Of a stretch of 64,000 nucleotides of DNA, positions 1 to 64,000 are shown piece by piece. The DNA lies in the NCBI GenBank assembly GCA_002713215.1, contig PAVO01000030.1:1-64000 (forward strand), read 5' to 3'. How positions within the stretch are numbered: the first letter of the stretch is position 1; every line of letters begins with the position of its first letter. This DNA is from Crocinitomicaceae bacterium (GTDB taxonomy: Bacteria > Bacteroidota > Bacteroidia > Flavobacteriales_G > Salibacteraceae). The notes beneath the pieces were generated by a model. That model was not told the origin of the DNA and did no database searches. It saw nothing but the letters and a program-made list of their open reading frames with translations. Position numbers and translations under genes: made by a program.

Positions 1-60
1 AGGCTCCAAGCTGAAAGTAAACCACCTCCGCAGCCATTTATTGGTGTGGTCTACAGAGGA

Positions 61-591
61 TTATGTCTTTTTAGAGGGGAAAATCCCTAGAACCCCTTTC
101 TGCTGGTTAATACGCGCTTCAAACTCAGTGACACGTTTTTTGTACATCGCCAAGTCTGATTTGCAACCGCTGACAGAATCACGACGATCAGTGAGTTCGT
201 CTTCAAGTCCGCATTGTACGAATTCCAGCTCTAAGCTACCGTTTTCAAATAGTTCGCAGCACTTGTCGAATGCGTCTTCGCAGGCAGTAACTTCTTTCTC
301 AAGTCGGGCTAGTTGCTGGGTGGTTTGATAGACTTTATACCGAGCGCTTAATAGCTCTACTTCAAGAGTTAGTGCAGGGTCATTAGATTTCATAAGCATG
401 CGCAAATAAGAAAGATTGAAACCCAAAGCAGTATCAAGCTCAAAAGCGTAGAACGCATCTTTGCCGTGCTCTTTGTTTAACTCGTCACGTACTTTAAGTC
501 GTAGCGCTGTTTTCTCGGTAGCACGGGTAACCGTTTCAATGATTTCGCCCGTACGGCAATCAAGGATCCCTGCAACAATAGCATCAGACAT
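61..591 (-). CDS. hypothetical coiled-coil protein
   Basis: Unrecognised 176-aa soluble protein. Residues from about 80 to 165 are rich in charged residues with heptad-like leucines and cysteines, suggesting a coiled coil. AAGGAGTT precedes the ATG. It lies 12 bp behind the small lipoprotein gene and should share its transcript from the promoter at 794-834. Confidence 0.75.
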   Translation of the reverse strand: MSDAIVAGILDCRTGEIIETVTRATEKTALRLKVRDELNKEHGKDAFYAFELDTALGFNLSYLRMLMKSNDPALTLEVELLSARYKVYQTTQQLARLEKEVTACEDAFDKCCELFENGSLELEFVQCGLEDELTDRRDSVSGCKSDLAMYKKRVTEFEARINQQKGVLGIFPSKKT

Positions 592-603
592 AGCGATAAC
601 TCC

Positions 604-756
604 TTAGTTAAACTCGCGCTCAAGCGCTTGGTTAGCTTCCTGGGCATCACGTTGGATTTGCTCAAAGCGTTGCTGGCTGTTGTCCGTTGGTGTACTGCTG
701 CATGCAGATACGAATAGGACAGATGCGATAATTGATAATGTGATTGCGTTTTTCAT
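604..756 (-). CDS. small lipoprotein (50 aa)
   Basis: The 50-aa product has a lysine-containing N-terminus, a hydrophobic stretch and a lipobox ending V-S-A-C at about residue 19, followed by SSTPT. This is a lipoprotein signal with a short, charged, helical mature part. The start is fixed by the CAGGGGAAACA leader touching the ATG; an upstream in-frame ATG would lie inside the promoter. It is the first gene of a two-gene operon. Function unknown; probably membrane-anchored in the periplasm. Confidence 0.8.
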   Translation of the reverse strand: MKNAITLSIIASVLFVSACSSTPTDNSQQRFEQIQRDAQEANQALEREFN

Positions 757-793
757 TGTTTCCCCTGTGAATACAATCTCTTTAGATGTGTTC

Positions 794-834
794 ATAATAC
801 CACAGCGAAACTTAAAAACAACATTTTTGTTGTT
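794..834 (-). promoter_or_regulatory. palindromic promoter, TTTT core
   Basis: Palindrome at 817-834 (perfect 7+4+7), then 17 bp, then -10 TATTAT at 794-799 preceded by TGG. Drives 756 to 61. Confidence 0.85.
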
Positions 835-845
835 GTAATTTAAAA

Positions 846-872
846 TAAATAAAGCCGACATTTGTCAGCTTT
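846..872 (-). terminator. hairpin terminator of 917-1627
   Basis: AAAGC-GAC stem at 851-859 pairs with 864-872 with one mismatch, followed on the minus strand by UUUAUUUAUUUU. Confidence 0.6.
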
Positions 873-916
873 ATTTTCACATGATTGATTAATTTACAAT
901 CAGGTGTATTGAGAGT

Positions 917-1627
917 TTACAGTTGACCTTTTCTGCGGCGCTGCGTTCCCATGGCCGTCAGCAAACACATCAAGCCAAAAGAACCGACTAGCGGTGCTGA
1001 TGCATTGATAGGTGCGTTCGGGTTTTCCTTATTAAGATTTGGGTCATTGATTGAACTTAGCGTCACGCCACCATCACTAACTAGATAAGGCGCGTATGCG
1101 CTGTTGTAGTAATCCCAGCTGCCGCCACCGCCATTGTCCATGCCGTAGAAACGTGCATGTTGATTTGTAGAGCCGTAAAGGGTGCCGCCCGTGAGCCTAA
1201 CTTGGTTTTCTTCAGGGCTATACATCCCGTATATAGTTTGGTAATCACTGCCGGAACCTACAAAAAAGTCTAACATGTTACGGATTTGCGATATCTCAGA
1301 CTTATTCTCGTAATGTGGCCAGGCCCCAAGTTGGTAGTAAGTTAAGGTGTAATGGTGATCAACGTCCGGAAGGTAGCTTTTAAGCAATGATTCAACTTCA
1401 GATGCCGTAGGTAGACGCCACCCATCAAAGCGTGAATCATTTAAGATTTGATTGACGGTCATTCCCTTTGTCTGGGTTAAATCCATCCATTCAATGCCCG
1501 TTTGAGTATCGAGGGTGGCCAAACCATCTCCACTGGCAAGCCAGTCAGTAGATACCATCTCCGCATTGGCAGTACCTGCGACAGCCATCACGAGAGCAAC
1601 AGATGCTCCTTTTAAAAGTTTACGCAT
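917..1627 (-). CDS. secreted DUF1566-type protein with PEP-CTERM-like tail
   Basis: 236 aa. A cleavable signal peptide ends near A-N-A (about residue 22). The body contains the TG-x-EWMDL and GWRLPT motifs typical of DUF1566/Lcl-type domains found in many surface proteins. The C-terminus has N-A-S-A-P-L, a hydrophobic helix and a terminal RRRKG cluster: the tripartite layout of PEP-CTERM sorting tags, with SAP in place of PEP. GGGAGT precedes the ATG. It belongs to a set of seven sorting-tail proteins in this window. No exosortase is present, so sorting would need a host enzyme. Single-gene unit with its own terminator. Confidence 0.8.
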   Translation of the reverse strand: MRKLLKGASVALVMAVAGTANAEMVSTDWLASGDGLATLDTQTGIEWMDLTQTKGMTVNQILNDSRFDGWRLPTASEVESLLKSYLPDVDHHYTLTYYQLGAWPHYENKSEISQIRNMLDFFVGSGSDYQTIYGMYSPEENQVRLTGGTLYGSTNQHARFYGMDNGGGGSWDYYNSAYAPYLVSDGGVTLSSINDPNLNKENPNAPINASAPLVGSFGLMCLLTAMGTQRRRKGQL

Positions 1628-1690
1628 TAATACAACTCCCTTTTAATGTTTGCGTATTCAAAGGGAGTTAATAGCTATATCTATGCCAAC

Positions 1691-2080
1691 TTATTGCTTG
1701 TCGCTAACATAGGTGTTTATCTCGATGCCTGTGTAACGAGATAAGCGAAGAATGCACTCGGTGTCGTAATGATCGAGCGAGAGGATCACGTTGTTTGGTA
1801 ACCCTTTAATGTTTGGCATCATGTTGCCTAACGCCCAGATATCATGCCATACCTGGCGCAACAAGACGGCACGTTCGAGCTGCTCCCCTTTTAAGAGGTA
1901 TTCCCGCTCATCGAAGAATCTCAGGCTGTGAGGGTACTTCATGGTAGCGCTTAGGCGCTGGAAGAAATTACCTTTTGCTGAGGTGCACAGTTGTGCATAT
2001 TCGCGTTCGATATCTTCGACCATCGCCGGCGCTTTTTCTCTGATAGTGTTAATAGAATCAGAGTCAGTGATGATGCGCAT
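1691..2080 (-). CDS. hypothetical protein (129 aa)
   Basis: Unrecognised soluble protein, the last gene of the operon starting at 4466. The chosen ATG overlaps the stop codon of the upstream gene (TAATG) and has GGAAGG just before it; the longer in-frame start would run deep into that gene. No signal peptide or known motif is visible. Confidence 0.7.
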   Translation of the reverse strand: MRIITDSDSINTIREKAPAMVEDIEREYAQLCTSAKGNFFQRLSATMKYPHSLRFFDEREYLLKGEQLERAVLLRQVWHDIWALGNMMPNIKGLPNNVILSLDHYDTECILRLSRYTGIEINTYVSDKQ

Positions 2081-2505
2081 TAGCCTTCCACTTTGTCTCG
2101 TGAAGGGCAATCAATCTCTTTTTGAGCCGTGCCGGTGCTTGGTGCATAAATTTTGCCCATTCCACTCTCGTAGGTAGAGACGTCCGTAATTTTTGTGTCG
2201 ATTGAATAACAAGAGCCATCCTCACGCTGATAGATAGTTAAGCCTGTTTCAAACTCATCGATATGCGTCTCTATCGAAATGGCGGTTACGAATTTATGCT
2301 TTACGATGTTAGCATGTAGAACTTTGTCCTTGCTCTCTTGCTGCACCTCTAACCTTTGTGCTTCTATGTGTGCTGCGTGTCGGATTTCACCTATCTGTTC
2401 AGGTGTAAGCTGTTCAGCTGCGAATGAGTTTGATGATGTACTTGCGAACACGGTGACAGCAGCGGTCGAAATCATGAGTGCGAGTGAAATTGAAAAGTGT
2501 TTCAT
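2080..2505 (-). CDS. secreted protein, paralogue of 2520-2966
   Basis: 141 aa. A Sec-type signal peptide (MKHFSISLALMIS... to about F-A-A) is followed by a charged domain. The segment YQREDGSCYSID resembles YVREDGTCYQVD in the lipoprotein encoded immediately upstream, and both continue to a C-P motif, so the two are likely diverged duplicates of a periplasmic module. RBS AAGGAAAT. Translationally coupled to the next gene through TAATG. Confidence 0.75.
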   Translation of the reverse strand: MKHFSISLALMISTAAVTVFASTSSNSFAAEQLTPEQIGEIRHAAHIEAQRLEVQQESKDKVLHANIVKHKFVTAISIETHIDEFETGLTIYQREDGSCYSIDTKITDVSTYESGMGKIYAPSTGTAQKEIDCPSRDKVEG

Positions 2506-2519
2506 GGCATATTTCCTTA

Positions 2520-2966
2520 TTACCAGTTAGTAGGACAGTCAACAGGCGCATACGCATAAGTGTGTTGACGTTGTTGTATATTCGAATCGGCATGTTCAAA
2601 CGTTACGATTTTCGTATCGACGATTTTTTCTTGTACACAATCCCCAATAGCACGACGTACAATCGGCTTGGTTTCTGGGGGTGTGTCATACTCGGGTAAA
2701 TACCCCGAATCAAAGTCGGGGCAATGATCCAGTTCAAGGGTTGTGCTCCCCATGACTTTAAGCCCCGGGCCATCTACAGCACGCGTGTCAGTGTCGACCT
2801 GGTAGCAGGTGCCATCTTCACGAACGTACGTATTGCGGTTAATGAGCATTACGGCGCCATCAGCAAGGTCGACAAGTTGTGTGATCCCGAGTAGCTTATC
2901 CTTGGCTATCGAAGCGCAGGCGGTCAGGCTGAGCGCCAACGCTAAGATGAAAGTTGTTTTCTTCAT
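2520..2966 (-). CDS. lipoprotein with REDGTCYxVDT motif
   Basis: 148 aa. The signal ends in a lipobox L-T-A-C at about residue 17, so it should be lipid-anchored. The mature part holds several cysteines (at REDGTCY, HCPD, GDCV and DCP) suited to disulfides in the periplasm. RBS AAAGGGAT. Resembles the secreted product of the following gene. Function unknown. Confidence 0.75.
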   Translation of the reverse strand: MKKTTFILALALSLTACASIAKDKLLGITQLVDLADGAVMLINRNTYVREDGTCYQVDTDTRAVDGPGLKVMGSTTLELDHCPDFDSGYLPEYDTPPETKPIVRRAIGDCVQEKIVDTKIVTFEHADSNIQQRQHTYAYAPVDCPTNW

Positions 2967-2993
2967 GACATCCCTTTCATGATTTAGTGAGCA

Positions 2994-3410
2994 TTACCAG
3001 CGGTCAGTGACAGCCTTATCAAATGCGTATGGTTTAAAAATAGGATCCTCAATTTCGAGTGACTGATCATCAGTATTCGAGAACAAGTAAACCTTAAGCG
3101 TTTCGCTTTGCGGCTCAACTGGTTTCAGTGCAACACCGTAGTTTGCATTAAACCAGAAGTAAGTCCCATGGCCCTGATCGGCGCTGCCAGTGACAGTGAC
3201 GCCAGAAAATACAGCTTTGCTGCCGACAATCTCTTGTGCTTTGAGTAAGCGCTTGTGCAAGAATACACAAAGGTCACCAGCTTGCCCTTGGGCAACATTG
3301 AAATCAGAGTAGTGTTTAAAGTCCATTCGATAGCTATCGATACAGACTCGGTCAATTTTACCGTCTGTATAACGTACCTGGTGCTGACCGTGGTTAAGTG
3401 TGTCGTCCAT
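2994..3410 (-). CDS. hypothetical protein (138 aa)
   Basis: Unrecognised soluble protein, third gene of the operon that begins at 4466. GTGAGG lies before the ATG and the gap to the gene above is 10 bp. The C-terminal half is rich in beta-type residues (GTYFWFNANYGVALK). No family recognised. Confidence 0.7.
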   Translation of the reverse strand: MDDTLNHGQHQVRYTDGKIDRVCIDSYRMDFKHYSDFNVAQGQAGDLCVFLHKRLLKAQEIVGSKAVFSGVTVTGSADQGHGTYFWFNANYGVALKPVEPQSETLKVYLFSNTDDQSLEIEDPIFKPYAFDKAVTDRW

Positions 3411-3420
3411 GTAGCCTCAC

Positions 3421-3948
3421 TTATTTGAATACGTCAGAGTATTTCAGCTCGCGCTTAATGTACTTGAATTCCTTGCTGTCCAACCGGCGAACGCTGTTTG
3501 TTGGATCCAGTACAATGATATGACCAAAGTGTTTAGCTTTGTTGAAGTCATCTTCATTGAAAGGGGTGGGGCATTGCTCCACAAAGTTCACCCATGGGCG
3601 AATGTTTTTCCATGTCCAGCCCTGAGGATCAAACCAATCGCCAACCTGCGGCTCATAGAGCGGGTTAAGTAAACGGCTGTGTTTTTTCTCAAACTCTTCG
3701 TCGGTCATCATGACGCAGTGAAACTCAATAGCGACAGGAGCTTCATCTGTCATCGTTTTCACGTCAATGACATGGGCAACTTTCTCAGGTGCGGGGATCA
3801 GTTTTCCTGTCTCTACGTGCTTAAAGAACAGGCGTGGAAACTTTTCTGTCGAATACTTAGGGCAATCCGGATGATGGTTGCCGAGCATGAACGCATTATT
3901 TGCTTTGATTTGTTCACGGATATCCCAGTTAATACATTCACAATACAT
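3421..3948 (-). CDS. hypothetical protein (175 aa) with Cys/His N-terminus
   Basis: The N-terminus carries C-E-C and GNHHPDC, which could bind a metal. The rest is charged and tryptophan-rich (GDWFDPQGWTWKNIRPW). AAGGG precedes the ATG. It sits 11 bp behind 3960-4466. Family not recognised. Confidence 0.7.
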   Translation of the reverse strand: MYCECINWDIREQIKANNAFMLGNHHPDCPKYSTEKFPRLFFKHVETGKLIPAPEKVAHVIDVKTMTDEAPVAIEFHCVMMTDEEFEKKHSRLLNPLYEPQVGDWFDPQGWTWKNIRPWVNFVEQCPTPFNEDDFNKAKHFGHIIVLDPTNSVRRLDSKEFKYIKRELKYSDVFK

Positions 3949-3959
3949 AGTGCGAACCC

Positions 3960-4466
3960 TTATTTTTGTTCATAGTAGGCAAGTTCAACCCAGCCTTTTT
4001 TGCGCAACTCGCCAATCGTGGCCAGTGCAGCGATTTCAATTGATGTAATTTCCCATTCAGAGCGTATGGGCTCAGGGCCTTTGCCGTCAAGGTATTCGGA
4101 AGCACGCTGCATGAAATCTTCATCGGCCTTTCTGCGTTCAGCAATAAAGTTAGGGCATAGGCTCACTTCGTGAGTGTGTATGTTTTTTACAAAACGAAGG
4201 TAGTTGGTGCCGGCGAGTGTGTGGAACTCCAGCGGTTCATCGTCTTTCTGACGTTTGAAAAGCGCCTCAAAGAAGCGACCTTCGTAATTAGTGAGATCAT
4301 CAAGTGTAATGCGGCTAGCAGCTTTCCAGATGCGCGTATAGTGCATGTGCTTGACGTTCTCGAATGACCATTGCATGCGGTTGCCAGCGAAAAGCTTGCA
4401 GAACTCAAAGCCCATTGACTTGAGTTGACTGAAGTCACCTGTAAATTTCAGATATGGTACTGACAT
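3960..4466 (-). CDS. hypothetical protein (168 aa), operon leader gene
   Basis: First gene of a six-gene operon (4466 to 1691). The start is set by the CAGGGGAAACA leader at the ATG. Soluble, mixed alpha/beta composition, no signal peptide, no motif recognised. Confidence 0.75.
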   Translation of the reverse strand: MSVPYLKFTGDFSQLKSMGFEFCKLFAGNRMQWSFENVKHMHYTRIWKAASRITLDDLTNYEGRFFEALFKRQKDDEPLEFHTLAGTNYLRFVKNIHTHEVSLCPNFIAERRKADEDFMQRASEYLDGKGPEPIRSEWEITSIEIAALATIGELRKKGWVELAYYEQK

Positions 4467-4505
4467 GATGTTTCCCCTGTAACATGTCTATGTTGCTATA
4501 GGGGA

Positions 4506-4547
4506 ATGATACCAAAGCGACGAGATTAAAACAACACTTATGTTGTT
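4506..4547 (-). promoter_or_regulatory. palindromic promoter, CTTA core
   Basis: Palindrome at 4530-4547, -10 TATCAT at 4506-4511. It overlaps the stop codon of 4546-4788. Drives the 4466-1691 operon. Confidence 0.85.
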
Positions 4548-4788
4548 AATAGGTAAAATTTAATCCCTCAGCTTCGGTGGCTTCTAGGATCTTAGCGGTT
4601 ATTCGGTCGACCCGGTCGCTGTGGGCTTTATCAATGGCGTCGGCCGCATCTCGCAGGCACTGGGCAGCGCCGTTAGGTTTTCGCTCGTGTTCAAATGTCG
4701 CAAGCACGTTGTCGTTGACGCGAACCTCGTATTGGTTCACCCCCTGGTTAGGAGTATCTTCAGGGGATACATTGACAATAACTAGCAT
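4546..4788 (-). CDS. hypothetical protein (80 aa)
   Basis: Small acidic protein; begins with a beta strand (MLVIVNVS) and ends with a helix. AGGG lies before the ATG. Its last codons overlap the palindromic promoter of the next operon. No palindrome of its own; divergent from 4903. Confidence 0.65.
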   Translation of the reverse strand: MLVIVNVSPEDTPNQGVNQYEVRVNDNVLATFEHERKPNGAAQCLRDAADAIDKAHSDRVDRITAKILEATEAEGLNFTY

Positions 4789-4902
4789 GGTGGCATTACC
4801 CTGTCTATTTAGTTGGTGCGCTTATTCTTGCGCAGTTTATTGACCATTAAACATTCAATCTGTTAAACTTCTTAACAACACAAAGGATGTGGAAATTAAA
4901 TC

Positions 4903-5124
4903 ATGGAAGTTACAGTATTATATTACGATGAAGAGCAACTGACAAAAGTTCAGCATGCCCACCTTACCGCCCAGCAGAACAACGGGCGACCCCTACTAAC
5001 CAGCGAATTCCGCGAAGGGAAAGTTATTGTCGCCGTCATTGAAGGGCATGTGAATGTGCTTAATACAATGGGCGATCGCTGGGGCTCAGCGGAACAAATG
5101 GCAGCTGAGGCAGAGCTTAAGTAG
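4903..5124 (+). CDS. hypothetical protein (73 aa)
   Basis: One of the few plus-strand genes. AAAGGATGTGGAAA lies upstream of the ATG. The product is small and hydrophilic, with an alanine-rich end (AEQMAAEAELK). Family unknown. Confidence 0.65.
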   Translation: MEVTVLYYDEEQLTKVQHAHLTAQQNNGRPLLTSEFREGKVIVAVIEGHVNVLNTMGDRWGSAEQMAAEAELK

Positions 5125-5130
5125 AAAGTA

Positions 5131-5152
5131 GGGGCGGGTTTCCCCGCCACCA
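5131..5152 (+). terminator. GC-rich hairpin after 4903-5124
   Basis: GGCGGG pairs with CCCGCC across a UUUC loop just past the stop codon. There is no clear U-tract, so termination is uncertain. Confidence 0.35.
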
Positions 5153-5166
5153 TACAAGTGCGTTCG

Positions 5167-5544
5167 TTACTTGATAAACTGCTCTAAGAAGACACGATAC
5201 TGTGCCACGCCTGAAAGCTGGTACATGTCGCGTTCTGAGATGCCGCCGCGCAGGTAATCATTCTCGCGACGTTTCATTGATTTGTAAGAACCATCAATCC
5301 AGTCTTGGATTTGCTCGTCTGTAAGGTTTTCAAACTCTTCACCAGCAATGAATTCAGGTGTTAAATCCAGTGCTTTGATTAAGCTCTCAGTGCGCTGTGC
5401 GTGTTGCACATGAGCTTCACCAAAGGTGCCAGTTAGCTGGTTTTTTTGGATTTGCTCGATAAGTTCTTGCTTAACTTTTTCGTGGTCATTGAAAGCTTCA
5501 GTTACAAAGTCGGCAAGTAGTTGTTTAGCTGTTTTAAATGACAT
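5167..5544 (-). CDS. hypothetical helical protein (125 aa)
   Basis: Predominantly helical, charged protein without a signal peptide. The ATG follows the conserved CAGGGGAAACA leader. Stands alone under its own promoter. Family unknown. Confidence 0.75.
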   Translation of the reverse strand: MSFKTAKQLLADFVTEAFNDHEKVKQELIEQIQKNQLTGTFGEAHVQHAQRTESLIKALDLTPEFIAGEEFENLTDEQIQDWIDGSYKSMKRRENDYLRGGISERDMYQLSGVAQYRVFLEQFIK

Positions 5545-5581
5545 ATTGTTTCCCCTGTGTATGTCTCATTTCGATAGGGTT

Positions 5582-5623
5582 ATAATGCCACAGGTATTTT
5601 AATAAAACAACATATTTGTTGTA
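5582..5623 (-). promoter_or_regulatory. palindromic promoter, TATT core
   Basis: Palindrome at 5606-5623 with the last base changed to A; -10 CATTAT at 5582-5587. Drives 5544-5167; shares the intergenic region with divergent 5696. Confidence 0.8.
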
Positions 5624-5695
5624 TTTTATGTGAAATAATTTCGGTTTTAATCAAATCCGATACCATAGTGAAAACACACTATTGAGATCAGGTTC

Positions 5696-6139
5696 ATGGA
5701 ACGACCAATTGACATTGATGGCACTATCGTAACGGCGAAAGCCTGGCAGCTAAACGAACAGGAACAGCGCTTCGACTATAGCTATGAAGTTAAAGCAGTG
5801 GCGGAATTTCTCCACCAACAGGAACAGGAAGCAGCCCCTCGCCTTATCATTATTGCCGCGCCAGCGGGATACGGCAAAACAATGCTGGCCAAAGCGCTAG
5901 AAGCGAATCTGGAAAGCGGGCAATACGTTAGCTGTTTACATGGCGATGGTACACCTGGCGCGCTTACAGATAGCGACAGTGTGTATTTTCTGGACGATGC
6001 CTCATGGTTAGATGCTGGTGGCTGGGAGCAAGTGCAGCAGTACGCCGAAGAGGGGGTAGGGCTTGTTCTGTTTGTGCAGACCCTGAGAGAAATCCAGCTT
6101 ACGTGCGAACATATCACCTATGAGTTGCCCCGACGCTAG
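5696..6139 (+). CDS. small P-loop ATPase-like protein (147 aa)
   Basis: The Walker A motif APAGYGKT lies at about residues 55-62 and a Walker B-like strand SVYFLDDAS at about 94-102. It is far shorter than a full AAA+ protein and lacks visible sensor or arginine-finger regions, so it holds only a minimal nucleotide-binding core. TGAGATCAGG precedes the ATG. Plus strand, divergent from 5167-5544. It could be a regulator or a remnant of a larger NTPase; the partner is unknown. Confidence 0.7.
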   Translation: MERPIDIDGTIVTAKAWQLNEQEQRFDYSYEVKAVAEFLHQQEQEAAPRLIIIAAPAGYGKTMLAKALEANLESGQYVSCLHGDGTPGALTDSDSVYFLDDASWLDAGGWEQVQQYAEEGVGLVLFVQTLREIQLTCEHITYELPRR

Positions 6140-6151
6140 GCAGCGAACATG

Positions 6152-6175
6152 AAAAAAGCCGACAATATGTCGGCT
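6152..6175 (-). terminator. terminator of 6187-6627
   Basis: Perfect 8-bp stem AGCCGACA/TGTCGGCT with an ATA-type loop, followed by six U on the minus strand. Confidence 0.85.
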
Positions 6176-6186
6176 CAGGGCTGTAA

Positions 6187-6627
6187 CTAAACTTGTTTGA
6201 AAATGTAGTCGATATTGGCAACAGATACGACGTAGTGGTTCTTGTCGTCTACGGTGTATTTGCCAAATTCTTCAGCAGCACGACCTAATTCAGATTCCAA
6301 ATTCGATACGGTATCCATGCTTAATGCAACACAGGCTTCTTGTCTGGATACATTAACCTGACTCTGTAAGCGTGTGTGAACTTGCTTAGCAGTCTCTTGG
6401 ACGTCATTGTGGCTGTACGTATAGTCTTTTGCCATGTCATTGGCCATGACGATCGCTTCAGCAGCGGATTCAACTAACCCGTCACTGTCGACAGGGATGT
6501 CAATTGCTTGAGAGCGTTTTGTACAGCGAACATCAACACCATAGCCACCATTTTCAATAGCTAATATTAACTGAAAACCTTCAGGTAAGTCGCGCGCGGC
6601 GTTATCAATAACTTGGTCGATTTGCAT
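6187..6627 (-). CDS. hypothetical protein (146 aa)
   Basis: Soluble acidic protein, single-gene unit between its own promoter and terminator. The CAGGGGAACA-type leader fixes the ATG. No recognised motif. Confidence 0.75.
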   Translation of the reverse strand: MQIDQVIDNAARDLPEGFQLILAIENGGYGVDVRCTKRSQAIDIPVDSDGLVESAAEAIVMANDMAKDYTYSHNDVQETAKQVHTRLQSQVNVSRQEACVALSMDTVSNLESELGRAAEEFGKYTVDDKNHYVVSVANIDYIFKQV

Positions 6628-6665
6628 AATGTTCCCCTGTGTATGCTAAATGCTTCGATATAGAA

Positions 6666-6707
6666 ACTATACCAAAGCATCAGCACAAAAACAACACTTT
6701 TGTTGTT
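6666..6707 (-). promoter_or_regulatory. palindromic promoter, CTTT core
   Basis: Palindrome at 6690-6707; -10 TATAGT at 6666-6671 after TGG. Drives 6627-6187. Confidence 0.85.
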
Positions 6708-6714
6708 CAAAGGG

Positions 6715-7122
6715 TTAATTCTTTCCGTCGTCGAAGATTTCACCTTTGAAGTGGACGGGGGTGATACGATTGGAATAATTGCATGTCACTTCTACGGGAT
6801 CGCTCCAAACTTCACTCTCATCGCTCTCACGTACAGGTAAAAGACGCTTCATTGGCTCTTCAAAGTCAGGGCAGTCTGTGTGGAACGTATCGTCGTCGTA
6901 CCACTCACCAACAAGCATAGAGTAACGGTAAGTGACGCTTTCTTCCTTCACATAGTGCCTGTAAACGTCCTCAAGGCATTTGTAAGTGAACTCTTCAACA
7001 TTATGCGAAATCATTGTGATCTCGCCGTCAGGGTCGTTTACGTCGTAAAAACCATGAACATTTGAGCCGAAGTTAAACTCGCCGCCCTGGGCGCTTTCCA
7101 AAAACTCATTCAATGATTGCAT
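6715..7122 (-). CDS. hypothetical acidic protein (135 aa)
   Basis: Acidic, aromatic-rich protein (EWYDDDTFHTDCPDFEEP). CTGGAGAT lies before the ATG. Follows 7146-7802 by 23 bp, probably co-transcribed. Family unknown. Confidence 0.7.
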   Translation of the reverse strand: MQSLNEFLESAQGGEFNFGSNVHGFYDVNDPDGEITMISHNVEEFTYKCLEDVYRHYVKEESVTYRYSMLVGEWYDDDTFHTDCPDFEEPMKRLLPVRESDESEVWSDPVEVTCNYSNRITPVHFKGEIFDDGKN

Positions 7123-7145
7123 GACAATCTCCAGAGTGGCTGCAA

Positions 7146-7802
7146 TTAGCGGCTCACTACGTACTCAAGCACGGCCAGAAGGATATTTGTTGCCTTGTCA
7201 CGGCTCTCCATGTATCCAGCATTGCCGAATACATCTTTAATGAATCGAGTTATATTCAGGGCGCTTGTTTGTTCGTTGATGGTAATGTCATACTCGGAGC
7301 CGTCACTGCAAGACACCGTTGCTATGGCGCCGATATCGGTTAGTTTCACCATGGCGTTAATGCGGAAATCCTTGCTCGGGTCAAAGTGAACAGGAGTGAA
7401 AAAGTGAGCTCTGTCGACGTTTTCAATTCGCTCCTGGCTCGCGACTTCTACATAAGCCGCCAGTTCTTTGGTTCGGGCAGTAAGCGCATCTCTGTCAATG
7501 TAACTATCAAAGTACAGAATGCCTTCTTCGCCACTTTTGGCGACAATAACGCGAAGGTGTTTGTGGTGTGTGAACGACTCCAATGTCTCTTCTAGGGATA
7601 CGTCCAGATCTGCTAAGTCATCCATTGATTTGATGCCAACACAGACATCTAAGGTTGTCCCATTGTCTGCACGTCCGAAGTAATTAATCGTGCCGTCTTC
7701 AAATCGTCCGAAGTTGATCTCTAGGTCCAGTAGGCCCAGCTCTTTCATTGCCAGACAAAGATCTTTGACGTTGTTGTGTAATGGGTTTTGTTGTTCTTGC
7801 AT
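7146..7802 (-). CDS. hypothetical protein (218 aa)
   Basis: Unrecognised soluble protein with alternating beta and alpha segments. AGAGGC precedes the ATG. No palindrome lies directly upstream and a terminator sits between it and the previous gene, so it needs another promoter or read-through. Confidence 0.7.
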   Translation of the reverse strand: MQEQQNPLHNNVKDLCLAMKELGLLDLEINFGRFEDGTINYFGRADNGTTLDVCVGIKSMDDLADLDVSLEETLESFTHHKHLRVIVAKSGEEGILYFDSYIDRDALTARTKELAAYVEVASQERIENVDRAHFFTPVHFDPSKDFRINAMVKLTDIGAIATVSCSDGSEYDITINEQTSALNITRFIKDVFGNAGYMESRDKATNILLAVLEYVVSR

Positions 7803-7834
7803 AAATGCCTCTTATGATTTTAATCAGATACAGT

Positions 7835-7858
7835 AAAAGCCAGCCGTTTGACTGGCGC
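7835..7858 (-). terminator. terminator of 7868-8065
   Basis: GCCAG at 7839-7843 pairs with CTGGC at 7852-7856; UUUU follows on the minus strand. Confidence 0.65.
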
Positions 7859-7867
7859 TTGTTTGAA

Positions 7868-8065
7868 TTACTCTTGGCTTATGATGAAGCTTTGAGAGGC
7901 ATTGGATATTGACTGTTCAGTCGGCTCTAGTAGAGCGAAAATGGCTTGCTTTTGCTCTGCTGTAAAGTCAGTGCTGGTTGCGATGTTCATCTTAGCTTGC
8001 TGAAGTGTTAAGTTAACTTGAATAACTGCTTCGCTCGCTTTGTCGATAAATTGGCTTAGGTGCAT
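7868..8065 (-). CDS. hypothetical helical protein (65 aa)
   Basis: Small all-helical protein, Gln- and Ala-rich, without a membrane segment. The start follows the CAGGGGAAACA leader. Single-gene unit. Confidence 0.75.
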   Translation of the reverse strand: MHLSQFIDKASEAVIQVNLTLQQAKMNIATSTDFTAEQKQAIFALLEPTEQSISNASQSFIISQE

Positions 8066-8103
8066 AATTGTTTCCCCTGTTTATGCGTTAAGTTGATAAT
8101 GTA

Positions 8104-8145
8104 ACTATATCAAAGCAGGGGTTCAAAAACAACACTTTTGTTGTT
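8104..8145 (-). promoter_or_regulatory. palindromic promoter, CTTT core
   Basis: Palindrome at 8128-8145; -10 TATAGT at 8104-8109 after TGA. Drives 8065-7868. Confidence 0.85.
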
Positions 8146-8167
8146 ATTTAATCGGTTATTTATGCAA

Positions 8168-8199
8168 GAAAACCATATTCCCGACGTCAGGAATATGGT
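8168..8199 (-). terminator. terminator of 8231-8752
   Basis: Ten-base stem ACCATATTCC/GGAATATGGT around a GACGTC-containing loop, followed by UUUUC on the minus strand. Confidence 0.8.
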
Positions 8200-8230
8200 C
8201 TTTATTGAAAGGTGCTGGAGTTGTTGGGTG

Positions 8231-8752
8231 TTAGTCTTCCCAGTCCTCGTCCTCGTCTTCATCATCCAATGTCGCTTCTGTCATGATCAGTCGAAGCAAT
8301 GTGACGTCGCAATCTTTGTACTCATCAGCAGAATTCTCACCTTCCACATACACAAAGCTGTAGCCACCTGGAGTGTTGTTGCCACCATTTAAGAAACCAG
8401 TAAATACAAGGCCAATCACTGGCTTATCATCACCACGCTTAATGCTAGCGACATAGTAAGCCCTTTCTTTCATTTCAACATCGTTTGACGCTTTAAAATC
8501 AGCTAGTTTACCTAGCTTTTCGATGTTGCGAACGACAAAACGGTCAGCTAGTGTATCAACGACGTTATCGTAGCTTGGGTTGATGATGCGTGCAGATTTA
8601 GCGGTACCTTGATCACCAGAGAACACCAACGTTTTATGGAATACGTTATTTTTGCCACTGGCCACCTCTGCAACGTACCATGTATTTGCAGCCCAGCCGC
8701 CCTTTGGTGTTTCGATTACTCTTCCTTTGATACCTTCAATTTGTGGTGTCAT
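8231..8752 (-). CDS. hypothetical protein with acidic tail (173 aa)
   Basis: Soluble, beta-rich protein ending in a run of Asp/Glu (DDEDEDEDWED), a tail type found in nucleic-acid-mimic or chaperone-like proteins, though no function can be assigned. Conserved CAGGGGAAGCA leader before the ATG. Single-gene unit. Confidence 0.75.
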   Translation of the reverse strand: MTPQIEGIKGRVIETPKGGWAANTWYVAEVASGKNNVFHKTLVFSGDQGTAKSARIINPSYDNVVDTLADRFVVRNIEKLGKLADFKASNDVEMKERAYYVASIKRGDDKPVIGLVFTGFLNGGNNTPGGYSFVYVEGENSADEYKDCDVTLLRLIMTEATLDDEDEDEDWED

Positions 8753-8793
8753 GATGTGCTTCCCCTGTTAAAGCGATTAATTTCAATAGGGTT

Positions 8794-8835
8794 ATAATGC
8801 CATAACGCAAACTTAAAAACAACACTTTTGTTGTT
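8794..8835 (-). promoter_or_regulatory. palindromic promoter, CTTT core
   Basis: Palindrome at 8818-8835; -10 CATTAT at 8794-8799 after TGG. Drives 8752-8231. Confidence 0.85.
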
Positions 8836-8867
8836 ATATTGAGAAAATAAATTGACTTATTTCAACG

Positions 8868-8888
8868 AAAGAAGGGGTTTTAACCCCT
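8868..8888 (-). terminator. terminator of 8895-9200
   Basis: AGGGGTT/AACCCCT stem at 8873-8888 followed by UCUUUC on the minus strand. Confidence 0.6.
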
Positions 8889-8894
8889 CCAGCT

Positions 8895-9200
8895 TTAAGC
8901 GTACGATTCGATGTGTTTGAACTCTGTTTTGGTCACGAACTCGTGTTCACAAGACCAAATGACCTGCTGTGCCAAGTCTTCTGGAAAAGCAAACAGAGAA
9001 TCGACAAATAACTCCAGCGTATGCTCCTTAGTGTCGACATCAACGTCGTAGATGTTCGCATCAACAGCAAATGTATGAGATAGCGCATCTTCATCACCTT
9101 CGCGCTCGATTGATTCCAGTAACTGGCTTGCGTTAATAACTTCACCGTCGAACTCTGGAGAGATGGTCAGTGCTAATACGATTCGGAATTTGTTAGACAT
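8895..9200 (-). CDS. hypothetical acidic protein (101 aa)
   Basis: Acidic soluble protein with strands and helices, no signal. The ATG follows the conserved leader. Single-gene unit between its own promoter and terminator. Confidence 0.75.
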   Translation of the reverse strand: MSNKFRIVLALTISPEFDGEVINASQLLESIEREGDEDALSHTFAVDANIYDVDVDTKEHTLELFVDSLFAFPEDLAQQVIWSCEHEFVTKTEFKHIESYA

Positions 9201-9241
9201 AGTGTTTCCCCTGTGATTTATATGTCATTTCGATATGACAT

Positions 9242-9282
9242 ATGATAACAAAACCACAGCAGAAAACAACACTTTTGTTGTT
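9242..9282 (-). promoter_or_regulatory. palindromic promoter, CTTT core
   Basis: Palindrome at 9265-9282; -10 TATCAT at 9242-9247 after TGT. Drives 9200-8895. Confidence 0.85.
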
Positions 9283-9300
9283 ATGGTTAGCATTTATTAT

Positions 9301-9326
9301 TAAAAAGTGACGGGGTGAACCGCCAC
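9301..9326 (-). terminator. terminator of 9338-9901
   Basis: GUGGCG/CGUCAC stem (one G-U pair only in minus-strand RNA) followed by UUUUU. Confidence 0.65.
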
Positions 9327-9337
9327 CTTACCGTGCG

Positions 9338-9901
9338 TTACTCAGCGCTCCCTTTCAATGCCTGTTCGAGCTCTTGCTGCGCCTTATAGGCCTTGAATTC
9401 TTGATACAGGACCTTTTGGTCGTCCATCTCTAATTCACGACCGCTTTTGGCGACAATCTCATCCAGTAACATTTGCGTTCTCTCGGGATTCAATGCGACC
9501 TGTACGCAAACGTTAGGGACCTCACCAATTTTGACGATGTCGGATTTGGTCATCTCCGCACCCTGAATGGATAGGTTCGCAATTTGGCGAGAGACTGACG
9601 AGAATGCACCACCCGTGACAGAGTCTCCAGACGCGTCAACGCGCTCGATGTACGTTTTGTCCATCACTTGAACTTTGAGATTGATTTGCTGGACCAGTGA
9701 AGCACGAGCCAGAGAGGTGGCCATGTTGCGGTCTACAGTGAAGTTGTTTGAGCTCTCAACGCATTCAGTCGATGCGATGCCGTTTTCAACCTGCGGTGCC
9801 AGCACCCATTCAGGGATCCCCGACTGGGATGAGCCCGTGCTGCTGCACGCAGACATAGTTAAGGCAACTAATGCGATAGCTGATGGTTTAATAATTTTCA
9901 T
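9338..9901 (-). CDS. LPP20-family-like lipoprotein
   Basis: 187 aa. The lipoprotein signal has lipobox M-S-A-C at about residue 18. IPEWVLAPQ..GIASTECV and the following conserved helix of small residues (ATSLARASLVQQINLKV) match the pattern of LPP20-type outer-membrane lipoproteins. GGAACT precedes the chosen ATG; the longer in-frame start would spoil the signal peptide. It is second in an operon, 37 bp behind 9939-10205. Likely outer-membrane anchored; the family has no firm biochemical role. Confidence 0.8.
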   Translation of the reverse strand: MKIIKPSAIALVALTMSACSSTGSSQSGIPEWVLAPQVENGIASTECVESSNNFTVDRNMATSLARASLVQQINLKVQVMDKTYIERVDASGDSVTGGAFSSVSRQIANLSIQGAEMTKSDIVKIGEVPNVCVQVALNPERTQMLLDEIVAKSGRELEMDDQKVLYQEFKAYKAQQELEQALKGSAE

Positions 9902-9938
9902 AGTGAGTTCCTTCTGGTTTTGCAAGCAGGTTAGACGC

Positions 9939-10205
9939 TTATGCAAAAGCGTCTAAGTTCTGGGCTTTGATCATGCCGTCGACCAAATGGTCTAAGAAGT
10001 GGAATACGTCAGCGTTAGCGAAGTCCATCGCCACAAGATTCTTACGGATAGTGGCTTGATCATGCTCTGCCGCTTCATTTTCGATGAATTCAATCAAGTT
10101 GCGGTAAGTCAGGCCGATGTGCCCTGGTTTATTCAGGTCCGCGTCGATATCGCGACCTTTCTCAGTGATAAGTGCTTCAAGATATTGTGAGATACTTTGT
10201 TTCAT
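9939..10205 (-). CDS. hypothetical protein (88 aa)
   Basis: Small helical soluble protein. The conserved CAGGGGAAACA leader precedes the ATG. It heads a two-gene operon with the LPP20-like lipoprotein. Family unknown. Confidence 0.75.
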   Translation of the reverse strand: MKQSISQYLEALITEKGRDIDADLNKPGHIGLTYRNLIEFIENEAAEHDQATIRKNLVAMDFANADVFHFLDHLVDGMIKAQNLDAFA

Positions 10206-10247
10206 GCTGTTTCCCCTGTGATTGGCATGTCATTTTGATATATCTCT

Positions 10248-10288
10248 ATACTAACATAAACACACTAAAGCACAACATAAATGTTGTT
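10248..10288 (-). promoter_or_regulatory. palindromic promoter, TAAA core
   Basis: Palindrome at 10271-10288 with first base C; -10 TAGTAT at 10248-10253 after TGT. Drives 10205-9338. Confidence 0.8.
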
Positions 10289-10403
10289 TTTATTTGTGTT
10301 TTTCAGTCTGAAATACGATCAATAGAATACAATCACAATGGTCGATGTGGCCGAGCCTAGCCAGTGCCATAACGTAGCACCAGCTATTCGTGTGCGTCGA
10401 TAA

Positions 10404-10850
10404 TTAAGCAGGCAGTCTAACGCGGGTCAGGTCTTTTACAATGAACGAGCCCGCAGAGCTGAACGATAACACCTCGTTTGACGGGTGATCACTGCCGTCT
10501 ATGTTAACGCGCTTTGCTTTGTAGAAGTAGCGAGCCCACATTTCAGTACGTCCGTAATTCGCCATACTGGTGGAGCCGCAACCATGAGGATCGGTTTTAG
10601 CTTCGGTAATCTCCCAGATAGACAGTGCGCGTGAAGGGTCATCGTTACGAACGTCCACCCATCCTTTTTGTGTTTTACCATACCAAACAGGCTCTTTTGT
10701 GCCGTGCTTGGTAATTTTTGGCAAGATATTGGGTCTTAGCATTTTTGCGTCAACCTCAATAGCCTGTTTATCTGGGTTATAGCTAGCCGTAGATAAGCAG
10801 TGGATGAGCGATGCTTCAGATTGAATATAACTTCCAACTTCTAATTTCAT
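10404..10850 (-). CDS. hypothetical protein (148 aa)
   Basis: Soluble protein, beta-rich towards the end. GGGAGG lies before the ATG. Follows 10877-11194 by 26 bp in the same operon. No family recognised. Confidence 0.7.
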   Translation of the reverse strand: MKLEVGSYIQSEASLIHCLSTASYNPDKQAIEVDAKMLRPNILPKITKHGTKEPVWYGKTQKGWVDVRNDDPSRALSIWEITEAKTDPHGCGSTSMANYGRTEMWARYFYKAKRVNIDGSDHPSNEVLSFSSAGSFIVKDLTRVRLPA

Positions 10851-10876
10851 AATGCCTCCCGAGCCGTTGGCGCCGC

Positions 10877-11194
10877 TTACGCGACTTCGCTTTGATAAAG
10901 CATGATAAAGCGGTCAGTGCCATTGAAGTCTTCATCAAATTCGAATTCCATATTGGCCTGATGAAACATAGGGGCATGATCTGCGATGTAGTCGTTTAAC
11001 AGGTTGATAGCGTCATCACGATTCATACCTGAGATGTACACCTCCATACAATCATTCAACTTGAAGCATTCAGCGCCATTTGCAGCCATTTCATCACAAA
11101 TGATTGCTGTCAGCTTCTGAGTTTCTTTATCGCGCGTTTCCGTTGCCGTTGGGCACAAGCCAAGAGATGATGTTTGTTGAGATACTTGTGACAT
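10877..11194 (-). CDS. hypothetical protein (105 aa)
   Basis: Soluble protein with helix-turn segments and an acidic C-terminal half. The start is set by the CAGGGGAAACA leader; a longer in-frame start would fall inside the 5' leader. Heads a two-gene operon. Confidence 0.75.
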   Translation of the reverse strand: MSQVSQQTSSLGLCPTATETRDKETQKLTAIICDEMAANGAECFKLNDCMEVYISGMNRDDAINLLNDYIADHAPMFHQANMEFEFDEDFNGTDRFIMLYQSEVA

Positions 11195-11235
11195 AGTGTT
11201 TCCCCTGTGAATACATGTCATTTGTCTATGTACTC

Positions 11236-11276
11236 ATATTACCATAGGGGAAAATAAAAACAACACTTTTGTTGTT
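11236..11276 (-). promoter_or_regulatory. palindromic promoter, CTTT core
   Basis: Palindrome at 11259-11276; -10 TAATAT at 11236-11241 after TGG. Drives 11194-10404. Confidence 0.85.
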
Positions 11277-11296
11277 TTAAATAGGTTGATTGGGAT

Positions 11297-11327
11297 AAAA
11301 ATGAGCCGGGGCAGGGGACCCCGACTC
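11297..11327 (-). terminator. terminator hairpin with UCCCCUG loop
   Basis: Nine-pair stem 11303-11311/11319-11327, loop UCCCCUG at 11312-11318, then AUUUUU on the minus strand. Ends the 12679-11342 operon. The loop is complementary to the CAGGGGA of the leaders. Confidence 0.85.
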
Positions 11328-11341
11328 GTTAGGTTAATGTG

Positions 11342-11857
11342 TTATGCGGGTAAAATCTCGACGTTCTCACACTTACGGAACATGCGGAGTTTTTCGATAC
11401 GGGCTTGCGCCAGTTCTTCTGTAGCGAAAAATTCAGCACTATTGATATTAAAAGTGTGTGCATCTGGAGAGCCAAAGAAATCACTGGGAGCAAGCCAGCA
11501 GTCGTCCCACTTAACAACGACCCCGCCAGTGGTTCTTTCAAATAAACTGTCGCCTTTATACTCAAGCCTTAAACTGGTCCATTCCTGGTTAATGTCGAGC
11601 AAACGCTGCCCATCATCCCCTTTAAGTTCTTCGGTCAAGAATGTCTTTAGTTCATCAATGTCATATAGTTCACTATCTTCACCTGTAACGAATTTTCCAG
11701 TCTCAATATACTGACAAAGGTAAATTGTCTCCGAGCCGACAAAGTTACAGATTGTTTGAAAATCTTGAGTGCAAATTTCATCTAAAATGAGCGCCAGCAC
11801 TTCGTCAAAGCTCAGTATGCTTTTGTCTAACAAGTTATTTTGTTTATCTGCACTCAT
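11342..11857 (-). CDS. hypothetical protein (171 aa)
   Basis: Soluble acidic protein, last gene of the 12679 operon. The ATG has AGGAGT before it; the longer reading frame would cross the intercistronic hairpin at 11881-11912. Family unknown. Confidence 0.7.
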   Translation of the reverse strand: MSADKQNNLLDKSILSFDEVLALILDEICTQDFQTICNFVGSETIYLCQYIETGKFVTGEDSELYDIDELKTFLTEELKGDDGQRLLDINQEWTSLRLEYKGDSLFERTTGGVVVKWDDCWLAPSDFFGSPDAHTFNINSAEFFATEELAQARIEKLRMFRKCENVEILPA

Positions 11858-11880
11858 GGTGACTCCTGTATAAATTGGGT

Positions 11881-11912
11881 GGGACCTACCAGTGACAGGG
11901 GTGGTAGGCCCC
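11881..11912 (-). other. intercistronic hairpin with CCCCUGU loop
   Basis: Eleven-pair stem (one G-U pair only in minus-strand RNA) around a loop CCCCUGUCAC. It lies between 11925 and 11857 without a U-tract, so it is not an obvious terminator. The loop complements ACAGGGG of the leaders. Confidence 0.65.
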
Positions 11913-11924
11913 GAAAAATTGTTT

Positions 11925-12383
11925 TTAACGCAATAGCAATAATGTGCCGGCCAGTAGGCAGCCAAGACTTGCTAGCATGCACTTATTCAATACATCACGC
12001 TTTTTGATGTAGTAAGCATGCTCGATACGCGCAATTTCATGGTCGACCGTCTCACCCTCTAAACCGTGGGCGTGATAACGAGCATTTGCCCCGTATGTCA
12101 TGAAACCTTCGAAATGGTCCATCGGCATAGTGAACAGATACATGGTTTTTTGTCGGTCGGACAACGGAACGGTTTCAACCTCCAGTGTGTCCCACAAATG
12201 CGTATGGGGAAGGTGGTGGTTTGTTTTGTCAATTCCGTGGCCAAAGTGAATGTAATCCAGATGCAGACGATTGAGCATACTCTGGGTGGGATGCAGTTTA
12301 TAAAACCGCAGTGCCATAGCGTACATTGCATTGTTGTACCAGCGATACAACATCACGAATGGATTGGCCTTGGAGAGAACCAC
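11925..12383 (-). CDS. His-rich protein with C-terminal membrane helix (152 aa)
   Basis: Starts with GTG overlapping the previous stop (TAGTG), with GAGAG upstream. Many histidines (HFGHG, HHLPHTHLW, HAHGLEG) could bind metal. A hydrophobic segment near the end (MLASLGCLLAGTLLLL) should anchor it with its bulk on one side of the membrane. Middle gene of the operon. Confidence 0.7.
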   Translation of the reverse strand: MVLSKANPFVMLYRWYNNAMYAMALRFYKLHPTQSMLNRLHLDYIHFGHGIDKTNHHLPHTHLWDTLEVETVPLSDRQKTMYLFTMPMDHFEGFMTYGANARYHAHGLEGETVDHEIARIEHAYYIKKRDVLNKCMLASLGCLLAGTLLLLR

Positions 12384-12679
12384 TAGATGTGGCTCTCAAA
12401 ATCGATAGTGGTGTTTTTCTTGATCCACGCGTTCACATTAAAATGTTCATCGTCGCCGCGCGATTCGCTCATGGCGTCAAATCGTTCTTTTGCGTATTTG
12501 CGTAAACCGTCAACACTTCGTTTGCCACACTGCAATGAGTGAGGTAAATCTAATACGGCAATATAGGCATTTGCTTTGCTGTGAACGGCTGGTGCAGAAT
12601 TAGGTGAATGCACTTCAGCATTAAGCGCAAGTATGTGCCAAGTGATAGCGCGTTTAGTAACTTCGTTTTCAGATAACAT
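12383..12679 (-). CDS. hypothetical protein (98 aa)
   Basis: Soluble protein heading a three-gene operon. The conserved CAGGGGAAACA leader precedes the ATG. No motif recognised. Confidence 0.75.
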   Translation of the reverse strand: MLSENEVTKRAITWHILALNAEVHSPNSAPAVHSKANAYIAVLDLPHSLQCGKRSVDGLRKYAKERFDAMSESRGDDEHFNVNAWIKKNTTIDFESHI

Positions 12680-12723
12680 ACTGATGTTTCCCCTGTGTTA
12701 GTGCGTCATTTCAATATGTGACC

Positions 12724-12764
12724 ATCATACCACAGAGGAAAATAAAAACAACACTTTTGTTGTT
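12724..12764 (-). promoter_or_regulatory. palindromic promoter, CTTT core
   Basis: Palindrome at 12747-12764; -10 TATGAT at 12724-12729 after TGG. Drives 12679-11342. Confidence 0.85.
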
Positions 12765-13404
12765 AATGTGCGAAATTAATACACGGAATGTGGGGTAATT
12801 CGTCTTTGAGTTCAAGCGCTTCAAAGTGAGACTTCATGTGCTCCCATTCCGCCATAGTTATTTCAACTGCGCCCGGGGTCGTCATTTCCCACTTATCAGC
12901 ACCACAAACGATAGCTTTGTCAGATGACGGCAACGCGTTGATGATCTGTTTTACGTCCGGAACGGTAACGAGAAACGTTCGATACTTGGGGTAACCTTCC
13001 AGCTTTACTGGGTTAAGCTCTTTAAACAGCATATGCCCGCCCAACTCATCACCTTCATGCTCAATTGTCACAGGGAGGCCACAGGCTTTTTTTAGCACTT
13101 CTGTGTTTGTTGGGTACGATGGTAAAGCGGCAAGCTCAGCGTGTGCGTCAGTGCCTCTTTTGGCGCGACTGATGCAACCTGGTCGACGTGGCTTGGTCCA
13201 TCCGTCCGGGGCGATGCCACCAGCAAACACCAAGCCTACAACGCCCACATTTTCGTGACCTGTGCTGCAAACATGTGTCGCACCGTGGCGCTGGCGGAAA
13301 AGTTCAGCAGCGGTTTTAAATTCAATATAGGCATTTACTTTTTTAAGAATGGCCTTTTGTAGCTCGCCAGAAGCGACGAGGTAATGCTTAACGGGAGTGT
13401 CCAT
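12763..13404 (-). CDS. hypothetical protein, paralogue of 38012-38632 (213 aa)
   Basis: Shares with 38012-38632 the segment GWTKPRR-G..SR.K.GT.AH.E, a downstream LPS.T stretch, and a C-terminal GADKW.M.TPG motif over similar lengths. The two also share the ribosome-binding context TTCAAGGATGAA. The histidine- and lysine-rich centre might bind a nucleotide or nucleic acid. Last gene of the 14389 operon. No named family recognised. Confidence 0.75.
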   Translation of the reverse strand: MDTPVKHYLVASGELQKAILKKVNAYIEFKTAAELFRQRHGATHVCSTGHENVGVVGLVFAGGIAPDGWTKPRRPGCISRAKRGTDAHAELAALPSYPTNTEVLKKACGLPVTIEHEGDELGGHMLFKELNPVKLEGYPKYRTFLVTVPDVKQIINALPSSDKAIVCGADKWEMTTPGAVEITMAEWEHMKSHFEALELKDELPHIPCINFAH

Positions 13405-13410
13405 GAATCT

Positions 13411-13623
13411 TCATCCTTGAAGCGAAATAGGGGTGATTTTCTGTTTGACGTCAACCCAGTGAGTCACGTCACGGTCGTGTGTTGGTTCCCACGCGGAATA
13501 CTCAGTGGGTGTTAACCAGATCCCACCTTGAAAGTATTGAAAACCAACATTGGTTGGGTAGAATCCATCTTCTTTGGGCAATTGCTTTTTGACGCAAATT
13601 AGCGGTGTTACTGTAAGTGTCAT
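13411..13623 (-). CDS. small protein, DUF551-like (70 aa)
   Basis: Strands with aromatic residues ending in a VTHWVDV motif, which resembles the VTHW end of DUF551-type small phage and plasmid proteins. AAGGTAAG precedes the ATG. Tightly spaced in the 14389-12763 operon. Assignment is tentative. Confidence 0.6.
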   Translation of the reverse strand: MTLTVTPLICVKKQLPKEDGFYPTNVGFQYFQGGIWLTPTEYSAWEPTHDRDVTHWVDVKQKITPISLQG

Positions 13624-13632
13624 GTGCTTACC

Positions 13633-14097
13633 TTATGCAGCTTTGTCGCGTTCATACGCTTCAGGATCTTTATTGAGCCAGTATTCAGCGCCGGCACACG
13701 TGCAGGCCTTGTTTGCAATGTCGTCGCACCACGCACAAATAAACTGGCCATCGGAGAGTGATTGGCGGCGTTTCCACTGTTCAAACTTGCTGTAGCCAAA
13801 ATAATTGCCCTTGCGACCTAAGTGTTCATTACGGTGGCGCTTGATTACGCATTTTCCGCAAATGTAGTAGTTGGCCTCAGTATAGTCTGGGCCATGATCC
13901 ATGCTAACGAACGTGCCACGCTTCGGTTGTGAGCAAAAGTCGCAAGTGCCGTCGAACTCACATTTTTCCAAGTCTGAAACGTGGTTATGCGGTGCCATGG
14001 CATAACGCATGATCTCACCATAAGGGGGGATGTATCCGTAACGTTTAAAATCAGCGGTGATTTTTGCTTTGTGCCGTTTACTGTACCATCTAGCCAT
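13633..14097 (-). CDS. zinc-binding protein with CxxC motifs (154 aa)
   Basis: Cysteine pairs CDFC, CGKC, CAWC and CTC suggest two zinc knuckles in a basic protein (many K/R/H). Likely binds nucleic acid, though this is inference. It overlaps the end of 14090-14389 by 8 bp, so it is translationally coupled. Confidence 0.7.
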   Translation of the reverse strand: MARWYSKRHKAKITADFKRYGYIPPYGEIMRYAMAPHNHVSDLEKCEFDGTCDFCSQPKRGTFVSMDHGPDYTEANYYICGKCVIKRHRNEHLGRKGNYFGYSKFEQWKRRQSLSDGQFICAWCDDIANKACTCAGAEYWLNKDPEAYERDKAA

Positions 14098-14389
14098 CTA
14101 GGCTCTCTCTCTCAATTTTGTTAGGTGAATAGGTAAGCAATGCCATTCTGTAAAACACTTTTCCACGCGGATAGATACTACGAACCTTGCGATCAAGGTG
14201 AGGCGTGTGGAACGGTTTAAAATGTTTTGTTCTGCGTCGTGCAATGAGCTGCTGGCGCACGGTGAACCGTCTGGCCTTATACCCCGCCAAAACCTGGCGA
14301 CGATGAGGTTCTTTTATTGCACCTTCATGTTTTTCGTGCTCAGTAAAAAGAGGTATTTCACCAAGCCAAAGTTCCTTCTTATCAGTCAT
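14090..14389 (-). CDS. basic hypothetical protein (99 aa)
   Basis: Strongly basic, Arg-rich protein (VRQQLIARRRTKHFK). GGATG lies before the ATG. Heads a four-gene operon ending at 12763. Could be a nucleic-acid-binding protein. Confidence 0.7.
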   Translation of the reverse strand: MTDKKELWLGEIPLFTEHEKHEGAIKEPHRRQVLAGYKARRFTVRQQLIARRRTKHFKPFHTPHLDRKVRSIYPRGKVFYRMALLTYSPNKIERESLDG

Positions 14390-14427
14390 GCTGCATCCTG
14401 CTGCGACGTATCATTATTTTGATTTAT

Positions 14428-14468
14428 ATTGTATCACAGGAGCATTTTAAAACAACATATATGTTGTT
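14428..14468 (-). promoter_or_regulatory. palindromic promoter, TATA core
   Basis: Fully symmetric 18-bp palindrome at 14451-14468; -10 TACAAT at 14428-14433 after TGA. Drives 14389-12763. Confidence 0.85.
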
Positions 14469-14522
14469 ATTATACATAGGTTCAGTTGACTGTATGGGGA
14501 GTTAAGATGATGTGGAGAAAAG

Positions 14523-14550
14523 AAAAACCCCGCTACAGGGGATAGCAGGG
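14523..14550 (-). terminator. terminator with UCCCCUG loop
   Basis: Eight-pair stem 14528-14535/14543-14550, loop UCCCCUG, followed by UUUUU on the minus strand. Ends the 39-aa gene 14560-14679. Confidence 0.85.
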
Positions 14551-14559
14551 TTTTGAGAA

Positions 14560-14679
14560 CTATTGAGCCGGGACTGATGCGTAGTTTGCGGCAGAGATTG
14601 CGAATAGCATGACAGCCCCCGCCAATCCAAATATCCATCCAGCTTTAGTGTTGCTACACATTTCTTTTTGTTTGCGCAT
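14560..14679 (-). CDS. small membrane protein (39 aa)
   Basis: A 39-codon gene with a strong GGAGGTG ribosome-binding site, its own palindromic promoter and a strong terminator. The protein has a basic N-terminus (MRKQKEMC) and one hydrophobic helix (WIFGLAGAVMLFAIS), so a single-pass inner-membrane peptide is likely. The neat promoter-gene-terminator unit argues it is real. Confidence 0.75.
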   Translation of the reverse strand: MRKQKEMCSNTKAGWIFGLAGAVMLFAISAANYASVPAQ

Positions 14680-14717
14680 TTATATCACCTCCATACAACA
14701 ATCTTTCAATACCCTAT

Positions 14718-14758
14718 ATTATACAGAACCGAACCACTAAAACAACATTTATGTTGTT
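14718..14758 (-). promoter_or_regulatory. palindromic promoter, TTTA core
   Basis: Palindrome at 14741-14758; consensus -10 TATAAT at 14718-14723 after TG. Drives 14679-14560. Confidence 0.85.
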
Positions 14759-14799
14759 ATTTAAGTTAAAAGAATTGAAATTATCCAACGGAAAAGAGT

Positions 14800-15216
14800 C
14801 TATTCGTGAGTCCGCCCCCGCATTGGTACGCCACCTTTTAGGTCGGAGACTTCATCTCTGAGCGATTGAACTTCTTCGAGACGCTCTTCGCTTTGCCTGA
14901 TGGTGCATCGGTATGCTCGCTTCAAGATCACCATGGTAGTCAATAGCCCGGCAATGACAAATGACATGATCATGTCACGTCGGCCGTATGCGTCCCAATT
15001 ACTACCATTCATGAGATTATCTGTATTCACCCATGATACGAGTAGGCCTACTATTACCAGCGACAAAAGAGCAGGGAATATGTGATCACTTGGCCATTCA
15101 TAAAAAGGGTGGTCTCTCCGACTTTTAAAGCGCCAGCTTGCAACACGGGCAAAAATAAACCCCATTGCTGCGCCTGCAATAGACATTAATTCAGGGATGA
15201 TTTCAGATTCAAGCAT
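14800..15216 (-). CDS. membrane protein with C-terminal coiled coil (138 aa)
   Basis: Three hydrophobic helices (about residues 10-25, 48-64 and 84-98) are followed by a charged coiled coil (SEERLEEVQSLRDEVSDLK). TAAGGACGC precedes the ATG. Lies 9 bp behind 15226-15510. Holin- or scaffold-like topology, function unknown. Confidence 0.7.
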   Translation of the reverse strand: MLESEIIPELMSIAGAAMGFIFARVASWRFKSRRDHPFYEWPSDHIFPALLSLVIVGLLVSWVNTDNLMNGSNWDAYGRRDMIMSFVIAGLLTTMVILKRAYRCTIRQSEERLEEVQSLRDEVSDLKGGVPMRGRTHE

Positions 15217-15225
15217 AAAGCGTCC

Positions 15226-15510
15226 TTACGTAATATTTGTGTTCATGCAAGCGCTATGGGCTTCGTTAGCACTGATTAGCGCGCCAGTCGTAGAACTCAG
15301 GTCGCCACACTCATTCCAGTCAGTGCACTTGTTGACGTTCTCGGCACATGCATGGCGAGTGTCTCGGTCTTGCTCTTTGTAGGTGATGGTTAACTTTTTC
15401 AGTAACTCCTGATGCTGTTCTGTGCCTGGTAACGGAAGACCAGTTACTTTTTGAATAAGCTCTAAAGCCTCAGCAGCGCGCTGAGCGGTTGTTTTGGCAT
15501 TACTTGGCAT
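15226..15510 (-). CDS. hypothetical protein (94 aa)
   Basis: Helical soluble protein with several C-terminal cysteines (HACAEN, KCTDWNECG). The ATG with GGAGCTATAA upstream was chosen over a longer frame. Part of a 15790-14800 gene group. Confidence 0.65.
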   Translation of the reverse strand: MPSNAKTTAQRAAEALELIQKVTGLPLPGTEQHQELLKKLTITYKEQDRDTRHACAENVNKCTDWNECGDLSSTTGALISANEAHSACMNTNIT

Positions 15511-15565
15511 TCTTATAGCTCCAATATAAATAGGCGTTTGTGGCGCCACTTGGCTCGTTAAAATC

Positions 15566-15790
15566 CTATTTGCGACATTTACGGCCGCGACGCTTCCCCA
15601 TTTTCTCCACCCGATGCTTATTTGGCCAGCGAGAAAGGTTGTGGCTTCGCGGGATGGGTGAATTTGAGTCGTTCGGCTCTGTAATTTTAACGATCAAGTC
15701 TTCTTCTGAGAGCATGCGAGAGATTCTTATGCTAATGCAGGAACCTGTAACAAGCACTCGTTTCGACTTTGATTGGTGTACAGCGTACAT
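15566..15790 (-). CDS. basic hypothetical protein (74 aa)
   Basis: Small protein with a beta-rich start and a very basic tail (GKRRGRKCRK), suited to nucleic-acid binding. AAAGGAATT lies upstream of the ATG. No palindrome directly precedes it; it follows a terminator. Confidence 0.55.
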   Translation of the reverse strand: MYAVHQSKSKRVLVTGSCISIRISRMLSEEDLIVKITEPNDSNSPIPRSHNLSRWPNKHRVEKMGKRRGRKCRK

Positions 15791-15840
15791 GGTAAGTAAT
15801 TCCTTTTGTCAGTAACAGCGAGATAGCGACTTCTGAAATG

Positions 15841-15866
15841 AAAATGGCCGCCCATGACAGGCGACC
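15841..15866 (-). terminator. terminator of 15881-16282
   Basis: Seven-pair stem 15846-15852/15860-15866 (one G-U in minus-strand RNA) followed by AUUUUC. Confidence 0.6.
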
Positions 15867-15880
15867 TACCCAGAAGATGA

Positions 15881-16282
15881 TTAGCTAAATAGCGCCATTT
15901 GTTGACCGCGCTCGTAGCTCATTGCACGCACTTGAACCGCTTCTTTTTGAGCTTCAAGCATCCATGATGCTGGCTTAGGCGACATATCAACTACGACATT
16001 GATAGTGTTCATTAGAGCGCTTTTTAGTGCGCGTTTAACGCCTGTGCTGCGAGAGATTTCACGAACAACCTCTGTACGACCACGAGCCAGTTTGCGACCG
16101 TCAAGCTCTGCTGCTTGAAGTTGAGCAACTAGGTTATCTAACCAAACCCGTTGCTTGTCATTTTCGGCTACTTGTAGCTCTGGTGCGATGCGTGAATCCA
16201 AGTCGTTAGATTCACAAAAACGTGCATAGCGTGCGTTTAATTCTTGAGTGCTGCGTTGTACTTTTTTAGTTGGCTTAGACAT
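15881..16282 (-). CDS. hypothetical basic helical protein (133 aa)
   Basis: Helical protein rich in Arg/Lys, perhaps nucleic-acid binding. The conserved CAGGGGAAACA leader fixes the ATG. Single-gene unit. Confidence 0.75.
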   Translation of the reverse strand: MSKPTKKVQRSTQELNARYARFCESNDLDSRIAPELQVAENDKQRVWLDNLVAQLQAAELDGRKLARGRTEVVREISRSTGVKRALKSALMNTINVVVDMSPKPASWMLEAQKEAVQVRAMSYERGQQMALFS

Positions 16283-16323
16283 AATGTTTCCCCTGTGTTT
16301 ACGTCCTGTGCTTCGATAGTTCT

Positions 16324-16364
16324 AATATACCAAAGCTAAAATAAAAAACAACACTTTTGTTGTT
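16324..16364 (-). promoter_or_regulatory. palindromic promoter, CTTT core
   Basis: Palindrome at 16347-16364; -10 TATATT at 16324-16329 after TGG. Drives 16282-15881. Confidence 0.85.
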
Positions 16365-16406
16365 ATTTTTTTAAATTATTTTCAAAAAAGTTTTGGCAGG
16401 AGGAAC

Positions 16407-16433
16407 GGGGCAGGCGCAGGGGACGCCCACCCC
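16407..16433 (-). terminator. hairpin with UCCCCUG loop
   Basis: Ten-pair stem 16407-16416/16424-16433 that pairs fully only as minus-strand RNA (two G-U pairs). Loop UCCCCUG at 16417-16423. It closes the 18751-16447 operon; the U-tract is poor. Confidence 0.75.
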
Positions 16434-16446
16434 TTTAAAAATAGGG

Positions 16447-16869
16447 TTAGCTGGTTTGTCTGGATTCCAAAAATCCCCAGTGGTCATCGATGAAGACCGG
16501 GCGATTTTGAGCTCTATCCGGGTCAAGTTTTGCGTAGCGTTCGCGTTCTTCTCTGATCATATCTTCGTCCCACGAAGCGCAACCTATACGCTGAACATGT
16601 GTCAGTGGTGCGACAATACCACATACGCCAGAAGCGCTAACAAATTCAGCTTCCTCTGGAGTGCAGCGAACTAACGCAATACGCGGAGGCAATTTAATAT
16701 CTTTCGGAGTGTCAATGTCATCATCAAGCAACTCCATAAGTGCTAATTCATCTTCGTTCAAGGGGGGTGGAGTCCATTGCTTTAGGAAGCTTCGAACCCG
16801 ATACGTGTGCGGTTCAGACGCACCCCCTTGATAACTAATGATGTCGCAAATTTGCAGTGTATTCGCCAT
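16447..16869 (-). CDS. hypothetical protein (140 aa)
   Basis: Soluble acidic protein with a proline-rich centre. GAGGGC lies before the ATG. Last gene of the operon headed at 18751. Family unknown. Confidence 0.7.
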   Translation of the reverse strand: MANTLQICDIISYQGGASEPHTYRVRSFLKQWTPPPLNEDELALMELLDDDIDTPKDIKLPPRIALVRCTPEEAEFVSASGVCGIVAPLTHVQRIGCASWDEDMIREERERYAKLDPDRAQNRPVFIDDHWGFLESRQTS

Positions 16870-16913
16870 AACAGTAGCCCTCGCAGATGAACTCGTAATA
16901 AGTTAAAACGACG

Positions 16914-17474
16914 TTATATATTGATACCTTTGCTTCGTAACGTCTCAACGTCTTTAAATCTGATTTCAATGGTGATTTTAGAAATCAGTTGGGTAACGAA
17001 GTTTTTTACGTTTTCATCCTCAATCTTTTCACTGCTAATGCCAGCGCGGAATCGAAGCGTGAGGTCTGTTTTACATAGAGCAATGGCTGTTTTTATCTCT
17101 GCCAATATGCGTCGTTGCTCATCAAAAGAAAGGTGTCCGACCGTTTCTTTATTGATAGTGAGAAAACTGAAAACCAAATCGTCATTACTAACCTTGGCGA
17201 TATTTGACAACACCTTGTGGGCGTCTGTACTCAGGTTCAATTCGGCAATGTCAAAGTCGTAATTAACGGTAGCAAGGTTACAAATCAAATAGCCGTAGTA
17301 TAACGCTGGCAACAAGGCCAACGTGTAAGAAATGGCAATATCTGCTCTCAGCAGGTGCAGCAAAGAAAATATGAAAGTTACCGCGCCAACTGTAATCGGT
17401 ATCATGTATCGACGCTTATCAAGATTGTTTCGCTTGAGGAACTTCGGCAGCGTATAAGTGAGGTAAGTAAACAT
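16914..17474 (-). CDS. two-helix membrane protein (186 aa)
   Basis: Two hydrophobic helices (about residues 25-42 and 48-65) are followed by a soluble alpha-helical domain of about 115 residues. AAAGGAGTG lies upstream of the chosen ATG; the longer in-frame start is inside the gene above. Function unknown. Confidence 0.7.
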   Translation of the reverse strand: MFTYLTYTLPKFLKRNNLDKRRYMIPITVGAVTFIFSLLHLLRADIAISYTLALLPALYYGYLICNLATVNYDFDIAELNLSTDAHKVLSNIAKVSNDDLVFSFLTINKETVGHLSFDEQRRILAEIKTAIALCKTDLTLRFRAGISSEKIEDENVKNFVTQLISKITIEIRFKDVETLRSKGINI

Positions 17475-17475
17475 A

Positions 17476-18090
17476 TTAAAGACCCACTCCTTTACTTTGC
17501 ACGACAAAACGATTTGGGAATACTGGGCCGCTATTGGAGTCTTTAAGCAAGATCATAGGGCTTAATAGGTTTTCTTCGTCATGCACTTCATCAACGATGT
17601 AGACTTTGTTTTCTACAAGATCAAACTCACTGTCTGAGTCGCCATGTTCGGTTGCATCGATACAAATGACCGTCTCGCCACCATAAATAGGGGTTTCATT
17701 TGAGTCATAAGCAATGGTGCGTTCCCCTGGCTCAAGCTTCCAGTTTTCTGAATTTCTAAATTCATCTTGTGGGCAGCTATCAAGCAGAGAGTCAATGACG
17801 TTTGTTGCTGGACTAACGTCGACTTTATTAATGCCTGAACCAAAAGTAATTTTTGCCGACTCGATAACTTTATCAACGGTTGCGCGTGCTGAGTTTCGAG
17901 CGTAGCTTGGTAGCTCTCTGCCAAACAGTCCGATCATGGGTACTTCGGCAACACATTCAACCTCAAAGCTTAATGACAGATCTAAGGTGTTGACGAATAC
18001 CGCAACATGAGCGGTCGAGCCTTCTTTCGCTTTAACCTGTAAAGCCATTAGAGAGAATAGGGCTGGTGGCATTTGTGCGGTGTTATACAT
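17476..18090 (-). CDS. hypothetical protein (204 aa)
   Basis: Soluble protein; the N-terminal half is beta-rich and the second half acidic. AAGGAATTG precedes the ATG and the gene overlaps 18083-18751 by 8 bp. Part of the 18751-16447 operon. No family recognised. Confidence 0.7.
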   Translation of the reverse strand: MYNTAQMPPALFSLMALQVKAKEGSTAHVAVFVNTLDLSLSFEVECVAEVPMIGLFGRELPSYARNSARATVDKVIESAKITFGSGINKVDVSPATNVIDSLLDSCPQDEFRNSENWKLEPGERTIAYDSNETPIYGGETVICIDATEHGDSDSEFDLVENKVYIVDEVHDEENLLSPMILLKDSNSGPVFPNRFVVQSKGVGL

Positions 18091-18751
18091 TGGTCAATTC
18101 CTTATTCTCTAAGTCGAAAAATGCAGTCTGCTTTGCTTTGATCAGTTCGATGACTTCTTTGCTTAGGGCTGGAGCGCCGCCAGAACGGAATTTGTCATCT
18201 TTAAACTCGTGGCCGCAGCCATTGCATTTATTCAGTGATAAGCCACTGCCACAACGCGAGCAATTAAACTGCAAGAATGGCGCTTTACCATTAGCTGCTT
18301 CATAGTAATCAGCACGTTCGAAAAAGACGCTGGTCACTTCGTCGCCTGCAATAAAACGCGGTGTTCTTGTTCGGTCGTTGATGATGTCGTGGTAACTGCG
18401 ATTTAAACCAATCCATACTGTTGCTTTGGTTTTTGGGTGACCATTATTTGTATGCGTTGATGGGTCATCAAGTTGAATTTCAACGTAATGGACAGTGTCA
18501 GTAAGAAATTTAACAGTGTTGTCGCCCTCTGTGAGCATAGTGCGCTCTTTTTTAGGCTCATCAAGTTCGTGAGATAAAGCAGACTTCATGGCCGCTTTGA
18601 ACTGCTCAGGCGTCAGGTTGCCAGCTTCGGCTACTGCATGAAGTATGTTGGTTAAGCAAGTGATATCACTGGTTAAGTCATCAGTGTCTGCATGAAGCGC
18701 CTGAAGACCTTCATTAATAGTTTTGTTCAGAAAAAAAGTTTCATTACCCAT
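18083..18751 (-). CDS. protein with C-terminal zinc ribbon (222 aa)
   Basis: CSRCGSG and CNGCGHE (about residues 164-180) form a compact four-cysteine zinc ribbon within a soluble protein. The conserved leader precedes the ATG. Heads a four-gene operon. Nucleic-acid or protein binding by the ribbon is possible. Confidence 0.75.
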   Translation of the reverse strand: MGNETFFLNKTINEGLQALHADTDDLTSDITCLTNILHAVAEAGNLTPEQFKAAMKSALSHELDEPKKERTMLTEGDNTVKFLTDTVHYVEIQLDDPSTHTNNGHPKTKATVWIGLNRSYHDIINDRTRTPRFIAGDEVTSVFFERADYYEAANGKAPFLQFNCSRCGSGLSLNKCNGCGHEFKDDKFRSGGAPALSKEVIELIKAKQTAFFDLENKELTNV

Positions 18752-18791
18752 GCTGCTTCCCCTGTGATTGGCATGTCATTTCGATATAGAC

Positions 18792-18832
18792 ATATTACCA
18801 AACTGAGGAAATAAAACAACACTTTTGTTGTT
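18792..18832 (-). promoter_or_regulatory. palindromic promoter, CTTT core
   Basis: Palindrome at 18815-18832; -10 TAATAT at 18792-18797 after TGG. Drives 18751-16447. Confidence 0.85.
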
Positions 18833-18842
18833 TTAATTGTAA

Positions 18843-19112
18843 TTATTTACGATTGGTATTTTGGTGACGAAAACGCTGTGATGACAGCTTGGATAAATGG
18901 GCATTGTCGCGTTTATAACTGGCGAGATGGCGTGCAGGTTTTCGTTTTTTGTCCGGGGGTGTAATGTATGACTGTGCTGCGAAGTCTTGCGCCTGGCCGC
19001 CGTAAACTCGTGCTAATACATTAGTAATGGCAGCAGTGAGCGTGGTTTTACCGTGGTCAACGTGACCAACCGTTCCGACGTTAACGAGGTACCGGCTTCT
19101 TCCCTTATCCAT
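18843..19112 (-). CDS. EF-Tu N-terminal fragment fused to basic tail (89 aa)
   Basis: Residues about 9-38 read [20 protein letters not shown] and on to NVLARVYGG, nearly identical to the first strand, P-loop (GHVDHGKT) and first helix of elongation factor Tu. The remaining 45 residues do not match the switch regions or later domains; they form a basic, unstructured-looking tail. It is less than a quarter of EF-Tu length, so it cannot be a translation factor. It may be a P-loop peptide, an EF-Tu mimic or decoy, or a remnant of a transferred tuf gene. The weak GGAAT site upstream and intact frame leave expression uncertain. Confidence 0.65.
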
Positions 19113-19171
19113 GCTTGTTTATTCCATTGAATCAATCTATGGCGATATTGTATCAGAAATTTCACACCGGC

Positions 19172-19199
19172 AAAAAGAAAGGCCGCCAAAGCAGCCTTT
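19172..19199 (-). terminator. terminator of 19217-19849
   Basis: Nine-pair stem 19178-19186/19191-19199 with UUUG loop (one G-U), followed by UUUCUUUUU on the minus strand. Confidence 0.8.
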
Positions 19200-19216
19200 A
19201 TTAAATCTGGAGTTAA

Positions 19217-19849
19217 CTATGCGTTTCTGCGTCGCATTCCAGCGAAACCTAGCAATAAACCGGTAGCGGCAAAACCAAGTGGGGCTGATACGTCACTTAC
19301 GTTCATATCATTGTTGATCTGAGTCGAGTCTACAGAAATATTGTAATCTGTAGAGACAAGGTAAACCCCCTCTAATGAGCGATTCCAGTCCAATCCGCTC
19401 GAATCCCACGCGTAGTTAAGATACAGTCCGTTTGGGCCAGAGCCAAAAAGATAGGTGCCGCCGTTCTTTTCATAAATGCCATATGTGTACGCACCACCAT
19501 CGGCCTGACCCATTAAGTAGTGGGCTGCATTTCCGCTAGTGTGGCGTGTTGTGCCACGGTATTGCGTTTCGGGGTCAATGGTGACGAACATATTACTCGC
19601 TAACTGATAAAGCTCAGTTAAAGTCGGTAGTCGCCATCCAGCATAACGGGCGTCATTAGCGACAAGTTCTTTAACCTCATTGATGCTCATGTTAGCAGTG
19701 ACATCAAGATCTAACCATAGATTACCAGAAGTAGTGTCTAGCGTAACTTGGCCATCACCGGCAGTTTCCCAGTCATACTCGACAAAACCGGCGTGAGCGG
19801 CCCCTGTGGCTGCAAGTAACGTAGCAGCGAGTAATGTTTTTTTGATCAC
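19217..19849 (-). CDS. secreted DUF1566-type protein with PEP-CTERM-like tail
   Basis: A GTG start with AAGGATATTGAA upstream gives a clean signal peptide (VIKKTLLAATLLAATGAAHA); an ATG ten codons earlier (19879) with GGGAG is the alternative. The body has W.TAGDGQ, NLWLDLD and GWRLPT motifs. The end is V-S-A-P-L, a hydrophobic helix and RRR. Same architecture as 917-1627 and 45404-46048. Single-gene unit with its own terminator. Confidence 0.75.
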   Translation of the reverse strand: MIKKTLLAATLLAATGAAHAGFVEYDWETAGDGQVTLDTTSGNLWLDLDVTANMSINEVKELVANDARYAGWRLPTLTELYQLASNMFVTIDPETQYRGTTRHTSGNAAHYLMGQADGGAYTYGIYEKNGGTYLFGSGPNGLYLNYAWDSSGLDWNRSLEGVYLVSTDYNISVDSTQINNDMNVSDVSAPLGFAATGLLLGFAGMRRRNA

Positions 19850-19988
19850 TTCAATATCCTTATGTAAAGCAAATTCCATTTAGCTCCCTGTTGACCGATT
19901 ATTGTGTAGAAAGTTTTTACACTATTGACGGTTTACGCTTAGCGTTCAGGGGTTTGAGCTTTGTTCGAGCAGGTATCATGCCAAAAAC

Positions 19989-20013
19989 AAAAAAAGCCCA
20001 CCATGTGGCGGGC
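19989..20013 (-). terminator. terminator of 20036-20614
   Basis: GCCCGCC pairs with GGUGGGC around a short loop and is followed by seven U on the minus strand. Confidence 0.8.
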
Positions 20014-20035
20014 TTATCTATTGTGGGCTGGTAAG

Positions 20036-20614
20036 TTATTCGTCTACAAGGGCGAATTTGCCAATGATTGCTTGTCGTAAGGATTGCTTGTCTACAGACT
20101 TGCCGTATTTAGCAAGTTCAACTTTAACCTGCTCAGTGGTGTAGTCATTGACGATGCCTGTTTCAACGTTCTTTAATCGCCATAAACGCATTTTTTCAGG
20201 TGCATAGTCGATATTTTCTAGGTAACTGGCATGCTCATAACCTTCCGCTTTATTGGTAGGGATAAGCTTGCCTGTGTAGCCGCAACGGAAGTAGAGATCA
20301 CGTTCATCATTGATGATTTTGTCAACTTTCCCCAGTTCGACGCGAAATCCAGTGTTTTTGTTTACGTACTCGGTAAGTTCTTCGCGTTTAACATTTTTGT
20401 GTTTCGCAAAAATGTATTCCAGAACGCGAGCATTTTCCTCTTTTGGAAGCTCGACATTAAATTCTGTCTTGAACATGAATTTTGTATCGACCGGCATTTC
20501 AATGCCTAGCTCAGCGATGGCAGATAGTACGTAGGTGTAATCCCACTTAACTGGGTTAGGGTTTGCCACTGAAAGCATTGAGCTGTAGAAGTTTTTAGAA
20601 AGTAAAATGCGCAT
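20036..20614 (-). CDS. hypothetical protein (192 aa)
   Basis: Lysine-rich, mostly helical soluble protein. The leader CAGGGGAAATAC ends at the ATG. Single-gene unit. Family unknown. Confidence 0.75.
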   Translation of the reverse strand: MRILLSKNFYSSMLSVANPNPVKWDYTYVLSAIAELGIEMPVDTKFMFKTEFNVELPKEENARVLEYIFAKHKNVKREELTEYVNKNTGFRVELGKVDKIINDERDLYFRCGYTGKLIPTNKAEGYEHASYLENIDYAPEKMRLWRLKNVETGIVNDYTTEQVKVELAKYGKSVDKQSLRQAIIGKFALVDE

Positions 20615-20654
20615 GTATTTCCCCTGTGATTAATGCTGCGTTTTCAATACAGAT

Positions 20655-20696
20655 ATAATGCCACAAGGGAATTTTAAAAACAACACTTTTGTTGTT
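20655..20696 (-). promoter_or_regulatory. palindromic promoter, CTTT core
   Basis: Palindrome at 20679-20696; -10 CATTAT at 20655-20660 after TGG. Drives 20614-20036. Confidence 0.85.
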
Positions 20697-20701
20697 TTAT
20701 T

Positions 20702-20893
20702 TTAAATTTTACTTGAACGCTGATGCCGCATTTCTACCCAGATGGTCCGGTATGAAACTTTATCGCTCACATCGTTAGCATTGCTGTCGAAAAAGCGCTC
20801 CTGCATATGGTACAGCTCTTGAATTGAGCCGTCAGCCATACAAACAGGATAGGTAAACCCATCTTTAAGGGGCTCTATGAGTTCGGTTGCCAT
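20702..20893 (-). CDS. hypothetical protein (63 aa)
   Basis: Small soluble protein starting 9 bp behind 20903-21361, with AAGGACATTTC before the ATG. No motif recognised. Confidence 0.65.
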   Translation of the reverse strand: MATELIEPLKDGFTYPVCMADGSIQELYHMQERFFDSNANDVSDKVSYRTIWVEMRHQRSSKI

Positions 20894-20902
20894 GAAATGT
20901 CC

Positions 20903-21361
20903 TTAACAAACTAGTGGCCATAGCTGGTGGCCATGGGTGTAAGCCGCTTTGTCACTGTCGTAACAATCGCGATTGTAACAGCGGTAAGAATCATCAACGT
21001 TAACCCATACAGGCTCACCGAATGCAACGCCTAGCACTTGGTATGCTGTGTCACCATTCTCTTTGACGATGCGACGATCACAATAGACATACTGAATAAA
21101 GTGAAGCTTCCCGCCAATCATACGCATGAGGGCCAATCCCTTTTCATGCTTGACGATTTCTTTGCAGAATTCCTCGGTGTTCTGGTGGTCGAAGTCAGTG
21201 AAGTTAGATACAACACGACCAAACAAAGCGCCGTCGATCATGCGGACGGTGTCGCCTGGCGATAGTTCCATCGAATTAAGTTTCGCCTGAAGTACATCGC
21301 CCGATGGTACAGTTAAGCCAGAGCCGCTTTTTACGTAGTGTAAGTGATGAATAGTGCTCAT
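20903..21361 (-). CDS. hypothetical protein (152 aa)
   Basis: Beta-rich soluble protein, His-rich at the N-terminus (STIHHLHYV). The leader is a variant, CTGGGGAAACACA, before the ATG. Heads a two-gene operon. Confidence 0.75.
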   Translation of the reverse strand: MSTIHHLHYVKSGSGLTVPSGDVLQAKLNSMELSPGDTVRMIDGALFGRVVSNFTDFDHQNTEEFCKEIVKHEKGLALMRMIGGKLHFIQYVYCDRRIVKENGDTAYQVLGVAFGEPVWVNVDDSYRCYNRDCYDSDKAAYTHGHQLWPLVC

Positions 21362-21398
21362 TGTGTTTCCCCAGTAACAATGAATTTCTTATGTAGCC

Positions 21399-21440
21399 AT
21401 AGTACCAAAGATAAAATTTAAACACAACATTTTTGTTGTT
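21399..21440 (-). promoter_or_regulatory. palindromic promoter, TTTT core
   Basis: Palindrome at 21423-21440 with first base C; -10 TACTAT at 21399-21404 after TGG. Drives 21361-20702. Confidence 0.8.
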
Positions 21441-21507
21441 TTTATTGCGGTAAATATTGTCGTGATCAATAATCGCTATTAGTGATTAATAAAAGGACTT
21501 TTAATCG

Positions 21508-21723
21508 ATGGAAAAAATAACATTTATGGTGCTTGGTATAGGGTGTATTGCGATTTTTCTATTTTCATGGTGGAAACTTACTCGCCGGAAAACCCCAGAA
21601 GAGTTGGCGTGCAGTCCGACACTTTTTATCACAGGTATGGCAGCTTGGGGGATAGCAGTCACGGTAACCATGTTCATTGGCTTCACAGTGAGCATTACAG
21701 CACCCCCTTTGCTGGGACTTTAA
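21508..21723 (+). CDS. two-helix membrane protein (71 aa)
   Basis: Two hydrophobic helices (about residues 5-21 and 41-62) joined by a basic loop (KLTRRKTPEE). AAAGGACTT lies upstream of the ATG. Plus strand, divergent from 20903-21361; its stop overlaps that of 21720-21929 tail to tail. Confidence 0.65.
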   Translation: MEKITFMVLGIGCIAIFLFSWWKLTRRKTPEELACSPTLFITGMAAWGIAVTVTMFIGFTVSITAPPLLGL

Positions 21724-21929
21724 TTAGAGTCCGCCTCCAACCAATGCGTAATAACATCATGATCGGTAAAGGGGCGGCATCCTCCGGACCAGTGGTGGTG
21801 TCCATTTGACATGATGGTCAGACGGCGTTCAGCTTCAAATTCTCGACCGTTATTGGTGATTTTACAACGATATCGACCCCTTTGGTCTGGGTGGCGCTCA
21901 GCGACGGGTACCCACTTTCCTTTAGTCAT
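21720..21929 (-). CDS. small protein, DUF551-like (69 aa)
   Basis: Starts W-V-P-V-x-x-R-x-P and ends VITHWLEA, the outline of DUF551-type small proteins common on phages and plasmids. AAGGAAGT lies before the ATG. Confidence 0.6.
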   Translation of the reverse strand: MTKGKWVPVAERHPDQRGRYRCKITNNGREFEAERRLTIMSNGHHHWSGGCRPFTDHDVITHWLEADSN

Positions 21930-21948
21930 GCAACTTCCTTAATCATGG

Positions 21949-22170
21949 TTACTTCACCTGGTCCATTATAAAGCATTTAGGCTTACCCACAACAATAGAT
22001 ACAACATAATAGTTGTTTTTAAATTTCACCTGCGGTATGATGGCTTTAACACGTTGGACGGCATCTTCGCTATGACCGGACTGCGTGAGGCGGGAGCCTC
22101 GGTTGTGTCGAGTCGCACGAGCGATACTGGTAATCCATTGATAAATAATTTGTTTGAGTTCATAAGCCAT
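21949..22170 (-). CDS. hypothetical basic protein (73 aa)
   Basis: Small basic protein. The ribosome-binding site is weak and the neighbouring frame is also open, so the reading is uncertain. Placed between 21929 and the divergent gene at 22246. Confidence 0.45.
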   Translation of the reverse strand: MAYELKQIIYQWITSIARATRHNRGSRLTQSGHSEDAVQRVKAIIPQVKFKNNYYVVSIVVGKPKCFIMDQVK

Positions 22171-22245
22171 TGAGCCAAACGATTCTGCATCAAAAGAAAC
22201 GACACGTTATATGCACATGATTGTTTGGTTAATATTGGAGTATTT

Positions 22246-23313
22246 ATGAACACAAAACCTTCTTTTTTCATGCCTAAAAACGATGAAGAGCTTAACGCTT
22301 ACATCGCTTCTATTAACTCAGCTTATGGTCAAGGTCTTGATTTTCATGTAGGGCCAAAACGCTCTGAAAAGCTACGTGATGTTATCTGTAATCACCTGGG
22401 CTTCCCGAATGGCTATCAACAGCTTCAAGGTTACTGGAACAAGGTTGGTCACTATGACGTGATGGAAAACCCTGAAGAGCGTGCTCTGATGGTTTACGCT
22501 GATGTGTTAGGTGAGTTGCCAGCTGCGATGCTATTCAATGAAATTACACCGTGGATCATTGACCGCTTGCGCTTCCACTTCCCGTGTACGTCTGCCGGAT
22601 TCTTAAAAGGTGATGAGGTTTCATCAGGAGGGCGTCAAGGGTGGGCTTTATCAGCACCAAGCGCGCATAATCAGGAGATGACCGAATGGGTACCTTTGTA
22701 TATCGGTTCACTTCAGGTGGGTTATGCCAATGCGTTCAGGAGCCGTAACATGGCGATGTTGATGCAAGCGCTACTCACATCGTTGTATATGGCGGAGGGT
22801 AAAGAGATAAAAGAAAAACTAACGGCCTCCCTTAACGAAGAGTGGGTGTCTGCGGTGAAATTTCATGATCTTCCGGATAAGCCGGTACTAGGCAAAGTGG
22901 TTTCGTTGCGCATGGATTCAATGCAAGAATCATTGCTTATCCCTATAGAGGGAGATGTCACTATAACGGCTGGCGAGTTTAAGTTTCAAACCCTTTATGC
23001 ACAGCCAAAAGGTGCCGCAATTGTCAAAAATTGCTATCTGGATGCGGTAAAAGACAGCCCGCATGGTGACGCTTTCTTGGATGGCGTTCATTTTGATTTC
23101 GTTAGTGTGTATGACTTTAGTTCAGAAGATGAAGATACACTGACAGTGTTGCACTTGGAAAGGAACGGTAAAACGTTACCTCCAAAGGAAGTTGATAAGC
23201 GTAACGTTGCAATGCTGGAATGGTTCCCTAATGATCGAATTGATGTCCGCGAGGGGGATGATTTCTTTGATGCCGTTCTGAAGGAGACAACAGAAGTCCG
23301 CATTTTGAAATAA
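22246..23313 (+). CDS. hypothetical protein (355 aa)
   Basis: The largest unrecognised protein of the first half. Two parts: residues about 1-190 helical, with SSGGRQGWALSAPS and a hydrophobic helix in a soluble context; then a beta-rich part with strings of acidic residues. No signal peptide. TTGGAGT is set before the chosen ATG; an earlier in-frame ATG lacks a site. Plus strand, alone, closed by the sense-strand UCCCCUG hairpin at 23321-23343. Confidence 0.7.
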   Translation: MNTKPSFFMPKNDEELNAYIASINSAYGQGLDFHVGPKRSEKLRDVICNHLGFPNGYQQLQGYWNKVGHYDVMENPEERALMVYADVLGELPAAMLFNEITPWIIDRLRFHFPCTSAGFLKGDEVSSGGRQGWALSAPSAHNQEMTEWVPLYIGSLQVGYANAFRSRNMAMLMQALLTSLYMAEGKEIKEKLTASLNEEWVSAVKFHDLPDKPVLGKVVSLRMDSMQESLLIPIEGDVTITAGEFKFQTLYAQPKGAAIVKNCYLDAVKDSPHGDAFLDGVHFDFVSVYDFSSEDEDTLTVLHLERNGKTLPPKEVDKRNVAMLEWFPNDRIDVREGDDFFDAVLKETTEVRILK

Positions 23314-23320
23314 GTTTAGC

Positions 23321-23343
23321 GGCGCCACTCCCCTGGTGGCGCC
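23321..23343 (+). terminator. plus-strand hairpin with UCCCCUG loop
   Basis: Perfect eight-pair stem GGCGCCAC/GTGGCGCC around loop UCCCCUG (23329-23335), right after 22246-23313. It carries the loop in sense on the plus strand. U-tract weak (UCUACCUU). Confidence 0.75.
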
Positions 23344-23417
23344 TCTACCTTAAATCTTTCCGATATAACTTCGAAGATAAATCAAAAACCTATCTCTTTT
23401 TGACATAAAACCACAAT

Positions 23418-23508
23418 ATCCTACTGGGTTATCCTACTGGGTTATCCTACTGGGTTATCCTACTGGGTCATCCTACTGGGTCATCCTACTGGGTCATCCT
23501 ACTGGGTC
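23418..23508. repeat. seven tandem 13-bp repeats
   Basis: Unit ATCCTACTGGGTY repeated seven times without gaps; the first three end in TT and the last four in TC. The array touches the stop codon of 23507-23689. A 13-bp period is not a coding period. It could be an iteron-like, partition or protein-binding array, or slippage product. Confidence 0.9.
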
Positions 23509-23689
23509 AGTCAGTTCTGGAGAAAGCCGCCTCTCTCATTTTATCGATATCCTGCTCCGTTAAATATCGCCCCTGAGATAAATGAATATCACGTTTTCCG
23601 ACAACAGATACAATTTTTCGCTCACGCTGACGAGACAAAAAACGTCTCTTTAATGCCATCAATGGCCGCTTAATTTTCTGGTTATCCAT
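23507..23689 (-). CDS. basic small protein next to tandem repeats (60 aa)
   Basis: Very basic N-terminal half (LMALKRRFLSRQRERK) and a helical C-terminal part (LTEQDIDKMREA). A strong GGAGGTGAG site lies upstream of the ATG. Its stop codon abuts the 13-bp repeat array, so it is a candidate DNA-binding partner, but this is inference. Confidence 0.65.
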   Translation of the reverse strand: MDNQKIKRPLMALKRRFLSRQRERKIVSVVGKRDIHLSQGRYLTEQDIDKMREAAFSRTD

Positions 23690-23890
23690 AACTCACCTCC
23701 ATTGCTAAAACTATAGTAGCAGGTTGACCACTGAAGGAATGTAAAATAATGCGACGAAGTTTCCCCATATGTTGGCAAAGTGTCGGTTTTTATTACTAGG
23801 CACCGAGTTAACCCCTCTCAAAATGGCACAAGTTGTGGCATTTCCTTTGCAATATCCACATAACAGGGACTATGCAAACAGGGAGGCCTT

Positions 23891-24613
23891 ATGTTAGGTC
23901 GGTATTTAAAAGCAGCTTTATTGAGTTTAACGATGCTTGGAGCGGGTTTTGCTCAGGCAGAGACAATCTCATCTACCGAGAATTTCAGTGATGGCAGTCA
24001 CAGCGACTTCTTTGAGCAGACTAATGGTAGCGCCAATATGTATGGGGAGGCACTTCGCCCGATTAATCGAGATATCTTCCGCACGTCCACTCAATACTTT
24101 GCAACAGAAAGCGCCCCGATCAGTTTCGGCATGACGGTATCTTTCTTATATGACGATATCGCCGTAATCGCGCTCAGAGCCGCTGACACAGATAATTTAT
24201 ACGATTACTGGCACGAACCTTTAAACAGCGTCTATCTGCGCGTACATAGCTTCCAAGGTGGTCATACCGGCGTGAGTTACAACACTAATCTTGATGACAC
24301 CTATGAGCAACACAACCCAGATTCTGGCGAATCTTTTTATGACAGCCCTGTCCGCATCGAGGTGATCGACTACGGTACGCGTATTGATGTCAGTATGACA
24401 AACCTGGTTACGAATGAAATGAACAACTTTAGTTATGAAACTGACTATAGCGCTGGTGGTTACTATGGTGTTGTAGGTGATGGCGGAGCCGTCTATGACG
24501 ATGTTACGTTCACGCAGAGTGAGAGCCTTGTAAGTAATGTGTCAGCCCCTCTAATGGTATCTATTTTAGGGTTGGTGCTAATCGGTCTCGGCCGTCGCAA
24601 ATCATCGTACTAA
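23891..24613 (+). CDS. secreted protein with PEP-CTERM-like tail (240 aa)
   Basis: The signal peptide ends near A-Q-A (residue 24). The mature part lacks the GWRLPT motif and instead is a beta-rich sheet (jelly-roll-like, concanavalin-type outline) of about 190 residues. The C-terminus is N-V-S-A-P-L, a hydrophobic helix and GRRK. GGGAGG precedes the ATG. Plus-strand single gene with its own terminator. Confidence 0.75.
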   Translation: MLGRYLKAALLSLTMLGAGFAQAETISSTENFSDGSHSDFFEQTNGSANMYGEALRPINRDIFRTSTQYFATESAPISFGMTVSFLYDDIAVIALRAADTDNLYDYWHEPLNSVYLRVHSFQGGHTGVSYNTNLDDTYEQHNPDSGESFYDSPVRIEVIDYGTRIDVSMTNLVTNEMNNFSYETDYSAGGYYGVVGDGGAVYDDVTFTQSESLVSNVSAPLMVSILGLVLIGLGRRKSSY

Positions 24614-24640
24614 ACGTAATGGTGAGCGATTGTTAGATAG

Positions 24641-24673
24641 AAAAAACAGGGTGACATTGTTACCCTGTTTTTT
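24641..24673 (+). terminator. terminator of 23891-24613
   Basis: ACAGGGT pairs with ACCCTGT, with A-tract before and UUUUUU after; works in both directions. Confidence 0.85.
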
Positions 24674-24800
24674 GTTGATTAACTACAAATGAAATAGTGA
24701 ATAACTACAAAAATTTCTCACAAACAATTGATATGGGTGTATTTATGAGAGTGTCCATTTTGTCATTAACTACAATTTAGATGAACGCATAAAAGACAAA

Positions 24801-25349
24801 CTAAGCACCATTACTACCTTTTGTATGCTGCTTCAGCGCAAAGCGTATACGCACCATTTGTTCACTCAAGCCTATAAATCGAATGATTCGGAAAATGTCA
24901 CCAATTGAGTGAATGATAAACCAGCACATAATGCCAATTACTCCACACATACCCCCAGAAAAATCGCCAGAGTTAGATAAGGATGAATCAACGTGCATGT
25001 ACATGGAAATGGCACTTACAAAAAGTATGATTAGACTAAATAGGAGTGCGTTGCTGTTATGCTTACGAACCTGTTGAATAGCATTGAACTCACCATTTTC
25101 AAGTACCATTGGTTCTTTCATCTGCTTAAGTTGCTCATGCATGTCACCGTTAGCATTGAACAGTAATAAAACGCTTACAGCAAGCATAAACGAGGATAAC
25201 AGAAATTGTATAATCTCGGTATCCTGGCCAATACTCAAAAGCCCACCAGCTAACAGGGTAACCATAGCGATGAGCGAAACCGTTCGGTGATGTTCGTAAT
25301 TTGCGATAATCCCATCGCGAACAGACTGATCTGACGTGTACTTAGGCAT
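24801..25349 (-). CDS. four-helix membrane protein (182 aa)
   Basis: Four hydrophobic helices in two pairs separated by a charged loop (EQLKQMKEPMVLENGE). AAGGAAGTTAAAT lies before the chosen ATG; an ATG overlapping the previous stop (25367) is possible. Similar topology to the upstream gene 25367-25900, so the two may be subunits or duplicates. Function unknown. Confidence 0.7.
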   Translation of the reverse strand: MPKYTSDQSVRDGIIANYEHHRTVSLIAMVTLLAGGLLSIGQDTEIIQFLLSSFMLAVSVLLLFNANGDMHEQLKQMKEPMVLENGEFNAIQQVRKHNSNALLFSLIILFVSAISMYMHVDSSLSNSGDFSGGMCGVIGIMCWFIIHSIGDIFRIIRFIGLSEQMVRIRFALKQHTKGSNGA

Positions 25350-25366
25350 ATTTAACTTCCTTGTCA

Positions 25367-25900
25367 TTATGAGTTTTTAGTGGTGGCATAGACGGCCTTT
25401 AGCATTTCTCGTCGAGTACCCACCCAATCGGAAGCCGTGAACACCTGGTATGCATGATAAAGACTCAAAGGGCCTAGTACGCTCATGGCAACGTAACTAG
25501 GTCCGGTTGATGAGCCGGGGATAATTTGGATTAGAAAGGCAATTGCTGTTGCGAGTGCCACGGATCCGTTAACGAATCGACACGTATATTCTTCCTTGTT
25601 GATTGAAGATAGTTTCTTGTCGAACTCTTCAGCGCTCATTCCAGCATTGCTTTTTATCTGAAGTCGAAAACGAAAGTTGCTATATTCTTTGCGTTGCCCC
25701 TTATAGCTAACTGCTCCAACAATAAGAGCGATAATAATGAAAAGCGGGCCAAACATCTCCATGCGGTCATTTATGATCCCCTGTTGCGACAGTAAAGAGC
25801 TAATGGACACGCCTGCAATGATCAGTGCACTTGTCAGCACCTTTACTGCAACATCTCTCTTGAACGCCCTTTGAATATGGTCGTTTTTATGACATTCCAT
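25367..25900 (-). CDS. four-helix membrane protein (177 aa)
   Basis: Helices near residues 17-35, 48-66, 108-125 and 133-150, with a basic first loop (KGQRKEYSNFRFRLQ). GAAGGAAAC precedes the ATG. Pairs with 24801-25349 in a two-gene operon. No family recognised. Confidence 0.7.
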   Translation of the reverse strand: MECHKNDHIQRAFKRDVAVKVLTSALIIAGVSISSLLSQQGIINDRMEMFGPLFIIIALIVGAVSYKGQRKEYSNFRFRLQIKSNAGMSAEEFDKKLSSINKEEYTCRFVNGSVALATAIAFLIQIIPGSSTGPSYVAMSVLGPLSLYHAYQVFTASDWVGTRREMLKAVYATTKNS

Positions 25901-25975
25901 GTCGTAGTTTCCTTCTCTGATATTTGCGCTTTATGCTAGCGGATAAATGTAAATTGGGACGTTGGTTTGAGTAAT

Positions 25976-26002
25976 AAAAAACCCCGCAGATGCGAGGCTT
26001 TT
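25976..26002 (-). terminator. terminator of 26024-26683
   Basis: CCUCGC/GCGGGG stem with AUCU loop followed by UUUUUU on the minus strand. Confidence 0.8.
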
Positions 26003-26023
26003 TAAAAGAAGGTGTAGGTTCGT

Positions 26024-26683
26024 TTAATCCTGCCGGCGGCGAATGCCCATTGCCAGTAGAGCAAGTCCAGCAAAGCCTAGAAGGGGGGCAGGGACGTCTT
26101 TTGCGTTGAATGTACCATCGCTTAGATTAACTTCACCTGTTGAAACAAGGAACCAGCCATTGACGCTTGTTGAGTTGCCATAGGTTCTATTTGAATCTAA
26201 TGAAGCGCCGCCTGGAGATGTGTAATGTTCCGTATATGCAACCTGGCCTGCGTTCCAACTGTTTGAGCCAGCCCAGCGTAGTGTTTCACCGTCGGAGGCT
26301 TTCCCCATATCAACTTGCTTGCCATTGCCGAAAAGTTCACGGAACAATGCTGATTCAGTTGTATCAACAATAGGAGAAGCTTTATTCCCCTGATAAAAAC
26401 TTGTAGCTGTGAAAAGTGACGGGAATAACTTGTTGATCATGTCTTCGTATTCAGCGTACGTGACCAAGCGATAATGCTCGTATGCGTCATCGTTTTCGAG
26501 ACGATCTAACATGGTGTTATACGAAATTTTGTCCGTGAATTCCACGTCAAGCCAGCCAAGTCCTGTCTGGGTATCGTAGGTGATCGTGTCGGTGCCGAAA
26601 TCACTATCTAAGGAGAGTAATTCCGCGTTTGCTCCAAACGCAGTCGTCAGCGCTAATGCTGAGGCAAGTAAAGTCCGTTTCAT
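26024..26683 (-). CDS. secreted DUF1566-type protein with VPAP tail
   Basis: The signal peptide MKRTLLASALALTTAFGANA is followed by SLDSDFGTDTI, GLGWLDVEF and a diverged YRLVTYAEY motif. The tail is D-V-P-A-P-L, a hydrophobic helix and RRR. AGGACA lies before the chosen ATG. Among the copies here its VPAP motif is closest to classical PEP-CTERM variants. Single gene with terminator. Confidence 0.75.
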   Translation of the reverse strand: MKRTLLASALALTTAFGANAELLSLDSDFGTDTITYDTQTGLGWLDVEFTDKISYNTMLDRLENDDAYEHYRLVTYAEYEDMINKLFPSLFTATSFYQGNKASPIVDTTESALFRELFGNGKQVDMGKASDGETLRWAGSNSWNAGQVAYTEHYTSPGGASLDSNRTYGNSTSVNGWFLVSTGEVNLSDGTFNAKDVPAPLLGFAGLALLAMGIRRRQD

Positions 26684-26840
26684 TTTATGTCCTGTGTCGC
26701 GTAAAACTTGATTCACTTGTGCAGTGCAAAGCGTGCGCCAACTTGAATGATTGTTTCATTGGGATAAATGGATGAGAACGTATAAGTATTTTACATCGCG
26801 ACTTTTATGGTTGTGATAGTGTCAGGTAATTTATCAGTGA

Positions 26841-26864
26841 AAATAAACCCCGCAATGAGCGGGG
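26841..26864 (-). terminator. hairpin terminator downstream of 26961
   Basis: CCCCGC/GCGGGG stem with a five-base loop followed by UUUAUUUU on the minus strand. It is third in a row after the two UCCCCUG hairpins. Confidence 0.75.
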
Positions 26865-26886
26865 CTTACCTCAGGGGAATAGGGTT

Positions 26887-26915
26887 GAGCGACAGGACAG
26901 GGGATCCCGCCACTC
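26887..26915 (-). terminator. second UCCCCUG hairpin behind 26961-27521
   Basis: Eleven-pair stem 26887-26897/26905-26915 that closes fully only as minus-strand RNA (four G-U pairs). Loop UCCCCUG. Confidence 0.75.
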
Positions 26916-26917
26916 AA

Positions 26918-26953
26918 AAAGGGTGAGCAATCGGGCAGGGGACCCGACCGCTC
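26918..26953 (-). terminator. first UCCCCUG hairpin behind 26961-27521
   Basis: Eleven-pair stem 26925-26935/26943-26953 with two G-U pairs in minus-strand RNA, loop UCCCCUG, then ACCCUUUUU. Confidence 0.8.
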
Positions 26954-26960
26954 GAATACG

Positions 26961-27521
26961 TTAATACGGAAGCATCTTCCGGATAGATTTTACAACCTCT
27001 CGCCCAATGCTTGATGGCTGAAGTTTCGACGACAATAGAGTGCCATCTTCAAACATCAATCGATCGCAGGCCAGCGACAGGTCGACATAACAATCAGCGA
27101 ACACGCCCGCCTTGTAAATAGCTTCCTCATAGGTGTTGCCATAAATAAATGCGGTTCTTGGTTTCGCATAACTCACATTCATTGAGCCGTTTTCCGCCGC
27201 TTTGATCTCTGGCAGGAAAATTTTAAGTAGGATGCCTTTTGCGTGGTACTTTATTTCGCGCACCTGGCGGCTAATGTTCATCGTGCTAGAGCTCCCTGTG
27301 AGTGAGTCTGGCTGAAAAACAGATAAATCCAGTCGCACGTTATCGGGGATCTCCAATATGTCTTTGACATAACGGGAGCTCGTTCCTACAAACTCAAGAA
27401 ACAGCGGGGATTGGTGCCATTCATCTTCAATGCCGAGATGACTGATGCCCGCTAGCTTAAACTCCTTAGCTTGAAGCCTCATCAATTCCGTGTTGTCCTG
27501 TAGGTTACGTGTATCGCTCAT
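26961..27521 (-). CDS. hypothetical protein (186 aa)
   Basis: Soluble protein, mixed alpha/beta. CAGGGACTTAAC lies before the ATG. Last gene of the 28390 operon; two UCCCCUG hairpins follow. Family unknown. Confidence 0.7.
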   Translation of the reverse strand: MSDTRNLQDNTELMRLQAKEFKLAGISHLGIEDEWHQSPLFLEFVGTSSRYVKDILEIPDNVRLDLSVFQPDSLTGSSSTMNISRQVREIKYHAKGILLKIFLPEIKAAENGSMNVSYAKPRTAFIYGNTYEEAIYKAGVFADCYVDLSLACDRLMFEDGTLLSSKLQPSSIGREVVKSIRKMLPY

Positions 27522-27551
27522 GTTAAGTCCCTGTATGCTTTGGCTGGCAAG

Positions 27552-27899
27552 TTATTCAAACTCGGCCAGCTCTTGTTCCGTTAGTGATTCGCCTTTGTTG
27601 GCTCGTATAAGTCGTTCCAACAGTCGGTCTCGTTTAGCGTCTTTTTCCTTAAGCGCTTTATAGATATCGCGGTGTAAGCAGACGTATTCACCCTCGATGA
27701 TGTAAACGCCTAGCGTTACTAATTTCTTAGAGGTGCGAGGCATGCCTTGGTAACCCAAAAGCATTTTGTCTTTTGCTTGTTCCCATAAAACGATGCCACT
27801 CAAACTGGCGCGCAACTCTTCTTTAACGAGTAATCGGTGATCTTCACCATTTTTAATGGCATCAACCATCGCACTTACGAGTGCGTTAGGGGCAACCAT
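27552..27899 (-). CDS. hypothetical helical protein (115 aa)
   Basis: Mostly helical, charged C-terminus (KRDRLLERLIRANKGESLTEQELAEFE). Start overlaps the previous stop (TAATG), so it is translationally coupled to 27899-28390. Confidence 0.7.
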   Translation of the reverse strand: MVAPNALVSAMVDAIKNGEDHRLLVKEELRASLSGIVLWEQAKDKMLLGYQGMPRTSKKLVTLGVYIIEGEYVCLHRDIYKALKEKDAKRDRLLERLIRANKGESLTEQELAEFE

Positions 27900-28390
27900 T
27901 AGGCTGCCTCGTTAGTAGCAATACGCTGCCAATCTTTGGCATACGTCTGGCTGGTGCGAGCAAAAGCAACCATGTCTTGGAAATAGTCTTTGAACAGTTC
28001 TTTTGCCAATGTATTTGTATTCACGTTATTTACGTCGATCTCACCTGCTTCAGTAAGAAGTTGACGAATGATGCCGTTCTGGCTAGTTTCATTCGTTTCA
28101 GTCATTGTGACGAAAACGTGGTACTTGCTGTTGTCACGGCCTTTCGTGTTCTTGTGAGGGTAATCCTCAACACTCAAATCAATTGCATCTTTACCGTCGT
28201 AAAATGCTTTATCCTGAACGAAATCGCCGTTACCTTCCCAGCGCGCTGCTGTAGTGAAAGGGTAAGAGCTTCCGCGTGGTGAGTAACCTAATACTCGGCG
28301 TGCTACTACGAACATGCCCTGGAAGATGCGCTCTAATAACGCTCGGTCATTCTTAGCTACGATGTAAAGTGAATCTATTTCAAAGTTCAT
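27899..28390 (-). CDS. hypothetical protein (163 aa)
   Basis: Soluble protein heading a three-gene operon; conserved CAGGGGAAACA leader. No motif recognised. Confidence 0.75.
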   Translation of the reverse strand: MNFEIDSLYIVAKNDRALLERIFQGMFVVARRVLGYSPRGSSYPFTTAARWEGNGDFVQDKAFYDGKDAIDLSVEDYPHKNTKGRDNSKYHVFVTMTETNETSQNGIIRQLLTEAGEIDVNNVNTNTLAKELFKDYFQDMVAFARTSQTYAKDWQRIATNEAA

Positions 28391-28432
28391 GCTGTTTCCC
28401 CTGTGATTGGCATGTCATCTCGATATGTGTCC

Positions 28433-28473
28433 ATCATACCAAACCCACGGAATAAAACAACACTTTTGTTGTT
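28433..28473 (-). promoter_or_regulatory. palindromic promoter, CTTT core
   Basis: Palindrome at 28456-28473; -10 TATGAT at 28433-28438 after TGG. Drives 28390-26961. Confidence 0.85.
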
Positions 28474-28509
28474 ATTTTTGTAAAATAAATTGAATTATTT
28501 TAATGGAAC

Positions 28510-28872
28510 CTATGAAGGCTCGTAAAGTATAGGGTAAAGGCCTTTCAGCAAATGTCGGATCCCGACGTACATGAACCCCATCGTAATAATTGGTACAGGG
28601 TTAGCTATTCGTGTCACATCAGAGAGGACAGAGTCTACAATGAGACCTATTAGCGCGGTTGATGCGATGTAGGCGTCAAAGTTCTTTGTCCAAGAGCGCT
28701 TGGTGATCAGCTTGTATGGGTGACGCATGTTTTTGGTTGCGATGATGCAGGCCACGACAAATATGGCAAAGTAATTAAGCGTATTGGCATCTGGGGTGGC
28801 GGCAGAAATACTCACAGCAACTTGAAACATAGAACCAGTAACAAGTGCGACAATAGCAACAAACAAATGCAT
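28510..28872 (-). CDS. membrane protein (120 aa), holin-like topology
   Basis: Three hydrophobic helices (about residues 3-21, 32-46 and 68-85) and a basic loop. Strong AAGGAGAGGGG site before the ATG. It starts just after the CCCCUGU-loop terminator at 28885-28924. No named family is certain. Confidence 0.7.
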   Translation of the reverse strand: MHLFVAIVALVTGSMFQVAVSISAATPDANTLNYFAIFVVACIIATKNMRHPYKLITKRSWTKNFDAYIASTALIGLIVDSVLSDVTRIANPVPIITMGFMYVGIRHLLKGLYPILYEPS

Positions 28873-28884
28873 ACCCCTCTCCTT

Positions 28885-28924
28885 AAAAAATCGGGCCCGC
28901 CCGTAACAGGGGTTGGGCAGGCCC
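28885..28924 (-). terminator. terminator with CCCCUGU loop
   Basis: Ten-pair stem 28893-28902/28915-28924 (one G-U in minus-strand RNA), loop AACCCCUGUUAC, followed by UUUUUU. Ends the transcript that includes the tRNA-like RNA. Confidence 0.85.
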
Positions 28925-28929
28925 TAATG

Positions 28930-29022
28930 TGGTGGCCGGTGGCGAGAGTGGACTCGCTACCTCCCATTGATAAGTGATCAGCTTACCTGGGCGCTCTACT
29001 GCACACGTGAGCTACACCAGCC
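28930..29022 (-). tRNA. tRNA-like RNA (atypical, GAU-like loop)
   Basis: In minus-strand RNA, GGCUGGUG (29022-29015) pairs with CACCGGCC (28941-28934) as an eight-pair acceptor stem, followed by A and an encoded CCA at 28932-28930. UAGCUCA...GUAGAGC is a typical D arm. The next arm is unusually long: CCCA-GGUAAG around loop CUGAUCA, which shows U33 and GAU at the anticodon position. The T arm GCGAG/CUCGC has a six-base loop and lacks the usual UUCRA. This could be an atypical isoleucine-type tRNA or a tRNA mimic. It lies inside the 30021-29033 transcript just before its terminator. Confidence 0.5.
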
Positions 29023-29032
29023 GTAATTCTGT

Positions 29033-29317
29033 TTAGTGACGAACACTTGCTGACTTTGCCAATTCGATATCGCGGCACAGAGAAAGCAAGGTCCAGTCAT
29101 TTTTCTGTTTCATGTCGACGCCAAACTTTTCTTTAATAAGAGCAACATGATTATCTAACTCTTCTTGAGTTACGCTGAAATCGCTGACATCAGAAATGTC
29201 TGTTACAAGCGTAGAGTTGGGGTCACGCCCAAACACTTCAGAAATGATACGGTTGCACGTTGATTCAAAAAGGTCGATACCATCTTGTTCAATGTGAATT
29301 TGTGTGTTCGGTTCCAT
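29033..29317 (-). CDS. hypothetical acidic protein (94 aa)
   Basis: Acidic helical protein. AAAGGATTG spans the stop of the upstream gene and precedes the chosen ATG. A TTG three codons upstream is possible. Followed by the tRNA-like RNA. Family unknown. Confidence 0.65.
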   Translation of the reverse strand: MEPNTQIHIEQDGIDLFESTCNRIISEVFGRDPNSTLVTDISDVSDFSVTQEELDNHVALIKEKFGVDMKQKNDWTLLSLCRDIELAKSASVRH

Positions 29318-29322
29318 AATAT

Positions 29323-29556
29323 TCAATCCTTTGTGATCATCGAAAAAAGGCGTTCAATGCCTTCCCATAGAAGCTTAGCAATCATGTAAAGAAATAAACC
29401 CAAACTGCGAAAAAATGATTCCATGAGATTGGGTGCAACTTTAAGTCCCGCGAAGAATATAAGTAAGAGCAAGCCAATAAAACCTGCTGGGGTAGCAAAA
29501 ATACTCCAGAGCATCCCCAGTGCGTCACCGACCATGTTCCAAATAATCTGGTCCAT
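29323..29556 (-). CDS. membrane protein (77 aa)
   Basis: Two hydrophobic stretches (about residues 9-36 and 48-62) with an amphipathic C-terminus (LLWEGIERLFSMITKD). AGGATAACCC lies before the ATG. Central in the 30021-29033 group. Confidence 0.65.
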   Translation of the reverse strand: MDQIIWNMVGDALGMLWSIFATPAGFIGLLLLIFFAGLKVAPNLMESFFRSLGLFLYMIAKLLWEGIERLFSMITKD

Positions 29557-29560
29557 AGGG

Positions 29561-29707
29561 TTATCCTAGCGTCACATATTCACGATAAAGGTCAGGTTCC
29601 TGGGTTTTCCAATATGCAATATCTTCAGACCAGAAACCGTTAGACGTATCAACGCCGCAAGCATTAAGGAATTCGGCTTCGCGTTTTTCTAGTGGACGTT
29701 GTGCCAT
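29561..29707 (-). CDS. small protein (48 aa)
   Basis: GGAGGCGTAACC precedes the ATG; the product begins MAQRPLEKREAEFL and is charged and soluble. It fits exactly between 29710 and 29556 without leaving gaps, supporting a real gene. Confidence 0.65.
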   Translation of the reverse strand: MAQRPLEKREAEFLNACGVDTSNGFWSEDIAYWKTQEPDLYREYVTLG

Positions 29708-29709
29708 GG

Positions 29710-30021
29710 TTACGCCTCCGCCAGTTCAGTAAAATCTAAGCCTGCTTCGTTAAACGCAGCCAAGTCAGCAGTGGCTTTCTCAAAGCGTTGTTTAAGTCTT
29801 TTTCGGATCTTTTGATTTGCAGCTTGTTTGGCGTCATCTTCAGACTCGAAACCACGGGTACCACGAAAATCTATGCGTATACACCAAACCATGTCACCCC
29901 AAGCACGATAGAGTTCAACTTTGTGCCCAAAAGCATGCGCTTCTAACTTGTCGGCGTTGGCATTCTCGCCAACTTTTTTCCAATCAAGCTCAAAGTTTTC
30001 AATGTTGGTTTTGTCAGCCAT
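29710..30021 (-). CDS. hypothetical protein (103 aa)
   Basis: Charged helical protein starting after the conserved CAGGGGAAACG leader; a longer in-frame start would sit in the leader. Heads the operon running to the tRNA-like RNA. Confidence 0.75.
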   Translation of the reverse strand: MADKTNIENFELDWKKVGENANADKLEAHAFGHKVELYRAWGDMVWCIRIDFRGTRGFESEDDAKQAANQKIRKRLKQRFEKATADLAAFNEAGLDFTELAEA

Positions 30022-30059
30022 TTCGTTTCCCCTGTTTAATGACATATTTCAATAAAATA

Positions 30060-30101
30060 ATCGTACCAAACAACACCCATTAAAACAACACTTATGTTGT
30101 T
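30060..30101 (-). promoter_or_regulatory. palindromic promoter, CTTA core
   Basis: Palindrome at 30084-30101; -10 TACGAT at 30060-30065 after TGG. Drives 30021-28930. Confidence 0.85.
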
Positions 30102-30384
30102 ATTTTACGTAGTTTTCTGCTTTTATTTCTCGGGCAGGTTCGTCTGAGTCATGGACGTCGATGTAAATACCAAAGGAATCAACACCCTCTTTTGCACAAA
30201 TCTGACGTGCGATACGGTTATTAGCGTCAATCTGACCAAGTGCGACAGGAGATAGTCCTTTGCCCCTTAGACAATCATGAGCCTGGTTGTCAGGGTTAAA
30301 TGTAAGGCCTTGCTCATCAAGTTGAACAAAGTGAGTGATAACGTCAGCAATATTGCTCTGCGGTGTTAGGGTAATTAGTTCCAT
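30100..30384 (-). CDS. hypothetical protein (94 aa)
   Basis: Acidic soluble protein, last of the 30781 operon; its stop overlaps the next palindromic promoter. The upstream site is weak (GAAGTAGAG, from the previous gene's end), so coupling to 30391-30504 is likely. Confidence 0.65.
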   Translation of the reverse strand: MELITLTPQSNIADVITHFVQLDEQGLTFNPDNQAHDCLRGKGLSPVALGQIDANNRIARQICAKEGVDSFGIYIDVHDSDEPAREIKAENYVK

Positions 30385-30390
30385 AGCGCT

Positions 30391-30504
30391 CTACTTCTTT
30401 TTAAATCGGCGATTTAGGTGTCCAAGCACTGACTTTGACAGTGTCTTAGGTTTGCTTGGAGTGTCAGCTTTCTGTGCTGCTTCTGTTCTGTTCTGTTGAT
30501 TCAT
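30391..30504 (-). CDS. basic small protein (37 aa) inside an overlapping frame
   Basis: The leader motif CACAGGGGACACC occurs here within the end of 30464-30781 and leads directly into an ATG. The 37-aa product is basic (ending HLNRRFKKK) and overlaps the previous gene by 41 bp. The presence of the replicon's own leader motif supports translation. Confidence 0.6.
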   Translation of the reverse strand: MNQQNRTEAAQKADTPSKPKTLSKSVLGHLNRRFKKK

Positions 30505-30781
30505 CTGGTGTCCCCTGTGGTTCAAATTCAATGAAATGGCCTCGGTATGGCGCATTTTTCAGGCTAATGTAGGGTTTCCGTTTATCCAGCTTGGCGATAA
30601 TATCTTTGAAAGGTATGAAGTCGTTGCGTGTGCGGTGGCCACTTAGGTACACAACATCCACGCCGTCTTCTCTTACTGACTGGACATGTCCATCAAATTC
30701 ACTGATGTTGCCATCTCGCCACTCGTCACAGCGAAAGATGATCGTGTTATCAACGTTAATTACATCAGCATTTGCTTGCAT
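30464..30781 (-). CDS. hypothetical protein (105 aa)
   Basis: Soluble beta-rich protein starting at the ATG behind AAGGGCTTAAC. Its last 13 codons carry, in another frame, the leader and start of 30391-30504. No family recognised. Confidence 0.7.
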   Translation of the reverse strand: MQANADVINVDNTIIFRCDEWRDGNISEFDGHVQSVREDGVDVVYLSGHRTRNDFIPFKDIIAKLDKRKPYISLKNAPYRGHFIEFEPQGTPDESTEQNRSSTES

Positions 30782-30820
30782 GTTAAGCCCTTTAGAATTG
30801 GAAACCATTAAGATAGAATC

Positions 30821-30861
30821 ATCATACCAAAAAGAGATTTAAAAACAACAAAAATGTTGTT
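30821..30861 (-). promoter_or_regulatory. palindromic promoter, AAAA core
   Basis: Palindrome at 30844-30861; -10 TATGAT at 30821-30826 after TGG. Drives 30781-30100. The downstream leader lacks CAGGGGAAAC. Confidence 0.8.
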
Positions 30862-31098
30862 TTATTTTATGATCACATACCCTAGCATCAAATCTGATTC
30901 AGGGCAGTGGGCCTCGACAACGGCACGTTCTTCATCGAACTTTACTGTACGGTAATTTTCATACTCAGTGTCGGTCAGGTGCTTACTTAAGGCCTCGGCA
31001 GTGTCAACGGGCATTGATGTACCTGGACGGTCAACCACCAGCATTTCGCGAAGCTTTTTAGGGGTTTTGAGCAACCCCTGCAATTGAGATAGTTTCAT
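30862..31098 (-). CDS. hypothetical protein (78 aa)
   Basis: Helical then beta, ending in a hydrophobic strand (LMLGYVIIK). GTGAGGTGATC lies before the ATG and spans the previous stop. Second gene behind 31106-31540. Confidence 0.65.
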   Translation of the reverse strand: MKLSQLQGLLKTPKKLREMLVVDRPGTSMPVDTAEALSKHLTDTEYENYRTVKFDEERAVVEAHCPESDLMLGYVIIK

Positions 31099-31105
31099 GA
31101 TCACC

Positions 31106-31540
31106 TCACATAGAAGGCGCGGCGGCGGTACGGATCTGTCGAGCAGAAAGAACCAGCCCCTTACAATAAGAGACTTGCTCTCGAATGAGTGTTTCAATGG
31201 CTTCGCCTATATTTTTCGGTGCGACGCCGTCGTTCATTCTACGTGCTCTTGCCATATAAATGGCCGCAACCGGTCTACGAATGTCTTTGTTGCGCAGACT
31301 GTTAAGCCTTTTTAGTTCCAGCTTAGCGCCAGCAAGGCTATTTACCATGATATCAATTGAAGTAGCGCGAAATTTGATATCTTTCGTTTTTTCAGTAGTA
31401 AGGAAATGGCTGAAAGAATTAGAGGCTGCACTACCATATTGGACGATGTCGCGCGCGCTCGTTTTCGCGGTTCGCTTACGATCTATTACTTGCGGTTGCG
31501 CTAGTTGGCGCTGATGGATTTCTTTCTGAAGTCTGTTCAT
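31106..31540 (-). CDS. basic helical protein (144 aa)
   Basis: Arg/Lys/Gln-rich helical protein. Conserved leader before the ATG. Possibly nucleic-acid binding. Heads a two-gene operon, divergent from the sorting-tail gene at 31772. Confidence 0.75.
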   Translation of the reverse strand: MNRLQKEIHQRQLAQPQVIDRKRTAKTSARDIVQYGSAASNSFSHFLTTEKTKDIKFRATSIDIMVNSLAGAKLELKRLNSLRNKDIRRPVAAIYMARARRMNDGVAPKNIGEAIETLIREQVSYCKGLVLSARQIRTAAAPSM

Positions 31541-31578
31541 GACTGTTTCCCCTGTGAGTCATTTAATTCAATATGAAT

Positions 31579-31620
31579 ATACTATCAAACAATAATGATA
31601 AAAACAACACTTTTGTTGTT
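31579..31620 (-). promoter_or_regulatory. palindromic promoter, CTTT core
   Basis: Palindrome at 31603-31620; -10 TAGTAT at 31579-31584 after TGA. Drives 31540-30862. Confidence 0.85.
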
Positions 31621-31771
31621 ATCAGTGCAATATATTTGGCATGGGAATTGCTGAAATGAACTATCTATTCGACTGGCAGCGTTAAAAGGGATGTCAGCGT
31701 AAAGGATTACGTCGCATCTCGCCCTTTGAACGCGATTGATGTTGTTATATTTTACACAGGACAAAATAAGC

Positions 31772-32437
31772 ATGTTAAAACGGACTTTATTAGCAGCAAG
31801 CTTAATGATGGTTGCGGGTGCAAGCCAAGCGGAAATGATTCACGCAGATTTCAACTATGGTGACCGTATGGTTACGGTCGATACAGAGACTGGGCTTGCA
31901 TGGATGAAATTTGATTTAACTCGTTATTACCATCTTAATAGCGCGGAGGCAGCCACGGAGGCTGGTGGCGAATTTGAGGGTTGGAGCCTTGCCGATGCAG
32001 GCCAAGTGTACGAATTGTGGGAGAACTTCTTTGGAGAAGGGACCTACACTAACCATGCAAGCTATGTTGACTTTACAGATACCACTTACGGTGTTGAGAT
32101 GGATGAGTACAACGCCTTTAAAGAGTTTATGGGTGGCGGTGCCTGGGGTTCTAGTGGATATCATTATGGTTCTGGTTATTTCTGGCAGGACCGTGAAGCA
32201 AGCTTGATGGGGCGTGCAGGATTCATCGCCACGTCAACAGGGGCTGGTCACTACTACGCGCCAGAAGTAAGTCAAGGTTACTCGTCAGATCATTACACCG
32301 GTATTTACATGGTGATGGATGCAAGCTTAGTAACCATTGATGGAGAACTTGCGTTTAAAGTGCCGCTAGGTGGCGCAGCAGTAGCGTCGCTTGGTTTGTT
32401 AGGTATGGCAGGTATGCGTAAGCGGAAAGGCAAGTAA
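31772..32437 (+). CDS. secreted DUF1566-like protein with sorting-type tail
   Basis: The signal peptide MLKRTLLAASLMMVAGASQA precedes a body with GLAWMKFDL and a diverged GWSLADAGQV motif, and glycine- and tyrosine-rich segments. The tail has K-V-P-L, a hydrophobic helix and MRKRKGK, a weaker version of the PEP-CTERM layout. ACAGGACAAAA precedes the chosen ATG. Plus strand, sharing its upstream region with the palindromic promoter at 31579-31620. Confidence 0.75.
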   Translation: MLKRTLLAASLMMVAGASQAEMIHADFNYGDRMVTVDTETGLAWMKFDLTRYYHLNSAEAATEAGGEFEGWSLADAGQVYELWENFFGEGTYTNHASYVDFTDTTYGVEMDEYNAFKEFMGGGAWGSSGYHYGSGYFWQDREASLMGRAGFIATSTGAGHYYAPEVSQGYSSDHYTGIYMVMDASLVTIDGELAFKVPLGGAAVASLGLLGMAGMRKRKGK

Positions 32438-32452
32438 TACTTGTGTTGTTAG

Positions 32453-32493
32453 AAAAATAAGGCTATCAACGTCGGTCGGTAGCCTTATTTTTT
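32453..32493. terminator. bidirectional terminator
   Basis: AAAAATAAGGCTA at 32453-32465 pairs with 32480-32492, giving U-tracts both ways. It serves 31772-32437 and 32501-33052. Confidence 0.85.
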
Positions 32494-32500
32494 TATGTGA

Positions 32501-33052
32501 TTAGTCACGATAAAGCGGTGTAATACTCTCAAAGCGGATAAACTTCAAGCCAAGAGACTGGAGGTGCTTATTAGGGTGTAAGTTGCACTCGCCTAGATAA
32601 ATTCGATTCTTGGCAATGTCATGATCCTCGCGTAACGGGCCCATTATGGTCTCTTTGTAAGCTTCATAGGTTGTGTCTTCTGCGATGGCGCCAGAATCAA
32701 TTTTGTTTTTATATGAGTTGCGGATCTTTTCTGCGCCATAGAACATCCACACGTTTATTTCTGAACAGATGGCCTCATATTCGTCGATCATCGGCTGAAG
32801 TACATTGATGTTCTTCTCGATAGCGCTTTCCATGCGAGTAATTTGGTCGGCGTCGGTAATGCGAACATTGAACCCAATAGCCCACTTGTACGCTTGGTAT
32901 GATACGCTCATACCGGTATCGTCGCGAGAAACGATCATGCCATTTGGCGCCTCACGAACGTCGGCGACAATGTATTGCATAAGTAAAATGGCGTCTTCAA
33001 TAAACGCTTTGTCAGTATTAAATTGGCTTGCGATTGTAGATAGTGAAATCAT
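32501..33052 (-). CDS. hypothetical protein (183 aa)
   Basis: Soluble helical protein. Conserved leader CAGGGGAAACA at the ATG. Single-gene unit ended by the bidirectional terminator. Family unknown. Confidence 0.75.
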   Translation of the reverse strand: MISLSTIASQFNTDKAFIEDAILLMQYIVADVREAPNGMIVSRDDTGMSVSYQAYKWAIGFNVRITDADQITRMESAIEKNINVLQPMIDEYEAICSEINVWMFYGAEKIRNSYKNKIDSGAIAEDTTYEAYKETIMGPLREDHDIAKNRIYLGECNLHPNKHLQSLGLKFIRFESITPLYRD

Positions 33053-33093
33053 GTTGTTTCCCCTGTAGTGACATGATGATTTTCAGTAAGACC

Positions 33094-33134
33094 ATATTAC
33101 CACAGAGGGACACAAAAACAACACTTTTGTTGTT
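33094..33134 (-). promoter_or_regulatory. palindromic promoter, CTTT core
   Basis: Palindrome at 33117-33134; -10 TAATAT at 33094-33099 after TGG. Drives 33052-32501. Confidence 0.85.
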
Positions 33135-33347
33135 TTATTTTTTAGAGTTAGACAAATACCAATTTAGCCCAGATTCAGTAAAATAGAACTCACCATTCCC
33201 CGTATCTTCGACAATTCCTGCCTTTAACAATTTCTTTCGGGATGCGATTCGCCAATAGGGTGGGTAGTTGGCACCATACTTTGCTCGACGCTCAAACATC
33301 TCGCGACATAAAGCAAGAAGGTGATGGGTCGGTTTTAATTCCGCCAT
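33135..33347 (-). CDS. small winged-helix-like protein (70 aa)
   Basis: Helices followed by KLLKAGIVEDTGNGEFYFTESGLNWY, an outline like the recognition helix and wing of small winged-helix proteins. Overlaps the end of 33335-33448. DNA binding is inferred only. Confidence 0.6.
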   Translation of the reverse strand: MAELKPTHHLLALCREMFERRAKYGANYPPYWRIASRKKLLKAGIVEDTGNGEFYFTESGLNWYLSNSKK

Positions 33348-33448
33348 GAGGGTTTGTACTCTTTCGCTACCGAGTTGCGCAGTGTGTTGAATTCGACTTG
33401 GTGTCGGCGTTGGCGCAACTTTTTACGCTTCTGACTAATTTTCGCCAT
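33335..33448 (-). CDS. very basic small protein (37 aa)
   Basis: The start follows a leader variant, CAGGGGTAACC. The product is strongly basic (MAKISQKRKKLRQRRHQ), so nucleic-acid or ribosome binding is plausible. Heads a two-gene unit with 33135-33347. Confidence 0.65.
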   Translation of the reverse strand: MAKISQKRKKLRQRRHQVEFNTLRNSVAKEYKPSWRN

Positions 33449-33485
33449 GGTTACCCCTGTTGTGTTGTGTAATTTCAATTTCCGT

Positions 33486-33526
33486 ATGCTACCACACTGA
33501 TTTATAAAAACAACATTAATGTTGTT
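33486..33526 (-). promoter_or_regulatory. palindromic promoter, TTAA core
   Basis: Fully symmetric palindrome at 33509-33526; -10 TAGCAT at 33486-33491 after TGG. Drives 33448-33135. Confidence 0.85.
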
Positions 33527-33587
33527 ATGTGAGCGCATTTAATATAGACTTAGCTCATCAACACTGTACGTATAACACGGAGAATAT

Positions 33588-34256
33588 ATGGACCACAAGC
33601 AAGTGGTGATCGACGGTGAACATATCGCTCTGAGTCGATTAGAGGCACACTGTCGTGAATTTGTCGGAGAATTATTGCCGGCCGATGTCGCGCATGACAT
33701 CACGCACATTGAGCGTGTAGTGAAAGTGGCGAAGCAATTGGCTGAAGAGGAAGGTGCAAATATTTGGGTTGTGCTGGCCGGTGCATGGTTACATGACTGT
33801 GTTTCGGTACCAAAGAACCACCCAGACCGCCCTCGGGCTTCTCAGATGGCCGCAGATAAGGCGATTGAATTCCTTCGTACACTTAGCTTTTTTCCAGCGC
33901 GTTACCTGGACGATGTGGCACATGCCATCGTTGCACATAGCTTTAGTGCGAACGTTAAGCCGGAGACGGTAGAGGCGCAGATTGTTCAAGATGCCGACCG
34001 AATGGATGCTATTGGGGCGATAGGTGTTGCCCGGTGTATGAAAGTAGGCGGAAGATTAGACCGCCCCCTTTATCATTCTGAGGATCCGTTCTGTGAAGAC
34101 AGAGAGCCAGAGGATTTAAAGTACACCCTCGATCATTTCTATGTGAAGCTGTTGAATATAGCTCAAAGTATGGGGACTGAAGCTGCGAAACGAGAAGCTC
34201 AGCGACGAACGGAATACATGAAAGGGTTCTTGAAACAGTTAGCCACAGAGTTGTAA
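33588..34256 (+). CDS. HD-domain phosphohydrolase
   Basis: 222 aa with the HD signature: H at 40 (DITHIERV), HD at 69-70 (WLHD), H at 117 (AHSF) and D at about 137 (QDADRMDAIGAIG). This matches the YedJ/YpgQ-type HD hydrolase family, which removes phosphate from nucleotides in a metal-dependent manner. Length agrees with the family. CGGAGAATAT precedes the ATG. It is followed by the zinc-ribbon gene 34266 with AAGGAGG, so both form a plus-strand operon. It could affect nucleotide pools; the substrate is unknown. Confidence 0.85.
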   Translation: MDHKQVVIDGEHIALSRLEAHCREFVGELLPADVAHDITHIERVVKVAKQLAEEEGANIWVVLAGAWLHDCVSVPKNHPDRPRASQMAADKAIEFLRTLSFFPARYLDDVAHAIVAHSFSANVKPETVEAQIVQDADRMDAIGAIGVARCMKVGGRLDRPLYHSEDPFCEDREPEDLKYTLDHFYVKLLNIAQSMGTEAAKREAQRRTEYMKGFLKQLATEL

Positions 34257-34265
34257 GGAGGTCCC

Positions 34266-34616
34266 ATGGAAGGGGAGAAGACTGAATCTGGGTTGTCTAA
34301 AGAGGCTGAGTCACGACTTTATAACCAGCTTGTAAGGCTGGGTGACATGATGGGGGATGGTTTGCATTTGGAGCCTGGCGGTCGCTGGATAAGTAGAGAT
34401 TACCGTAAAGTTGCCAAAGCATTAGGTTTATTAAAGGAAACCCCTATGCAAAAAGCAGCAAAAAGCCAGCGTAGAGATGCCATAGATGAGCGTATGATAC
34501 AGCGAGTCAAAGAAGTGTCTTGTCAGAAATGCGGTGGAGAGCTTAAGCAGACCAGAAAAGGCTCTAAGCGTGCGAAGTGCACAAAATGCCCAGCAAAATT
34601 TCAACTGTTAAAGTAA
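34266..34616 (+). CDS. zinc-ribbon protein (116 aa)
   Basis: The C-terminus holds CQKCGG and CTKCPAKF, about 20 residues apart, in a basic context. AAGGAGG lies before the ATG. Translated behind the HD hydrolase. The N-terminal half is helical. Probably nucleic-acid binding. Confidence 0.7.
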   Translation: MEGEKTESGLSKEAESRLYNQLVRLGDMMGDGLHLEPGGRWISRDYRKVAKALGLLKETPMQKAAKSQRRDAIDERMIQRVKEVSCQKCGGELKQTRKGSKRAKCTKCPAKFQLLK

Positions 34617-34637
34617 CACGGCAATGATTTTTATGCA

Positions 34638-34660
34638 CCTCGCTTCGGCGGGGTTTTTTG
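34638..34660 (+). terminator. terminator of 33588-34616 operon
   Basis: CCTCGC/GCGGGG stem with a TTCG tetraloop followed by UUUUUU. Confidence 0.85.
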
Positions 34661-34744
34661 TATCCACGACAACAAAATTGATGTATTATTGATTAACAAA
34701 ATATATGTGTAACCCCATGGTTGGGGACAAAAGGAGCAAAGGAT

Positions 34745-35368
34745 ATGCGATTACACTTAGTGCCAAAGATTTTTAATAAATACGCTGATGTGACTGCGGA
34801 ACTTGTTAGTGTAGAAGTCCCAGAGATAAGACTGACTCTGGTTGCAGGAATAGACATCGTAACCCGTCGACCATACCCCAATAAAGCGTACCACGTTGCC
34901 TGTCGCAAGAAAGGCCGTAAGGCCATCACCGGCTTATTTGTCGATGTTGAAGAGCATCTGGCTAATTTCACTGTCTCGACTACATGGAAAGTAAATAAAA
35001 AAGACACCCTGGTGCACAAGGTTATTTATACGGTCGCTGATCGCGACTATGGCGCGGTAACGGATGATCACGTGCTTATCAATGGTTTTCGTAGTTTTCA
35101 GTGCAGATCTATTGGCAGACTCGAAGTTGAGGCGCCGGTACATACCCAGCCACGCATGGATGTGATCTTTGATGGAGGGACACATTCACGTGGTGATAGT
35201 GTCGATATCGTAGATTATTACTCATCAACAGGTATGTTGATTGAGCGACATGAGCGCATTACTGTTCCGACAATTGAAGTTGAACGTCTAAGCGACCATA
35301 TGGGGATACATCACGATCGCATGCCCGAAGATAGTGATGCGTTTATCGTAGACCCCGCTGATGCGTAG
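34745..35368 (+). CDS. hypothetical protein (207 aa)
   Basis: Soluble beta-rich protein ending in an acidic tail. AAAGGAGCAAAGG lies before the chosen ATG. Its end overlaps the tail of 35343-36029 by 26 bp in convergent orientation. No family recognised. Confidence 0.7.
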   Translation: MRLHLVPKIFNKYADVTAELVSVEVPEIRLTLVAGIDIVTRRPYPNKAYHVACRKKGRKAITGLFVDVEEHLANFTVSTTWKVNKKDTLVHKVIYTVADRDYGAVTDDHVLINGFRSFQCRSIGRLEVEAPVHTQPRMDVIFDGGTHSRGDSVDIVDYYSSTGMLIERHERITVPTIEVERLSDHMGIHHDRMPEDSDAFIVDPADA

Positions 35369-36029
35369 TGCATCGGTTTTGATCGCTCATGTACGGGAAG
35401 TGGTGATCAATTTCTGATGCAGGTTTGGTGCAGCCGTCATGTGAGCATGTAAGGATCATGCCCTGCGTGTCGGTTGCACGTTCAAGCAAGGTACGCTCAT
35501 AGTTGCACTCTTCGTCAAAGTGCCAAATGTAACACTCGTTATCCTGTAAAGGACTTCCTTCCCAACGTGGAGCATTGTCGTAATTAGACTTATATTGCTC
35601 AGTAAGCGCACTGACGGCTTCTGTGAGAGCGTTTATTGCCTTCGTATCGTCGCCATACTCGAACGCCCCCATAAACAAACCAACCGCAAGGCCATTTTGC
35701 TCAACGCGATGGCGGGTAAAGTCGTTCATTCGAATAACGTCACCCTGAGAGTAAGAAATGGGCGTCTCGCCTTCTGCAAAGAGCACACCAGTGCTATCAG
35801 AGAGGATCAGAAAGTAAACGTCACCCTTATTGTCCACATGCCAGCCAATATCACCAGTCCAGCCATATAACTCCGGTTTTTGCGTATTCTGGGTGCCAAT
35901 AACACGGTCGTCATCGTCTAGATCGACTCTGGCTCGAAGGGAATCACAGATTTGGGTTACATTGGGATGTGTCGACACCGACTCTGGCACGAAAATTTCA
36001 GAAATTAGTTCAATTGCAGGACGCATCAT
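35343..36029 (-). CDS. jelly-roll oxygenase-like protein with zinc-binding tail (228 aa)
   Basis: GWHVDNKG...YFLILS and GDVIRMNDFTRHRV place an H-x-D and a distal H as in 2-oxoglutarate/Fe(II)-dependent oxygenases or cupins. The last 50 residues contain CYIWHFDEEC, CSHDGC and HH, a likely separate metal site. GGAGTGAT precedes the start. It lies 23 bp behind 36053-36604. The oxygenase assignment rests on motif spacing only. Confidence 0.6.
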   Translation of the reverse strand: MMRPAIELISEIFVPESVSTHPNVTQICDSLRARVDLDDDDRVIGTQNTQKPELYGWTGDIGWHVDNKGDVYFLILSDSTGVLFAEGETPISYSQGDVIRMNDFTRHRVEQNGLAVGLFMGAFEYGDDTKAINALTEAVSALTEQYKSNYDNAPRWEGSPLQDNECYIWHFDEECNYERTLLERATDTQGMILTCSHDGCTKPASEIDHHFPYMSDQNRCTTHQRGLR

Positions 36030-36052
36030 TTATCACTCCAGCCAGCTGCGCG

Positions 36053-36604
36053 TTAGCACGCAGCCACGTTTCGAGTGAACGTTGCGATAAGGGCACTATC
36101 TTTGCCTCTTTCGTCAAATGACAAATCAGGTTTCATGCTCGCCATTTTGCCGTGCTTGCCGTATACCTCTTTGGATTGAATGTATTCCATGTAGTGAGAT
36201 ACTAGGTCTTCTGATTCACACTCGCCAAGGGTGAATTGGTACTTCTTGTCAAAGTAAACAACAATGCGTTTGTGTGTTTCAAAGTGGATAAATCTCAACT
36301 GATTACACGGTGATGCTTTGAACTGTTTGAATAATTCGTCGATCGGTAATTTAACCAGTGCAGACTGTTCACTGCGGAATTTATCAATAATGATTTTAGA
36401 TAAGGCTAACAAACCCGACCCCATTAATGCGGTGATCAGATTGACCTCATAAAATGACTTGCCCAACATATAAAAAGCAATAATTAGTAATGCAGATGGT
36501 AAAAGGATTTTACCTATCTCGTAGGTGAGCGCACCAAAATCTCGGGCGCCATTTAATCCTAATAGTGTTCTGATTGTAAGAGTAATAGCTTCGCGTGCAG
36601 TCAT
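36053..36604 (-). CDS. membrane protein with soluble C-terminus (183 aa)
   Basis: Two hydrophobic helices (about residues 33-47 and 54-70) precede a soluble domain of some 110 residues. Conserved leader at the chosen ATG. Heads an operon with the oxygenase-like gene. Confidence 0.7.
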   Translation of the reverse strand: MTAREAITLTIRTLLGLNGARDFGALTYEIGKILLPSALLIIAFYMLGKSFYEVNLITALMGSGLLALSKIIIDKFRSEQSALVKLPIDELFKQFKASPCNQLRFIHFETHKRIVVYFDKKYQFTLGECESEDLVSHYMEYIQSKEVYGKHGKMASMKPDLSFDERGKDSALIATFTRNVAAC

Positions 36605-36644
36605 ATTGTTTCCCCTGTGAATAATATGCCGTTTCAATATGTAC

Positions 36645-36685
36645 ATATTACCACAATGGGGAATTAACACAACAAATATGTTGTT
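36645..36685 (-). promoter_or_regulatory. palindromic promoter, AATA core
   Basis: Palindrome at 36668-36685 with first base C; -10 TAATAT at 36645-36650 after TGG. Drives 36604-35343. Confidence 0.8.
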
Positions 36686-36868
36686 TTATTTGCGTGTCTT
36701 TTCTTCTAATGGGCGATAAATGGCTTGATAGAACCGAGATCCCATCGTACCGGAATTGATAGCGATTCCACCAGTCGGAAACCAACCGTCACGGGTTTTC
36801 TTTTTCATGTTTTCGCGCACATCACGGGCATCCATCCCTTCAACAATGTCATACTCAACGTTACTCAT
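36686..36868 (-). CDS. DUF1737-like small protein (60 aa)
   Basis: VEYDIVEG..ENMKKKTRDGWFPTGGIAI...FYQAIYRP fits the DUF1737 outline (helix, then GW-P-GG, then YQA). The ATG overlaps the previous stop (TAATG). Function of the family is unknown. Confidence 0.7.
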   Translation of the reverse strand: MSNVEYDIVEGMDARDVRENMKKKTRDGWFPTGGIAINSGTMGSRFYQAIYRPLEEKTRK

Positions 36869-37478
36869 TAGCTGCACGCGGCATCGTGTACCACGCCTCC
36901 TTTTCTTCTTCTGTTATCAATCCACCAAATTCGACATGCCACTGTAATGCATAGATGCGGTCTTGTAGGCGTTCGCTATCGAGCCAGCTCATATCGAAGA
37001 CGTCTTCAATGGTGAGGTCGTTTCGCTTATCGATGATTTCTCGCCATATCAAATTCGTATCGAATTCGTACCTCGGTAGAAAACGATAGCGTTCGAGAAA
37101 ATCCTCAATGATACCTGGGTATGCAGATTCAAGTGCTTCAGCAGCCTCTCGTTTCTCGCGTCGATTTGCACGGTTACGCAGCTTCCGGTCAATCGCCTCG
37201 TGTTCAGGGTGTTGGCTGTAATGCCTTCTGAGCTGATTGTAACTACCAGCAGGAGTTTCTACTGTGCCGTCCTTAATATCGGCCTGTAGTTTCTTCCAGA
37301 GCTTAACCTGATGGCGTTTTGGTACACGAATTGAGTCAGGAATAGATGTCAGGTGACCGGAACACTCAGAACACACATCTGTAATGTTGGTGTTCTTGGC
37401 GTCGCTTGTAAACTTGCCCGGGTACTTTAATCGACATGGAAAACAGACTCTGTTTTTGCCGCCGCTTCGTTTTGACAT
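36861..37478 (-). CDS. zinc-ribbon protein with basic helical body (205 aa)
   Basis: CFPCRLKY and CSECSGH form an N-terminal zinc ribbon, followed by a basic helical region (RKLRNRANRREKREAAEALE) and an acidic end. CAAGGTGC precedes the ATG. Heads a two-gene operon. Nucleic-acid binding is likely. Confidence 0.7.
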   Translation of the reverse strand: MSKRSGGKNRVCFPCRLKYPGKFTSDAKNTNITDVCSECSGHLTSIPDSIRVPKRHQVKLWKKLQADIKDGTVETPAGSYNQLRRHYSQHPEHEAIDRKLRNRANRREKREAAEALESAYPGIIEDFLERYRFLPRYEFDTNLIWREIIDKRNDLTIEDVFDMSWLDSERLQDRIYALQWHVEFGGLITEEEKEAWYTMPRAANE

Positions 37479-37536
37479 GATTGCACCTTGTATTCTTATT
37501 GTGGCGGTGATGACCGACCATCAAATGTTAATCACC

Positions 37537-37578
37537 ACTTTACCAAGAATAACGCCTTAAAACAACATTTTTGTTGTT
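37537..37578 (-). promoter_or_regulatory. palindromic promoter, TTTT core
   Basis: Palindrome at 37561-37578; -10 TAAAGT at 37537-37542 after TGG is weaker than elsewhere. Drives 37478-36686. Confidence 0.75.
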
Positions 37579-37580
37579 AT

Positions 37581-37952
37581 TTAATCGAAGAATTCAACAG
37601 CACCAGAAACGACAGTGCGGACGCCTTGATGATCGGGGCCGGTAATGACGTTCTTTTGTTCCATGGTCTCGACGATTTGTGCAGCATGGTTGTAGCCTAT
37701 ACGGAATTTACGCTGAATGCCTGAAATAGATACGCGGTTTTCTTCTCGAACAAACGTAACGGCCTGATCGTAAAATTCCGGAAAGTAACAACCTTCCTGT
37801 ATTTGCTTGGCAAGCTCTCGTGCGCGAGATTCTGTCAGAACAACGGGAAGTTCAACGCCCATCTCTCTGCTAAATACACTGAGCACAACTTTACCTTCAG
37901 AATTGGCTACATTGAGTTTATTACCGTGGTTTTCTTCACATTTAAAAGTCAT
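37581..37952 (-). CDS. stand-alone FtsK-gamma domain protein (123 aa)
   Basis: The C-terminal 60 residues read YDQAVTFVREENRVSISGIQ and on to RKFRIGYNHAAQIVE, with ETMEQKNVI after. This is the winged-helix gamma domain of FtsK/SpoIIIE translocases, which reads KOPS-type octamers and contacts XerD. There is no ATPase motor here; the N-terminal part is a short beta region. GGAGCCCGC precedes the chosen ATG; a GTG start at 37997 is possible. It could mark or read chromosome-orientation signals on this replicon. Confidence 0.75.
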   Translation of the reverse strand: MTFKCEENHGNKLNVANSEGKVVLSVFSREMGVELPVVLTESRARELAKQIQEGCYFPEFYDQAVTFVREENRVSISGIQRKFRIGYNHAAQIVETMEQKNVITGPDHQGVRTVVSGAVEFFD

Positions 37953-38011
37953 ATGCGGGCTCCATGCTGCATAGTTTAGATTGTTGGGGTATTTCACCCC
38001 GGGGTTGAAAG

Positions 38012-38632
38012 TTAATTTGCGGTATCCTCACTCAGCTCGGCACCTTCTTGGCGTTTAGCATCATTAACGAGTGCATCCCATTCTTGTTTGCTGATCTGAT
38101 GAACACCTGGTGTTTTCATAGACCATTTATCGGCGCCATTCTTGATGGTGTATCCCATGCCAGTGTACTCTTTCACATAATGCGAAATATCTGGCGCGAT
38201 AAATCCATATAGATTGTGCTTCGCCCGATAGAGTAAGCTACAAGGTCCTGCTGGGTTGCCAAGCATCGTGCTACCTGATATGTCTTGTTTTTCATAGGTG
38301 AGCAGCAAGGGGATGCCGGTTGCTTCCTGTATAATGTCTGTTTCACTAGGTAACGTGATGAGTGATTCGATTTCTCTATGCGCTTTTGTCCCCAGCTTTG
38401 GGCGACTCAGGCCGCTTCTACGTGGTTTGGTCCAGCCATTTGGAACCTGACCATCAAATAGTAAGCCACTGACGTGTAAACCTGGAATGTCAGAAATAAA
38501 AAATTTTGATGCGCCGTACTTCTCGGCAAAAATTTTAGCCGCTTCTACAAGAGTTTCGAGTTGAGATAGATGGTGTTTGATTGCGTCGAGTACAGGTCCA
38601 TCTGTGACGCGATAATAAGCGTTTACGTTCAT
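38012..38632 (-). CDS. hypothetical protein, paralogue of 12763-13404 (206 aa)
   Basis: Shares GWTKPRR-G-SR-K-GTKAH and GADKWSMKTPG with 12763-13404. The ATG behind AAGGATGAAT was chosen by analogy with the paralogue, six bases inside the longest frame. It precedes the FtsK-gamma gene in one operon. Function unknown. Confidence 0.75.
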   Translation of the reverse strand: MNVNAYYRVTDGPVLDAIKHHLSQLETLVEAAKIFAEKYGASKFFISDIPGLHVSGLLFDGQVPNGWTKPRRSGLSRPKLGTKAHREIESLITLPSETDIIQEATGIPLLLTYEKQDISGSTMLGNPAGPCSLLYRAKHNLYGFIAPDISHYVKEYTGMGYTIKNGADKWSMKTPGVHQISKQEWDALVNDAKRQEGAELSEDTAN

Positions 38633-38717
38633 ATTCATCCTTGAATTTGCATGTTGCTAGTGTGAATCTTACCACAACATATTTGCTGTTTAAATGAATT
38701 TTGAACAATTAGAGGGT

Positions 38718-38746
38718 GTCGTACAGGGCAGGGGACCCTGAACGAC
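38718..38746 (-). terminator. hairpin with UCCCCUG loop
   Basis: Stem 38718-38728/38736-38746 (ten of eleven pairs), loop UCCCCUG. It ends the 39616-38764 operon; the following sequence has little U. Confidence 0.75.
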
Positions 38747-38763
38747 GTAAATGGTAAAGCTGA

Positions 38764-39093
38764 CTAATACTCTTCTGTGTAACATTCGCCAACGGTAATG
38801 TCCCCAGCCATAAGCAGGTAATGCATTCTAAGGCCTGCATCGTCACCGACAGGGAACGGCTCTGAACCATTACCAATGATGGAAAGTTCAACTGGCTTGC
38901 CATCTATGATGGCCCAGTGCTTTGCGTCATCCTGATCAGGGTATGGCGCACATTGTTGCGCCAGAACGGGGCGCCATTGATTATCTTCGCCGGCGCGGAA
39001 AATCTGATAAGGCTGTGCATTGAGTTTTTGTTGGTACTCTGCATCTCTATCGAAGCGTTTTATTTTCGCTTCCGGACTTAATTCTGTCGGCAT
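38764..39093 (-). CDS. hypothetical protein (109 aa)
   Basis: Soluble acidic protein. TAGGAGCGC lies before the ATG. Third gene of a tight operon. No family recognised. Confidence 0.7.
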   Translation of the reverse strand: MPTELSPEAKIKRFDRDAEYQQKLNAQPYQIFRAGEDNQWRPVLAQQCAPYPDQDDAKHWAIIDGKPVELSIIGNGSEPFPVGDDAGLRMHYLLMAGDITVGECYTEEY

Positions 39094-39102
39094 GTTGCGC
39101 TC

Positions 39103-39381
39103 CTATGCGTGATAGTAACCCGTTTCAGGTTCGAATCGACGTAACGGTTGGTAGACCAAAGTAAAACCTTTTTCGGCCATCGCATCGTCATCTTCTAGCT
39201 CAGAGTCAGTTAACGCGAACAGCTCTTCTAAGATGTCGTCATCGTCACCGTACCCTTCAAAACCATCATCCTCACGGGCGATGATATAAAGTGCATCGGT
39301 TTCATCATGCACTAGCCAGTGCGCATTCATCACTTCAGGTAATTCGAAGTGTTCGCCTTTATCGTTATCATATGGTCCCAT
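39103..39381 (-). CDS. hypothetical very acidic protein (92 aa)
   Basis: Asp/Glu-rich (YGDDDDILEELF, ELEDDDAMAE). CAGGGGTAAAATC precedes the ATG. Sits 4 bp behind 39386-39616. Might mimic nucleic acid, but this is only composition. Confidence 0.7.
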   Translation of the reverse strand: MGPYDNDKGEHFELPEVMNAHWLVHDETDALYIIAREDDGFEGYGDDDDILEELFALTDSELEDDDAMAEKGFTLVYQPLRRFEPETGYYHA

Positions 39382-39385
39382 GATT

Positions 39386-39616
39386 TTACCCCTGTTTAAG
39401 TGCTTTGATTCTATTGGTTAACTGAACTGCCGGTATAGTGAATAATGCAATGCCAGCAAGTAATATCACAAAATACCATGGGTCACTATTTTCCACCCAT
39501 TGTAATATTGCGAACATAAGTGCGCTAAACGCGCCAATTACAGCCAAAGGTATTGCCAAAATAAATACATTGGAAGGTTCTTCTTTCCAATTAAACAGAC
39601 GCTTTAGAATGGTCAT
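39386..39616 (-). CDS. two-helix membrane protein (76 aa)
   Basis: Two hydrophobic helices (about residues 18-40 and 48-65). GAGGCAAC lies before the ATG. First gene of a three-gene operon. Confidence 0.7.
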   Translation of the reverse strand: MTILKRLFNWKEEPSNVFILAIPLAVIGAFSALMFAILQWVENSDPWYFVILLAGIALFTIPAVQLTNRIKALKQG

Positions 39617-39654
39617 GTTGCCTCATGGATGTCGCGTTAAGTTATTATGTGTTA

Positions 39655-39695
39655 ATCATACCATAGGGAATCAGAAAAACAACATTTTTGTTGTG
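39655..39695 (-). promoter_or_regulatory. palindromic promoter, TTTT core
   Basis: Palindrome at 39678-39695 with last base G; -10 TATGAT at 39655-39660 after TGG. Drives 39616-38764. Confidence 0.8.
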
Positions 39696-39780
39696 ATTAT
39701 TTTTGCTACATTATTAAGAGTTGGCCTTTAATTTGCTATAGAAATATGAGTTGGATTTTTAATGTTGTAAAGGAATACAA

Positions 39781-40428
39781 ATGAGCATTTTAAAAAGTGT
39801 TATTGCGGGACTGTTTGTAGTAGGTTCCATGCAATCTGCGCACGCAGAGCTGGCACAGGGCGACTGGCTTGGTGAGAACGACGGTCAGGCTATTATCGAT
39901 ACGGAGCAAGGGCTCACCTGGTTGTCAAATACAGTGACAGTAGGTCAAAGTTACAACCAAGTTATGGAGCGTATCAGTAATGGTGATCTGGTTGGCTGGC
40001 GCGTGCCCACTGTAGAAGAATTAAACGCTATGCTATCAGAGAGTTTCAAAGGTGTATCTAATTTTTACACTGCTGGCTGGCTTGGTGGGGCAACCTTGGA
40101 TGAACGCGACCAGTTTCGAGAGTTGTTTTTCGGTGGCAGTACCGACGGTTACGAATATGGCATATTTGAGTACAACGACAAGCTGAGCTTTGTTGGTCAG
40201 TACATCGGGGGGCAGGTTGCCGGTATTACCTTTGCAAACGGCTCTCATGAAGGGACTCGCACTTCTGGTCGTGGTGATTCTGGTGTGTGGCTAGTATCAT
40301 CAACATCAGATGAGCTTTCTTTAGCTGGTGTGGATTATAACCTGAACGGTTTAACCGACGTTCCGGCGCCAGCAATTGCCGCCATCTCATTATTTGGCTT
40401 AATGCTGGTTAGACGCAAGACCGCATAA
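39781..40428 (+). CDS. secreted DUF1566-type protein with VPAP tail
   Basis: The signal peptide ends near A-H-A (about residue 22); the body has GLTWLSNT and GWRVPTVEEL. The tail is D-V-P-A-P-A, a hydrophobic helix and MLVRRKTA. AAAGGAATAC precedes the ATG. Plus strand, divergent from 39386-39616 with the palindrome between; own terminator. Confidence 0.8.
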   Translation: MSILKSVIAGLFVVGSMQSAHAELAQGDWLGENDGQAIIDTEQGLTWLSNTVTVGQSYNQVMERISNGDLVGWRVPTVEELNAMLSESFKGVSNFYTAGWLGGATLDERDQFRELFFGGSTDGYEYGIFEYNDKLSFVGQYIGGQVAGITFANGSHEGTRTSGRGDSGVWLVSSTSDELSLAGVDYNLNGLTDVPAPAIAAISLFGLMLVRRKTA

Positions 40429-40463
40429 CGCAAACCAATATAACAACGTCTTTCAATTGCATA

Positions 40464-40496
40464 TAAGCCTTGATACAGGGTATCAAGGCTTTTTTA
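40464..40496 (+). terminator. terminator of 39781-40428
   Basis: GCCTTGATA/TATCAAGGC stem with a CAGGG loop followed by UUUUUU. Confidence 0.9.
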
Positions 40497-40614
40497 TTGA
40501 AACAAATATCCGGCTCAGAAAATAACCCCTAGTTACACAAAAGATAAAGGGTAGTCTCTTTGTGCCTTTATCCTATCGTTGAAGAAGTTGAAATTTGCTA
40601 GAATATTTCATCTA

Positions 40615-40779
40615 TTATTCTAAAAATTCAATGCCGAAAATCGTGCAGAGAAAATTCACAATTAACAATAAAGTTACAGAACACAACCCTAATACACCAA
40701 GGGAAAAGAGAGCTGTAGATAATAAAGAGGCTTCTCCTTGCATGAAATGTTCTACTATTGTCATATTTTCTAATTCCAT
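40615..40779 (-). CDS. possible small membrane protein (54 aa)
   Basis: A 54-codon frame encodes an acidic N-terminus and one long hydrophobic helix (SLGVLGLCSVTLLLIVNFL). Its outline is like the single-helix subunits of membrane complexes. The upstream AGAAGCT is a weak site and no palindromic promoter precedes it, so support is modest. It occupies an otherwise empty stretch. Confidence 0.4.
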   Translation of the reverse strand: MELENMTIVEHFMQGEASLLSTALFSLGVLGLCSVTLLLIVNFLCTIFGIEFLE

Positions 40780-40847
40780 AGCTTCTATTTTGATTCAGCC
40801 TTAATGTTATGCACACAAAAGGTCAATAGCTTGCCTTTTGGGCCTTT

Positions 40848-41429
40848 TTATTGGATGTATTCGCGCTGTCCAATCTGCATATAATACTCTGGAACAGGAT
40901 CAGATGCCGGCGCCTTAAAGTGCAGACCTAAGATGCCTTTTTTACTTATGCCGCCAAATAAAACCACATTAATATCGTCATCCTTCAATGAAGGAAAATC
41001 AACCTTCGCCTTAGCTGCAAGTTCGTTTAGTCTGCTGATGCCACTGCCATAGCTATTGTCGTTGAACTCAACCAGGCCTTGCTTAGTAATAAGGCGACTA
41101 ATGCCGTCATTCTTTGGGTCAACAGTTACAACATCCACTTTGCGAATAGTAAGGTGGGGGTGCTCGTTGATTCTTTTTACACTGTTCGCATCGCTTGCGA
41201 AATCAAGGATCATTTTTGTATAACGGCGACGATATGTATCGCGCCAGCCACCGCCCGTGTCGTTATAGCCACAGTTATCGACAAAATCGCCAAATGATTC
41301 ATCTAATAGCGCATCAGCTGCGTTCTGGAATGTACGTTCGAGCCCGTTAACGGAAACAACAACGGCAGTGCCTTTACCAAACGGGAGAGTTCGCGCCTTT
41401 TCAGATTGTGGTAATTGAGAGTTGTCCAT
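40848..41429 (-). CDS. hypothetical protein (193 aa)
   Basis: Soluble alpha/beta protein with a glycine-rich segment (CGYNDTGGGWRDTYRRRY). CGAGGTTTTG lies before the ATG. About 100 bp behind 41529-42101 and possibly co-transcribed. Family unknown. Confidence 0.7.
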   Translation of the reverse strand: MDNSQLPQSEKARTLPFGKGTAVVVSVNGLERTFQNAADALLDESFGDFVDNCGYNDTGGGWRDTYRRRYTKMILDFASDANSVKRINEHPHLTIRKVDVVTVDPKNDGISRLITKQGLVEFNDNSYGSGISRLNELAAKAKVDFPSLKDDDINVVLFGGISKKGILGLHFKAPASDPVPEYYMQIGQREYIQ

Positions 41430-41528
41430 GCAAAACCTCGCATTTTATATGTGTACACTAATAAATAGCGCCTATTAATGTACACCGGTGTTAATTGAAA
41501 TTATGGCCGTACTGAGTGCTCTGTGTAC

Positions 41529-42101
41529 TTAGCTTTGTTTCACTTCGGTGAACTGTACACCAAGGCTCTTAAGTTGCTCTGGCGTGTTTAAAATCGTTGT
41601 CGGTACGCCTTTCTTTGCCGCTGCATCAATAAGTTTAGGGATTTCTTTTTGCAGTGAGCCCGCCGAAATGTCTGCCAGATTTCTTTTAGGCCAAGACACA
41701 CAGATATAGCGATTACGAGAGCCTACCATCAGATTTTTCACTGACTTTCGAGTAATAGACTTGTGACCGTTAATGTCACGAAAAATGACATGGATCGCAA
41801 TCAATGCCCAATTTCTGTCTGACATGCCCGAATTTTGTTCGATGATGAATTTATCAATGTCCGGTCGGGTGCGGTAATCATCAAACGCTTTTAATGCATC
41901 TGAATTAACCTCATCAAGCATAATGTCACCAGACCAGTCGTCTTCGTAGACACGGCCAATTTTGGTTTTGCCGATGAATAAATCAAACGCAGTAAGTGTG
42001 GCGCCATCGTGCGATGTGCTTGTTTTGAAGCTTTTGGCAGTCAGTTCAGATAATATTTCTGGCAATACTGGAGGTTGAACAAAAGTAAGTGCTAAAGACA
42101 T
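41529..42101 (-). CDS. hypothetical protein (190 aa)
   Basis: Soluble alpha/beta protein. Leader CAGGGGAAACTAAT precedes the ATG. No motif recognised. Confidence 0.75.
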   Translation of the reverse strand: MSLALTFVQPPVLPEILSELTAKSFKTSTSHDGATLTAFDLFIGKTKIGRVYEDDWSGDIMLDEVNSDALKAFDDYRTRPDIDKFIIEQNSGMSDRNWALIAIHVIFRDINGHKSITRKSVKNLMVGSRNRYICVSWPKRNLADISAGSLQKEIPKLIDAAAKKGVPTTILNTPEQLKSLGVQFTEVKQS

Positions 42102-42139
42102 ATTAGTTTCCCCTGTGGTTATGTCATTTCGATAAGATC

Positions 42140-42180
42140 ATACTACCACAGAGGAAAATAAAAACAACACTTTTGTTGTT
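42140..42180 (-). promoter_or_regulatory. palindromic promoter, CTTT core
   Basis: Palindrome at 42163-42180; -10 TAGTAT at 42140-42145 after TGG. Drives 42101-40848. Confidence 0.85.
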
Positions 42181-42203
42181 CTTTATTAAGATAAATTGCT
42201 GTA

Positions 42204-42425
42204 TTATGCTGATTTCTTTAAAGGTAAATCAACATCGTATGTATCATAAGGGTCATGGCACTTAAACGTGAGCTCATTTTTATGAACAATACGTAATTCA
42301 AAGCTGCCACATACAGGAACATCAATACAAAACTTGTCATGACGATCAGGGCCACAAGCAACAACCGCTTCCTGCCCTTCATGTAATACAGTGTCACCAA
42401 TCATGATGCGCTGTTTAGAATCCAC
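42204..42425 (-). CDS. hypothetical small protein (73 aa)
   Basis: Beta-rich acidic protein. A GTG with ideal GGAGG-N5 spacing was chosen; ATG codons at 42437-42440 are alternatives. It overlaps the end of 42415-43134 by 11 bp. Confidence 0.65.
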   Translation of the reverse strand: MDSKQRIMIGDTVLHEGQEAVVACGPDRHDKFCIDVPVCGSFELRIVHKNELTFKCHDPYDTYDVDLPLKKSA

Positions 42426-43134
42426 CTGCACCTCCATCACTAAAGCTCACCGATGATGCTCCAGTATCCGATGTACTTGCAGATGCACCTGAGTCGGCGC
42501 TGCCAGATGAAACACTTGCGTCACTGTGATTGTCAGCCTGGCTGGGAGGTACTCCTTCGTCTGTGCTTTCATCTAATACAGCATCAAGTAATCCCGCATT
42601 TTTAAACGCATCCTGCATGCTTTGCGGCAACTGTGAGATCATGGCGCGGGTATGCTCTGGAGAGATGTCACCGACCTGCTCAGCAATTTTCTTGAGCGTA
42701 TCATCATCGATGTCGTTCATGAGCTGAGTTGTCATGATCATCGCTTCAGCTTCTTTCAGGTGTTCTTCAGTCAGTAGTGTGTCACCACATGAAGGACAGG
42801 GTTTGTTTAACCATTTTGGATAATCTTCAAACTGCACGGTCATGTCAGCATAACCACAACCTTTGCGGTCACACTTAATTCCTGAAATGCCGAACGAGGC
42901 TCGTTTACCTACAACAATGGCACGGGCAGAGGGTAATTTATCTTCAAAAGTGACAAATATGAAGTCATCCCCGCATTCATTACATGAGTGCCCATAATGA
43001 ACCCCGTGACGGAAAAAACCTTCTTCATTGATAGTGTATGCGCTGGCTTCTACGCTCTCTTTGGCATTGCAATGAGGGCACTCGACCGAAAGGTTAGGGG
43101 TTTTGTCGTCGATAACTAAATTAATTTCTTTCAT
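42415..43134 (-). CDS. double zinc-ribbon protein with Ser-rich tail (239 aa)
   Basis: CPHC with CNEC, then CDRKGC with CPSC, give two zinc ribbons in the first 125 residues. A helical centre follows, then a low-complexity Ser/Ala/Gly/Asp tail ending SDGGAGGF. AAAGGATCACGG lies before the chosen ATG. Middle gene of a three-gene operon. Might recognise RNA or a partner protein. Confidence 0.7.
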   Translation of the reverse strand: MKEINLVIDDKTPNLSVECPHCNAKESVEASAYTINEEGFFRHGVHYGHSCNECGDDFIFVTFEDKLPSARAIVVGKRASFGISGIKCDRKGCGYADMTVQFEDYPKWLNKPCPSCGDTLLTEEHLKEAEAMIMTTQLMNDIDDDTLKKIAEQVGDISPEHTRAMISQLPQSMQDAFKNAGLLDAVLDESTDEGVPPSQADNHSDASVSSGSADSGASASTSDTGASSVSFSDGGAGGF

Positions 43135-43144
43135 CCGTGATCCT

Positions 43145-43519
43145 TTATACATCCGTTGTATCTTCAATGGGTGATAGTAACACATTCAGTGCAGTTTCGA
43201 CTGAGGCCAAGGGTGCGCCATCTTTAAATTCGACGTGCCCGCCACCCCAACGGTAATAATACGTAAATTGCTTAAGTTCATTTATTAAAAGTGTGTAGCA
43301 TACCTCAGCGTCACCACACCAATGATTAATGGTTACGTCACCGTCCGTAAACGAATAGGAAGTTGTTTTGACCCCGTCTTTAAATCCAGTGTCTTTACAG
43401 CGAGATTTGAGCACTTTAAATGCTTTAATAAGTCGCGTTTTTAGTGTGTCCAAGTTCTCTGGAAGTGGATTTGAGCAAGAGAATTTAACTTGAGTGAATT
43501 CTGTTGAATTGGTAGACAT
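43145..43519 (-). CDS. hypothetical protein (124 aa)
   Basis: Soluble beta-rich protein. Leader variant CAGGGGGAACAGC at the ATG; the longer frame would start in the promoter region. Heads the 43519-42204 operon. Confidence 0.75.
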   Translation of the reverse strand: MSTNSTEFTQVKFSCSNPLPENLDTLKTRLIKAFKVLKSRCKDTGFKDGVKTTSYSFTDGDVTINHWCGDAEVCYTLLINELKQFTYYYRWGGGHVEFKDGAPLASVETALNVLLSPIEDTTDV

Positions 43520-43553
43520 GCTGTTCCCCCTGTATGCATGTTTCGATAGGGTT

Positions 43554-43595
43554 ATCATGCCATAACAGGGGGATAAAAACAACATTTATGTTGTT
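43554..43595 (-). promoter_or_regulatory. palindromic promoter, TTTA core
   Basis: Palindrome at 43578-43595; -10 CATGAT at 43554-43559 after TGG. Drives 43519-42204. Confidence 0.85.
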
Positions 43596-43605
43596 TATCG
43601 AATTA

Positions 43606-43971
43606 TTAAATGACGAAAAGCTTCAAATCATTTTCCGCAGCAAGCACCTTGCTTTGCGCATCTTTCAGTTTTTCCTCAAGCATATCTTTCGTGGTGATCA
43701 TATGCTTATCTGGTTTCAGGATGGTAAGGTACGTTTGCATGACCATAGTTCCAACCTCTCCCATACCCTGGCGCTTCTCCACCAGCTCTTTAAGTGTTGA
43801 AGACCCACCTAACTCAAGTGTTTCAGAAAGGCGTTCATCAGGGATTACAATAATAGGGACGTGATATCCACTGGAGTAACCAAATTCTAGGAAAATGCCC
43901 TTGGTACCGCGCGGGTAACCGTTGTATTGATGAGTAAGAACAACCTCATCACCGAGTTTAAATTCCGTCAT
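43606..43971 (-). CDS. SH3-like/KOW-type protein with coiled coil (121 aa)
   Basis: GDEVVLTHQYNGYPRGTKGIFLEF resembles a KOW/SH3-like barrel as found in nucleic-acid-associated proteins. A helical coiled-coil end follows (DMLEEKLKDAQSKVLAAEND). AGGACGAGCT lies before the ATG. The barrel call is based on strand pattern only. Confidence 0.6.
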   Translation of the reverse strand: MTEFKLGDEVVLTHQYNGYPRGTKGIFLEFGYSSGYHVPIIVIPDERLSETLELGGSSTLKELVEKRQGMGEVGTMVMQTYLTILKPDKHMITTKDMLEEKLKDAQSKVLAAENDLKLFVI

Positions 43972-43982
43972 AGCTCGTCCTG

Positions 43983-44324
43983 TTATAAATGCTTGATGTG
44001 CTTTTTAAGGCCAAGAACATCGATTAAATCACGCTGATTCTGGTTGACGCCATCAGCCTTACCTTCAACGTAATAGCTGCTGAGCATCTTAGCAAAGAAG
44101 ATGGCATCCTCGTCGGTTTTAATCGATTCGGGAAGCACTTTGCCAGAAACAGTGATGTAGCCGCCATTGGTGTTCATGATGGCATATCGACCATTGTGTT
44201 CAACCAGCTCTTTCTTTTCGCGCGCTTCGAACTCAAAGATGTAACGGCGAAGTTCGCCATTTTCGGATGCTCCGTAAAAATCCCACTCGGACACTTTTGA
44301 TTGCTCAGTGACAGTTTCAGTCAT
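43983..44324 (-). CDS. hypothetical protein (113 aa)
   Basis: Charged soluble protein. TAAGGAACAG precedes the ATG. It lies behind a strong terminator, so it must have its own promoter, which is not a palindromic one. Confidence 0.65.
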   Translation of the reverse strand: MTETVTEQSKVSEWDFYGASENGELRRYIFEFEAREKKELVEHNGRYAIMNTNGGYITVSGKVLPESIKTDEDAIFFAKMLSSYYVEGKADGVNQNQRDLIDVLGLKKHIKHL

Positions 44325-44365
44325 GACTGTTCCTTATGTATAAATTTCAAGAATAAATATGCACG

Positions 44366-44407
44366 AAACAAAAACGTGTATAGAAAAACGGATTCTCTAT
44401 ACACGTT
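44366..44407 (-). terminator. terminator of 44416-44718
   Basis: Twelve-pair stem 44373-44384/44396-44407 followed by UUUGUUU on the minus strand. Confidence 0.9.
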
Positions 44408-44415
44408 ACGGTAGA

Positions 44416-44718
44416 TTATTGATCTAGCCGACTGTGCGGATGAAGATAGCCGCGCATAATATCAATGTGCTCTGGTGCCACTTGAACGCTACTCTTGACG
44501 TCATAAATCCAATCGCCCCCCATGTCTTCGACCTGCTTGTCAGAAGTAAATTCAGCATTTACACCTAACGTGCCGTTAAGTTCTGCTTCTAAGGCGCGAC
44601 GGTCGGCTTCTTCTTGTGATTCCGCATTAGTGATTAAGTGCGTTGCTGTTTTTTCAAGTCCATCAATGCGAAGTTCAAGAGTAATAAGAAATGCTAATTT
44701 GTTGTTTGCTTGAGCCAT
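44416..44718 (-). CDS. hypothetical protein (100 aa)
   Basis: Soluble protein with a beta start and helical centre. Leader CAGGGGAATCA precedes the ATG. Single-gene unit. Confidence 0.75.
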   Translation of the reverse strand: MAQANNKLAFLITLELRIDGLEKTATHLITNAESQEEADRRALEAELNGTLGVNAEFTSDKQVEDMGGDWIYDVKSSVQVAPEHIDIMRGYLHPHSRLDQ

Positions 44719-44756
44719 ATTGATTCCCCTGTGTATTGGCTTTATTAACTGTGTTT

Positions 44757-44798
44757 ATAATATCAAACATGAACCCATAAAACAACACTTTTGTTGTT
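44757..44798 (-). promoter_or_regulatory. palindromic promoter, CTTT core
   Basis: Palindrome at 44781-44798; -10 TATTAT at 44757-44762 after TGA. Drives 44718-44416. Confidence 0.85.
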
Positions 44799-44825
44799 CC
44801 ATATAGGGGGTTACACACTCATCTA

Positions 44826-45182
44826 TTAAACCTCTGCCTGAAATTCATCAAATCGAGTAGATAAGATGCTAACAATGTTCAACTGAGGTTCTAAGGCGGT
44901 GCATAGGCGCATTTCAGGCGCCAGAGAAGAGGAAACAATACCATCTCGCCAGTTGTAGAACGTTACCACTTCTGGGTGCAATCTCAGTGAAGCTAAGCAC
45001 TCGTTTTCACCTGATTTGTACATGTAATCTTCACCATTTACAGGGTCGGTGGCGCGGCAAAGTGTATTGCCTGTAATTTCCTCATAAAGCTCGCTTGCGA
45101 CGACCTGAAAAGGTGACTCTTGCTTATTGACGAGAGACTGGATCAAGAGTTTGTTTCTTGCTTTAAATTCGTTAGTAGACAT
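44826..45182 (-). CDS. hypothetical protein (118 aa)
   Basis: Soluble protein, no motif recognised. Conserved leader at the ATG. Single-gene unit divergent from 45404. Confidence 0.75.
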   Translation of the reverse strand: MSTNEFKARNKLLIQSLVNKQESPFQVVASELYEEITGNTLCRATDPVNGEDYMYKSGENECLASLRLHPEVVTFYNWRDGIVSSSLAPEMRLCTALEPQLNIVSILSTRFDEFQAEV

Positions 45183-45212
45183 ATGTTTCCCCTGTGTTAA
45201 GTCTAGGTTTAT

Positions 45213-45253
45213 ATGATACCAAAGCCCTGAGTAAAAACAACACTTATGTTGTG
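45213..45253 (-). promoter_or_regulatory. palindromic promoter, CTTA core
   Basis: Palindrome at 45236-45253 with last base G; -10 TATCAT at 45213-45218. Drives 45182-44826. Confidence 0.8.
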
Positions 45254-45403
45254 TATGTAAAGGTATTTTAAGTGCGAGGAAGTGGTTTTTGAATCGGTGT
45301 CAGAATTGTTTACATAAAGAGGTTTGAAAAGCCTAAATACCGTTATTTTCTTGGCATGAAAGATGCTCGTAATAGAGTCGGATAACCAAATCAAGGAAGA
45401 ATA

Positions 45404-46048
45404 ATGAAACGTTTAAGTGCCATTTTGGCAATGGGGGCTTTGTTTAGCTCATTCGCGCAAGCAGAACTTATTAGCACAGACTGGCAGGTTGCTGGTGATG
45501 GGTATTCAACACTCGATACCGTGACGGGACAGGAGTGGCTAGACCTCACCTTAACGAAAGGTATGACGTACAATGAAGTCGCCCAGGAACTGGGTGAAGG
45601 TGGTATGTTTGAAGGGTGGCGTTTGCCGACCGTTGATGAGGTTCACGCGCTTATTGATAACGCGATCCCGGATGACGGTGTAACTCAATACAATGGTTAC
45701 TCTACAACGCAGTCATCGACATACACGACGATTTTCCTAGATATGTTTGGCGACTATATTGGATTGCATGAGATTGCAGGCAGTCAGAACGTTGCCTTCT
45801 CAGGTATTTATACGTCAATGAATATTGCCTACAAATCACGAAATGCTTATTCGCCGGATACATCAGTCACTTATTACGGCATGTTGGCCGGAGTATTCTT
45901 GGTATCTGATGGTGGTATGACTCTAGGATCGAAAACGGATCCTTTGATTGGTCAATATCAAAACGCCACAAGCGTTAATGCGCCATTAGCATTTGGTGCG
46001 CTGGGTTTAATGCTTACCGGTATGGGGTTACGACGCCGTAAGGGCTAA
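45404..46048 (+). CDS. secreted DUF1566-type protein with PEP-CTERM-like tail
   Basis: The signal peptide ends near A-Q-A (residue 21). STDWQVAGDGYSTLDTVTGQ and EWLDLTLTKGM closely resemble the start of 917-1627, as does GWRLPTVDEV. The tail is V-N-A-P-L, a hydrophobic helix and RRRKG. AAGGAAGA lies before the ATG. Plus strand with its own terminator. Confidence 0.8.
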   Translation: MKRLSAILAMGALFSSFAQAELISTDWQVAGDGYSTLDTVTGQEWLDLTLTKGMTYNEVAQELGEGGMFEGWRLPTVDEVHALIDNAIPDDGVTQYNGYSTTQSSTYTTIFLDMFGDYIGLHEIAGSQNVAFSGIYTSMNIAYKSRNAYSPDTSVTYYGMLAGVFLVSDGGMTLGSKTDPLIGQYQNATSVNAPLAFGALGLMLTGMGLRRRKG

Positions 46049-46074
46049 TTCCTCATAAGATGGGTTTGATTAGG

Positions 46075-46099
46075 CAGGGCGTTTACGCCCTGTTTCTAT
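46075..46099 (+). terminator. terminator of 45404-46048
   Basis: CAGGGCG/CGCCCTG stem with a short loop followed by UUUCUAUUUUU. Confidence 0.8.
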
Positions 46100-46222
46100 T
46101 TTTAAAACAACAATAATATTGTTATTTTAGTTGCTAATGTTAAGTATCTGCGTATAATTCTCCCCCGAAAGAAAGATTCGATAAACGGATTTATCCCTAC
46201 ACAAATTCATGGAGGAAACCCA

Positions 46223-46573
46223 ATGTTACGTAAACTAGTAGCTACCACCCTTATTTTATCTGCAATGTCAGTTGTCGCACCCGCTCAAGCTTCATCGACA
46301 CGAGATATTGGTGAATCATTATGTGCTTATGTGCAGTCAGATAATAAATCTGGAATTCGCAAGGTGCTACGTCAGCGAAATGTAAAGATCCGCAGCATCT
46401 TTGATAATTTGCGCTGTAATGGTAAAGATTTATTGTCGTTCGCGGATCACAACGGTGCTGAAGACGCTGGCGCACTTATTATCAAGCGCCTGCCTAAAGA
46501 TACGGCGAGCGAGCTTAAAGGCACACTGAAGACTCCAGCGTTAATTGCAGAGCTTGAAGCACGCATTGGCTAA
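46223..46573 (+). CDS. secreted DUF3718-like protein (116 aa)
   Basis: The signal peptide ends at A-P-A-Q-A (about residue 23). LCAYVQSDNKSGIRKVL, then ...LRCNGKDLLSFA, matches the outline of DUF3718 proteins of marine gammaproteobacteria, with a conserved cysteine pair suited to a disulfide. GGAGGAAACCC precedes the ATG. Single plus-strand gene with terminator. Confidence 0.7.
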   Translation: MLRKLVATTLILSAMSVVAPAQASSTRDIGESLCAYVQSDNKSGIRKVLRQRNVKIRSIFDNLRCNGKDLLSFADHNGAEDAGALIIKRLPKDTASELKGTLKTPALIAELEARIG

Positions 46574-46591
46574 CAAACTCGCATTAATGAG

Positions 46592-46619
46592 AAAGCCCGG
46601 CTTATTGCTGGGCTTTTTT
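46592..46619 (+). terminator. terminator of 46223-46573
   Basis: AAGCCC-GC/GC-GGGCTT stem with one mismatch followed by UUUUUU. Confidence 0.85.
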
Positions 46620-46666
46620 GTGTTCGATGTTAAAAGAAATAACAGAGCCTGCGGCCACGCCAGAAC

Positions 46667-46846
46667 TTATTTGTTATTAATGGGCGTATACGTGACCTTG
46701 TCGTTGTTGTGAACGACATCATAGAGGGCAAAGTAATCGTCGAGGCGGGGTGCGCCCTCGTGATCTTCCGGTAAGTGGTGTTTGTAAACAACCTTCCATT
46801 TGTTTGAAAGGGTGCGGTGCTTATACAGGTAATATTCTACGATCAT
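46667..46846 (-). CDS. small protein (59 aa)
   Basis: A 59-codon gene with AGGGATTT before the ATG. The product is charged and aromatic-rich (MIVEYYLYKHRTLSNKWKV). It lies downstream of the structured region 46956-47287 on the same strand, so that region may be its long leader. Confidence 0.6.
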   Translation of the reverse strand: MIVEYYLYKHRTLSNKWKVVYKHHLPEDHEGAPRLDDYFALYDVVHNNDKVTYTPINNK

Positions 46847-46955
46847 GTTAAATCCCTATTTAATGTCGCCATCCATTGGCATGTATTGGCACAATGATGG
46901 GCTGGATAGGGAGTGGTGGTTCTCTAATGGTGGCTTACATAGTGCCTTGTTGGAA

Positions 46956-47287
46956 GCGAGAAGCCCCACCGCATAGCGGCAGGGGCTCGCTTTTGCTCAT
47001 TAGTAACGTGCTCAGGTGCTTTGCACCAAGTCCTGATTCAGCTGTTTGAGACTTTCACAGCTTTGAGCGCCCAGTCCGGATTCACCTATCAACTACGCCT
47101 GCCTTTTGGCGCCTTCAAGTACAGTTCGGACTTTTTTCAACAGTTGCCACAACAATTGGATTACGGTGCAATAGGCAATTCACCTGCATCACTTTGCTAT
47201 GTCTTCTGTCGAGGTTCACGTTACGCACCGCGACTTCGGTTGTATCACTCGCTTAAAAGCCAGTGAATTCAATTCGTTTGTCAGAGT
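46956..47287 (-). ncRNA. candidate structured RNA or long leader
   Basis: The promoter at 47294-47335 has the standard geometry, but no gene follows for about 440 bases and the usual CAGGGGAAAC leader is absent. In minus-strand RNA several hairpins form: ACCG-CGGT near 47236, GGUG-CACC near 47180, AGCUGU-ACAGCU near 47050, GGUGC-GCACC near 47022, and a long final stem GCGAG..CUCGC at 46956-46990. Stop codons interrupt the frames on this strand. It could be a free RNA or the regulatory leader of 46667-46846. The last hairpin lacks a U-tract in this direction. The 46847-46955 stretch holds nothing else recognisable. Confidence 0.5.
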
Positions 47288-47293
47288 AGGGTT

Positions 47294-47335
47294 ATCATAT
47301 CAAGAATTGCCCACACCAACAACATAAATGTAGTT
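47294..47335 (-). promoter_or_regulatory. palindromic promoter without a following gene
   Basis: Palindrome at 47318-47335 with one mismatch (TGTAGTT); -10 TATGAT at 47294-47299 after TGA. Drives the candidate RNA. Confidence 0.7.
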
Positions 47336-47356
47336 TAAATAAGGGTTAAATTGAGT

Positions 47357-47569
47357 TTATTTTGTCTTTGTTGCAGACCCAATAGGTAAGTTCTTAATTG
47401 ACAGTTTGATGAATACCCAAAGTAGTAGCCCGGCCAGAACAGCAGCACCCACAATAAACGGTAGCCTATCATTGCCTGATGCGTAGCTTTTCACAAATTC
47501 AAGAAGCTGGGCGACCACAAAAGACCAGATAGCGAAAAGCAATACGCGCAGAAGCAAGTTCATGATCAT
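47357..47569 (-). CDS. two-helix membrane protein (70 aa)
   Basis: Two hydrophobic helices (about residues 3-22 and 38-56). The start overlaps the stop of 47566-47748 (ATGA). Its end lies near the candidate-RNA promoter. Function unknown. Confidence 0.65.
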   Translation of the reverse strand: MIMNLLLRVLLFAIWSFVVAQLLEFVKSYASGNDRLPFIVGAAVLAGLLLWVFIKLSIKNLPIGSATKTK

Positions 47570-47748
47570 TTAGCGCTATTATCGTCAGTTTTTATTGATA
47601 AAGCAGAACACAATGACAAACCAATCGCCATAAGCCCTGCACACCAGAGCGTCAGTTCTTTGGTTGCGCCGTTTTGACCCATGTAATAGGCGACACATAA
47701 ACTGGCAATGAACAGAGTAATCCCTAGAGCAATTAACACATTTTTCAT
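47566..47748 (-). CDS. two-helix membrane protein (60 aa)
   Basis: Two hydrophobic helices (about residues 3-23 and 34-50). TTGGTGGTC precedes the chosen ATG. Coupled to the similar small membrane gene 47357-47569; the pair may act together. Confidence 0.65.
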   Translation of the reverse strand: MKNVLIALGITLFIASLCVAYYMGQNGATKELTLWCAGLMAIGLSLCSALSIKTDDNSAK

Positions 47749-47812
47749 ATTGACCACCAAGTTATCGGGTTTAACGCCTGGCCTCAGTTCAAGGCCAAGC
47801 AAAACGTGCCTA

Positions 47813-48655
47813 TTACTGAGAGGTATGGCTTAAATAGGCTTCCACGTCTTCGACGATATCAGACATTTCGTGACCTTGCAGCATCTGCATAATCTCACAA
47901 GCCGTATCAAAAGCGTTTCGAATACGGATGCTTTTGTGCGTACTGCTAATCGCTTTGCTATCGCCATCGTAGCCGTTCAGTGACAGTATGCGTTGTGCAA
48001 CTTCTTGAGCTTGCTTGTAGATTTCCAAATATACATCATCAGGTTTCGGAGCATTTTCCTTGGTAATTTCACGGAAATACTTCCGTATCGAGCTTAGTAC
48101 GCAGGTATCAAAAGATGCGCCACCTTTGCTGTTTTCTCCGTAGTATACGTTAAAGATATCACCCTTTTTCGGGTTTTGATCAATAACAACCCGCCAGCAC
48201 ATAGCGTGCTCGCATTTATCCCCGCTGACTTCAAAATCAATATCGAGCATATCTTTTACATGACGTGATACGGTTACCTTGGCACCTGTATATGTATCGG
48301 ATAGCCAGCTGTTGACTGCTTCGATCGGGTGTAAGCCATCTTTAATCGCTTGAGTGATAAAGTTTTCACCTGTTGCGTTGTAGGCATCTAAATCTTTATC
48401 TAGCAAGTCAAGTATTTCGAATACGATTTTCGAATATGCATCTTCGTTCCAGCTGCCCCAATTGGCAATGCCGTTAGAGTACCAAATAGGGATCTCTTGT
48501 GCATTTTCTACCATGGTTATCTGGCGTAGTTCATCATCATCTGAGAACATTTCAAGATAAACGTGCGGGTACACAGACTTAGCTGAAGCGCCAGAAACTG
48601 TACTAAAATTGTACTGTCTGTTTGGTAGTAAGCTTTGGATAATCTCTTTTGACAT
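47813..48655 (-). CDS. hypothetical protein (280 aa)
   Basis: Large soluble protein with mixed alpha/beta sections, an HAMCWRVVIDQNP strand and helical C-terminus. The leader is a CGGGGAAACA variant. Heads an operon with two small membrane genes. No family recognised. Confidence 0.75.
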   Translation of the reverse strand: MSKEIIQSLLPNRQYNFSTVSGASAKSVYPHVYLEMFSDDDELRQITMVENAQEIPIWYSNGIANWGSWNEDAYSKIVFEILDLLDKDLDAYNATGENFITQAIKDGLHPIEAVNSWLSDTYTGAKVTVSRHVKDMLDIDFEVSGDKCEHAMCWRVVIDQNPKKGDIFNVYYGENSKGGASFDTCVLSSIRKYFREITKENAPKPDDVYLEIYKQAQEVAQRILSLNGYDGDSKAISSTHKSIRIRNAFDTACEIMQMLQGHEMSDIVEDVEAYLSHTSQ

Positions 48656-48689
48656 ATGTTTCCCCGGTCATGTTATTTACAATAAGAAC

Positions 48690-48730
48690 ATCATACCATA
48701 ACCGAGGAAGAAAACAACAGTTTTGTTGTT
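48690..48730 (-). promoter_or_regulatory. palindromic promoter, GTTT core
   Basis: Palindrome at 48713-48730; -10 TATGAT at 48690-48695 after TGG. Drives 48655-47357. Confidence 0.85.
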
Positions 48731-49855
48731 TTATTTCATATTGAAAGCATCAAACAAACGATCTGCCCGCTTCGCACCAATACCTTTAATTTCAAGCAGT
48801 TCCTGTGTACTCATGGCGAGAATTTCTCTAAATGACTTGTTTAACTTTGATAGCTCATCCGCTACGTTTGTTGTCATGCCATCTAAGAACATCAGTTGTG
48901 ATTTTAAATTCATGCCGGAGCGTGTAGCACCACTATCTCGGGTTTCTCGCCTCTGGGCTTTTATGCGAGCCGTTTTGCCGACAGAGACGCGCTGAGCAAG
49001 TGTACGTTCAAAGAAACCTTGCGCCATTTTTATAATGCTGTAGGCCGTGTGTCTAGTACAGTATGTATAATGAAAAAACTGGTCGTTAATCATCATCATG
49101 TAATTGTTCCAGCCATCGAGCTGAGGTAGGCCATTTAAAGCTTGATTTGGTAATGTGCCGGTGACGGGGTCACCTTCTATGATCCACAAAACGCGCACAT
49201 GCACGCCAGCCTCGGCTTTCTCTAGCATGTAGTCGTAATAGCGCTCAGACTGATCGTGAGCATGATTGCTTTGAACAGACTGATTTAGGTCGGCTACGGT
49301 CTTTCGCTCTATGATAAGCTCATCAAGCGAATCCATGGAAACGATTCTGACATCCACGTCCTGACTACCCACAATGATATTGTCAGATGGAATGCAGCTT
49401 TCTCTTAGCGCGGAAACTAAACCGTTAGGCTCTCTATGATCAACAATAATTTGAATGTTATCAGCGGTGTCTCTGCTTCTAAACTTTATCGTGCTGGGGT
49501 CAAGCGCTTCCGCATGACTGAATAAGGGGTGGTGGTGTCTTCTTTTCTCTTCAAAGTGGCTACCTATCGACGCCGGTAGGTCGATATCATCAATGTTTAC
49601 TTTGCGCCCTGGGCGGCCGGATAAGCCAACTTCTCGTTTAACTTGTGCATCGGAAAGTGATACTAAAACGTTTTCAAGTGAGGCAACGGTCATCGAGCCA
49701 TTAAGGTGTGACTCAATCAGTGATTTTAACGGCGCTTCAATACTTTTATTACTACTGCTTACGTTGACCTGACCATAGCGGATCCCAACAGATGTTTTTA
49801 CACCAATCCCATTAAGATAAAATAGTTTACCTTTTTCCCAAAAATTAAACTTCAT
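48731..49855 (-). CDS. ERCC4-type nuclease with C-terminal helix-hairpin-helix
   Basis: 374 aa. IIVDHREPNG (about 138-145) and ELIIERKTVADL (about 180-190) are the GDx/ERKx3D core of the ERCC4/XPF nuclease fold, which cuts branched or flap DNA. The last 50 residues (LLEIKGIGAKRADRLF) form a helix-hairpin-helix DNA-binding motif. The N-terminal 130 residues are unrecognised. TGGGAGTT precedes the chosen ATG. Downstream of a diverged promoter copy. Likely role: repair, recombination or replication of this replicon. Confidence 0.85.
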   Translation of the reverse strand: MKFNFWEKGKLFYLNGIGVKTSVGIRYGQVNVSSSNKSIEAPLKSLIESHLNGSMTVASLENVLVSLSDAQVKREVGLSGRPGRKVNIDDIDLPASIGSHFEEKRRHHHPLFSHAEALDPSTIKFRSRDTADNIQIIVDHREPNGLVSALRESCIPSDNIIVGSQDVDVRIVSMDSLDELIIERKTVADLNQSVQSNHAHDQSERYYDYMLEKAEAGVHVRVLWIIEGDPVTGTLPNQALNGLPQLDGWNNYMMMINDQFFHYTYCTRHTAYSIIKMAQGFFERTLAQRVSVGKTARIKAQRRETRDSGATRSGMNLKSQLMFLDGMTTNVADELSKLNKSFREILAMSTQELLEIKGIGAKRADRLFDAFNMK

Positions 49856-49922
49856 GATAACTCCCAGTTGTTTCATGAGAGCACGTTAACCTCCAGCTCC
49901 CTTAAATAAATGTTACAGACTT

Positions 49923-49963
49923 AGATTACCATAAGTGGCTCAATATACAGCACCTATGTTGTT
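49923..49963 (-). promoter_or_regulatory. palindromic promoter, degenerate left half
   Basis: TGTTGTT half intact at 49957-49963, other half TACAGCA; -10 TAATCT at 49923-49928 after TGG with normal spacing. Drives 49855-48731. Confidence 0.6.
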
Positions 49964-50154
49964 TTGTTTTCGTTCGAACCTAAACGCCCTGAGAACGCGT
50001 CTGAGCGCTTGCAGTAGAAACAGGTTACTTTGTTCGTGTCGCTGGTAACATTGTCTCTGACGTAACCACAGGCGGCCTGGTGGTTACGTTCAAATTCGCT
50101 TTGACCTATGTGTCGCGCATCGACACCCAGCACTTTTAAGTGGACTTTAGACAC
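49954..50154 (-). CDS. hypothetical protein with CxxC (66 aa)
   Basis: Small protein with VTCFYCKR and further Cys/His (HQAACGY) that could form a zinc site. A GTG with GAGG upstream was chosen; a TTG three codons earlier is possible. Its end overlaps the promoter of the ERCC4 gene. Confidence 0.6.
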   Translation of the reverse strand: MSKVHLKVLGVDARHIGQSEFERNHQAACGYVRDNVTSDTNKVTCFYCKRSDAFSGRLGSNENKTT

Positions 50155-50809
50155 AAGCGGCAACCTCTTCTAACTGGCAACGCTCAAATTCACGCTCCAT
50201 TTGTTGTAGTGATTCAACGTACCCGGGTTGAGCAAAGTAGTGATCATCCTCAGGTACGTCAGCACCCGTATATCGGATAACAACACGCTTAACAGCTTTG
50301 CTGATAGAAAACCCAGCACAGATAAACGGTACATCAAAATATTTTCTGGCAAATTGAGCGCCATTAGGATCAGCAGCGACAAAGTAGCGAGAGTGAGATT
50401 TGGCTTTCTTTTCCAACGAGTCACCAATAAATTTGGCAAGTTCACCTGTTAGGTAAGTGGCTATCCCTCTGCCGCGATAATGTTCATTTACCAGAACAGA
50501 AAAGAATGAGTCAGCATGGAATGACAAGTCACCTGCATTCAGAGTCTCAGCAAGGCTAGGACACTCCACAATCATGCATAGTGCTATCGGTGTTCCAGCA
50601 TCTTTAAGTAAAACGTATGACAGTGTGCGTACATAGTCACTCAAAGGGCGCTCTGTGCCACGTTGCGCAATCACAAAGTTCAAATCCTTTTCGTCGCGAT
50701 AAAGCTGATGATTAAGGATTGTCTCGGCCATTTCTTGAATAGGTTTCACACCGCGCTCAAGAGTGAAGTTCGTGTTATCCAGCGCTTGGTTGAAATTTTT
50801 ATTTAGCAT
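50147..50809 (-). CDS. GNAT-family acetyltransferase
   Basis: 220 aa. FFSVLVNEHYRGRGIATYLT carries the R-G-x-G-I/A acetyl-CoA-binding loop, with downstream ADPNGAQFARKYFDVPF as in the GNAT fold. GGGAGTAAATACA precedes the chosen ATG. It follows 50815-51030 in a four-gene operon. The substrate is unknown. Confidence 0.8.
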   Translation of the reverse strand: MLNKNFNQALDNTNFTLERGVKPIQEMAETILNHQLYRDEKDLNFVIAQRGTERPLSDYVRTLSYVLLKDAGTPIALCMIVECPSLAETLNAGDLSFHADSFFSVLVNEHYRGRGIATYLTGELAKFIGDSLEKKAKSHSRYFVAADPNGAQFARKYFDVPFICAGFSISKAVKRVVIRYTGADVPEDDHYFAQPGYVESLQQMEREFERCQLEEVAACV

Positions 50810-50814
50810 TGTAT

Positions 50815-51030
50815 TTACTCCCACCAGCTACCCATGGCTTCAAGAACCATGCGGATTTCGTCGTCGTTAAAGTTATTAAGTTCGCCAGATTCCAGCATGT
50901 CACATGCACTGTCGTGAAAGCTGCCTGAGTCTTGCGCTGCATGAAAGATGTCATCAGCCAGATCTTTAAGCTTTGGCGAGAGATTAGATACAGCGTTCTC
51001 TTGGTCTTTGGTTAGTCTGTTGTACGCCAT
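50815..51030 (-). CDS. hypothetical helical protein (71 aa)
   Basis: Small acidic helical protein. GGAGTCACTTTAAT lies before the ATG. Tightly placed between 51032 and 50809. Confidence 0.7.
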   Translation of the reverse strand: MAYNRLTKDQENAVSNLSPKLKDLADDIFHAAQDSGSFHDSACDMLESGELNNFNDDEIRMVLEAMGSWWE

Positions 51031-51031
51031 A

Positions 51032-51250
51032 TTAAAGTGACTCCAACAGTTCGGTATGCCAGATATGCAGCGTAGCGTTGCTGGTCATCTTAGGTTCGCA
51101 GCAAGCGATAGTGAGCGCTTTATCATCATGGAAAATACAAGTGTCCACTTCTAAGCCAGAGTGGTAGTCACCGCCGCGCTCCCATGTTCTAAAACCTTTA
51201 TCTTTGAATGCTTGAATATGAGCTTCATATGTTTTGCTATCAACGACCAT
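51032..51250 (-). CDS. hypothetical protein (72 aa)
   Basis: Small protein starting after the conserved CAGGGGAAACAG leader; a longer frame would begin inside it. Heads the operon that contains the acetyltransferase. Family unknown. Confidence 0.7.
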   Translation of the reverse strand: MVVDSKTYEAHIQAFKDKGFRTWERGGDYHSGLEVDTCIFHDDKALTIACCEPKMTSNATLHIWHTELLESL

Positions 51251-51288
51251 CTGTTTCCCCTGTGAAGTCATTAACTTTCAATAGGGTT

Positions 51289-51329
51289 ATGATACCAAAA
51301 CTGAGAATAAAAACAACACTTTTGTTGTT
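51289..51329 (-). promoter_or_regulatory. palindromic promoter, CTTT core
   Basis: Palindrome at 51312-51329; -10 TATCAT at 51289-51294 after TGG. Drives 51250-49954. Confidence 0.85.
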
Positions 51330-51395
51330 ATTTAGGTGAAAAAAAGGCCGATAAAATGTTTACCAGCCTAATGAAAGAAAAGTGAAAACCCGCCC

Positions 51396-51560
51396 TTACA
51401 AACCGAAAGTCTTAGGGCCGGCTTTTTGACTTACGTTTGCAATGTCATTTTCAGAAAGATTGTGTTCTTGCGTTACCTTCTGGATAGAGGCAGACATTGA
51501 ACGAGCCACATTGCGATAAGTGTTACCTGCATTGTCTGTGATTACGAAAGATTGAAGCAT
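51396..51560 (-). CDS. hypothetical small protein (54 aa)
   Basis: Short soluble protein whose ATG follows AAGGGGAAACAGC, the shared leader, though without its own palindrome. Second gene behind 51583-51795. Confidence 0.65.
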   Translation of the reverse strand: MLQSFVITDNAGNTYRNVARSMSASIQKVTQEHNLSENDIANVSQKAGPKTFGL

Positions 51561-51582
51561 GCTGTTTCCCCTTGGCATGTAA

Positions 51583-51795
51583 TTAATGAGTGGTACCACG
51601 AGCGCCTGTAAAGCGGTGCACTACGTTGTACAACGGATTGTCGTTAAGTTGTGCTGGCGATACCCAGAACGGTTCGTGGTAACCCTCGTAATCCGGATGG
51701 GATTTATCAAGGCGTACCGGGATGCGCATCTTGCCATGTTGCAGTAATACTGGCGTGAAAATATTTCCTACGCCTGAGCCGTATGGTGTGTGCAT
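51583..51795 (-). CDS. hypothetical protein (70 aa)
   Basis: Beta-rich small protein with His and Pro. GAGGCAAC lies before the chosen ATG. Heads a two-gene unit. Confidence 0.65.
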   Translation of the reverse strand: MHTPYGSGVGNIFTPVLLQHGKMRIPVRLDKSHPDYEGYHEPFWVSPAQLNDNPLYNVVHRFTGARGTTH

Positions 51796-51833
51796 GTTGC
51801 CTCCGTTTAAGATATCGCTCAGTTGATGTAGAT

Positions 51834-51875
51834 ATACTACCATTACCGAATATTAAAAACAACACTTTTGTTGTT
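51834..51875 (-). promoter_or_regulatory. palindromic promoter, CTTT core
   Basis: Palindrome at 51858-51875; -10 TAGTAT at 51834-51839 after TGG. Drives 51795-51396. Confidence 0.85.
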
Positions 51876-51982
51876 ATTTGTAGTAAAAATTGAAATTAAA
51901 TAATGGAGCAGACGTTTTGATTCAAAATTGTCATTAACTTTGTTATATTAAGGTTGCTAAAGAGATAGATTCAGAGAAACAC

Positions 51983-52504
51983 ATGCAAACAACATACAAG
52001 TACACTTTCCCTTTAAAAAATGAGGTAGAGGCAACTCTCATATTTGACGCAGAAAGTAATGAGCACACAGTTAACTACAGTTATGAGTTCAGCAAGCTAG
52101 AGGGCAGAAAACCTGTGCTTACAGTAAAACAACGTGTTCATGTCAGTTATGTCGACGGAAAGTTATCCCCGATCATTAATGTGACTTATGAAATCATTAA
52201 CCATGTGAACGCCGGTAAACGAGAGTTTCTAGGTGTCGATATTTCTGATGATCACCGCGTGTTTTTAGAGCTGAGCTATAAACAGGATGAAGGGGAGAAC
52301 GAGTACCGGCTTGATGAAGTGAGAAAGGGCATAAATGTCGTTTATAGCGCACAAGACAAGAATGCTGGTGACCTGATGAAACCGATAGATTCACCCCTCA
52401 ATATTCTGACCAATATTGTAAACGACTATGGCGAGTATCAAATACCGCTATGCATGGGGAGTGATGGAGAGAGTATCTCGATAAAAAGTTCACAGGTGCA
52501 GTAA
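51983..52504 (+). CDS. hypothetical beta-rich protein (173 aa)
   Basis: Soluble beta-rich protein without a signal peptide. AGAGAAACAC precedes the ATG. Plus strand, divergent from 51583, closed by its own terminator. No family recognised. Confidence 0.7.
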   Translation: MQTTYKYTFPLKNEVEATLIFDAESNEHTVNYSYEFSKLEGRKPVLTVKQRVHVSYVDGKLSPIINVTYEIINHVNAGKREFLGVDISDDHRVFLELSYKQDEGENEYRLDEVRKGINVVYSAQDKNAGDLMKPIDSPLNILTNIVNDYGEYQIPLCMGSDGESISIKSSQVQ

Positions 52505-52508
52505 GACA

Positions 52509-52533
52509 AAACCCACCGGTTGGTGGGTTTATT
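52509..52533 (+). terminator. terminator of 51983-52504
   Basis: ACCCACC/GGTGGGT stem with a GGTT-type loop followed by UUAUUAUU; may also act for DsbD. Confidence 0.75.
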
Positions 52534-52547
52534 ATTCAATTTTCAGG

Positions 52548-54413
52548 TCAGCAAACCTTGCAGGATTCGGTAACCTTGTTGTCGTCAATGTGACTGATGA
52601 AGTCATCGGCATCGAGGTAACCCGTCACCCGGGAGGACGTAATCTCACCCCCTTGATTATCAAAGAACATGATCGTAGGTAAACCAACAATTCCCATACT
52701 CTCTTGAATTGATGTGCCGAACTCGGTGTTGGTCGACATGTCGATTTGCAGCAGCTTAACACCGTCTAGTGATGCCTGAACGTTGGCATTAGAAAAGGTG
52801 TTCCTCTCGTACTGGAGACATGCAGAACACCAGTCTGCATAAAGGTCGAGCATAACGACCTGACCTTTCTCCTTCGCTTCAGTTAAGTGTGCCTGGTACT
52901 CTTCCATTGAATCGATGCGCTCAAACATATCGTGAGATGAGATTTCTTGAGCAGTAACCGTGGTCAGCTGCTTGTGGTCTTCCCATTGGAACATGCCATA
53001 AGTTGCAGTGATGACAAAGCCAAGTAACGCGCCGGCGTGAATAAGGCTTCGTCTGATTGATGGTGCAGTCAGGCTGTTCTTGTATTCAATGTAAGTGAAC
53101 ACAGTAATGCCAAGTAGACAATAAAGCATGGTTACCCAGATGCCAGCTAAAAAGCGTGATGAGAAGTAGATGGCCACAGCCAATAACACAAACCCGAAAC
53201 CATGCTTAACATAATTCATCCAATTGCCAGCTTTTGGCATCAATTTACCACTTGTGAGTGCAAACAAGATCAGCGGAACGCCCATGCCCATGGTCAGTGC
53301 GTATAGTGATAAAAATCCATTGGTAATATCGCCGCTTTGGGCAACGTACATCAATACGCCCGCGAGAGGCGCTGTGGTGCATGGTGACGCGACAAGTCCT
53401 GATAAGGCACCTATGGCGAATGCGCCTAAAATGGAGCCCCCTTGGGTCTTCTGGTTGACCTCATTAAGCTTATTAGAGTATGCGGCCGGAAGCTGGAAAT
53501 TGAATAGGCCGAACATGCTTCCTGAAAGCAAGACAAACAACCCGGATACCAACATCATTACCCATGGTTGCTGCATAGCAATTTGAAACTTTACTCCAGC
53601 AAGTGCAACGACAATCCCCATGGAAGAATAAACGATTGCCATGCCCTGCACGTATGAAAATGAAAGCGTGAGGATCTGTGCTGTTGATTTCTTGCCTGAA
53701 CCAATGACCACGGATGACATAATTGGGTACATCGGGAAGACGCAGGGGGTTAGAGCGAGGCCAAGCCCTAATACAAAAAACACAAGCAAGCTCCAATCGC
53801 TGCTATCGTTCTCTACGCCATTTGGGAATCCTTCTGCCGGCGGCGCAAGCTCAGGTGTCATTGCTTTTGTTGATGCTGTGCTGGTGGTCTGTGTAGCCTC
53901 AACGTGACCATTCGGTACAGAAGTGGCTTCATCTGCTATTGCGCTTTGGGGTACTGGCTGAGCAGGTACAATATGTTGAGATAGGGTGACCGCTCTCTCA
54001 ACAGGTGGATAACAAATACTTGTCGAACACCCCTGATAGCGAATAGTAACGACATCACCTGGTGAAGACCGGATTATTGGGATCTCTATTGAAACCATTT
54101 CATGGTACACCTTCACTTCACCAAACTCAGGATCAACATAATCGTCAGCGGGAGGCAACTCAAGTGGACCAAGTTGGGCGCTGTCGCTCGTGAACGACAA
54201 TTTATGCTGATAGAGCTTCATGCCCGGTGCAATGATAAAGTCAGCATGCAGTCGCGCATCGTTTTCAAACGCATTGAGTTGAAATGCCTCTTCGACCGTC
54301 ATTACACCGGATGATTGCATGACATTACCGAGATTACCAAAAGGATCGGCGTTTTGCCCGACTGCCATGGTAGAGAAAAATAGTATCAAAAGTGATGAAA
54401 CGAGCGCGCGCAT
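52548..54413 (-). CDS. dsbD: thiol:disulfide interchange protein DsbD
   Basis: 621 aa, full length. A signal peptide is followed by the periplasmic alpha domain with the cysteine pair GCSTSIC (129/134). Then come eight membrane helices with PCVFPMYP (Cys224) and ASPCTTAP (Cys345), and a thioredoxin-like gamma domain with DWCSAC (529/532). These are the three cysteine pairs that pass electrons from cytoplasmic thioredoxin to periplasmic partners. AAGGAGTTAC precedes the ATG. It would support disulfide isomerisation or cytochrome c maturation. It stands with no other Dsb gene, next to the membrane gene 54432. Confidence 0.95.
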   Translation of the reverse strand: MRALVSSLLILFFSTMAVGQNADPFGNLGNVMQSSGVMTVEEAFQLNAFENDARLHADFIIAPGMKLYQHKLSFTSDSAQLGPLELPPADDYVDPEFGEVKVYHEMVSIEIPIIRSSPGDVVTIRYQGCSTSICYPPVERAVTLSQHIVPAQPVPQSAIADEATSVPNGHVEATQTTSTASTKAMTPELAPPAEGFPNGVENDSSDWSLLVFFVLGLGLALTPCVFPMYPIMSSVVIGSGKKSTAQILTLSFSYVQGMAIVYSSMGIVVALAGVKFQIAMQQPWVMMLVSGLFVLLSGSMFGLFNFQLPAAYSNKLNEVNQKTQGGSILGAFAIGALSGLVASPCTTAPLAGVLMYVAQSGDITNGFLSLYALTMGMGVPLILFALTSGKLMPKAGNWMNYVKHGFGFVLLAVAIYFSSRFLAGIWVTMLYCLLGITVFTYIEYKNSLTAPSIRRSLIHAGALLGFVITATYGMFQWEDHKQLTTVTAQEISSHDMFERIDSMEEYQAHLTEAKEKGQVVMLDLYADWCSACLQYERNTFSNANVQASLDGVKLLQIDMSTNTEFGTSIQESMGIVGLPTIMFFDNQGGEITSSRVTGYLDADDFISHIDDNKVTESCKVC

Positions 54414-54431
54414 AGTAACTCCTTTGACTAA

Positions 54432-55079
54432 CTAAGCTTTCTTAAGAGACGTAAACGAAGTAAAAGCACGCTGATTCTTCTTCCCTTCAAGTGACCACGT
54501 TTTACCGTCCTGTTCCGTTTTAAGAATGGCATGTACGTAAGGGATGCCTTTGCGGAATTCCGTATTGATAAGAATTAAAGCCGCTATTGAGATATAACTG
54601 CTCATTATTACAAGGTCGGTTATATTCCAACCCAACGTCAGGTACATCACTAAAGTAAGAAATCCCGTTAGTGACACGAAATAATATGTTCGCGAGTAGG
54701 TGTCCGTTGTGACACTTCGTGCAACGTTGATACAGTCGTTTGCGGACCCGCCAGAAACAGCCTTCTCAAAGCCATCTATCAGGTTGTGCAGAAGGTACAT
54801 TCGGTAAAGCATTATCCCAGTCATGCCAACCCAAACCAATAGGGCTAAAAGATGCAAACCAAGAAAACCTGCTAACGGTAAATGCTCACCTCTAGGGCCG
54901 CTATAGAAGTTAAAAAACGCAAGGTAAAACCCAAAAAACACACTGTTAAACAGGAGCATTTGGGATTTCATGAACGATAGATCGTTCTCATGGGCCATGT
55001 AACTGAACTCATCCTCGCCATCAGAGGATTTCAAGCTAACCTTTATTGATTCTGGGGAATGTGACTTCTTGTCTAACAT
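54432..55079 (-). CDS. four-helix membrane protein (215 aa)
   Basis: Helices near residues 42-58, 73-93, 134-150 and 155-172, flanked by charged cytoplasmic parts. AAAGGATTTAATT lies before the ATG. It lies 18 bp upstream of dsbD on the same strand, so they may be co-transcribed. Family unknown. Confidence 0.7.
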   Translation of the reverse strand: MLDKKSHSPESIKVSLKSSDGEDEFSYMAHENDLSFMKSQMLLFNSVFFGFYLAFFNFYSGPRGEHLPLAGFLGLHLLALLVWVGMTGIMLYRMYLLHNLIDGFEKAVSGGSANDCINVARSVTTDTYSRTYYFVSLTGFLTLVMYLTLGWNITDLVIMSSYISIAALILINTEFRKGIPYVHAILKTEQDGKTWSLEGKKNQRAFTSFTSLKKA

Positions 55080-55108
55080 AATTAAATCCTTTTAAATGTG
55101 ATTTCCCA

Positions 55109-55414
55109 CTAAGACTTACCGCGTGACAGCGCGTAAGACAGCCAATTTTTGAACCGCTCCCCATTGGAAGTGGGGGACTCAAAATTTTGATTTACCATCT
55201 GTTGGAAGTCGTTCTTAGAACGAGCTAGTGTTAGTTCACAACGCATAGCACCGCGAAATTCGGCGCTGTCGACACCGTGCTCTTTAGCGACTTGCTCCAT
55301 TCGCTCCCAATCAATCATGTTGTAAATTTGGTGCGCGCTATTGGCTTCACGAAAATCCAAGTACGATGTGAACTTATCAAGAGAAATAGCTGGTTTTACA
55401 GTAACAGTCGGCAT
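55109..55414 (-). CDS. hypothetical helical protein (101 aa)
   Basis: Helical soluble protein. GGAGGTGTAG, the end of the gene upstream, provides a strong ribosome-binding site. Family unknown. Confidence 0.7.
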   Translation of the reverse strand: MPTVTVKPAISLDKFTSYLDFREANSAHQIYNMIDWERMEQVAKEHGVDSAEFRGAMRCELTLARSKNDFQQMVNQNFESPTSNGERFKNWLSYALSRGKS

Positions 55415-55615
55415 CTACACCTCCACCGGGGTGATGCTAATGATTGCGCTGGCGTCGATGGTTGAAATTTTGTTTTCTGGAAAGCGCGCATTAAGGTCGT
55501 TAACTTTAATTGCCGCTTGTTCGCGAGTAGGGGGTTCAGAAGAGCCCCAAGTGATGGTGCATTTTTTAGCAACCTCAGAAATAGGAGGTGCCTCATAAAC
55601 AACTGAGAAAATCAT
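55415..55615 (-). CDS. hypothetical protein (66 aa)
   Basis: Small beta-rich protein. ACAAGGACG lies upstream of the ATG. Directly abuts the stop/start of 55109-55414. Confidence 0.65.
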   Translation of the reverse strand: MIFSVVYEAPPISEVAKKCTITWGSSEPPTREQAAIKVNDLNARFPENKISTIDASAIISITPVEV

Positions 55616-55715
55616 GTAAATACGTCCTTGTACTCGTGCAGTTTAAAACCGCTTAAAATCCGTTTTTCAATATCATAACAGAGCCCACTCATAGTGGCGG
55701 GCTATAAGGAAAACT

Positions 55716-55916
55716 TTATTCTGTCAGGTCAATGGTTTTCATTGCTAGGCTGTATGCAAAGTAAAACAGAAATACATTCATTAAGGTGAGGCCTATCGTG
55801 AATAGTGATATTAGTGTGCCTAATTTGTCAGCGTTTACGACGACCACGAAATCAACAGCCAGTGCAAATGCTAAAATTAACAGGACCGAGAATGTGCCTA
55901 CCAGTGTTTTGTTCAT
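55716..55916 (-). CDS. two-helix membrane protein (66 aa)
   Basis: Two hydrophobic helices (about residues 8-26 and 36-56) with a short loop. GAGGGCTT precedes the chosen ATG. Single-gene unit under a palindromic promoter. Confidence 0.7.
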   Translation of the reverse strand: MNKTLVGTFSVLLILAFALAVDFVVVVNADKLGTLISLFTIGLTLMNVFLFYFAYSLAMKTIDLTE

Positions 55917-55953
55917 AAGCCCTCTACCGCTTCTTTTTATCGTTTGAGACTTC

Positions 55954-55994
55954 ATCATACCAAGCACAAAGAATATTACAACATATTTGTTGTT
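55954..55994 (-). promoter_or_regulatory. palindromic promoter, TATT core
   Basis: Palindrome at 55977-55994 with first base T; -10 TATGAT at 55954-55959 after TGG. Drives 55916-55716. Confidence 0.8.
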
Positions 55995-56045
55995 TTATAG
56001 TTATAAATTAAGGCGCAAAGCATTGTTGTTCGCGCCATTGATTGT

Positions 56046-56702
56046 TTACCATTTGGTGAAGGGGTGATATGACAAATTGTCATTGTAGTAACGAGGATCC
56101 TTCGTCACCTCGCTTTCGATGATAGATAGAAGAGGGTAATCTCTGTCGCTGGTTTCCAGTTCCGCAACCCCGAGTCCGCGATTTAAGTCATTGAACACAT
56201 CGACATCCCAGATGTACCCGGCCTTTTCAATGTTGTAACGCATTTTTGATATACGATTTGCTACAGAGTCGAATAGCGCCTGGGCAGTCATAGGATCGGC
56301 CGGAGCGTTACATTCACCGCGAATTTCACCAGCAATGCGCTCTTTTAGGGTTACTTCGCCAGAGCCGTTTTCAAAGATTCTAACGCGAAGTGCCCAGTGT
56401 TCAAGTGAGATCTTACAAGAGCCGTCACCTTGCATTGAGCTGGTTGGGTGTTCAATAAGCTGGATCGCATCCTCACTCTTAAGTGATAGCGCATAGTCGC
56501 GATTGAGCGCCCGACTAACCAGTAAAAGGCGGTTTGGGGTCGATAACGTCACAAACGCTTCCCAGACGCCGCTGTCGCCCAAGTAAGCCTGCTTAATTAG
56601 CTCTTTACTAACAAGCTTTTCGTCATTCGGAAAACCGTTCTCAACCATCCCGAGTAACTTGGGGATATTGATAAGGTATTTGCGTTCTTGTTCTTTTGCC
56701 AT
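56046..56702 (-). CDS. CYTH-domain (triphosphate tunnel) protein
   Basis: 218 aa beginning MAKEQERKYLI, whose ExExK signature (E4, E6, K8) marks the CYTH/triphosphate tunnel metalloenzyme fold. Charged strands ALRVRIFENGSGEVTLKERI further on fit the tunnel wall. These enzymes act on inorganic triphosphate or triphosphorylated nucleotides using a divalent metal. GAGGTTGCC sits before the chosen ATG. Third gene of the operon behind the PIF1-type helicase. Confidence 0.8.
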   Translation of the reverse strand: MAKEQERKYLINIPKLLGMVENGFPNDEKLVSKELIKQAYLGDSGVWEAFVTLSTPNRLLLVSRALNRDYALSLKSEDAIQLIEHPTSSMQGDGSCKISLEHWALRVRIFENGSGEVTLKERIAGEIRGECNAPADPMTAQALFDSVANRISKMRYNIEKAGYIWDVDVFNDLNRGLGVAELETSDRDYPLLSIIESEVTKDPRYYNDNLSYHPFTKW

Positions 56703-56749
56703 TGGCAACCTCTTATAGTGTTATTTGCCAGTAATATATCCTATCTTGC

Positions 56750-57244
56750 TTAGCTGGTAGCTTCAGGGATAGTGATTCTTTTGATATAGCGCTCGGCGAC
56801 TTCAGGGCAGGCTAAGATAAGTTTGTTCACTTGGTCTGAGCAACGCTCAGGTTTCGCGTCAGAATCACTCAGTGCTGCTTTAAATGTCGCAATAGGAATG
56901 GATGCCTTGATTGGTGTGAATGTCGTTTCTCCCATCAGCTGAAGCGTACTTAATGCAATAGTGTACGCTTCCAGAGGACATCTTAAATATGCATTGCTGC
57001 CAATTTTATAAATATCCCCCATTGAAAGTTCATGTTCCTCGTTCATTGCAGGTGATTCGGCACATTCCTGATCAATTCTTTTCTCTGCTATATCAGATAG
57101 TAAAGAATGTGAATCAATCACGTAAGTTAATTCATTCGAGTCTGCGGCGATTGTCTCACTCGCGCTAAACAGCGAAAAAGCCAAGTTTGCGGCGAACCAT
57201 AGTGCGCCAATACTGCATATAATTTTAATTGTTAATCCAAGCAT
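56750..57244 (-). CDS. membrane-anchored periplasmic protein (164 aa)
   Basis: A single N-terminal hydrophobic helix (about residues 5-26) acts as an anchor or uncleaved signal. The rest is soluble with six cysteines (QECAES, LRCPLEA, ERCSDQ, LACPEV) suited to disulfides outside the cytoplasm. AAGGGGAAACATT leader before the ATG without its own palindrome. Second in the helicase operon. Confidence 0.7.
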   Translation of the reverse strand: MLGLTIKIICSIGALWFAANLAFSLFSASETIAADSNELTYVIDSHSLLSDIAEKRIDQECAESPAMNEEHELSMGDIYKIGSNAYLRCPLEAYTIALSTLQLMGETTFTPIKASIPIATFKAALSDSDAKPERCSDQVNKLILACPEVAERYIKRITIPEATS

Positions 57245-57320
57245 AATGTTTCCCCTTATGTCATTGCTTAACAGGAACGTATCACAAAACTTTTAAAAAT
57301 CTGAAAAATAGTGAAAAAAG

Positions 57321-58670
57321 TTACGCGGCACTAGCTAAGCGCACCAGCGATAATTCTTTTTTCGAGCGTTTCAGTGCTGCCATACTGACGTTATAGGTGA
57401 AATCAACCGCTACTTGACTGGTTTGAACGTCACGGACGGTTAGCGGCCTTGCTAGTTTTAAGCCACTAAACGAGCGCACACGACTCATTACGACATACGT
57501 TAAGCCGTCAGCATTAAAATTACCGCCAAGGTCAACAACGGCCTCGTCAAGCGTCATGCCTTGTGATTTGTGAGCGGTAATGGCATAACCAAGTTTAATT
57601 GGCAGCTGCTTGAATGTACCGACATGTTCTTTCTCCAACCCTTTGCCAGAGCCATCATATGCGTATGCCTTAAATTCAAACTGCTCAACATGTGCATAGC
57701 CACCACGGTCGAGTTTGACCTTTACAGCATTTTTCGTGAAGCCTACGACTGTTCCCAAGTCGCCATTAAAGTAATTGGCTTGCTGGTTGTTTGCACAAAG
57801 CAGCACTCGGGTATTCATTTTCAAGTTAATTGATTTAGGGACAGGTGCCATTGATGGTTTAAAGTCGTCTTCTATTTCAGCATCAAAAGTGACAATCTGG
57901 CCTTGCAGTTGATTGAATTTCTCTTCATTGATTTGATTAACCTTGCGGTTCGTTTTGCAAATACGAAGCGCATTAGGCGTCTCTTGCCCTACAGCGAGAC
58001 GATTAATGTAATCAACACATTTGTCGACCTCTCGACCCAAGCGTAAGTGGCGTAGGATATCTTTTTGTATTTCGTTATCTTGGCGCACATATTCAAACAA
58101 TACGAATGTCTTAACATTGGCCATTTGATAGCTTTTAGCTTCGAACGCGAATACGCGTTTTCCATAAGCGGCTCTGAGTGCCAACGCTTCATCTGAGCCA
58201 TCTTGAACAACAGGAGCCAACTGACAAAAGTCGCCAACAAAAATCACTTGAACGCCACCAAAGGGGAGGTCGTTTTTCATCGCAACTTTCAACCTGGCGT
58301 CAACCATGTCTAACTTGTCGCAACGAACCATGGACACTTCGTCAATTAGAAGTATTTTTAGTTTTCTGAGCTTCTGTTGGGTTTGAGGGTTCATTTTACG
58401 CGCACTGTGAATATCAGTAGTGTGCTGATTAAAACCCATGAATGAATCGAGTGTTTGTCCGCCGATATTGAGTGCAGCGATACCTGTAGAGGCAGTTAGC
58501 ACTAAGTCTCTAATGTTATCGGCCAGAAAGCGAATAAGGTGGGATTTGCCAACGCCGCCACCGCCAGTGATCAGGATGTTTTCACCTGTTAGCGCACCCT
58601 GATAGACAAGCTTCTGTCCATCAGTCAGTGTTTTGTAGTCAGCATTTTGAGCTAGTGCAACAGTTGGCAT
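57321..58670 (-). CDS. PIF1/RecD-type DNA helicase
   Basis: 449 aa. Walker A ITGGGGVGKS (34-43), ILLIDEVSMV (Walker B, about 106-115), GDFCQLAPV, and the C-terminal AITAHKSQGMTLDEAVVDLG motif belong to superfamily 1B helicases of the PIF1 group, which unwind DNA 5'-3'. The ATG follows CGGGGGATAC, a leader variant. It heads an operon with 56750 and the CYTH protein. Likely part of replicon maintenance or recombination. Confidence 0.9.
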   Translation of the reverse strand: MPTVALAQNADYKTLTDGQKLVYQGALTGENILITGGGGVGKSHLIRFLADNIRDLVLTASTGIAALNIGGQTLDSFMGFNQHTTDIHSARKMNPQTQQKLRKLKILLIDEVSMVRCDKLDMVDARLKVAMKNDLPFGGVQVIFVGDFCQLAPVVQDGSDEALALRAAYGKRVFAFEAKSYQMANVKTFVLFEYVRQDNEIQKDILRHLRLGREVDKCVDYINRLAVGQETPNALRICKTNRKVNQINEEKFNQLQGQIVTFDAEIEDDFKPSMAPVPKSINLKMNTRVLLCANNQQANYFNGDLGTVVGFTKNAVKVKLDRGGYAHVEQFEFKAYAYDGSGKGLEKEHVGTFKQLPIKLGYAITAHKSQGMTLDEAVVDLGGNFNADGLTYVVMSRVRSFSGLKLARPLTVRDVQTSQVAVDFTYNVSMAALKRSKKELSLVRLASAA

Positions 58671-58694
58671 GTATCCCCCGAATCAACAGGTTAC

Positions 58695-58736
58695 ATCATA
58701 CCAACTCGCAACATAAAATACAACAAATATGTTGTT
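58695..58736 (-). promoter_or_regulatory. palindromic promoter, AATA core
   Basis: Palindrome at 58719-58736 with first base T; -10 TATGAT at 58695-58700 after TGG. Drives 58670-56046. Confidence 0.8.
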
Positions 58737-58757
58737 TTAATGTGGTTGCTTAAGAGA

Positions 58758-59063
58758 TTAAATCTTCGATACCGATTTGGGGGTAAAGCATTTGTGCTCA
58801 ATTTTACCAGCGAACTCAGGGTGTTTCTCGATAACAAGAATATCGTCTTCAGTCGCTTTGTGAATGAGGCCTGGAGTTTCAATTTCACAGTGCTCACACC
58901 AAAAAACACGGTGTTTCAAACCATAATGAAAGATGACGTCGTGATTTTCCATGCAGGTTATTTCACTGCACTCAGGGCAAGTAATTTCTAACCAGTGATT
59001 AGGTGCAGGGTAAATACGTTTTGCACCAGAGCGAGCTTCATCGAATGGTAAACGAATAGACAT
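58758..59063 (-). CDS. zinc-ribbon protein (101 aa)
   Basis: CPECSEITC and CEHCEIE form a zinc site; HDVIFHYGLKH adds histidines. CAAGGATGTGAC precedes the ATG. Third gene of the 60079 operon. Confidence 0.7.
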   Translation of the reverse strand: MSIRLPFDEARSGAKRIYPAPNHWLEITCPECSEITCMENHDVIFHYGLKHRVFWCEHCEIETPGLIHKATEDDILVIEKHPEFAGKIEHKCFTPKSVSKI

Positions 59064-59086
59064 GTCACATCCTTGTAGGGGAGCTG

Positions 59087-59617
59087 TTACTCGCCTTTAA
59101 CTGTTTGGGTTGCCACCTCTACTGAGGGGATAAAGGCTTCTAATCGCCCGATCTGATTGTCGCTCAATCCCGCTTCGGCAAGCTCTAAAAGCTCGTAGGC
59201 TTTCTCAGGTGAGCTAATTTCAATTTTTCCAGACTCAGGGCCGCTACCATGTTGCTCATAGTGCGACAGCTCTCCGTCGATGGCTGTGTCAGTCAACGAG
59301 CCAGTTAAGAATACGTCACAGGTTGTGCAGCGAGGGATCTTGTCATATTCACTCGTCCACCCACCATCGACGAATACTGGTTCTTCCTGTATGGCCTCCA
59401 GCTGATCGTTTGAGAGCGACTCCGTCCCATCGGCAGTCTTACCCGCATTGATGTTATCTACGGCCTTCTGACAGCAGGTAGGGCAGTATTCGTCACCAGT
59501 ATCACCGTCAGGGTGTGAGCCAACCCAATGGTCAGGCTCAACCTTATCAAAGACGGGGGCAGCGAGCGCCATAAGCGATGCGTGCAACGTAGGGTGAATA
59601 TCTCGGAAAATATACAT
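59087..59617 (-). CDS. CxxC-containing protein, similar start to 63295-63552 (176 aa)
   Basis: IHPTLHASLMALA at the N-terminus resembles LHPTLMSLAIA of the 63295 gene. CPTC and CTTC pairs may bind zinc. CGGGGCATTACT lies before the ATG. Second gene of the 60079 operon. Function unknown. Confidence 0.7.
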   Translation of the reverse strand: MYIFRDIHPTLHASLMALAAPVFDKVEPDHWVGSHPDGDTGDEYCPTCCQKAVDNINAGKTADGTESLSNDQLEAIQEEPVFVDGGWTSEYDKIPRCTTCDVFLTGSLTDTAIDGELSHYEQHGSGPESGKIEISSPEKAYELLELAEAGLSDNQIGRLEAFIPSVEVATQTVKGE

Positions 59618-59629
59618 AGTAATGCCCCG

Positions 59630-60079
59630 TTAAATTTTGCAGGCACCGCCACAAGGATCATCGTCCATCATGGCCTGAATTTGTTCCGCCGTAAGGTTTA
59701 CTTTCACTGCGCTTGATTCAGTTTTCTTGCCGGAGCTTTTAACTACAGGGAATTTGCCATCAATCAAACGGTACTCGTTGGCATAGTTTTCCGTTGAGGT
59801 AAATTGGAAAATGTCGTTTGTGATAACACCAGCCAGACCCACAATGATGGCATCCAGTAACGTGTCCGCCTGCTTGTTGAACATTTCAACCGCTGCGTTT
59901 GGCATTAATTTAGCCGCAGCATCAAAGATCTTAATGGAGTCTTGCTTGCCTAGCTCTTGCAGCACAAAAGGCATCACGTCATCACCGTTAGATTCTGAAT
60001 TCATGGCGACAGAAATGCCCTGAGAAATAATGCCTGCAAACAAGTTGCCAGCGCGGAATTTTGTATTAAAGTTGCTCAT
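59630..60079 (-). CDS. hypothetical protein (149 aa)
   Basis: Helical protein, C-terminus CGGACKI. The leader CAGGGGGAAACACTG precedes the ATG. Heads a three-gene operon. No motif recognised. Confidence 0.75.
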   Translation of the reverse strand: MSNFNTKFRAGNLFAGIISQGISVAMNSESNGDDVMPFVLQELGKQDSIKIFDAAAKLMPNAAVEMFNKQADTLLDAIIVGLAGVITNDIFQFTSTENYANEYRLIDGKFPVVKSSGKKTESSAVKVNLTAEQIQAMMDDDPCGGACKI

Positions 60080-60131
60080 CAGTGTTTCCCCCTGAAATGT
60101 TTAAATTTGAATGAATTGCTTCGATAGGGGT

Positions 60132-60172
60132 ATATTACCATACGGGAAAATAAAAACAACATTTTTGTTGTA
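60132..60172 (-). promoter_or_regulatory. palindromic promoter, TTTT core
   Basis: Palindrome at 60155-60172 with last base A; -10 TAATAT at 60132-60137 after TGG. Drives 60079-58758. Confidence 0.8.
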
Positions 60173-60179
60173 ACTAATG

Positions 60180-60425
60180 TTATTTATTGAGTCGCAAAAA
60201 CCCACACTCACGCACCACCAGGCCTTCTATGACCAAGGAACGTATCACATCACGAAGGGACTTTTTATTGTGGTTAAAAGTAGGTAAATTGAGGCGAAGC
60301 ATGAGGTCGATATCAGTGATCCCCTGACTTCCCTTTATCGCGTCCAGAACACGAAACTTAAAGCTTCTGTTGATGGCTGCACTCATCTGGTTCATTCCAG
60401 TGATAGCCTTCCTTAAATCATCCAT
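60180..60425 (-). CDS. winged-helix-like protein (81 aa)
   Basis: RVLDAIKGSQGITDIDLMLR and LRDVIRSLVIEGLVVRE have the helix, recognition helix and wing order of winged-helix proteins. CAGGGGTTTATC precedes the chosen ATG. Last gene of the 61509 operon. A DNA-binding regulator is possible; it could be tested as a ligand of the palindrome. Confidence 0.65.
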   Translation of the reverse strand: MDDLRKAITGMNQMSAAINRSFKFRVLDAIKGSQGITDIDLMLRLNLPTFNHNKKSLRDVIRSLVIEGLVVRECGFLRLNK

Positions 60426-60483
60426 GATAAACCCCTGCATCCTAACTCTGTGAATATATCACACAGCAGCGCAGTGAGCTTTA

Positions 60484-61059
60484 TCAGCTGCGAGATAGGC
60501 ACTCGGAGATGGACATGAAGTAAGCTTCTCGTGTTTTAGCCAACCGGTCAGATAACGCATTGCAAGCTTCTGTTCTACGCGCAATATCAGCGTACTCTCG
60601 GGATCTGGTTTCTGAATGATCACAAAAGTAAGCGCTCATTCCGTCATCGTGAATAGCCTGCTTGACGCGAGCAATATGTGTTGCTACCACTTGGAATAGC
60701 TCAGTTAATCTGTTGCCGGCAAAATGTTTAAGGGCGGGTAGTGTCTCTTCTCCTGCCACTTTCAGCATGTAGCTAACAAAGCGCGTTGGTTTAGCGTTGA
60801 TTCTCTCGATGCACTCAATCAGCAATGGCTCTGCGTAGATGATGTTAAAATTGACCTGTTGTCGATATTCATCTTCGCTCATGGCCTGAAGAGTAGCCAA
60901 CTTAAGTACGATTGTATCCTGGGGTGTAAGATCAGACTGCTCAATATCGCTTTTAAGTTGAGATAAAAAACCTCGCCCAGAAGACTGGTGAGCGGCCATG
61001 TCGCCAATTATTTCGTCCATCGCAGCGAGAGCTAAGGTCTTGGTTGATACGTCGGTCAT
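60484..61059 (-). CDS. hypothetical helical protein (191 aa)
   Basis: All-helical protein with a central helix pair, no known motif. CTGGAGAGTGAC lies before the ATG. Middle gene of the operon. Confidence 0.7.
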   Translation of the reverse strand: MTDVSTKTLALAAMDEIIGDMAAHQSSGRGFLSQLKSDIEQSDLTPQDTIVLKLATLQAMSEDEYRQQVNFNIIYAEPLLIECIERINAKPTRFVSYMLKVAGEETLPALKHFAGNRLTELFQVVATHIARVKQAIHDDGMSAYFCDHSETRSREYADIARRTEACNALSDRLAKTREAYFMSISECLSRS

Positions 61060-61104
61060 GTCACTCTCCAGTTAAATTTGGGGTGATAAACACCCCGTAG
61101 CTCA

Positions 61105-61509
61105 TTAAGCAGCGTCAAAAAGTTTATATTTACGCTCGAAATCTTGCAGCGCAAACTTAACATCTTGAATTGCACCCGTCAGTCTGCCACCTTCGTTTGA
61201 GAACTCTTCCATAGCGTCAGAGTGTCGCTGATCAGCTTCCTCTTCTTCTTCTGAGTCAGCAGGCGTGTTCTGGTACTCATCTTTTGCGGCTTCCATATCT
61301 TCGTATGCGATACAGTAGTTGACGTGCGCATCCTTGACCGATTCGATAGCACCAGACAAAGGTGATACGTCGTCATCAAAAGCCCCCAAGGTCTTGCTGA
61401 GAGACTTGAAATTAACATCGCTTCGGCTCGGGTAATCTGAACCGAAACTACTCTCAAGTTCCTCGATAGCGGTTTGGACAGCTTGTTTAATTTGAAGTGA
61501 AGTGGACAT
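61105..61509 (-). CDS. hypothetical acidic helical protein (134 aa)
   Basis: Acidic coiled-coil-like protein (EMEAAKDEYQNTPADSEEEEE-type stretch). Conserved CAGGGGAAACA leader at the ATG. Heads a three-gene operon. Confidence 0.75.
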   Translation of the reverse strand: MSTSLQIKQAVQTAIEELESSFGSDYPSRSDVNFKSLSKTLGAFDDDVSPLSGAIESVKDAHVNYCIAYEDMEAAKDEYQNTPADSEEEEEADQRHSDAMEEFSNEGGRLTGAIQDVKFALQDFERKYKLFDAA

Positions 61510-61547
61510 GTTGTTTCCCCTGTAAAATGTCTCGTTTCAGTATCTAA

Positions 61548-61588
61548 ATAATACCAAAACATAAGGAGAAAACAACACTTTTGTTGTT
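61548..61588 (-). promoter_or_regulatory. palindromic promoter, CTTT core
   Basis: Palindrome at 61571-61588; -10 TATTAT at 61548-61553 after TGG. Drives 61509-60180. Confidence 0.85.
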
Positions 61589-61601
61589 ATTTCACAGGTT
61601 A

Positions 61602-61640
61602 AAAACAAAAAAGAGGTGCAAGTGTTACCACTGCACCCCT
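61602..61640 (-). terminator. terminator of 61654-63168
   Basis: GGTGCA/TGCACC stem around a GTGTTACCAC-type loop followed by UCUUUUUU on the minus strand. Confidence 0.8.
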
Positions 61641-61653
61641 TCTTAATTGTTGG

Positions 61654-63168
61654 TTATGCTACCTTTCTGCGCCAAGCCACCGCACCTAGCATTAACGCCA
61701 TCCAGTAAGACATAGAGCCACCAGATTTACTCTTTGACGCTTCTGGCGTAGTTGGTGTCGTTGTGCCAGTGTCAGTATTAGAGTCGTTACCATTGCCCGT
61801 GTCGGTGTCATCGTCAGAGTTACCATTATCTGAGTTGTCATCTTCGGCAATGTTCAGCGTTGCGTCCAAGATGTTATTAAAGCCGTTACGGTCAACATCA
61901 TAGTCATTCGAGTAAACTTCACCCTCAATGCTGTACCCAGCTTCTTGTAGAGCGCCAACAGAGATAGTGATTTGCTCTTCGCTAAGCTCAGATAGTGTCA
62001 TTTCACACGATAGGACATTACCATCAGCAGAACAAATGTCGTTTGATTCGACTACAGCGTCAGTGTAAGCAGCATCAAGACGAACTTGTGCTTTTACTTT
62101 ATCAACAACCGCATTGGTATTGTTGGTGAATGTCACATTGATGTACGTTGTAGTTTCATCACTTGCGTTCTCGTCCAGCGTTGCAGTAGCTTGCAAGTCG
62201 ATAACCTGACCTTCGCCACGACACCAGCCCATATCACACAGCATGAATGCAGCCATACCCATATCCTGAACACGTGCAGCACTTGAACGCATTAGCTGAG
62301 CAGGTTGCAGGGAGTCAGCAAGGTGTCCACCCACTTGACCATCCCATTTGCCATTGGTTGGTGTAGCAAACATTTCAAGGTAAGTCTGGCTGTTCCAGAT
62401 TTGAGAGCCACCAGCTAATTCTGCATCTGCGGCGTCTTGTGTCGCATCAGAGCCAAGATAAAGCAAACCGTCAATGCTCATGCCTGCTTCTTCTTTTTCG
62501 TCCAGAGACGCACTGTCATAAGCAGAAATGCCGCCATCATGATCGTGATACCACATGCCTTTTGACATATGAGAAGGGGTAGAGCTGCGTTCTGGGATGC
62601 AGTCACCTAAACAGCTTGATTCTGTGAATCCGTAATAGTGAACTAGTTCATGGTAAACGATAGAGTAAAACTCTGGTTGACCGCTTGATTCCACAATGTC
62701 TGACTGAGGGTTGTTAGCATAGTCAGCAAACATGGTTTCACCATACGATTCATCAGCTTCGTACTTGCCAGAAGTACCCGTTAATGTGTCGATGATGATT
62801 TTTGGAAAATTACGGCCAGCTTCCAATGAGCCAGTTGGATCTAATGCTGCAACCTCGGCTCTTACCTCAGTAAGTACAGGGCCAAGTGTCAGCGCATCGT
62901 AACCAGCGTTGTTCTGGAACTTAACGTCCCAATAGAAAGTTTGATCAGTGTTGAACTGAAGTGATACGGCGCGAGCAACGTGCTCAATCGCATCTTTACG
63001 GAACTGACCAAGAGAAACCTCTGTGCCATTGTCCAGTGTAATCATCTTAGGGTCGTTAACACCCGCGTTTTCGTCATCAAGGTATTTAATTTCAACAGGC
63101 GTTGTTACTGCCATTGCACCAAACGATACGCTAAGTGCTAGAATAGAAAGTGATTTACGTACTGACAT
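61654..63168 (-). CDS. secreted zinc metalloprotease-like protein with GlyGly-CTERM
   Basis: 504 aa. The signal peptide ends near residue 20. HELVH at about 173-177 in EFYSIVYHELVHYYG is a zinc-peptidase motif, followed by a cysteine-rich loop and HDHDGG. A beta-rich CARDB-like repeat region follows, then a low-complexity Asp/Asn/Ser/Gly linker. The C-terminus SGGSMSYWMALMLGAVAWRR matches the GlyGly-CTERM tag processed by rhombosortase. The leader CGGGGAAACCAAT is at the ATG. Expected to be surface-exposed or released. No rhombosortase is in the window. Confidence 0.85.
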   Translation of the reverse strand: MSVRKSLSILALSVSFGAMAVTTPVEIKYLDDENAGVNDPKMITLDNGTEVSLGQFRKDAIEHVARAVSLQFNTDQTFYWDVKFQNNAGYDALTLGPVLTEVRAEVAALDPTGSLEAGRNFPKIIIDTLTGTSGKYEADESYGETMFADYANNPQSDIVESSGQPEFYSIVYHELVHYYGFTESSCLGDCIPERSSTPSHMSKGMWYHDHDGGISAYDSASLDEKEEAGMSIDGLLYLGSDATQDAADAELAGGSQIWNSQTYLEMFATPTNGKWDGQVGGHLADSLQPAQLMRSSAARVQDMGMAAFMLCDMGWCRGEGQVIDLQATATLDENASDETTTYINVTFTNNTNAVVDKVKAQVRLDAAYTDAVVESNDICSADGNVLSCEMTLSELSEEQITISVGALQEAGYSIEGEVYSNDYDVDRNGFNNILDATLNIAEDDNSDNGNSDDDTDTGNGNDSNTDTGTTTPTTPEASKSKSGGSMSYWMALMLGAVAWRRKVA

Positions 63169-63211
63169 ATTGGTTTCCCCGTGTTAAATATTGTCATGTC
63201 GATTTATATTC

Positions 63212-63252
63212 ATCATACCATGATGAAATAATAAAACAACAGTTTTGTTGTT
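63212..63252 (-). promoter_or_regulatory. palindromic promoter, GTTT core
   Basis: Palindrome at 63235-63252; -10 TATGAT at 63212-63217 after TGG. Drives the protease gene. Confidence 0.85.
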
Positions 63253-63294
63253 ATAATTGATTAAAAATTGAAATATTTTAACGGAAGCTACTAG

Positions 63295-63552
63295 TTAAGC
63301 GTTTAGCTCTCTCGGTGCATCATCAGAATGGTCGTTCATTTGCTCATTCCACAGCCCAGCGTTATCCCTTTCAAATTTTAGTGGGAACTCTTCTGGGTAT
63401 CGGCTATTCATATCAAGCCAATATTCATGAAACGATGTAATTCGTTGGTAGCCGTCAGCGACAGCTTGCTCAATATTGACACTGCCGTCTTCGCTAGGGG
63501 CAGGGGTGTGTTCAATTGCAATGGCAAGTGACATCAACGTAGGGTGTAGCAC
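63295..63552 (-). CDS. hypothetical protein, similar start to 59087-59617 (85 aa)
   Basis: LHPTLMSLA resembles the start of 59087-59617. GTG is used as start on the basis of that similarity; an ATG six codons on overlaps the upstream stop (TGATG). Small acidic protein, last of its gene group. Confidence 0.6.
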   Translation of the reverse strand: MLHPTLMSLAIAIEHTPAPSEDGSVNIEQAVADGYQRITSFHEYWLDMNSRYPEEFPLKFERDNAGLWNEQMNDHSDDAPRELNA

Positions 63553-63704
63553 AAACGTGTCATCAATGGGGCGCCTGGCTCACCATCACAATCGCCAAGA
63601 ACACTGACTCGATCACCTTCAATGAGAAGTTTTTTAGGGTGGTTTGATTCGCCATGCTGGTTGATTGACCAGATCTGCCCATTATCATCAATAAAGTACG
63701 ACAT
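63534..63704 (-). CDS. small protein (56 aa)
   Basis: A 56-codon gene with AAAGGTAGTTT before the ATG; the product starts MSYFIDDNGQIWSINQ and contains a short strand-rich domain. It fills the gap between 63721 and 63552 and overlaps the next gene. Confidence 0.65.
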   Translation of the reverse strand: MSYFIDDNGQIWSINQHGESNHPKKLLIEGDRVSVLGDCDGEPGAPLMTRLCYTLR

Positions 63705-63720
63705 AAACTACCTTTAAGAG

Positions 63721-63933
63721 CTATAGAACGCCAGAAACAGTGAGTGCTTCTTCTAATTCATCGAGCACTGCGTCAATGTTACCGCCAGCACGACGGATTA
63801 TAATGGCCTGAGCAGCATGAGCAATAACATCAGATGCTTGCGCTGTAGAGATTTCCATTGAGTGAGTATTAACGGCATTGCCATCGTTATCAAATTCGTT
63901 AAGCGTGATATCAATTTTATCGTTCTGGCTCAT
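63721..63933 (-). CDS. hypothetical protein (70 aa)
   Basis: Small acidic helical protein. AAAGGTAACTCAACC lies before the ATG. First gene of the last group in the window. Its promoter may lie beyond the edge. Confidence 0.65.
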   Translation of the reverse strand: MSQNDKIDITLNEFDNDGNAVNTHSMEISTAQASDVIAHAAQAIIIRRAGGNIDAVLDELEEALTVSGVL

Positions 63934-64000
63934 GGGTTGAGTTACCTTTGTTTGGAGAATAACGGGCCCGCAGGATGCGAGGCCGAATAAAATTAGTGAC

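Follow-up and report, generated by a model that had tools for sequence, protein, structure and literature searches.

A putative stand-alone structured noncoding RNA of a modular family found on large plasmids and phage-like elements

The window analysed here, a stretch of 64,000 nucleotides, belongs to a contig of 156,279 bases in which a promoter module recurs. In its general form (ACAACA-N4-TGTTGT-N18..22-TATNAT) the module occurs 18 times without mismatch in the window. Over the whole contig 28 exact modules with a spacing of 17–20 were counted (27 on the minus strand), compared with none in 20 shuffles. As an element-wide promoter of the form ACAACA-N4-TGTTGT-N18/19-TATNAT it occurs in dozens of copies, for example at window positions 833, 4546, 9281, 12763, 51328 and 63251 (minus). 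One further copy, with one mismatch to the shared module, stands ahead of a segment of about 330 nt on the minus strand (Table 1). The original prediction, in which a palindrome/–10 module at 47294–47335 was followed by some 330 bases with stable hairpins and no convincing frame, was borne out on both counts: the module is present at 47334–47294, and the segment is ORF-poor and folds strongly, the 344 nt past the promoter reaching –113.9 kcal/mol (z = –3.4), a value equalled by none of 100 shuffles. The limits of the predicted transcript were set about 6 nt past the –10 element and at the last strong hairpin, whose end at 46954 agrees with the boundary of 46956 proposed before.

The contig encodes several replication proteins (DnaE-like, DnaN, a 5'-3' exonuclease and a Dda-like helicase), together with an integrase, a tellurite-type cluster (TerC, TerD, TRSP), DNA methyltransferases and a permuted tmRNA, and no capsid or terminase gene was found among the ~40 contig proteins scanned. 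We regard the carrier as a large element, either plasmid- or phage-like. The permuted tmRNA (L027:16915–17193, corresponding to C30 120915–121193, minus strand) matches RF04321 with 121.6 bits, well over the cut-off, and carries the tag ANDNVYGARLAA according to ARAGORN; a regulon promoter with one mismatch is found at C30:121246.

Table 1. Features of the predicted RNA in the window and loci of module B in Vibrio phages and plasmids.
Feature	Position	Strand	Remarks
Shared-regulon promoter of the RNA	47294..47334	–	palindrome ACTACA-TTTA-TGTTGT 47334–47319, 19-nt spacer, –10 TATGAT 47299–47294
Predicted transcript, ~330 nt	46954..47288	–	from sequence and promoter position; fold z = –3.4
5' hairpin TTCACTGGCTTTTAAGCGAGTGA	47245..47267	–	fold z = –4.1; only in window copy
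Conserved core, module A	46998..47227	–	~212 model positions plus 13-nt hairpin insertion
P1 5' strand GTAACGTG	47217..47224	–	pairs with 47003–47010, 8/8 pairs
P2 hairpin GCAA...TTGC around conserved GATGCAGGTGA-n-GCCTA loop	47168..47197	–	2 pairs double-changed in A3
Loop word GCCT, invariant	47173..47176	–	complement of invariant AGGC 47101–47104; GCCT..AGGC in all A3 rows
P3 5' strand AGTCCG	47127..47132	–	pairs with CGGACT 47073–47078
P4 hairpin GCGCC-AAAAGGCA-GGCGT	47095..47112	–	4/5 pairs double-changed between species
P3 3' strand CGGACT	47073..47078	–	pairs with AGTCCG 47127–47132
P5 hairpin AGCTG...CAGCT	47040..47062	–	5/5 pairs in each of 4 divergent sequences
Extra hairpin GGTGCAAAGCACC, window-copy insertion	47015..47027	–	no counterpart in Vibrio, Photobacterium (alignment A2)
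P1 3' strand CACGTTAC	47003..47010	–	pairs with 47217–47224
3' hairpin AAGCGAG-CCCC...GGGG-CTTCTCGCTT	46954..46992	–	–25.8 kcal/mol; fold z = –3.6
59-aa ORF downstream	46667..46846	–	no family match; possibly co-transcribed, outside conserved unit
Module B loci	L006:3990-4147, L007:3986-4144, L008:3986-4128, L009:4930-5088		structured RNA, uncatalogued
Module B loci	L012:2996-3138, L013:2996-3139, L021:5004-5160, L011:2992-3155		structured RNA, uncatalogued

Distant blastn searches recovered the conserved core of this RNA, module A, in unannotated gene-free gaps of four Vibrio megaplasmids of 880–940 kb, and a homologue in a gene-free gap of a 599-kb plasmid of Photobacterium damselae; the proteins tested revealed no tie between the window's element and these plasmids. 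In the Vibrio copy, a TTGACG-N16-TATAAT promoter (11/12 to sigma-70) comes after the terminator of the upstream gene, and the unit, ~630 nt long, is closed by an intrinsic terminator located after a second conserved domain, module B, and ahead of an unrelated gene. The gene after the Photobacterium copy is convergent. The Photobacterium and Vibrio RNAs have in common a long 5' hairpin, GCATTTTGAGAG...CTCTCAAAATGC (L004:2895-2942 and L002:2855-2940; z = –9.6 in Photobacterium), which occurs in a weaker form in phage Her and is absent from the window copy, whose own 5' hairpin is different.

A second copy lies on the contig of the window, at 103423–103624, where it was found by model R1, built without it, in a search of its own genome (73 bits, E = 1.7e-13, the E-values of these searches being rough since they come from a short calibration); an independent blastn search with copy 2 matches the Photobacterium copy. 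Copy 2 sits between tRNA genes of the same strand: a tRNA-Gly follows it at ~50 bases, and two weaker tRNA matches precede it. No tRNA is close to the window copy or to the Vibrio and Photobacterium copies. On the 5' side of its cluster is the palindrome ACTACA-AATA-TGTTGT, which has the same left half-site variant as the one before the window RNA, and a –10-like word follows at ~31 nt from the palindrome, not 18–19. On its own, copy 2 folds no better than shuffles (z = –0.7), and the Rfam search that covered it detected only tRNAs, a tmRNA and one sub-threshold match. In the adjoining segment L026:19687-19950 (minus), degenerate or unusual tRNA-like genes with an encoded CCA were observed, which scored 42 and 26 bits against the tRNA model and were missed by ARAGORN.

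These different surroundings bear on the two roles envisaged by the original prediction, namely a regulatory RNA of the regulon or a long leader for 46667–46846. The first is supported by the promoter of the shared set and by the covarying stems described below, whereas the second found no support as a general function, the downstream feature being different in every homologue (an unrelated gene, a convergent gene, a tRNA). A cis-regulatory 5' leader of the riboswitch or attenuator type is suggested by the position of the 59-aa ORF (46846–46667), on the same strand and 108 nt downstream with no promoter module between, and by the 3' hairpin of the window copy, which was not called in a terminator scan; as it has no U-run, this hairpin more probably stabilises the 3' end or marks a processing site than acts as a canonical terminator, and some read-through into the ORF is possible. 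Against such a leader, the Vibrio RNA stops at its own intrinsic terminator ahead of an unrelated gene, the next gene in Photobacterium is on the opposite strand, and a tRNA gene comes after copy 2, so that no downstream gene is common to the copies, nor does the RNA precede one type of same-strand gene, since both identity and strand vary. Taken together, the promoter and terminator of Vibrio, the convergent gene of Photobacterium and the tRNA after copy 2 argue for a separate transcript; leader function for one protein cannot account for arrangements so different, and we consider it very improbable.

The core of module A, ~212 nt, is predicted to fold alike in all the copies, and this structure is well supported by the comparison of their sequences. 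In the window copy, cmsearch assigns 191 bits to 47227–47015; the true 3' strand of the closing helix P1 (47010–47003) lies beyond both the hairpin insertion and the end of the cmsearch match. P1 is GTAACGTG/CACGTTAC in the window, GTAATGTG/CACATTAC in copy 2 and ATAGCAT/ATGCTAT in Vibrio, and P3 becomes AGTCTAG/CTAGATT in Vibrio and AGTTTAG/CTAAATC in Photobacterium; support for P2 is weaker in copy 2. The 8-nt loop of P4, AAAAGGCA, is nearly invariant and contains AGGC; this word is complementary to the GCCT of the P2 loop, both being invariant, and the two could form a loop-loop pseudoknot. P5 also covaries, with stems that, on inspection by hand, differ yet pair fully (AGCTG/CAGCT, TCGCT/AGCGG, ACCGA/TCGGT and ATCGA/TCGAT). 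The window copy belongs to the module A family by its compensatory P1, P3 and P4 and by the A/CAAAGGCA loop in P4.

The covariation rests on four divergent cores, namely the window copy and copy 2, both from one element, Vibrio and Photobacterium, and was evaluated in two alignments. Alignment A3, a sequence alignment of the window, Vibrio and Photobacterium copies from which the hairpin insertion of the window copy was removed, was submitted to a structure-neutral search for stems, in which P4 and P3 ranked at the top with P1 and P2 close behind; in 300 column shuffles no stem with four double changes appeared, and no pair of stems matched P4 plus P3. With the chosen structure, 98.6% of the cells of A3 are paired and 11 of 24 pairs are double-changed, a count reached in none of 500 shuffles. 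When copy 2 and the Vibrio variants were added, 12/24 pairs were double-changed in the six sequences (0/500 shuffles), in an alignment that was model-fitted and leans towards the structure, which is not the case for A3. Controls with slid partners gave at most 2 double-changed pairs in A3, and 0–3 across both counts; P5 covaries beyond the 24 pairs counted. The possibility, admitted at the outset, that covarying stems might be lacking is thereby contradicted, the stems covarying among homologues of other genera. Likewise, a conserved reading frame was looked for in the four core sequences and none was found, every sense frame across the window core containing several stops. An 81-aa antisense ORF (47021–47266, plus strand) was discarded as a candidate, since only the window copy keeps it open and the other three cores interrupt it. 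A diverging intergenic remnant with no functional RNA is strongly disfavoured by this covariation, its double compensatory changes being matched in 0/500 shuffles, and its probability is practically negligible; the sequence comparison makes a real, stand-alone structured RNA very probable.

Module B emerged when the Vibrio gap was used as a query and its 3' half matched 27 Vibrio phage records; a further query located it by blastn in 61 Vibrio phage records and on a V. coralliilyticus plasmid. Since module A is common to the window and module B to the phages, the Vibrio transcript consists of two domains. In an alignment of nine members, taken from phages of Vibrio, from two uncultivated viral contigs and from two types of Vibrio plasmid, 16/34 pairs of module B are double-changed (0/500 shuffles), and in at least three phages the module lies near tRNA genes. 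It gave no significant match in the whole genome of the window (model R2; best 18.8 bits, E 0.48) and none on the Photobacterium plasmid; conversely, no module A could be detected in the RNAs of the Vibrio phages. Module A and these RNAs share short words alone, such as GACGTTG and an ACTGCC-GTAAGCAGT-like hairpin, and we therefore make no claim of shared ancestry for their 5' parts. At phage tRNAs downstream of module B, conserved ORF-free blocks were also observed (L008:4150-4790, L012:3140-3720 and L007:4170-4620), of which AAGGAAAGCAACCGCAGCAAATTGCGACACAGCCGACGAATGG is an example common to L008 and L012; they are possibly further RNA domains.

Rfam 15 at gathering scores had no match in the window, and in relaxed searches nothing credible appeared, the GOLLD and ROOL models remaining unmatched at E up to 10 in the locus 46600–47400, at E up to 1 in the Vibrio, Photobacterium and phage homologues and at E up to 0.5 in copy 2; hence, the RNA cannot be assigned to GOLLD, ROOL or OLE. 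That it is nonetheless a genuine but diverged GOLLD or ROOL sequence, missed by these models, is suggested by the proximity to tRNAs, the modular build and the phages and plasmids that serve as carriers, and is made very unlikely by the lack of an Rfam match in all the copies searched, from the window and its locus to the phage homologues and copy 2. Further members of the family were sought in several collections. A direct blastn search of phages with the window RNA and three core-motif patterns over viral contigs retrieved nothing, and a core-motif pattern run over 84,980 species genomes gave 7 matches in unrelated phyla, dismissed as chance because the rest of the core was missing from their flanks. 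Models R1 and R3, applied to 395 gammaproteobacterial and 396 phylum-wide sampled genomes, found the genome of the window only, apart from a rejected match of 27 bits (E 0.003, about chance level across 395 genomes) in a 56%-complete assembly, whose flanks look protein-coding. The absence of further module A members suggests that the family is rare, or that it is confined to accessory elements under-sampled in these collections. Literature searches on large or structured noncoding RNAs of Vibrio, jumbo and H20-like phages yielded no account of the RNA; the H20-like phage paper names a tRNA-Arg and no noncoding RNA.

The patchy spread over apparently unrelated elements and the presence of two copies in one contig could also point to a ribozyme, an intron or another mobile RNA moving between elements. 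We judge this highly improbable: neither the window nor the locus has an Rfam intron or ribozyme match, the homologues lie in intergenic gaps, and the 5' and 3' attachments differ at each site. Among the copies the set of domains varies, with a variable 5' hairpin and a module B added in the Vibrio copies, and there is no linkage to a particular protein gene.

On balance, we favour, with moderate confidence, the view that the locus encodes a stand-alone structured noncoding RNA, of a new modular family on gammaproteobacterial large plasmids and phage-like elements, and that this RNA would act in trans. Rather than through cis regulation or antisense action, the RNA would be active as a folded molecule while the regulon of the element is on, and by analogy it might serve, along the lines of GOLLD and ROOL, as an RNA-only scaffold or as a binder of the translation machinery or of tRNAs. 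For such a GOLLD/ROOL-like role in trans the chances appear somewhat short of even. The tRNAs and the tmRNA encoded on the same contig make a link to translation plausible, though unproven. A base-pairing sRNA or antisense RNA of the element, directed at host or element mRNAs and merely stabilised by its fold, would also fit the element-wide promoter, the discrete size and the intergenic position; a closed multi-helix core of more than 200 nt with conserved loops and modular domains is, however, unusual for antisense regulators, and the same core occurs on elements between which our comparison revealed no genes in common. We hold this alternative to be unlikely. Beyond the single trans-acting RNA, a superfamily of modular element-encoded RNA machines can be tentatively imagined, although we deem it rather doubtful, in which modules A and B, joined in the Vibrio megaplasmids, would form RNA-only assemblies or act on translation with the tRNAs, and here the tmRNA, of the element.

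The RNA touches on an open question of RNA biology, that of large RNAs, such as GOLLD and ROOL, whose form is known and whose job is not. It represents an independent family on the same kind of carriers and partly in the same tRNA context, and illustrates the modularity of such RNAs, with domains shared between plasmids and phages. Relatives of it on phages and plasmids are present in Vibrio, a genus amenable to culture and manipulation, the window member of ~330 nt is short and hence easier to solve and to delete, and covariance models of modules A and B can be used to find more members.

Phages and prophages carry GOLLD and ROOL, in many cases close to tRNA islands, and both RNAs assemble into RNA-only cages whose function is not understood; in GOLLD, which has no protein product, the 3' region is conserved and the 5' region variable (PMC12286853). 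Another large RNA, abundant and noncoding, of ~800 nt, lies between gp139 and gp140 of the Vibrio phage ICP1, and its authors compared its size with those of GOLLD and ROOL (PMC7567579). It was considered as a member of the present family and rejected: over ICP1 55000–100000 module A scored at most 11 bits, off the locus, and module B had no credible match. Homology to GOLLD or ROOL was indicated by no test run here. Unlike GOLLD, the RNA matches Rfam's model neither in sequence nor in structure, the window copy is predicted at ~330 nt compared with >800 nt in many members of GOLLD, and what is conserved in it is module A rather than a 3' domain, module B being missing. Compared with ROOL the window copy is again the shorter RNA; the core is shorter too, with no Rfam match and no counterpart of the P1–P19 layout. 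Like GOLLD in part, on the other hand, it has one copy, copy 2, among tRNAs, the window, Vibrio and Photobacterium copies having none nearby, and in the Vibrio phages the 3' module B is conserved and the 5' parts are variable. ROOL, too, is large and structured and is located near tRNA islands in phages and prophages (PMC12286853). By analogy, these likenesses suggest that this previously uncatalogued RNA belongs with GOLLD and ROOL in one poorly understood class of large RNAs carried by mobile elements.
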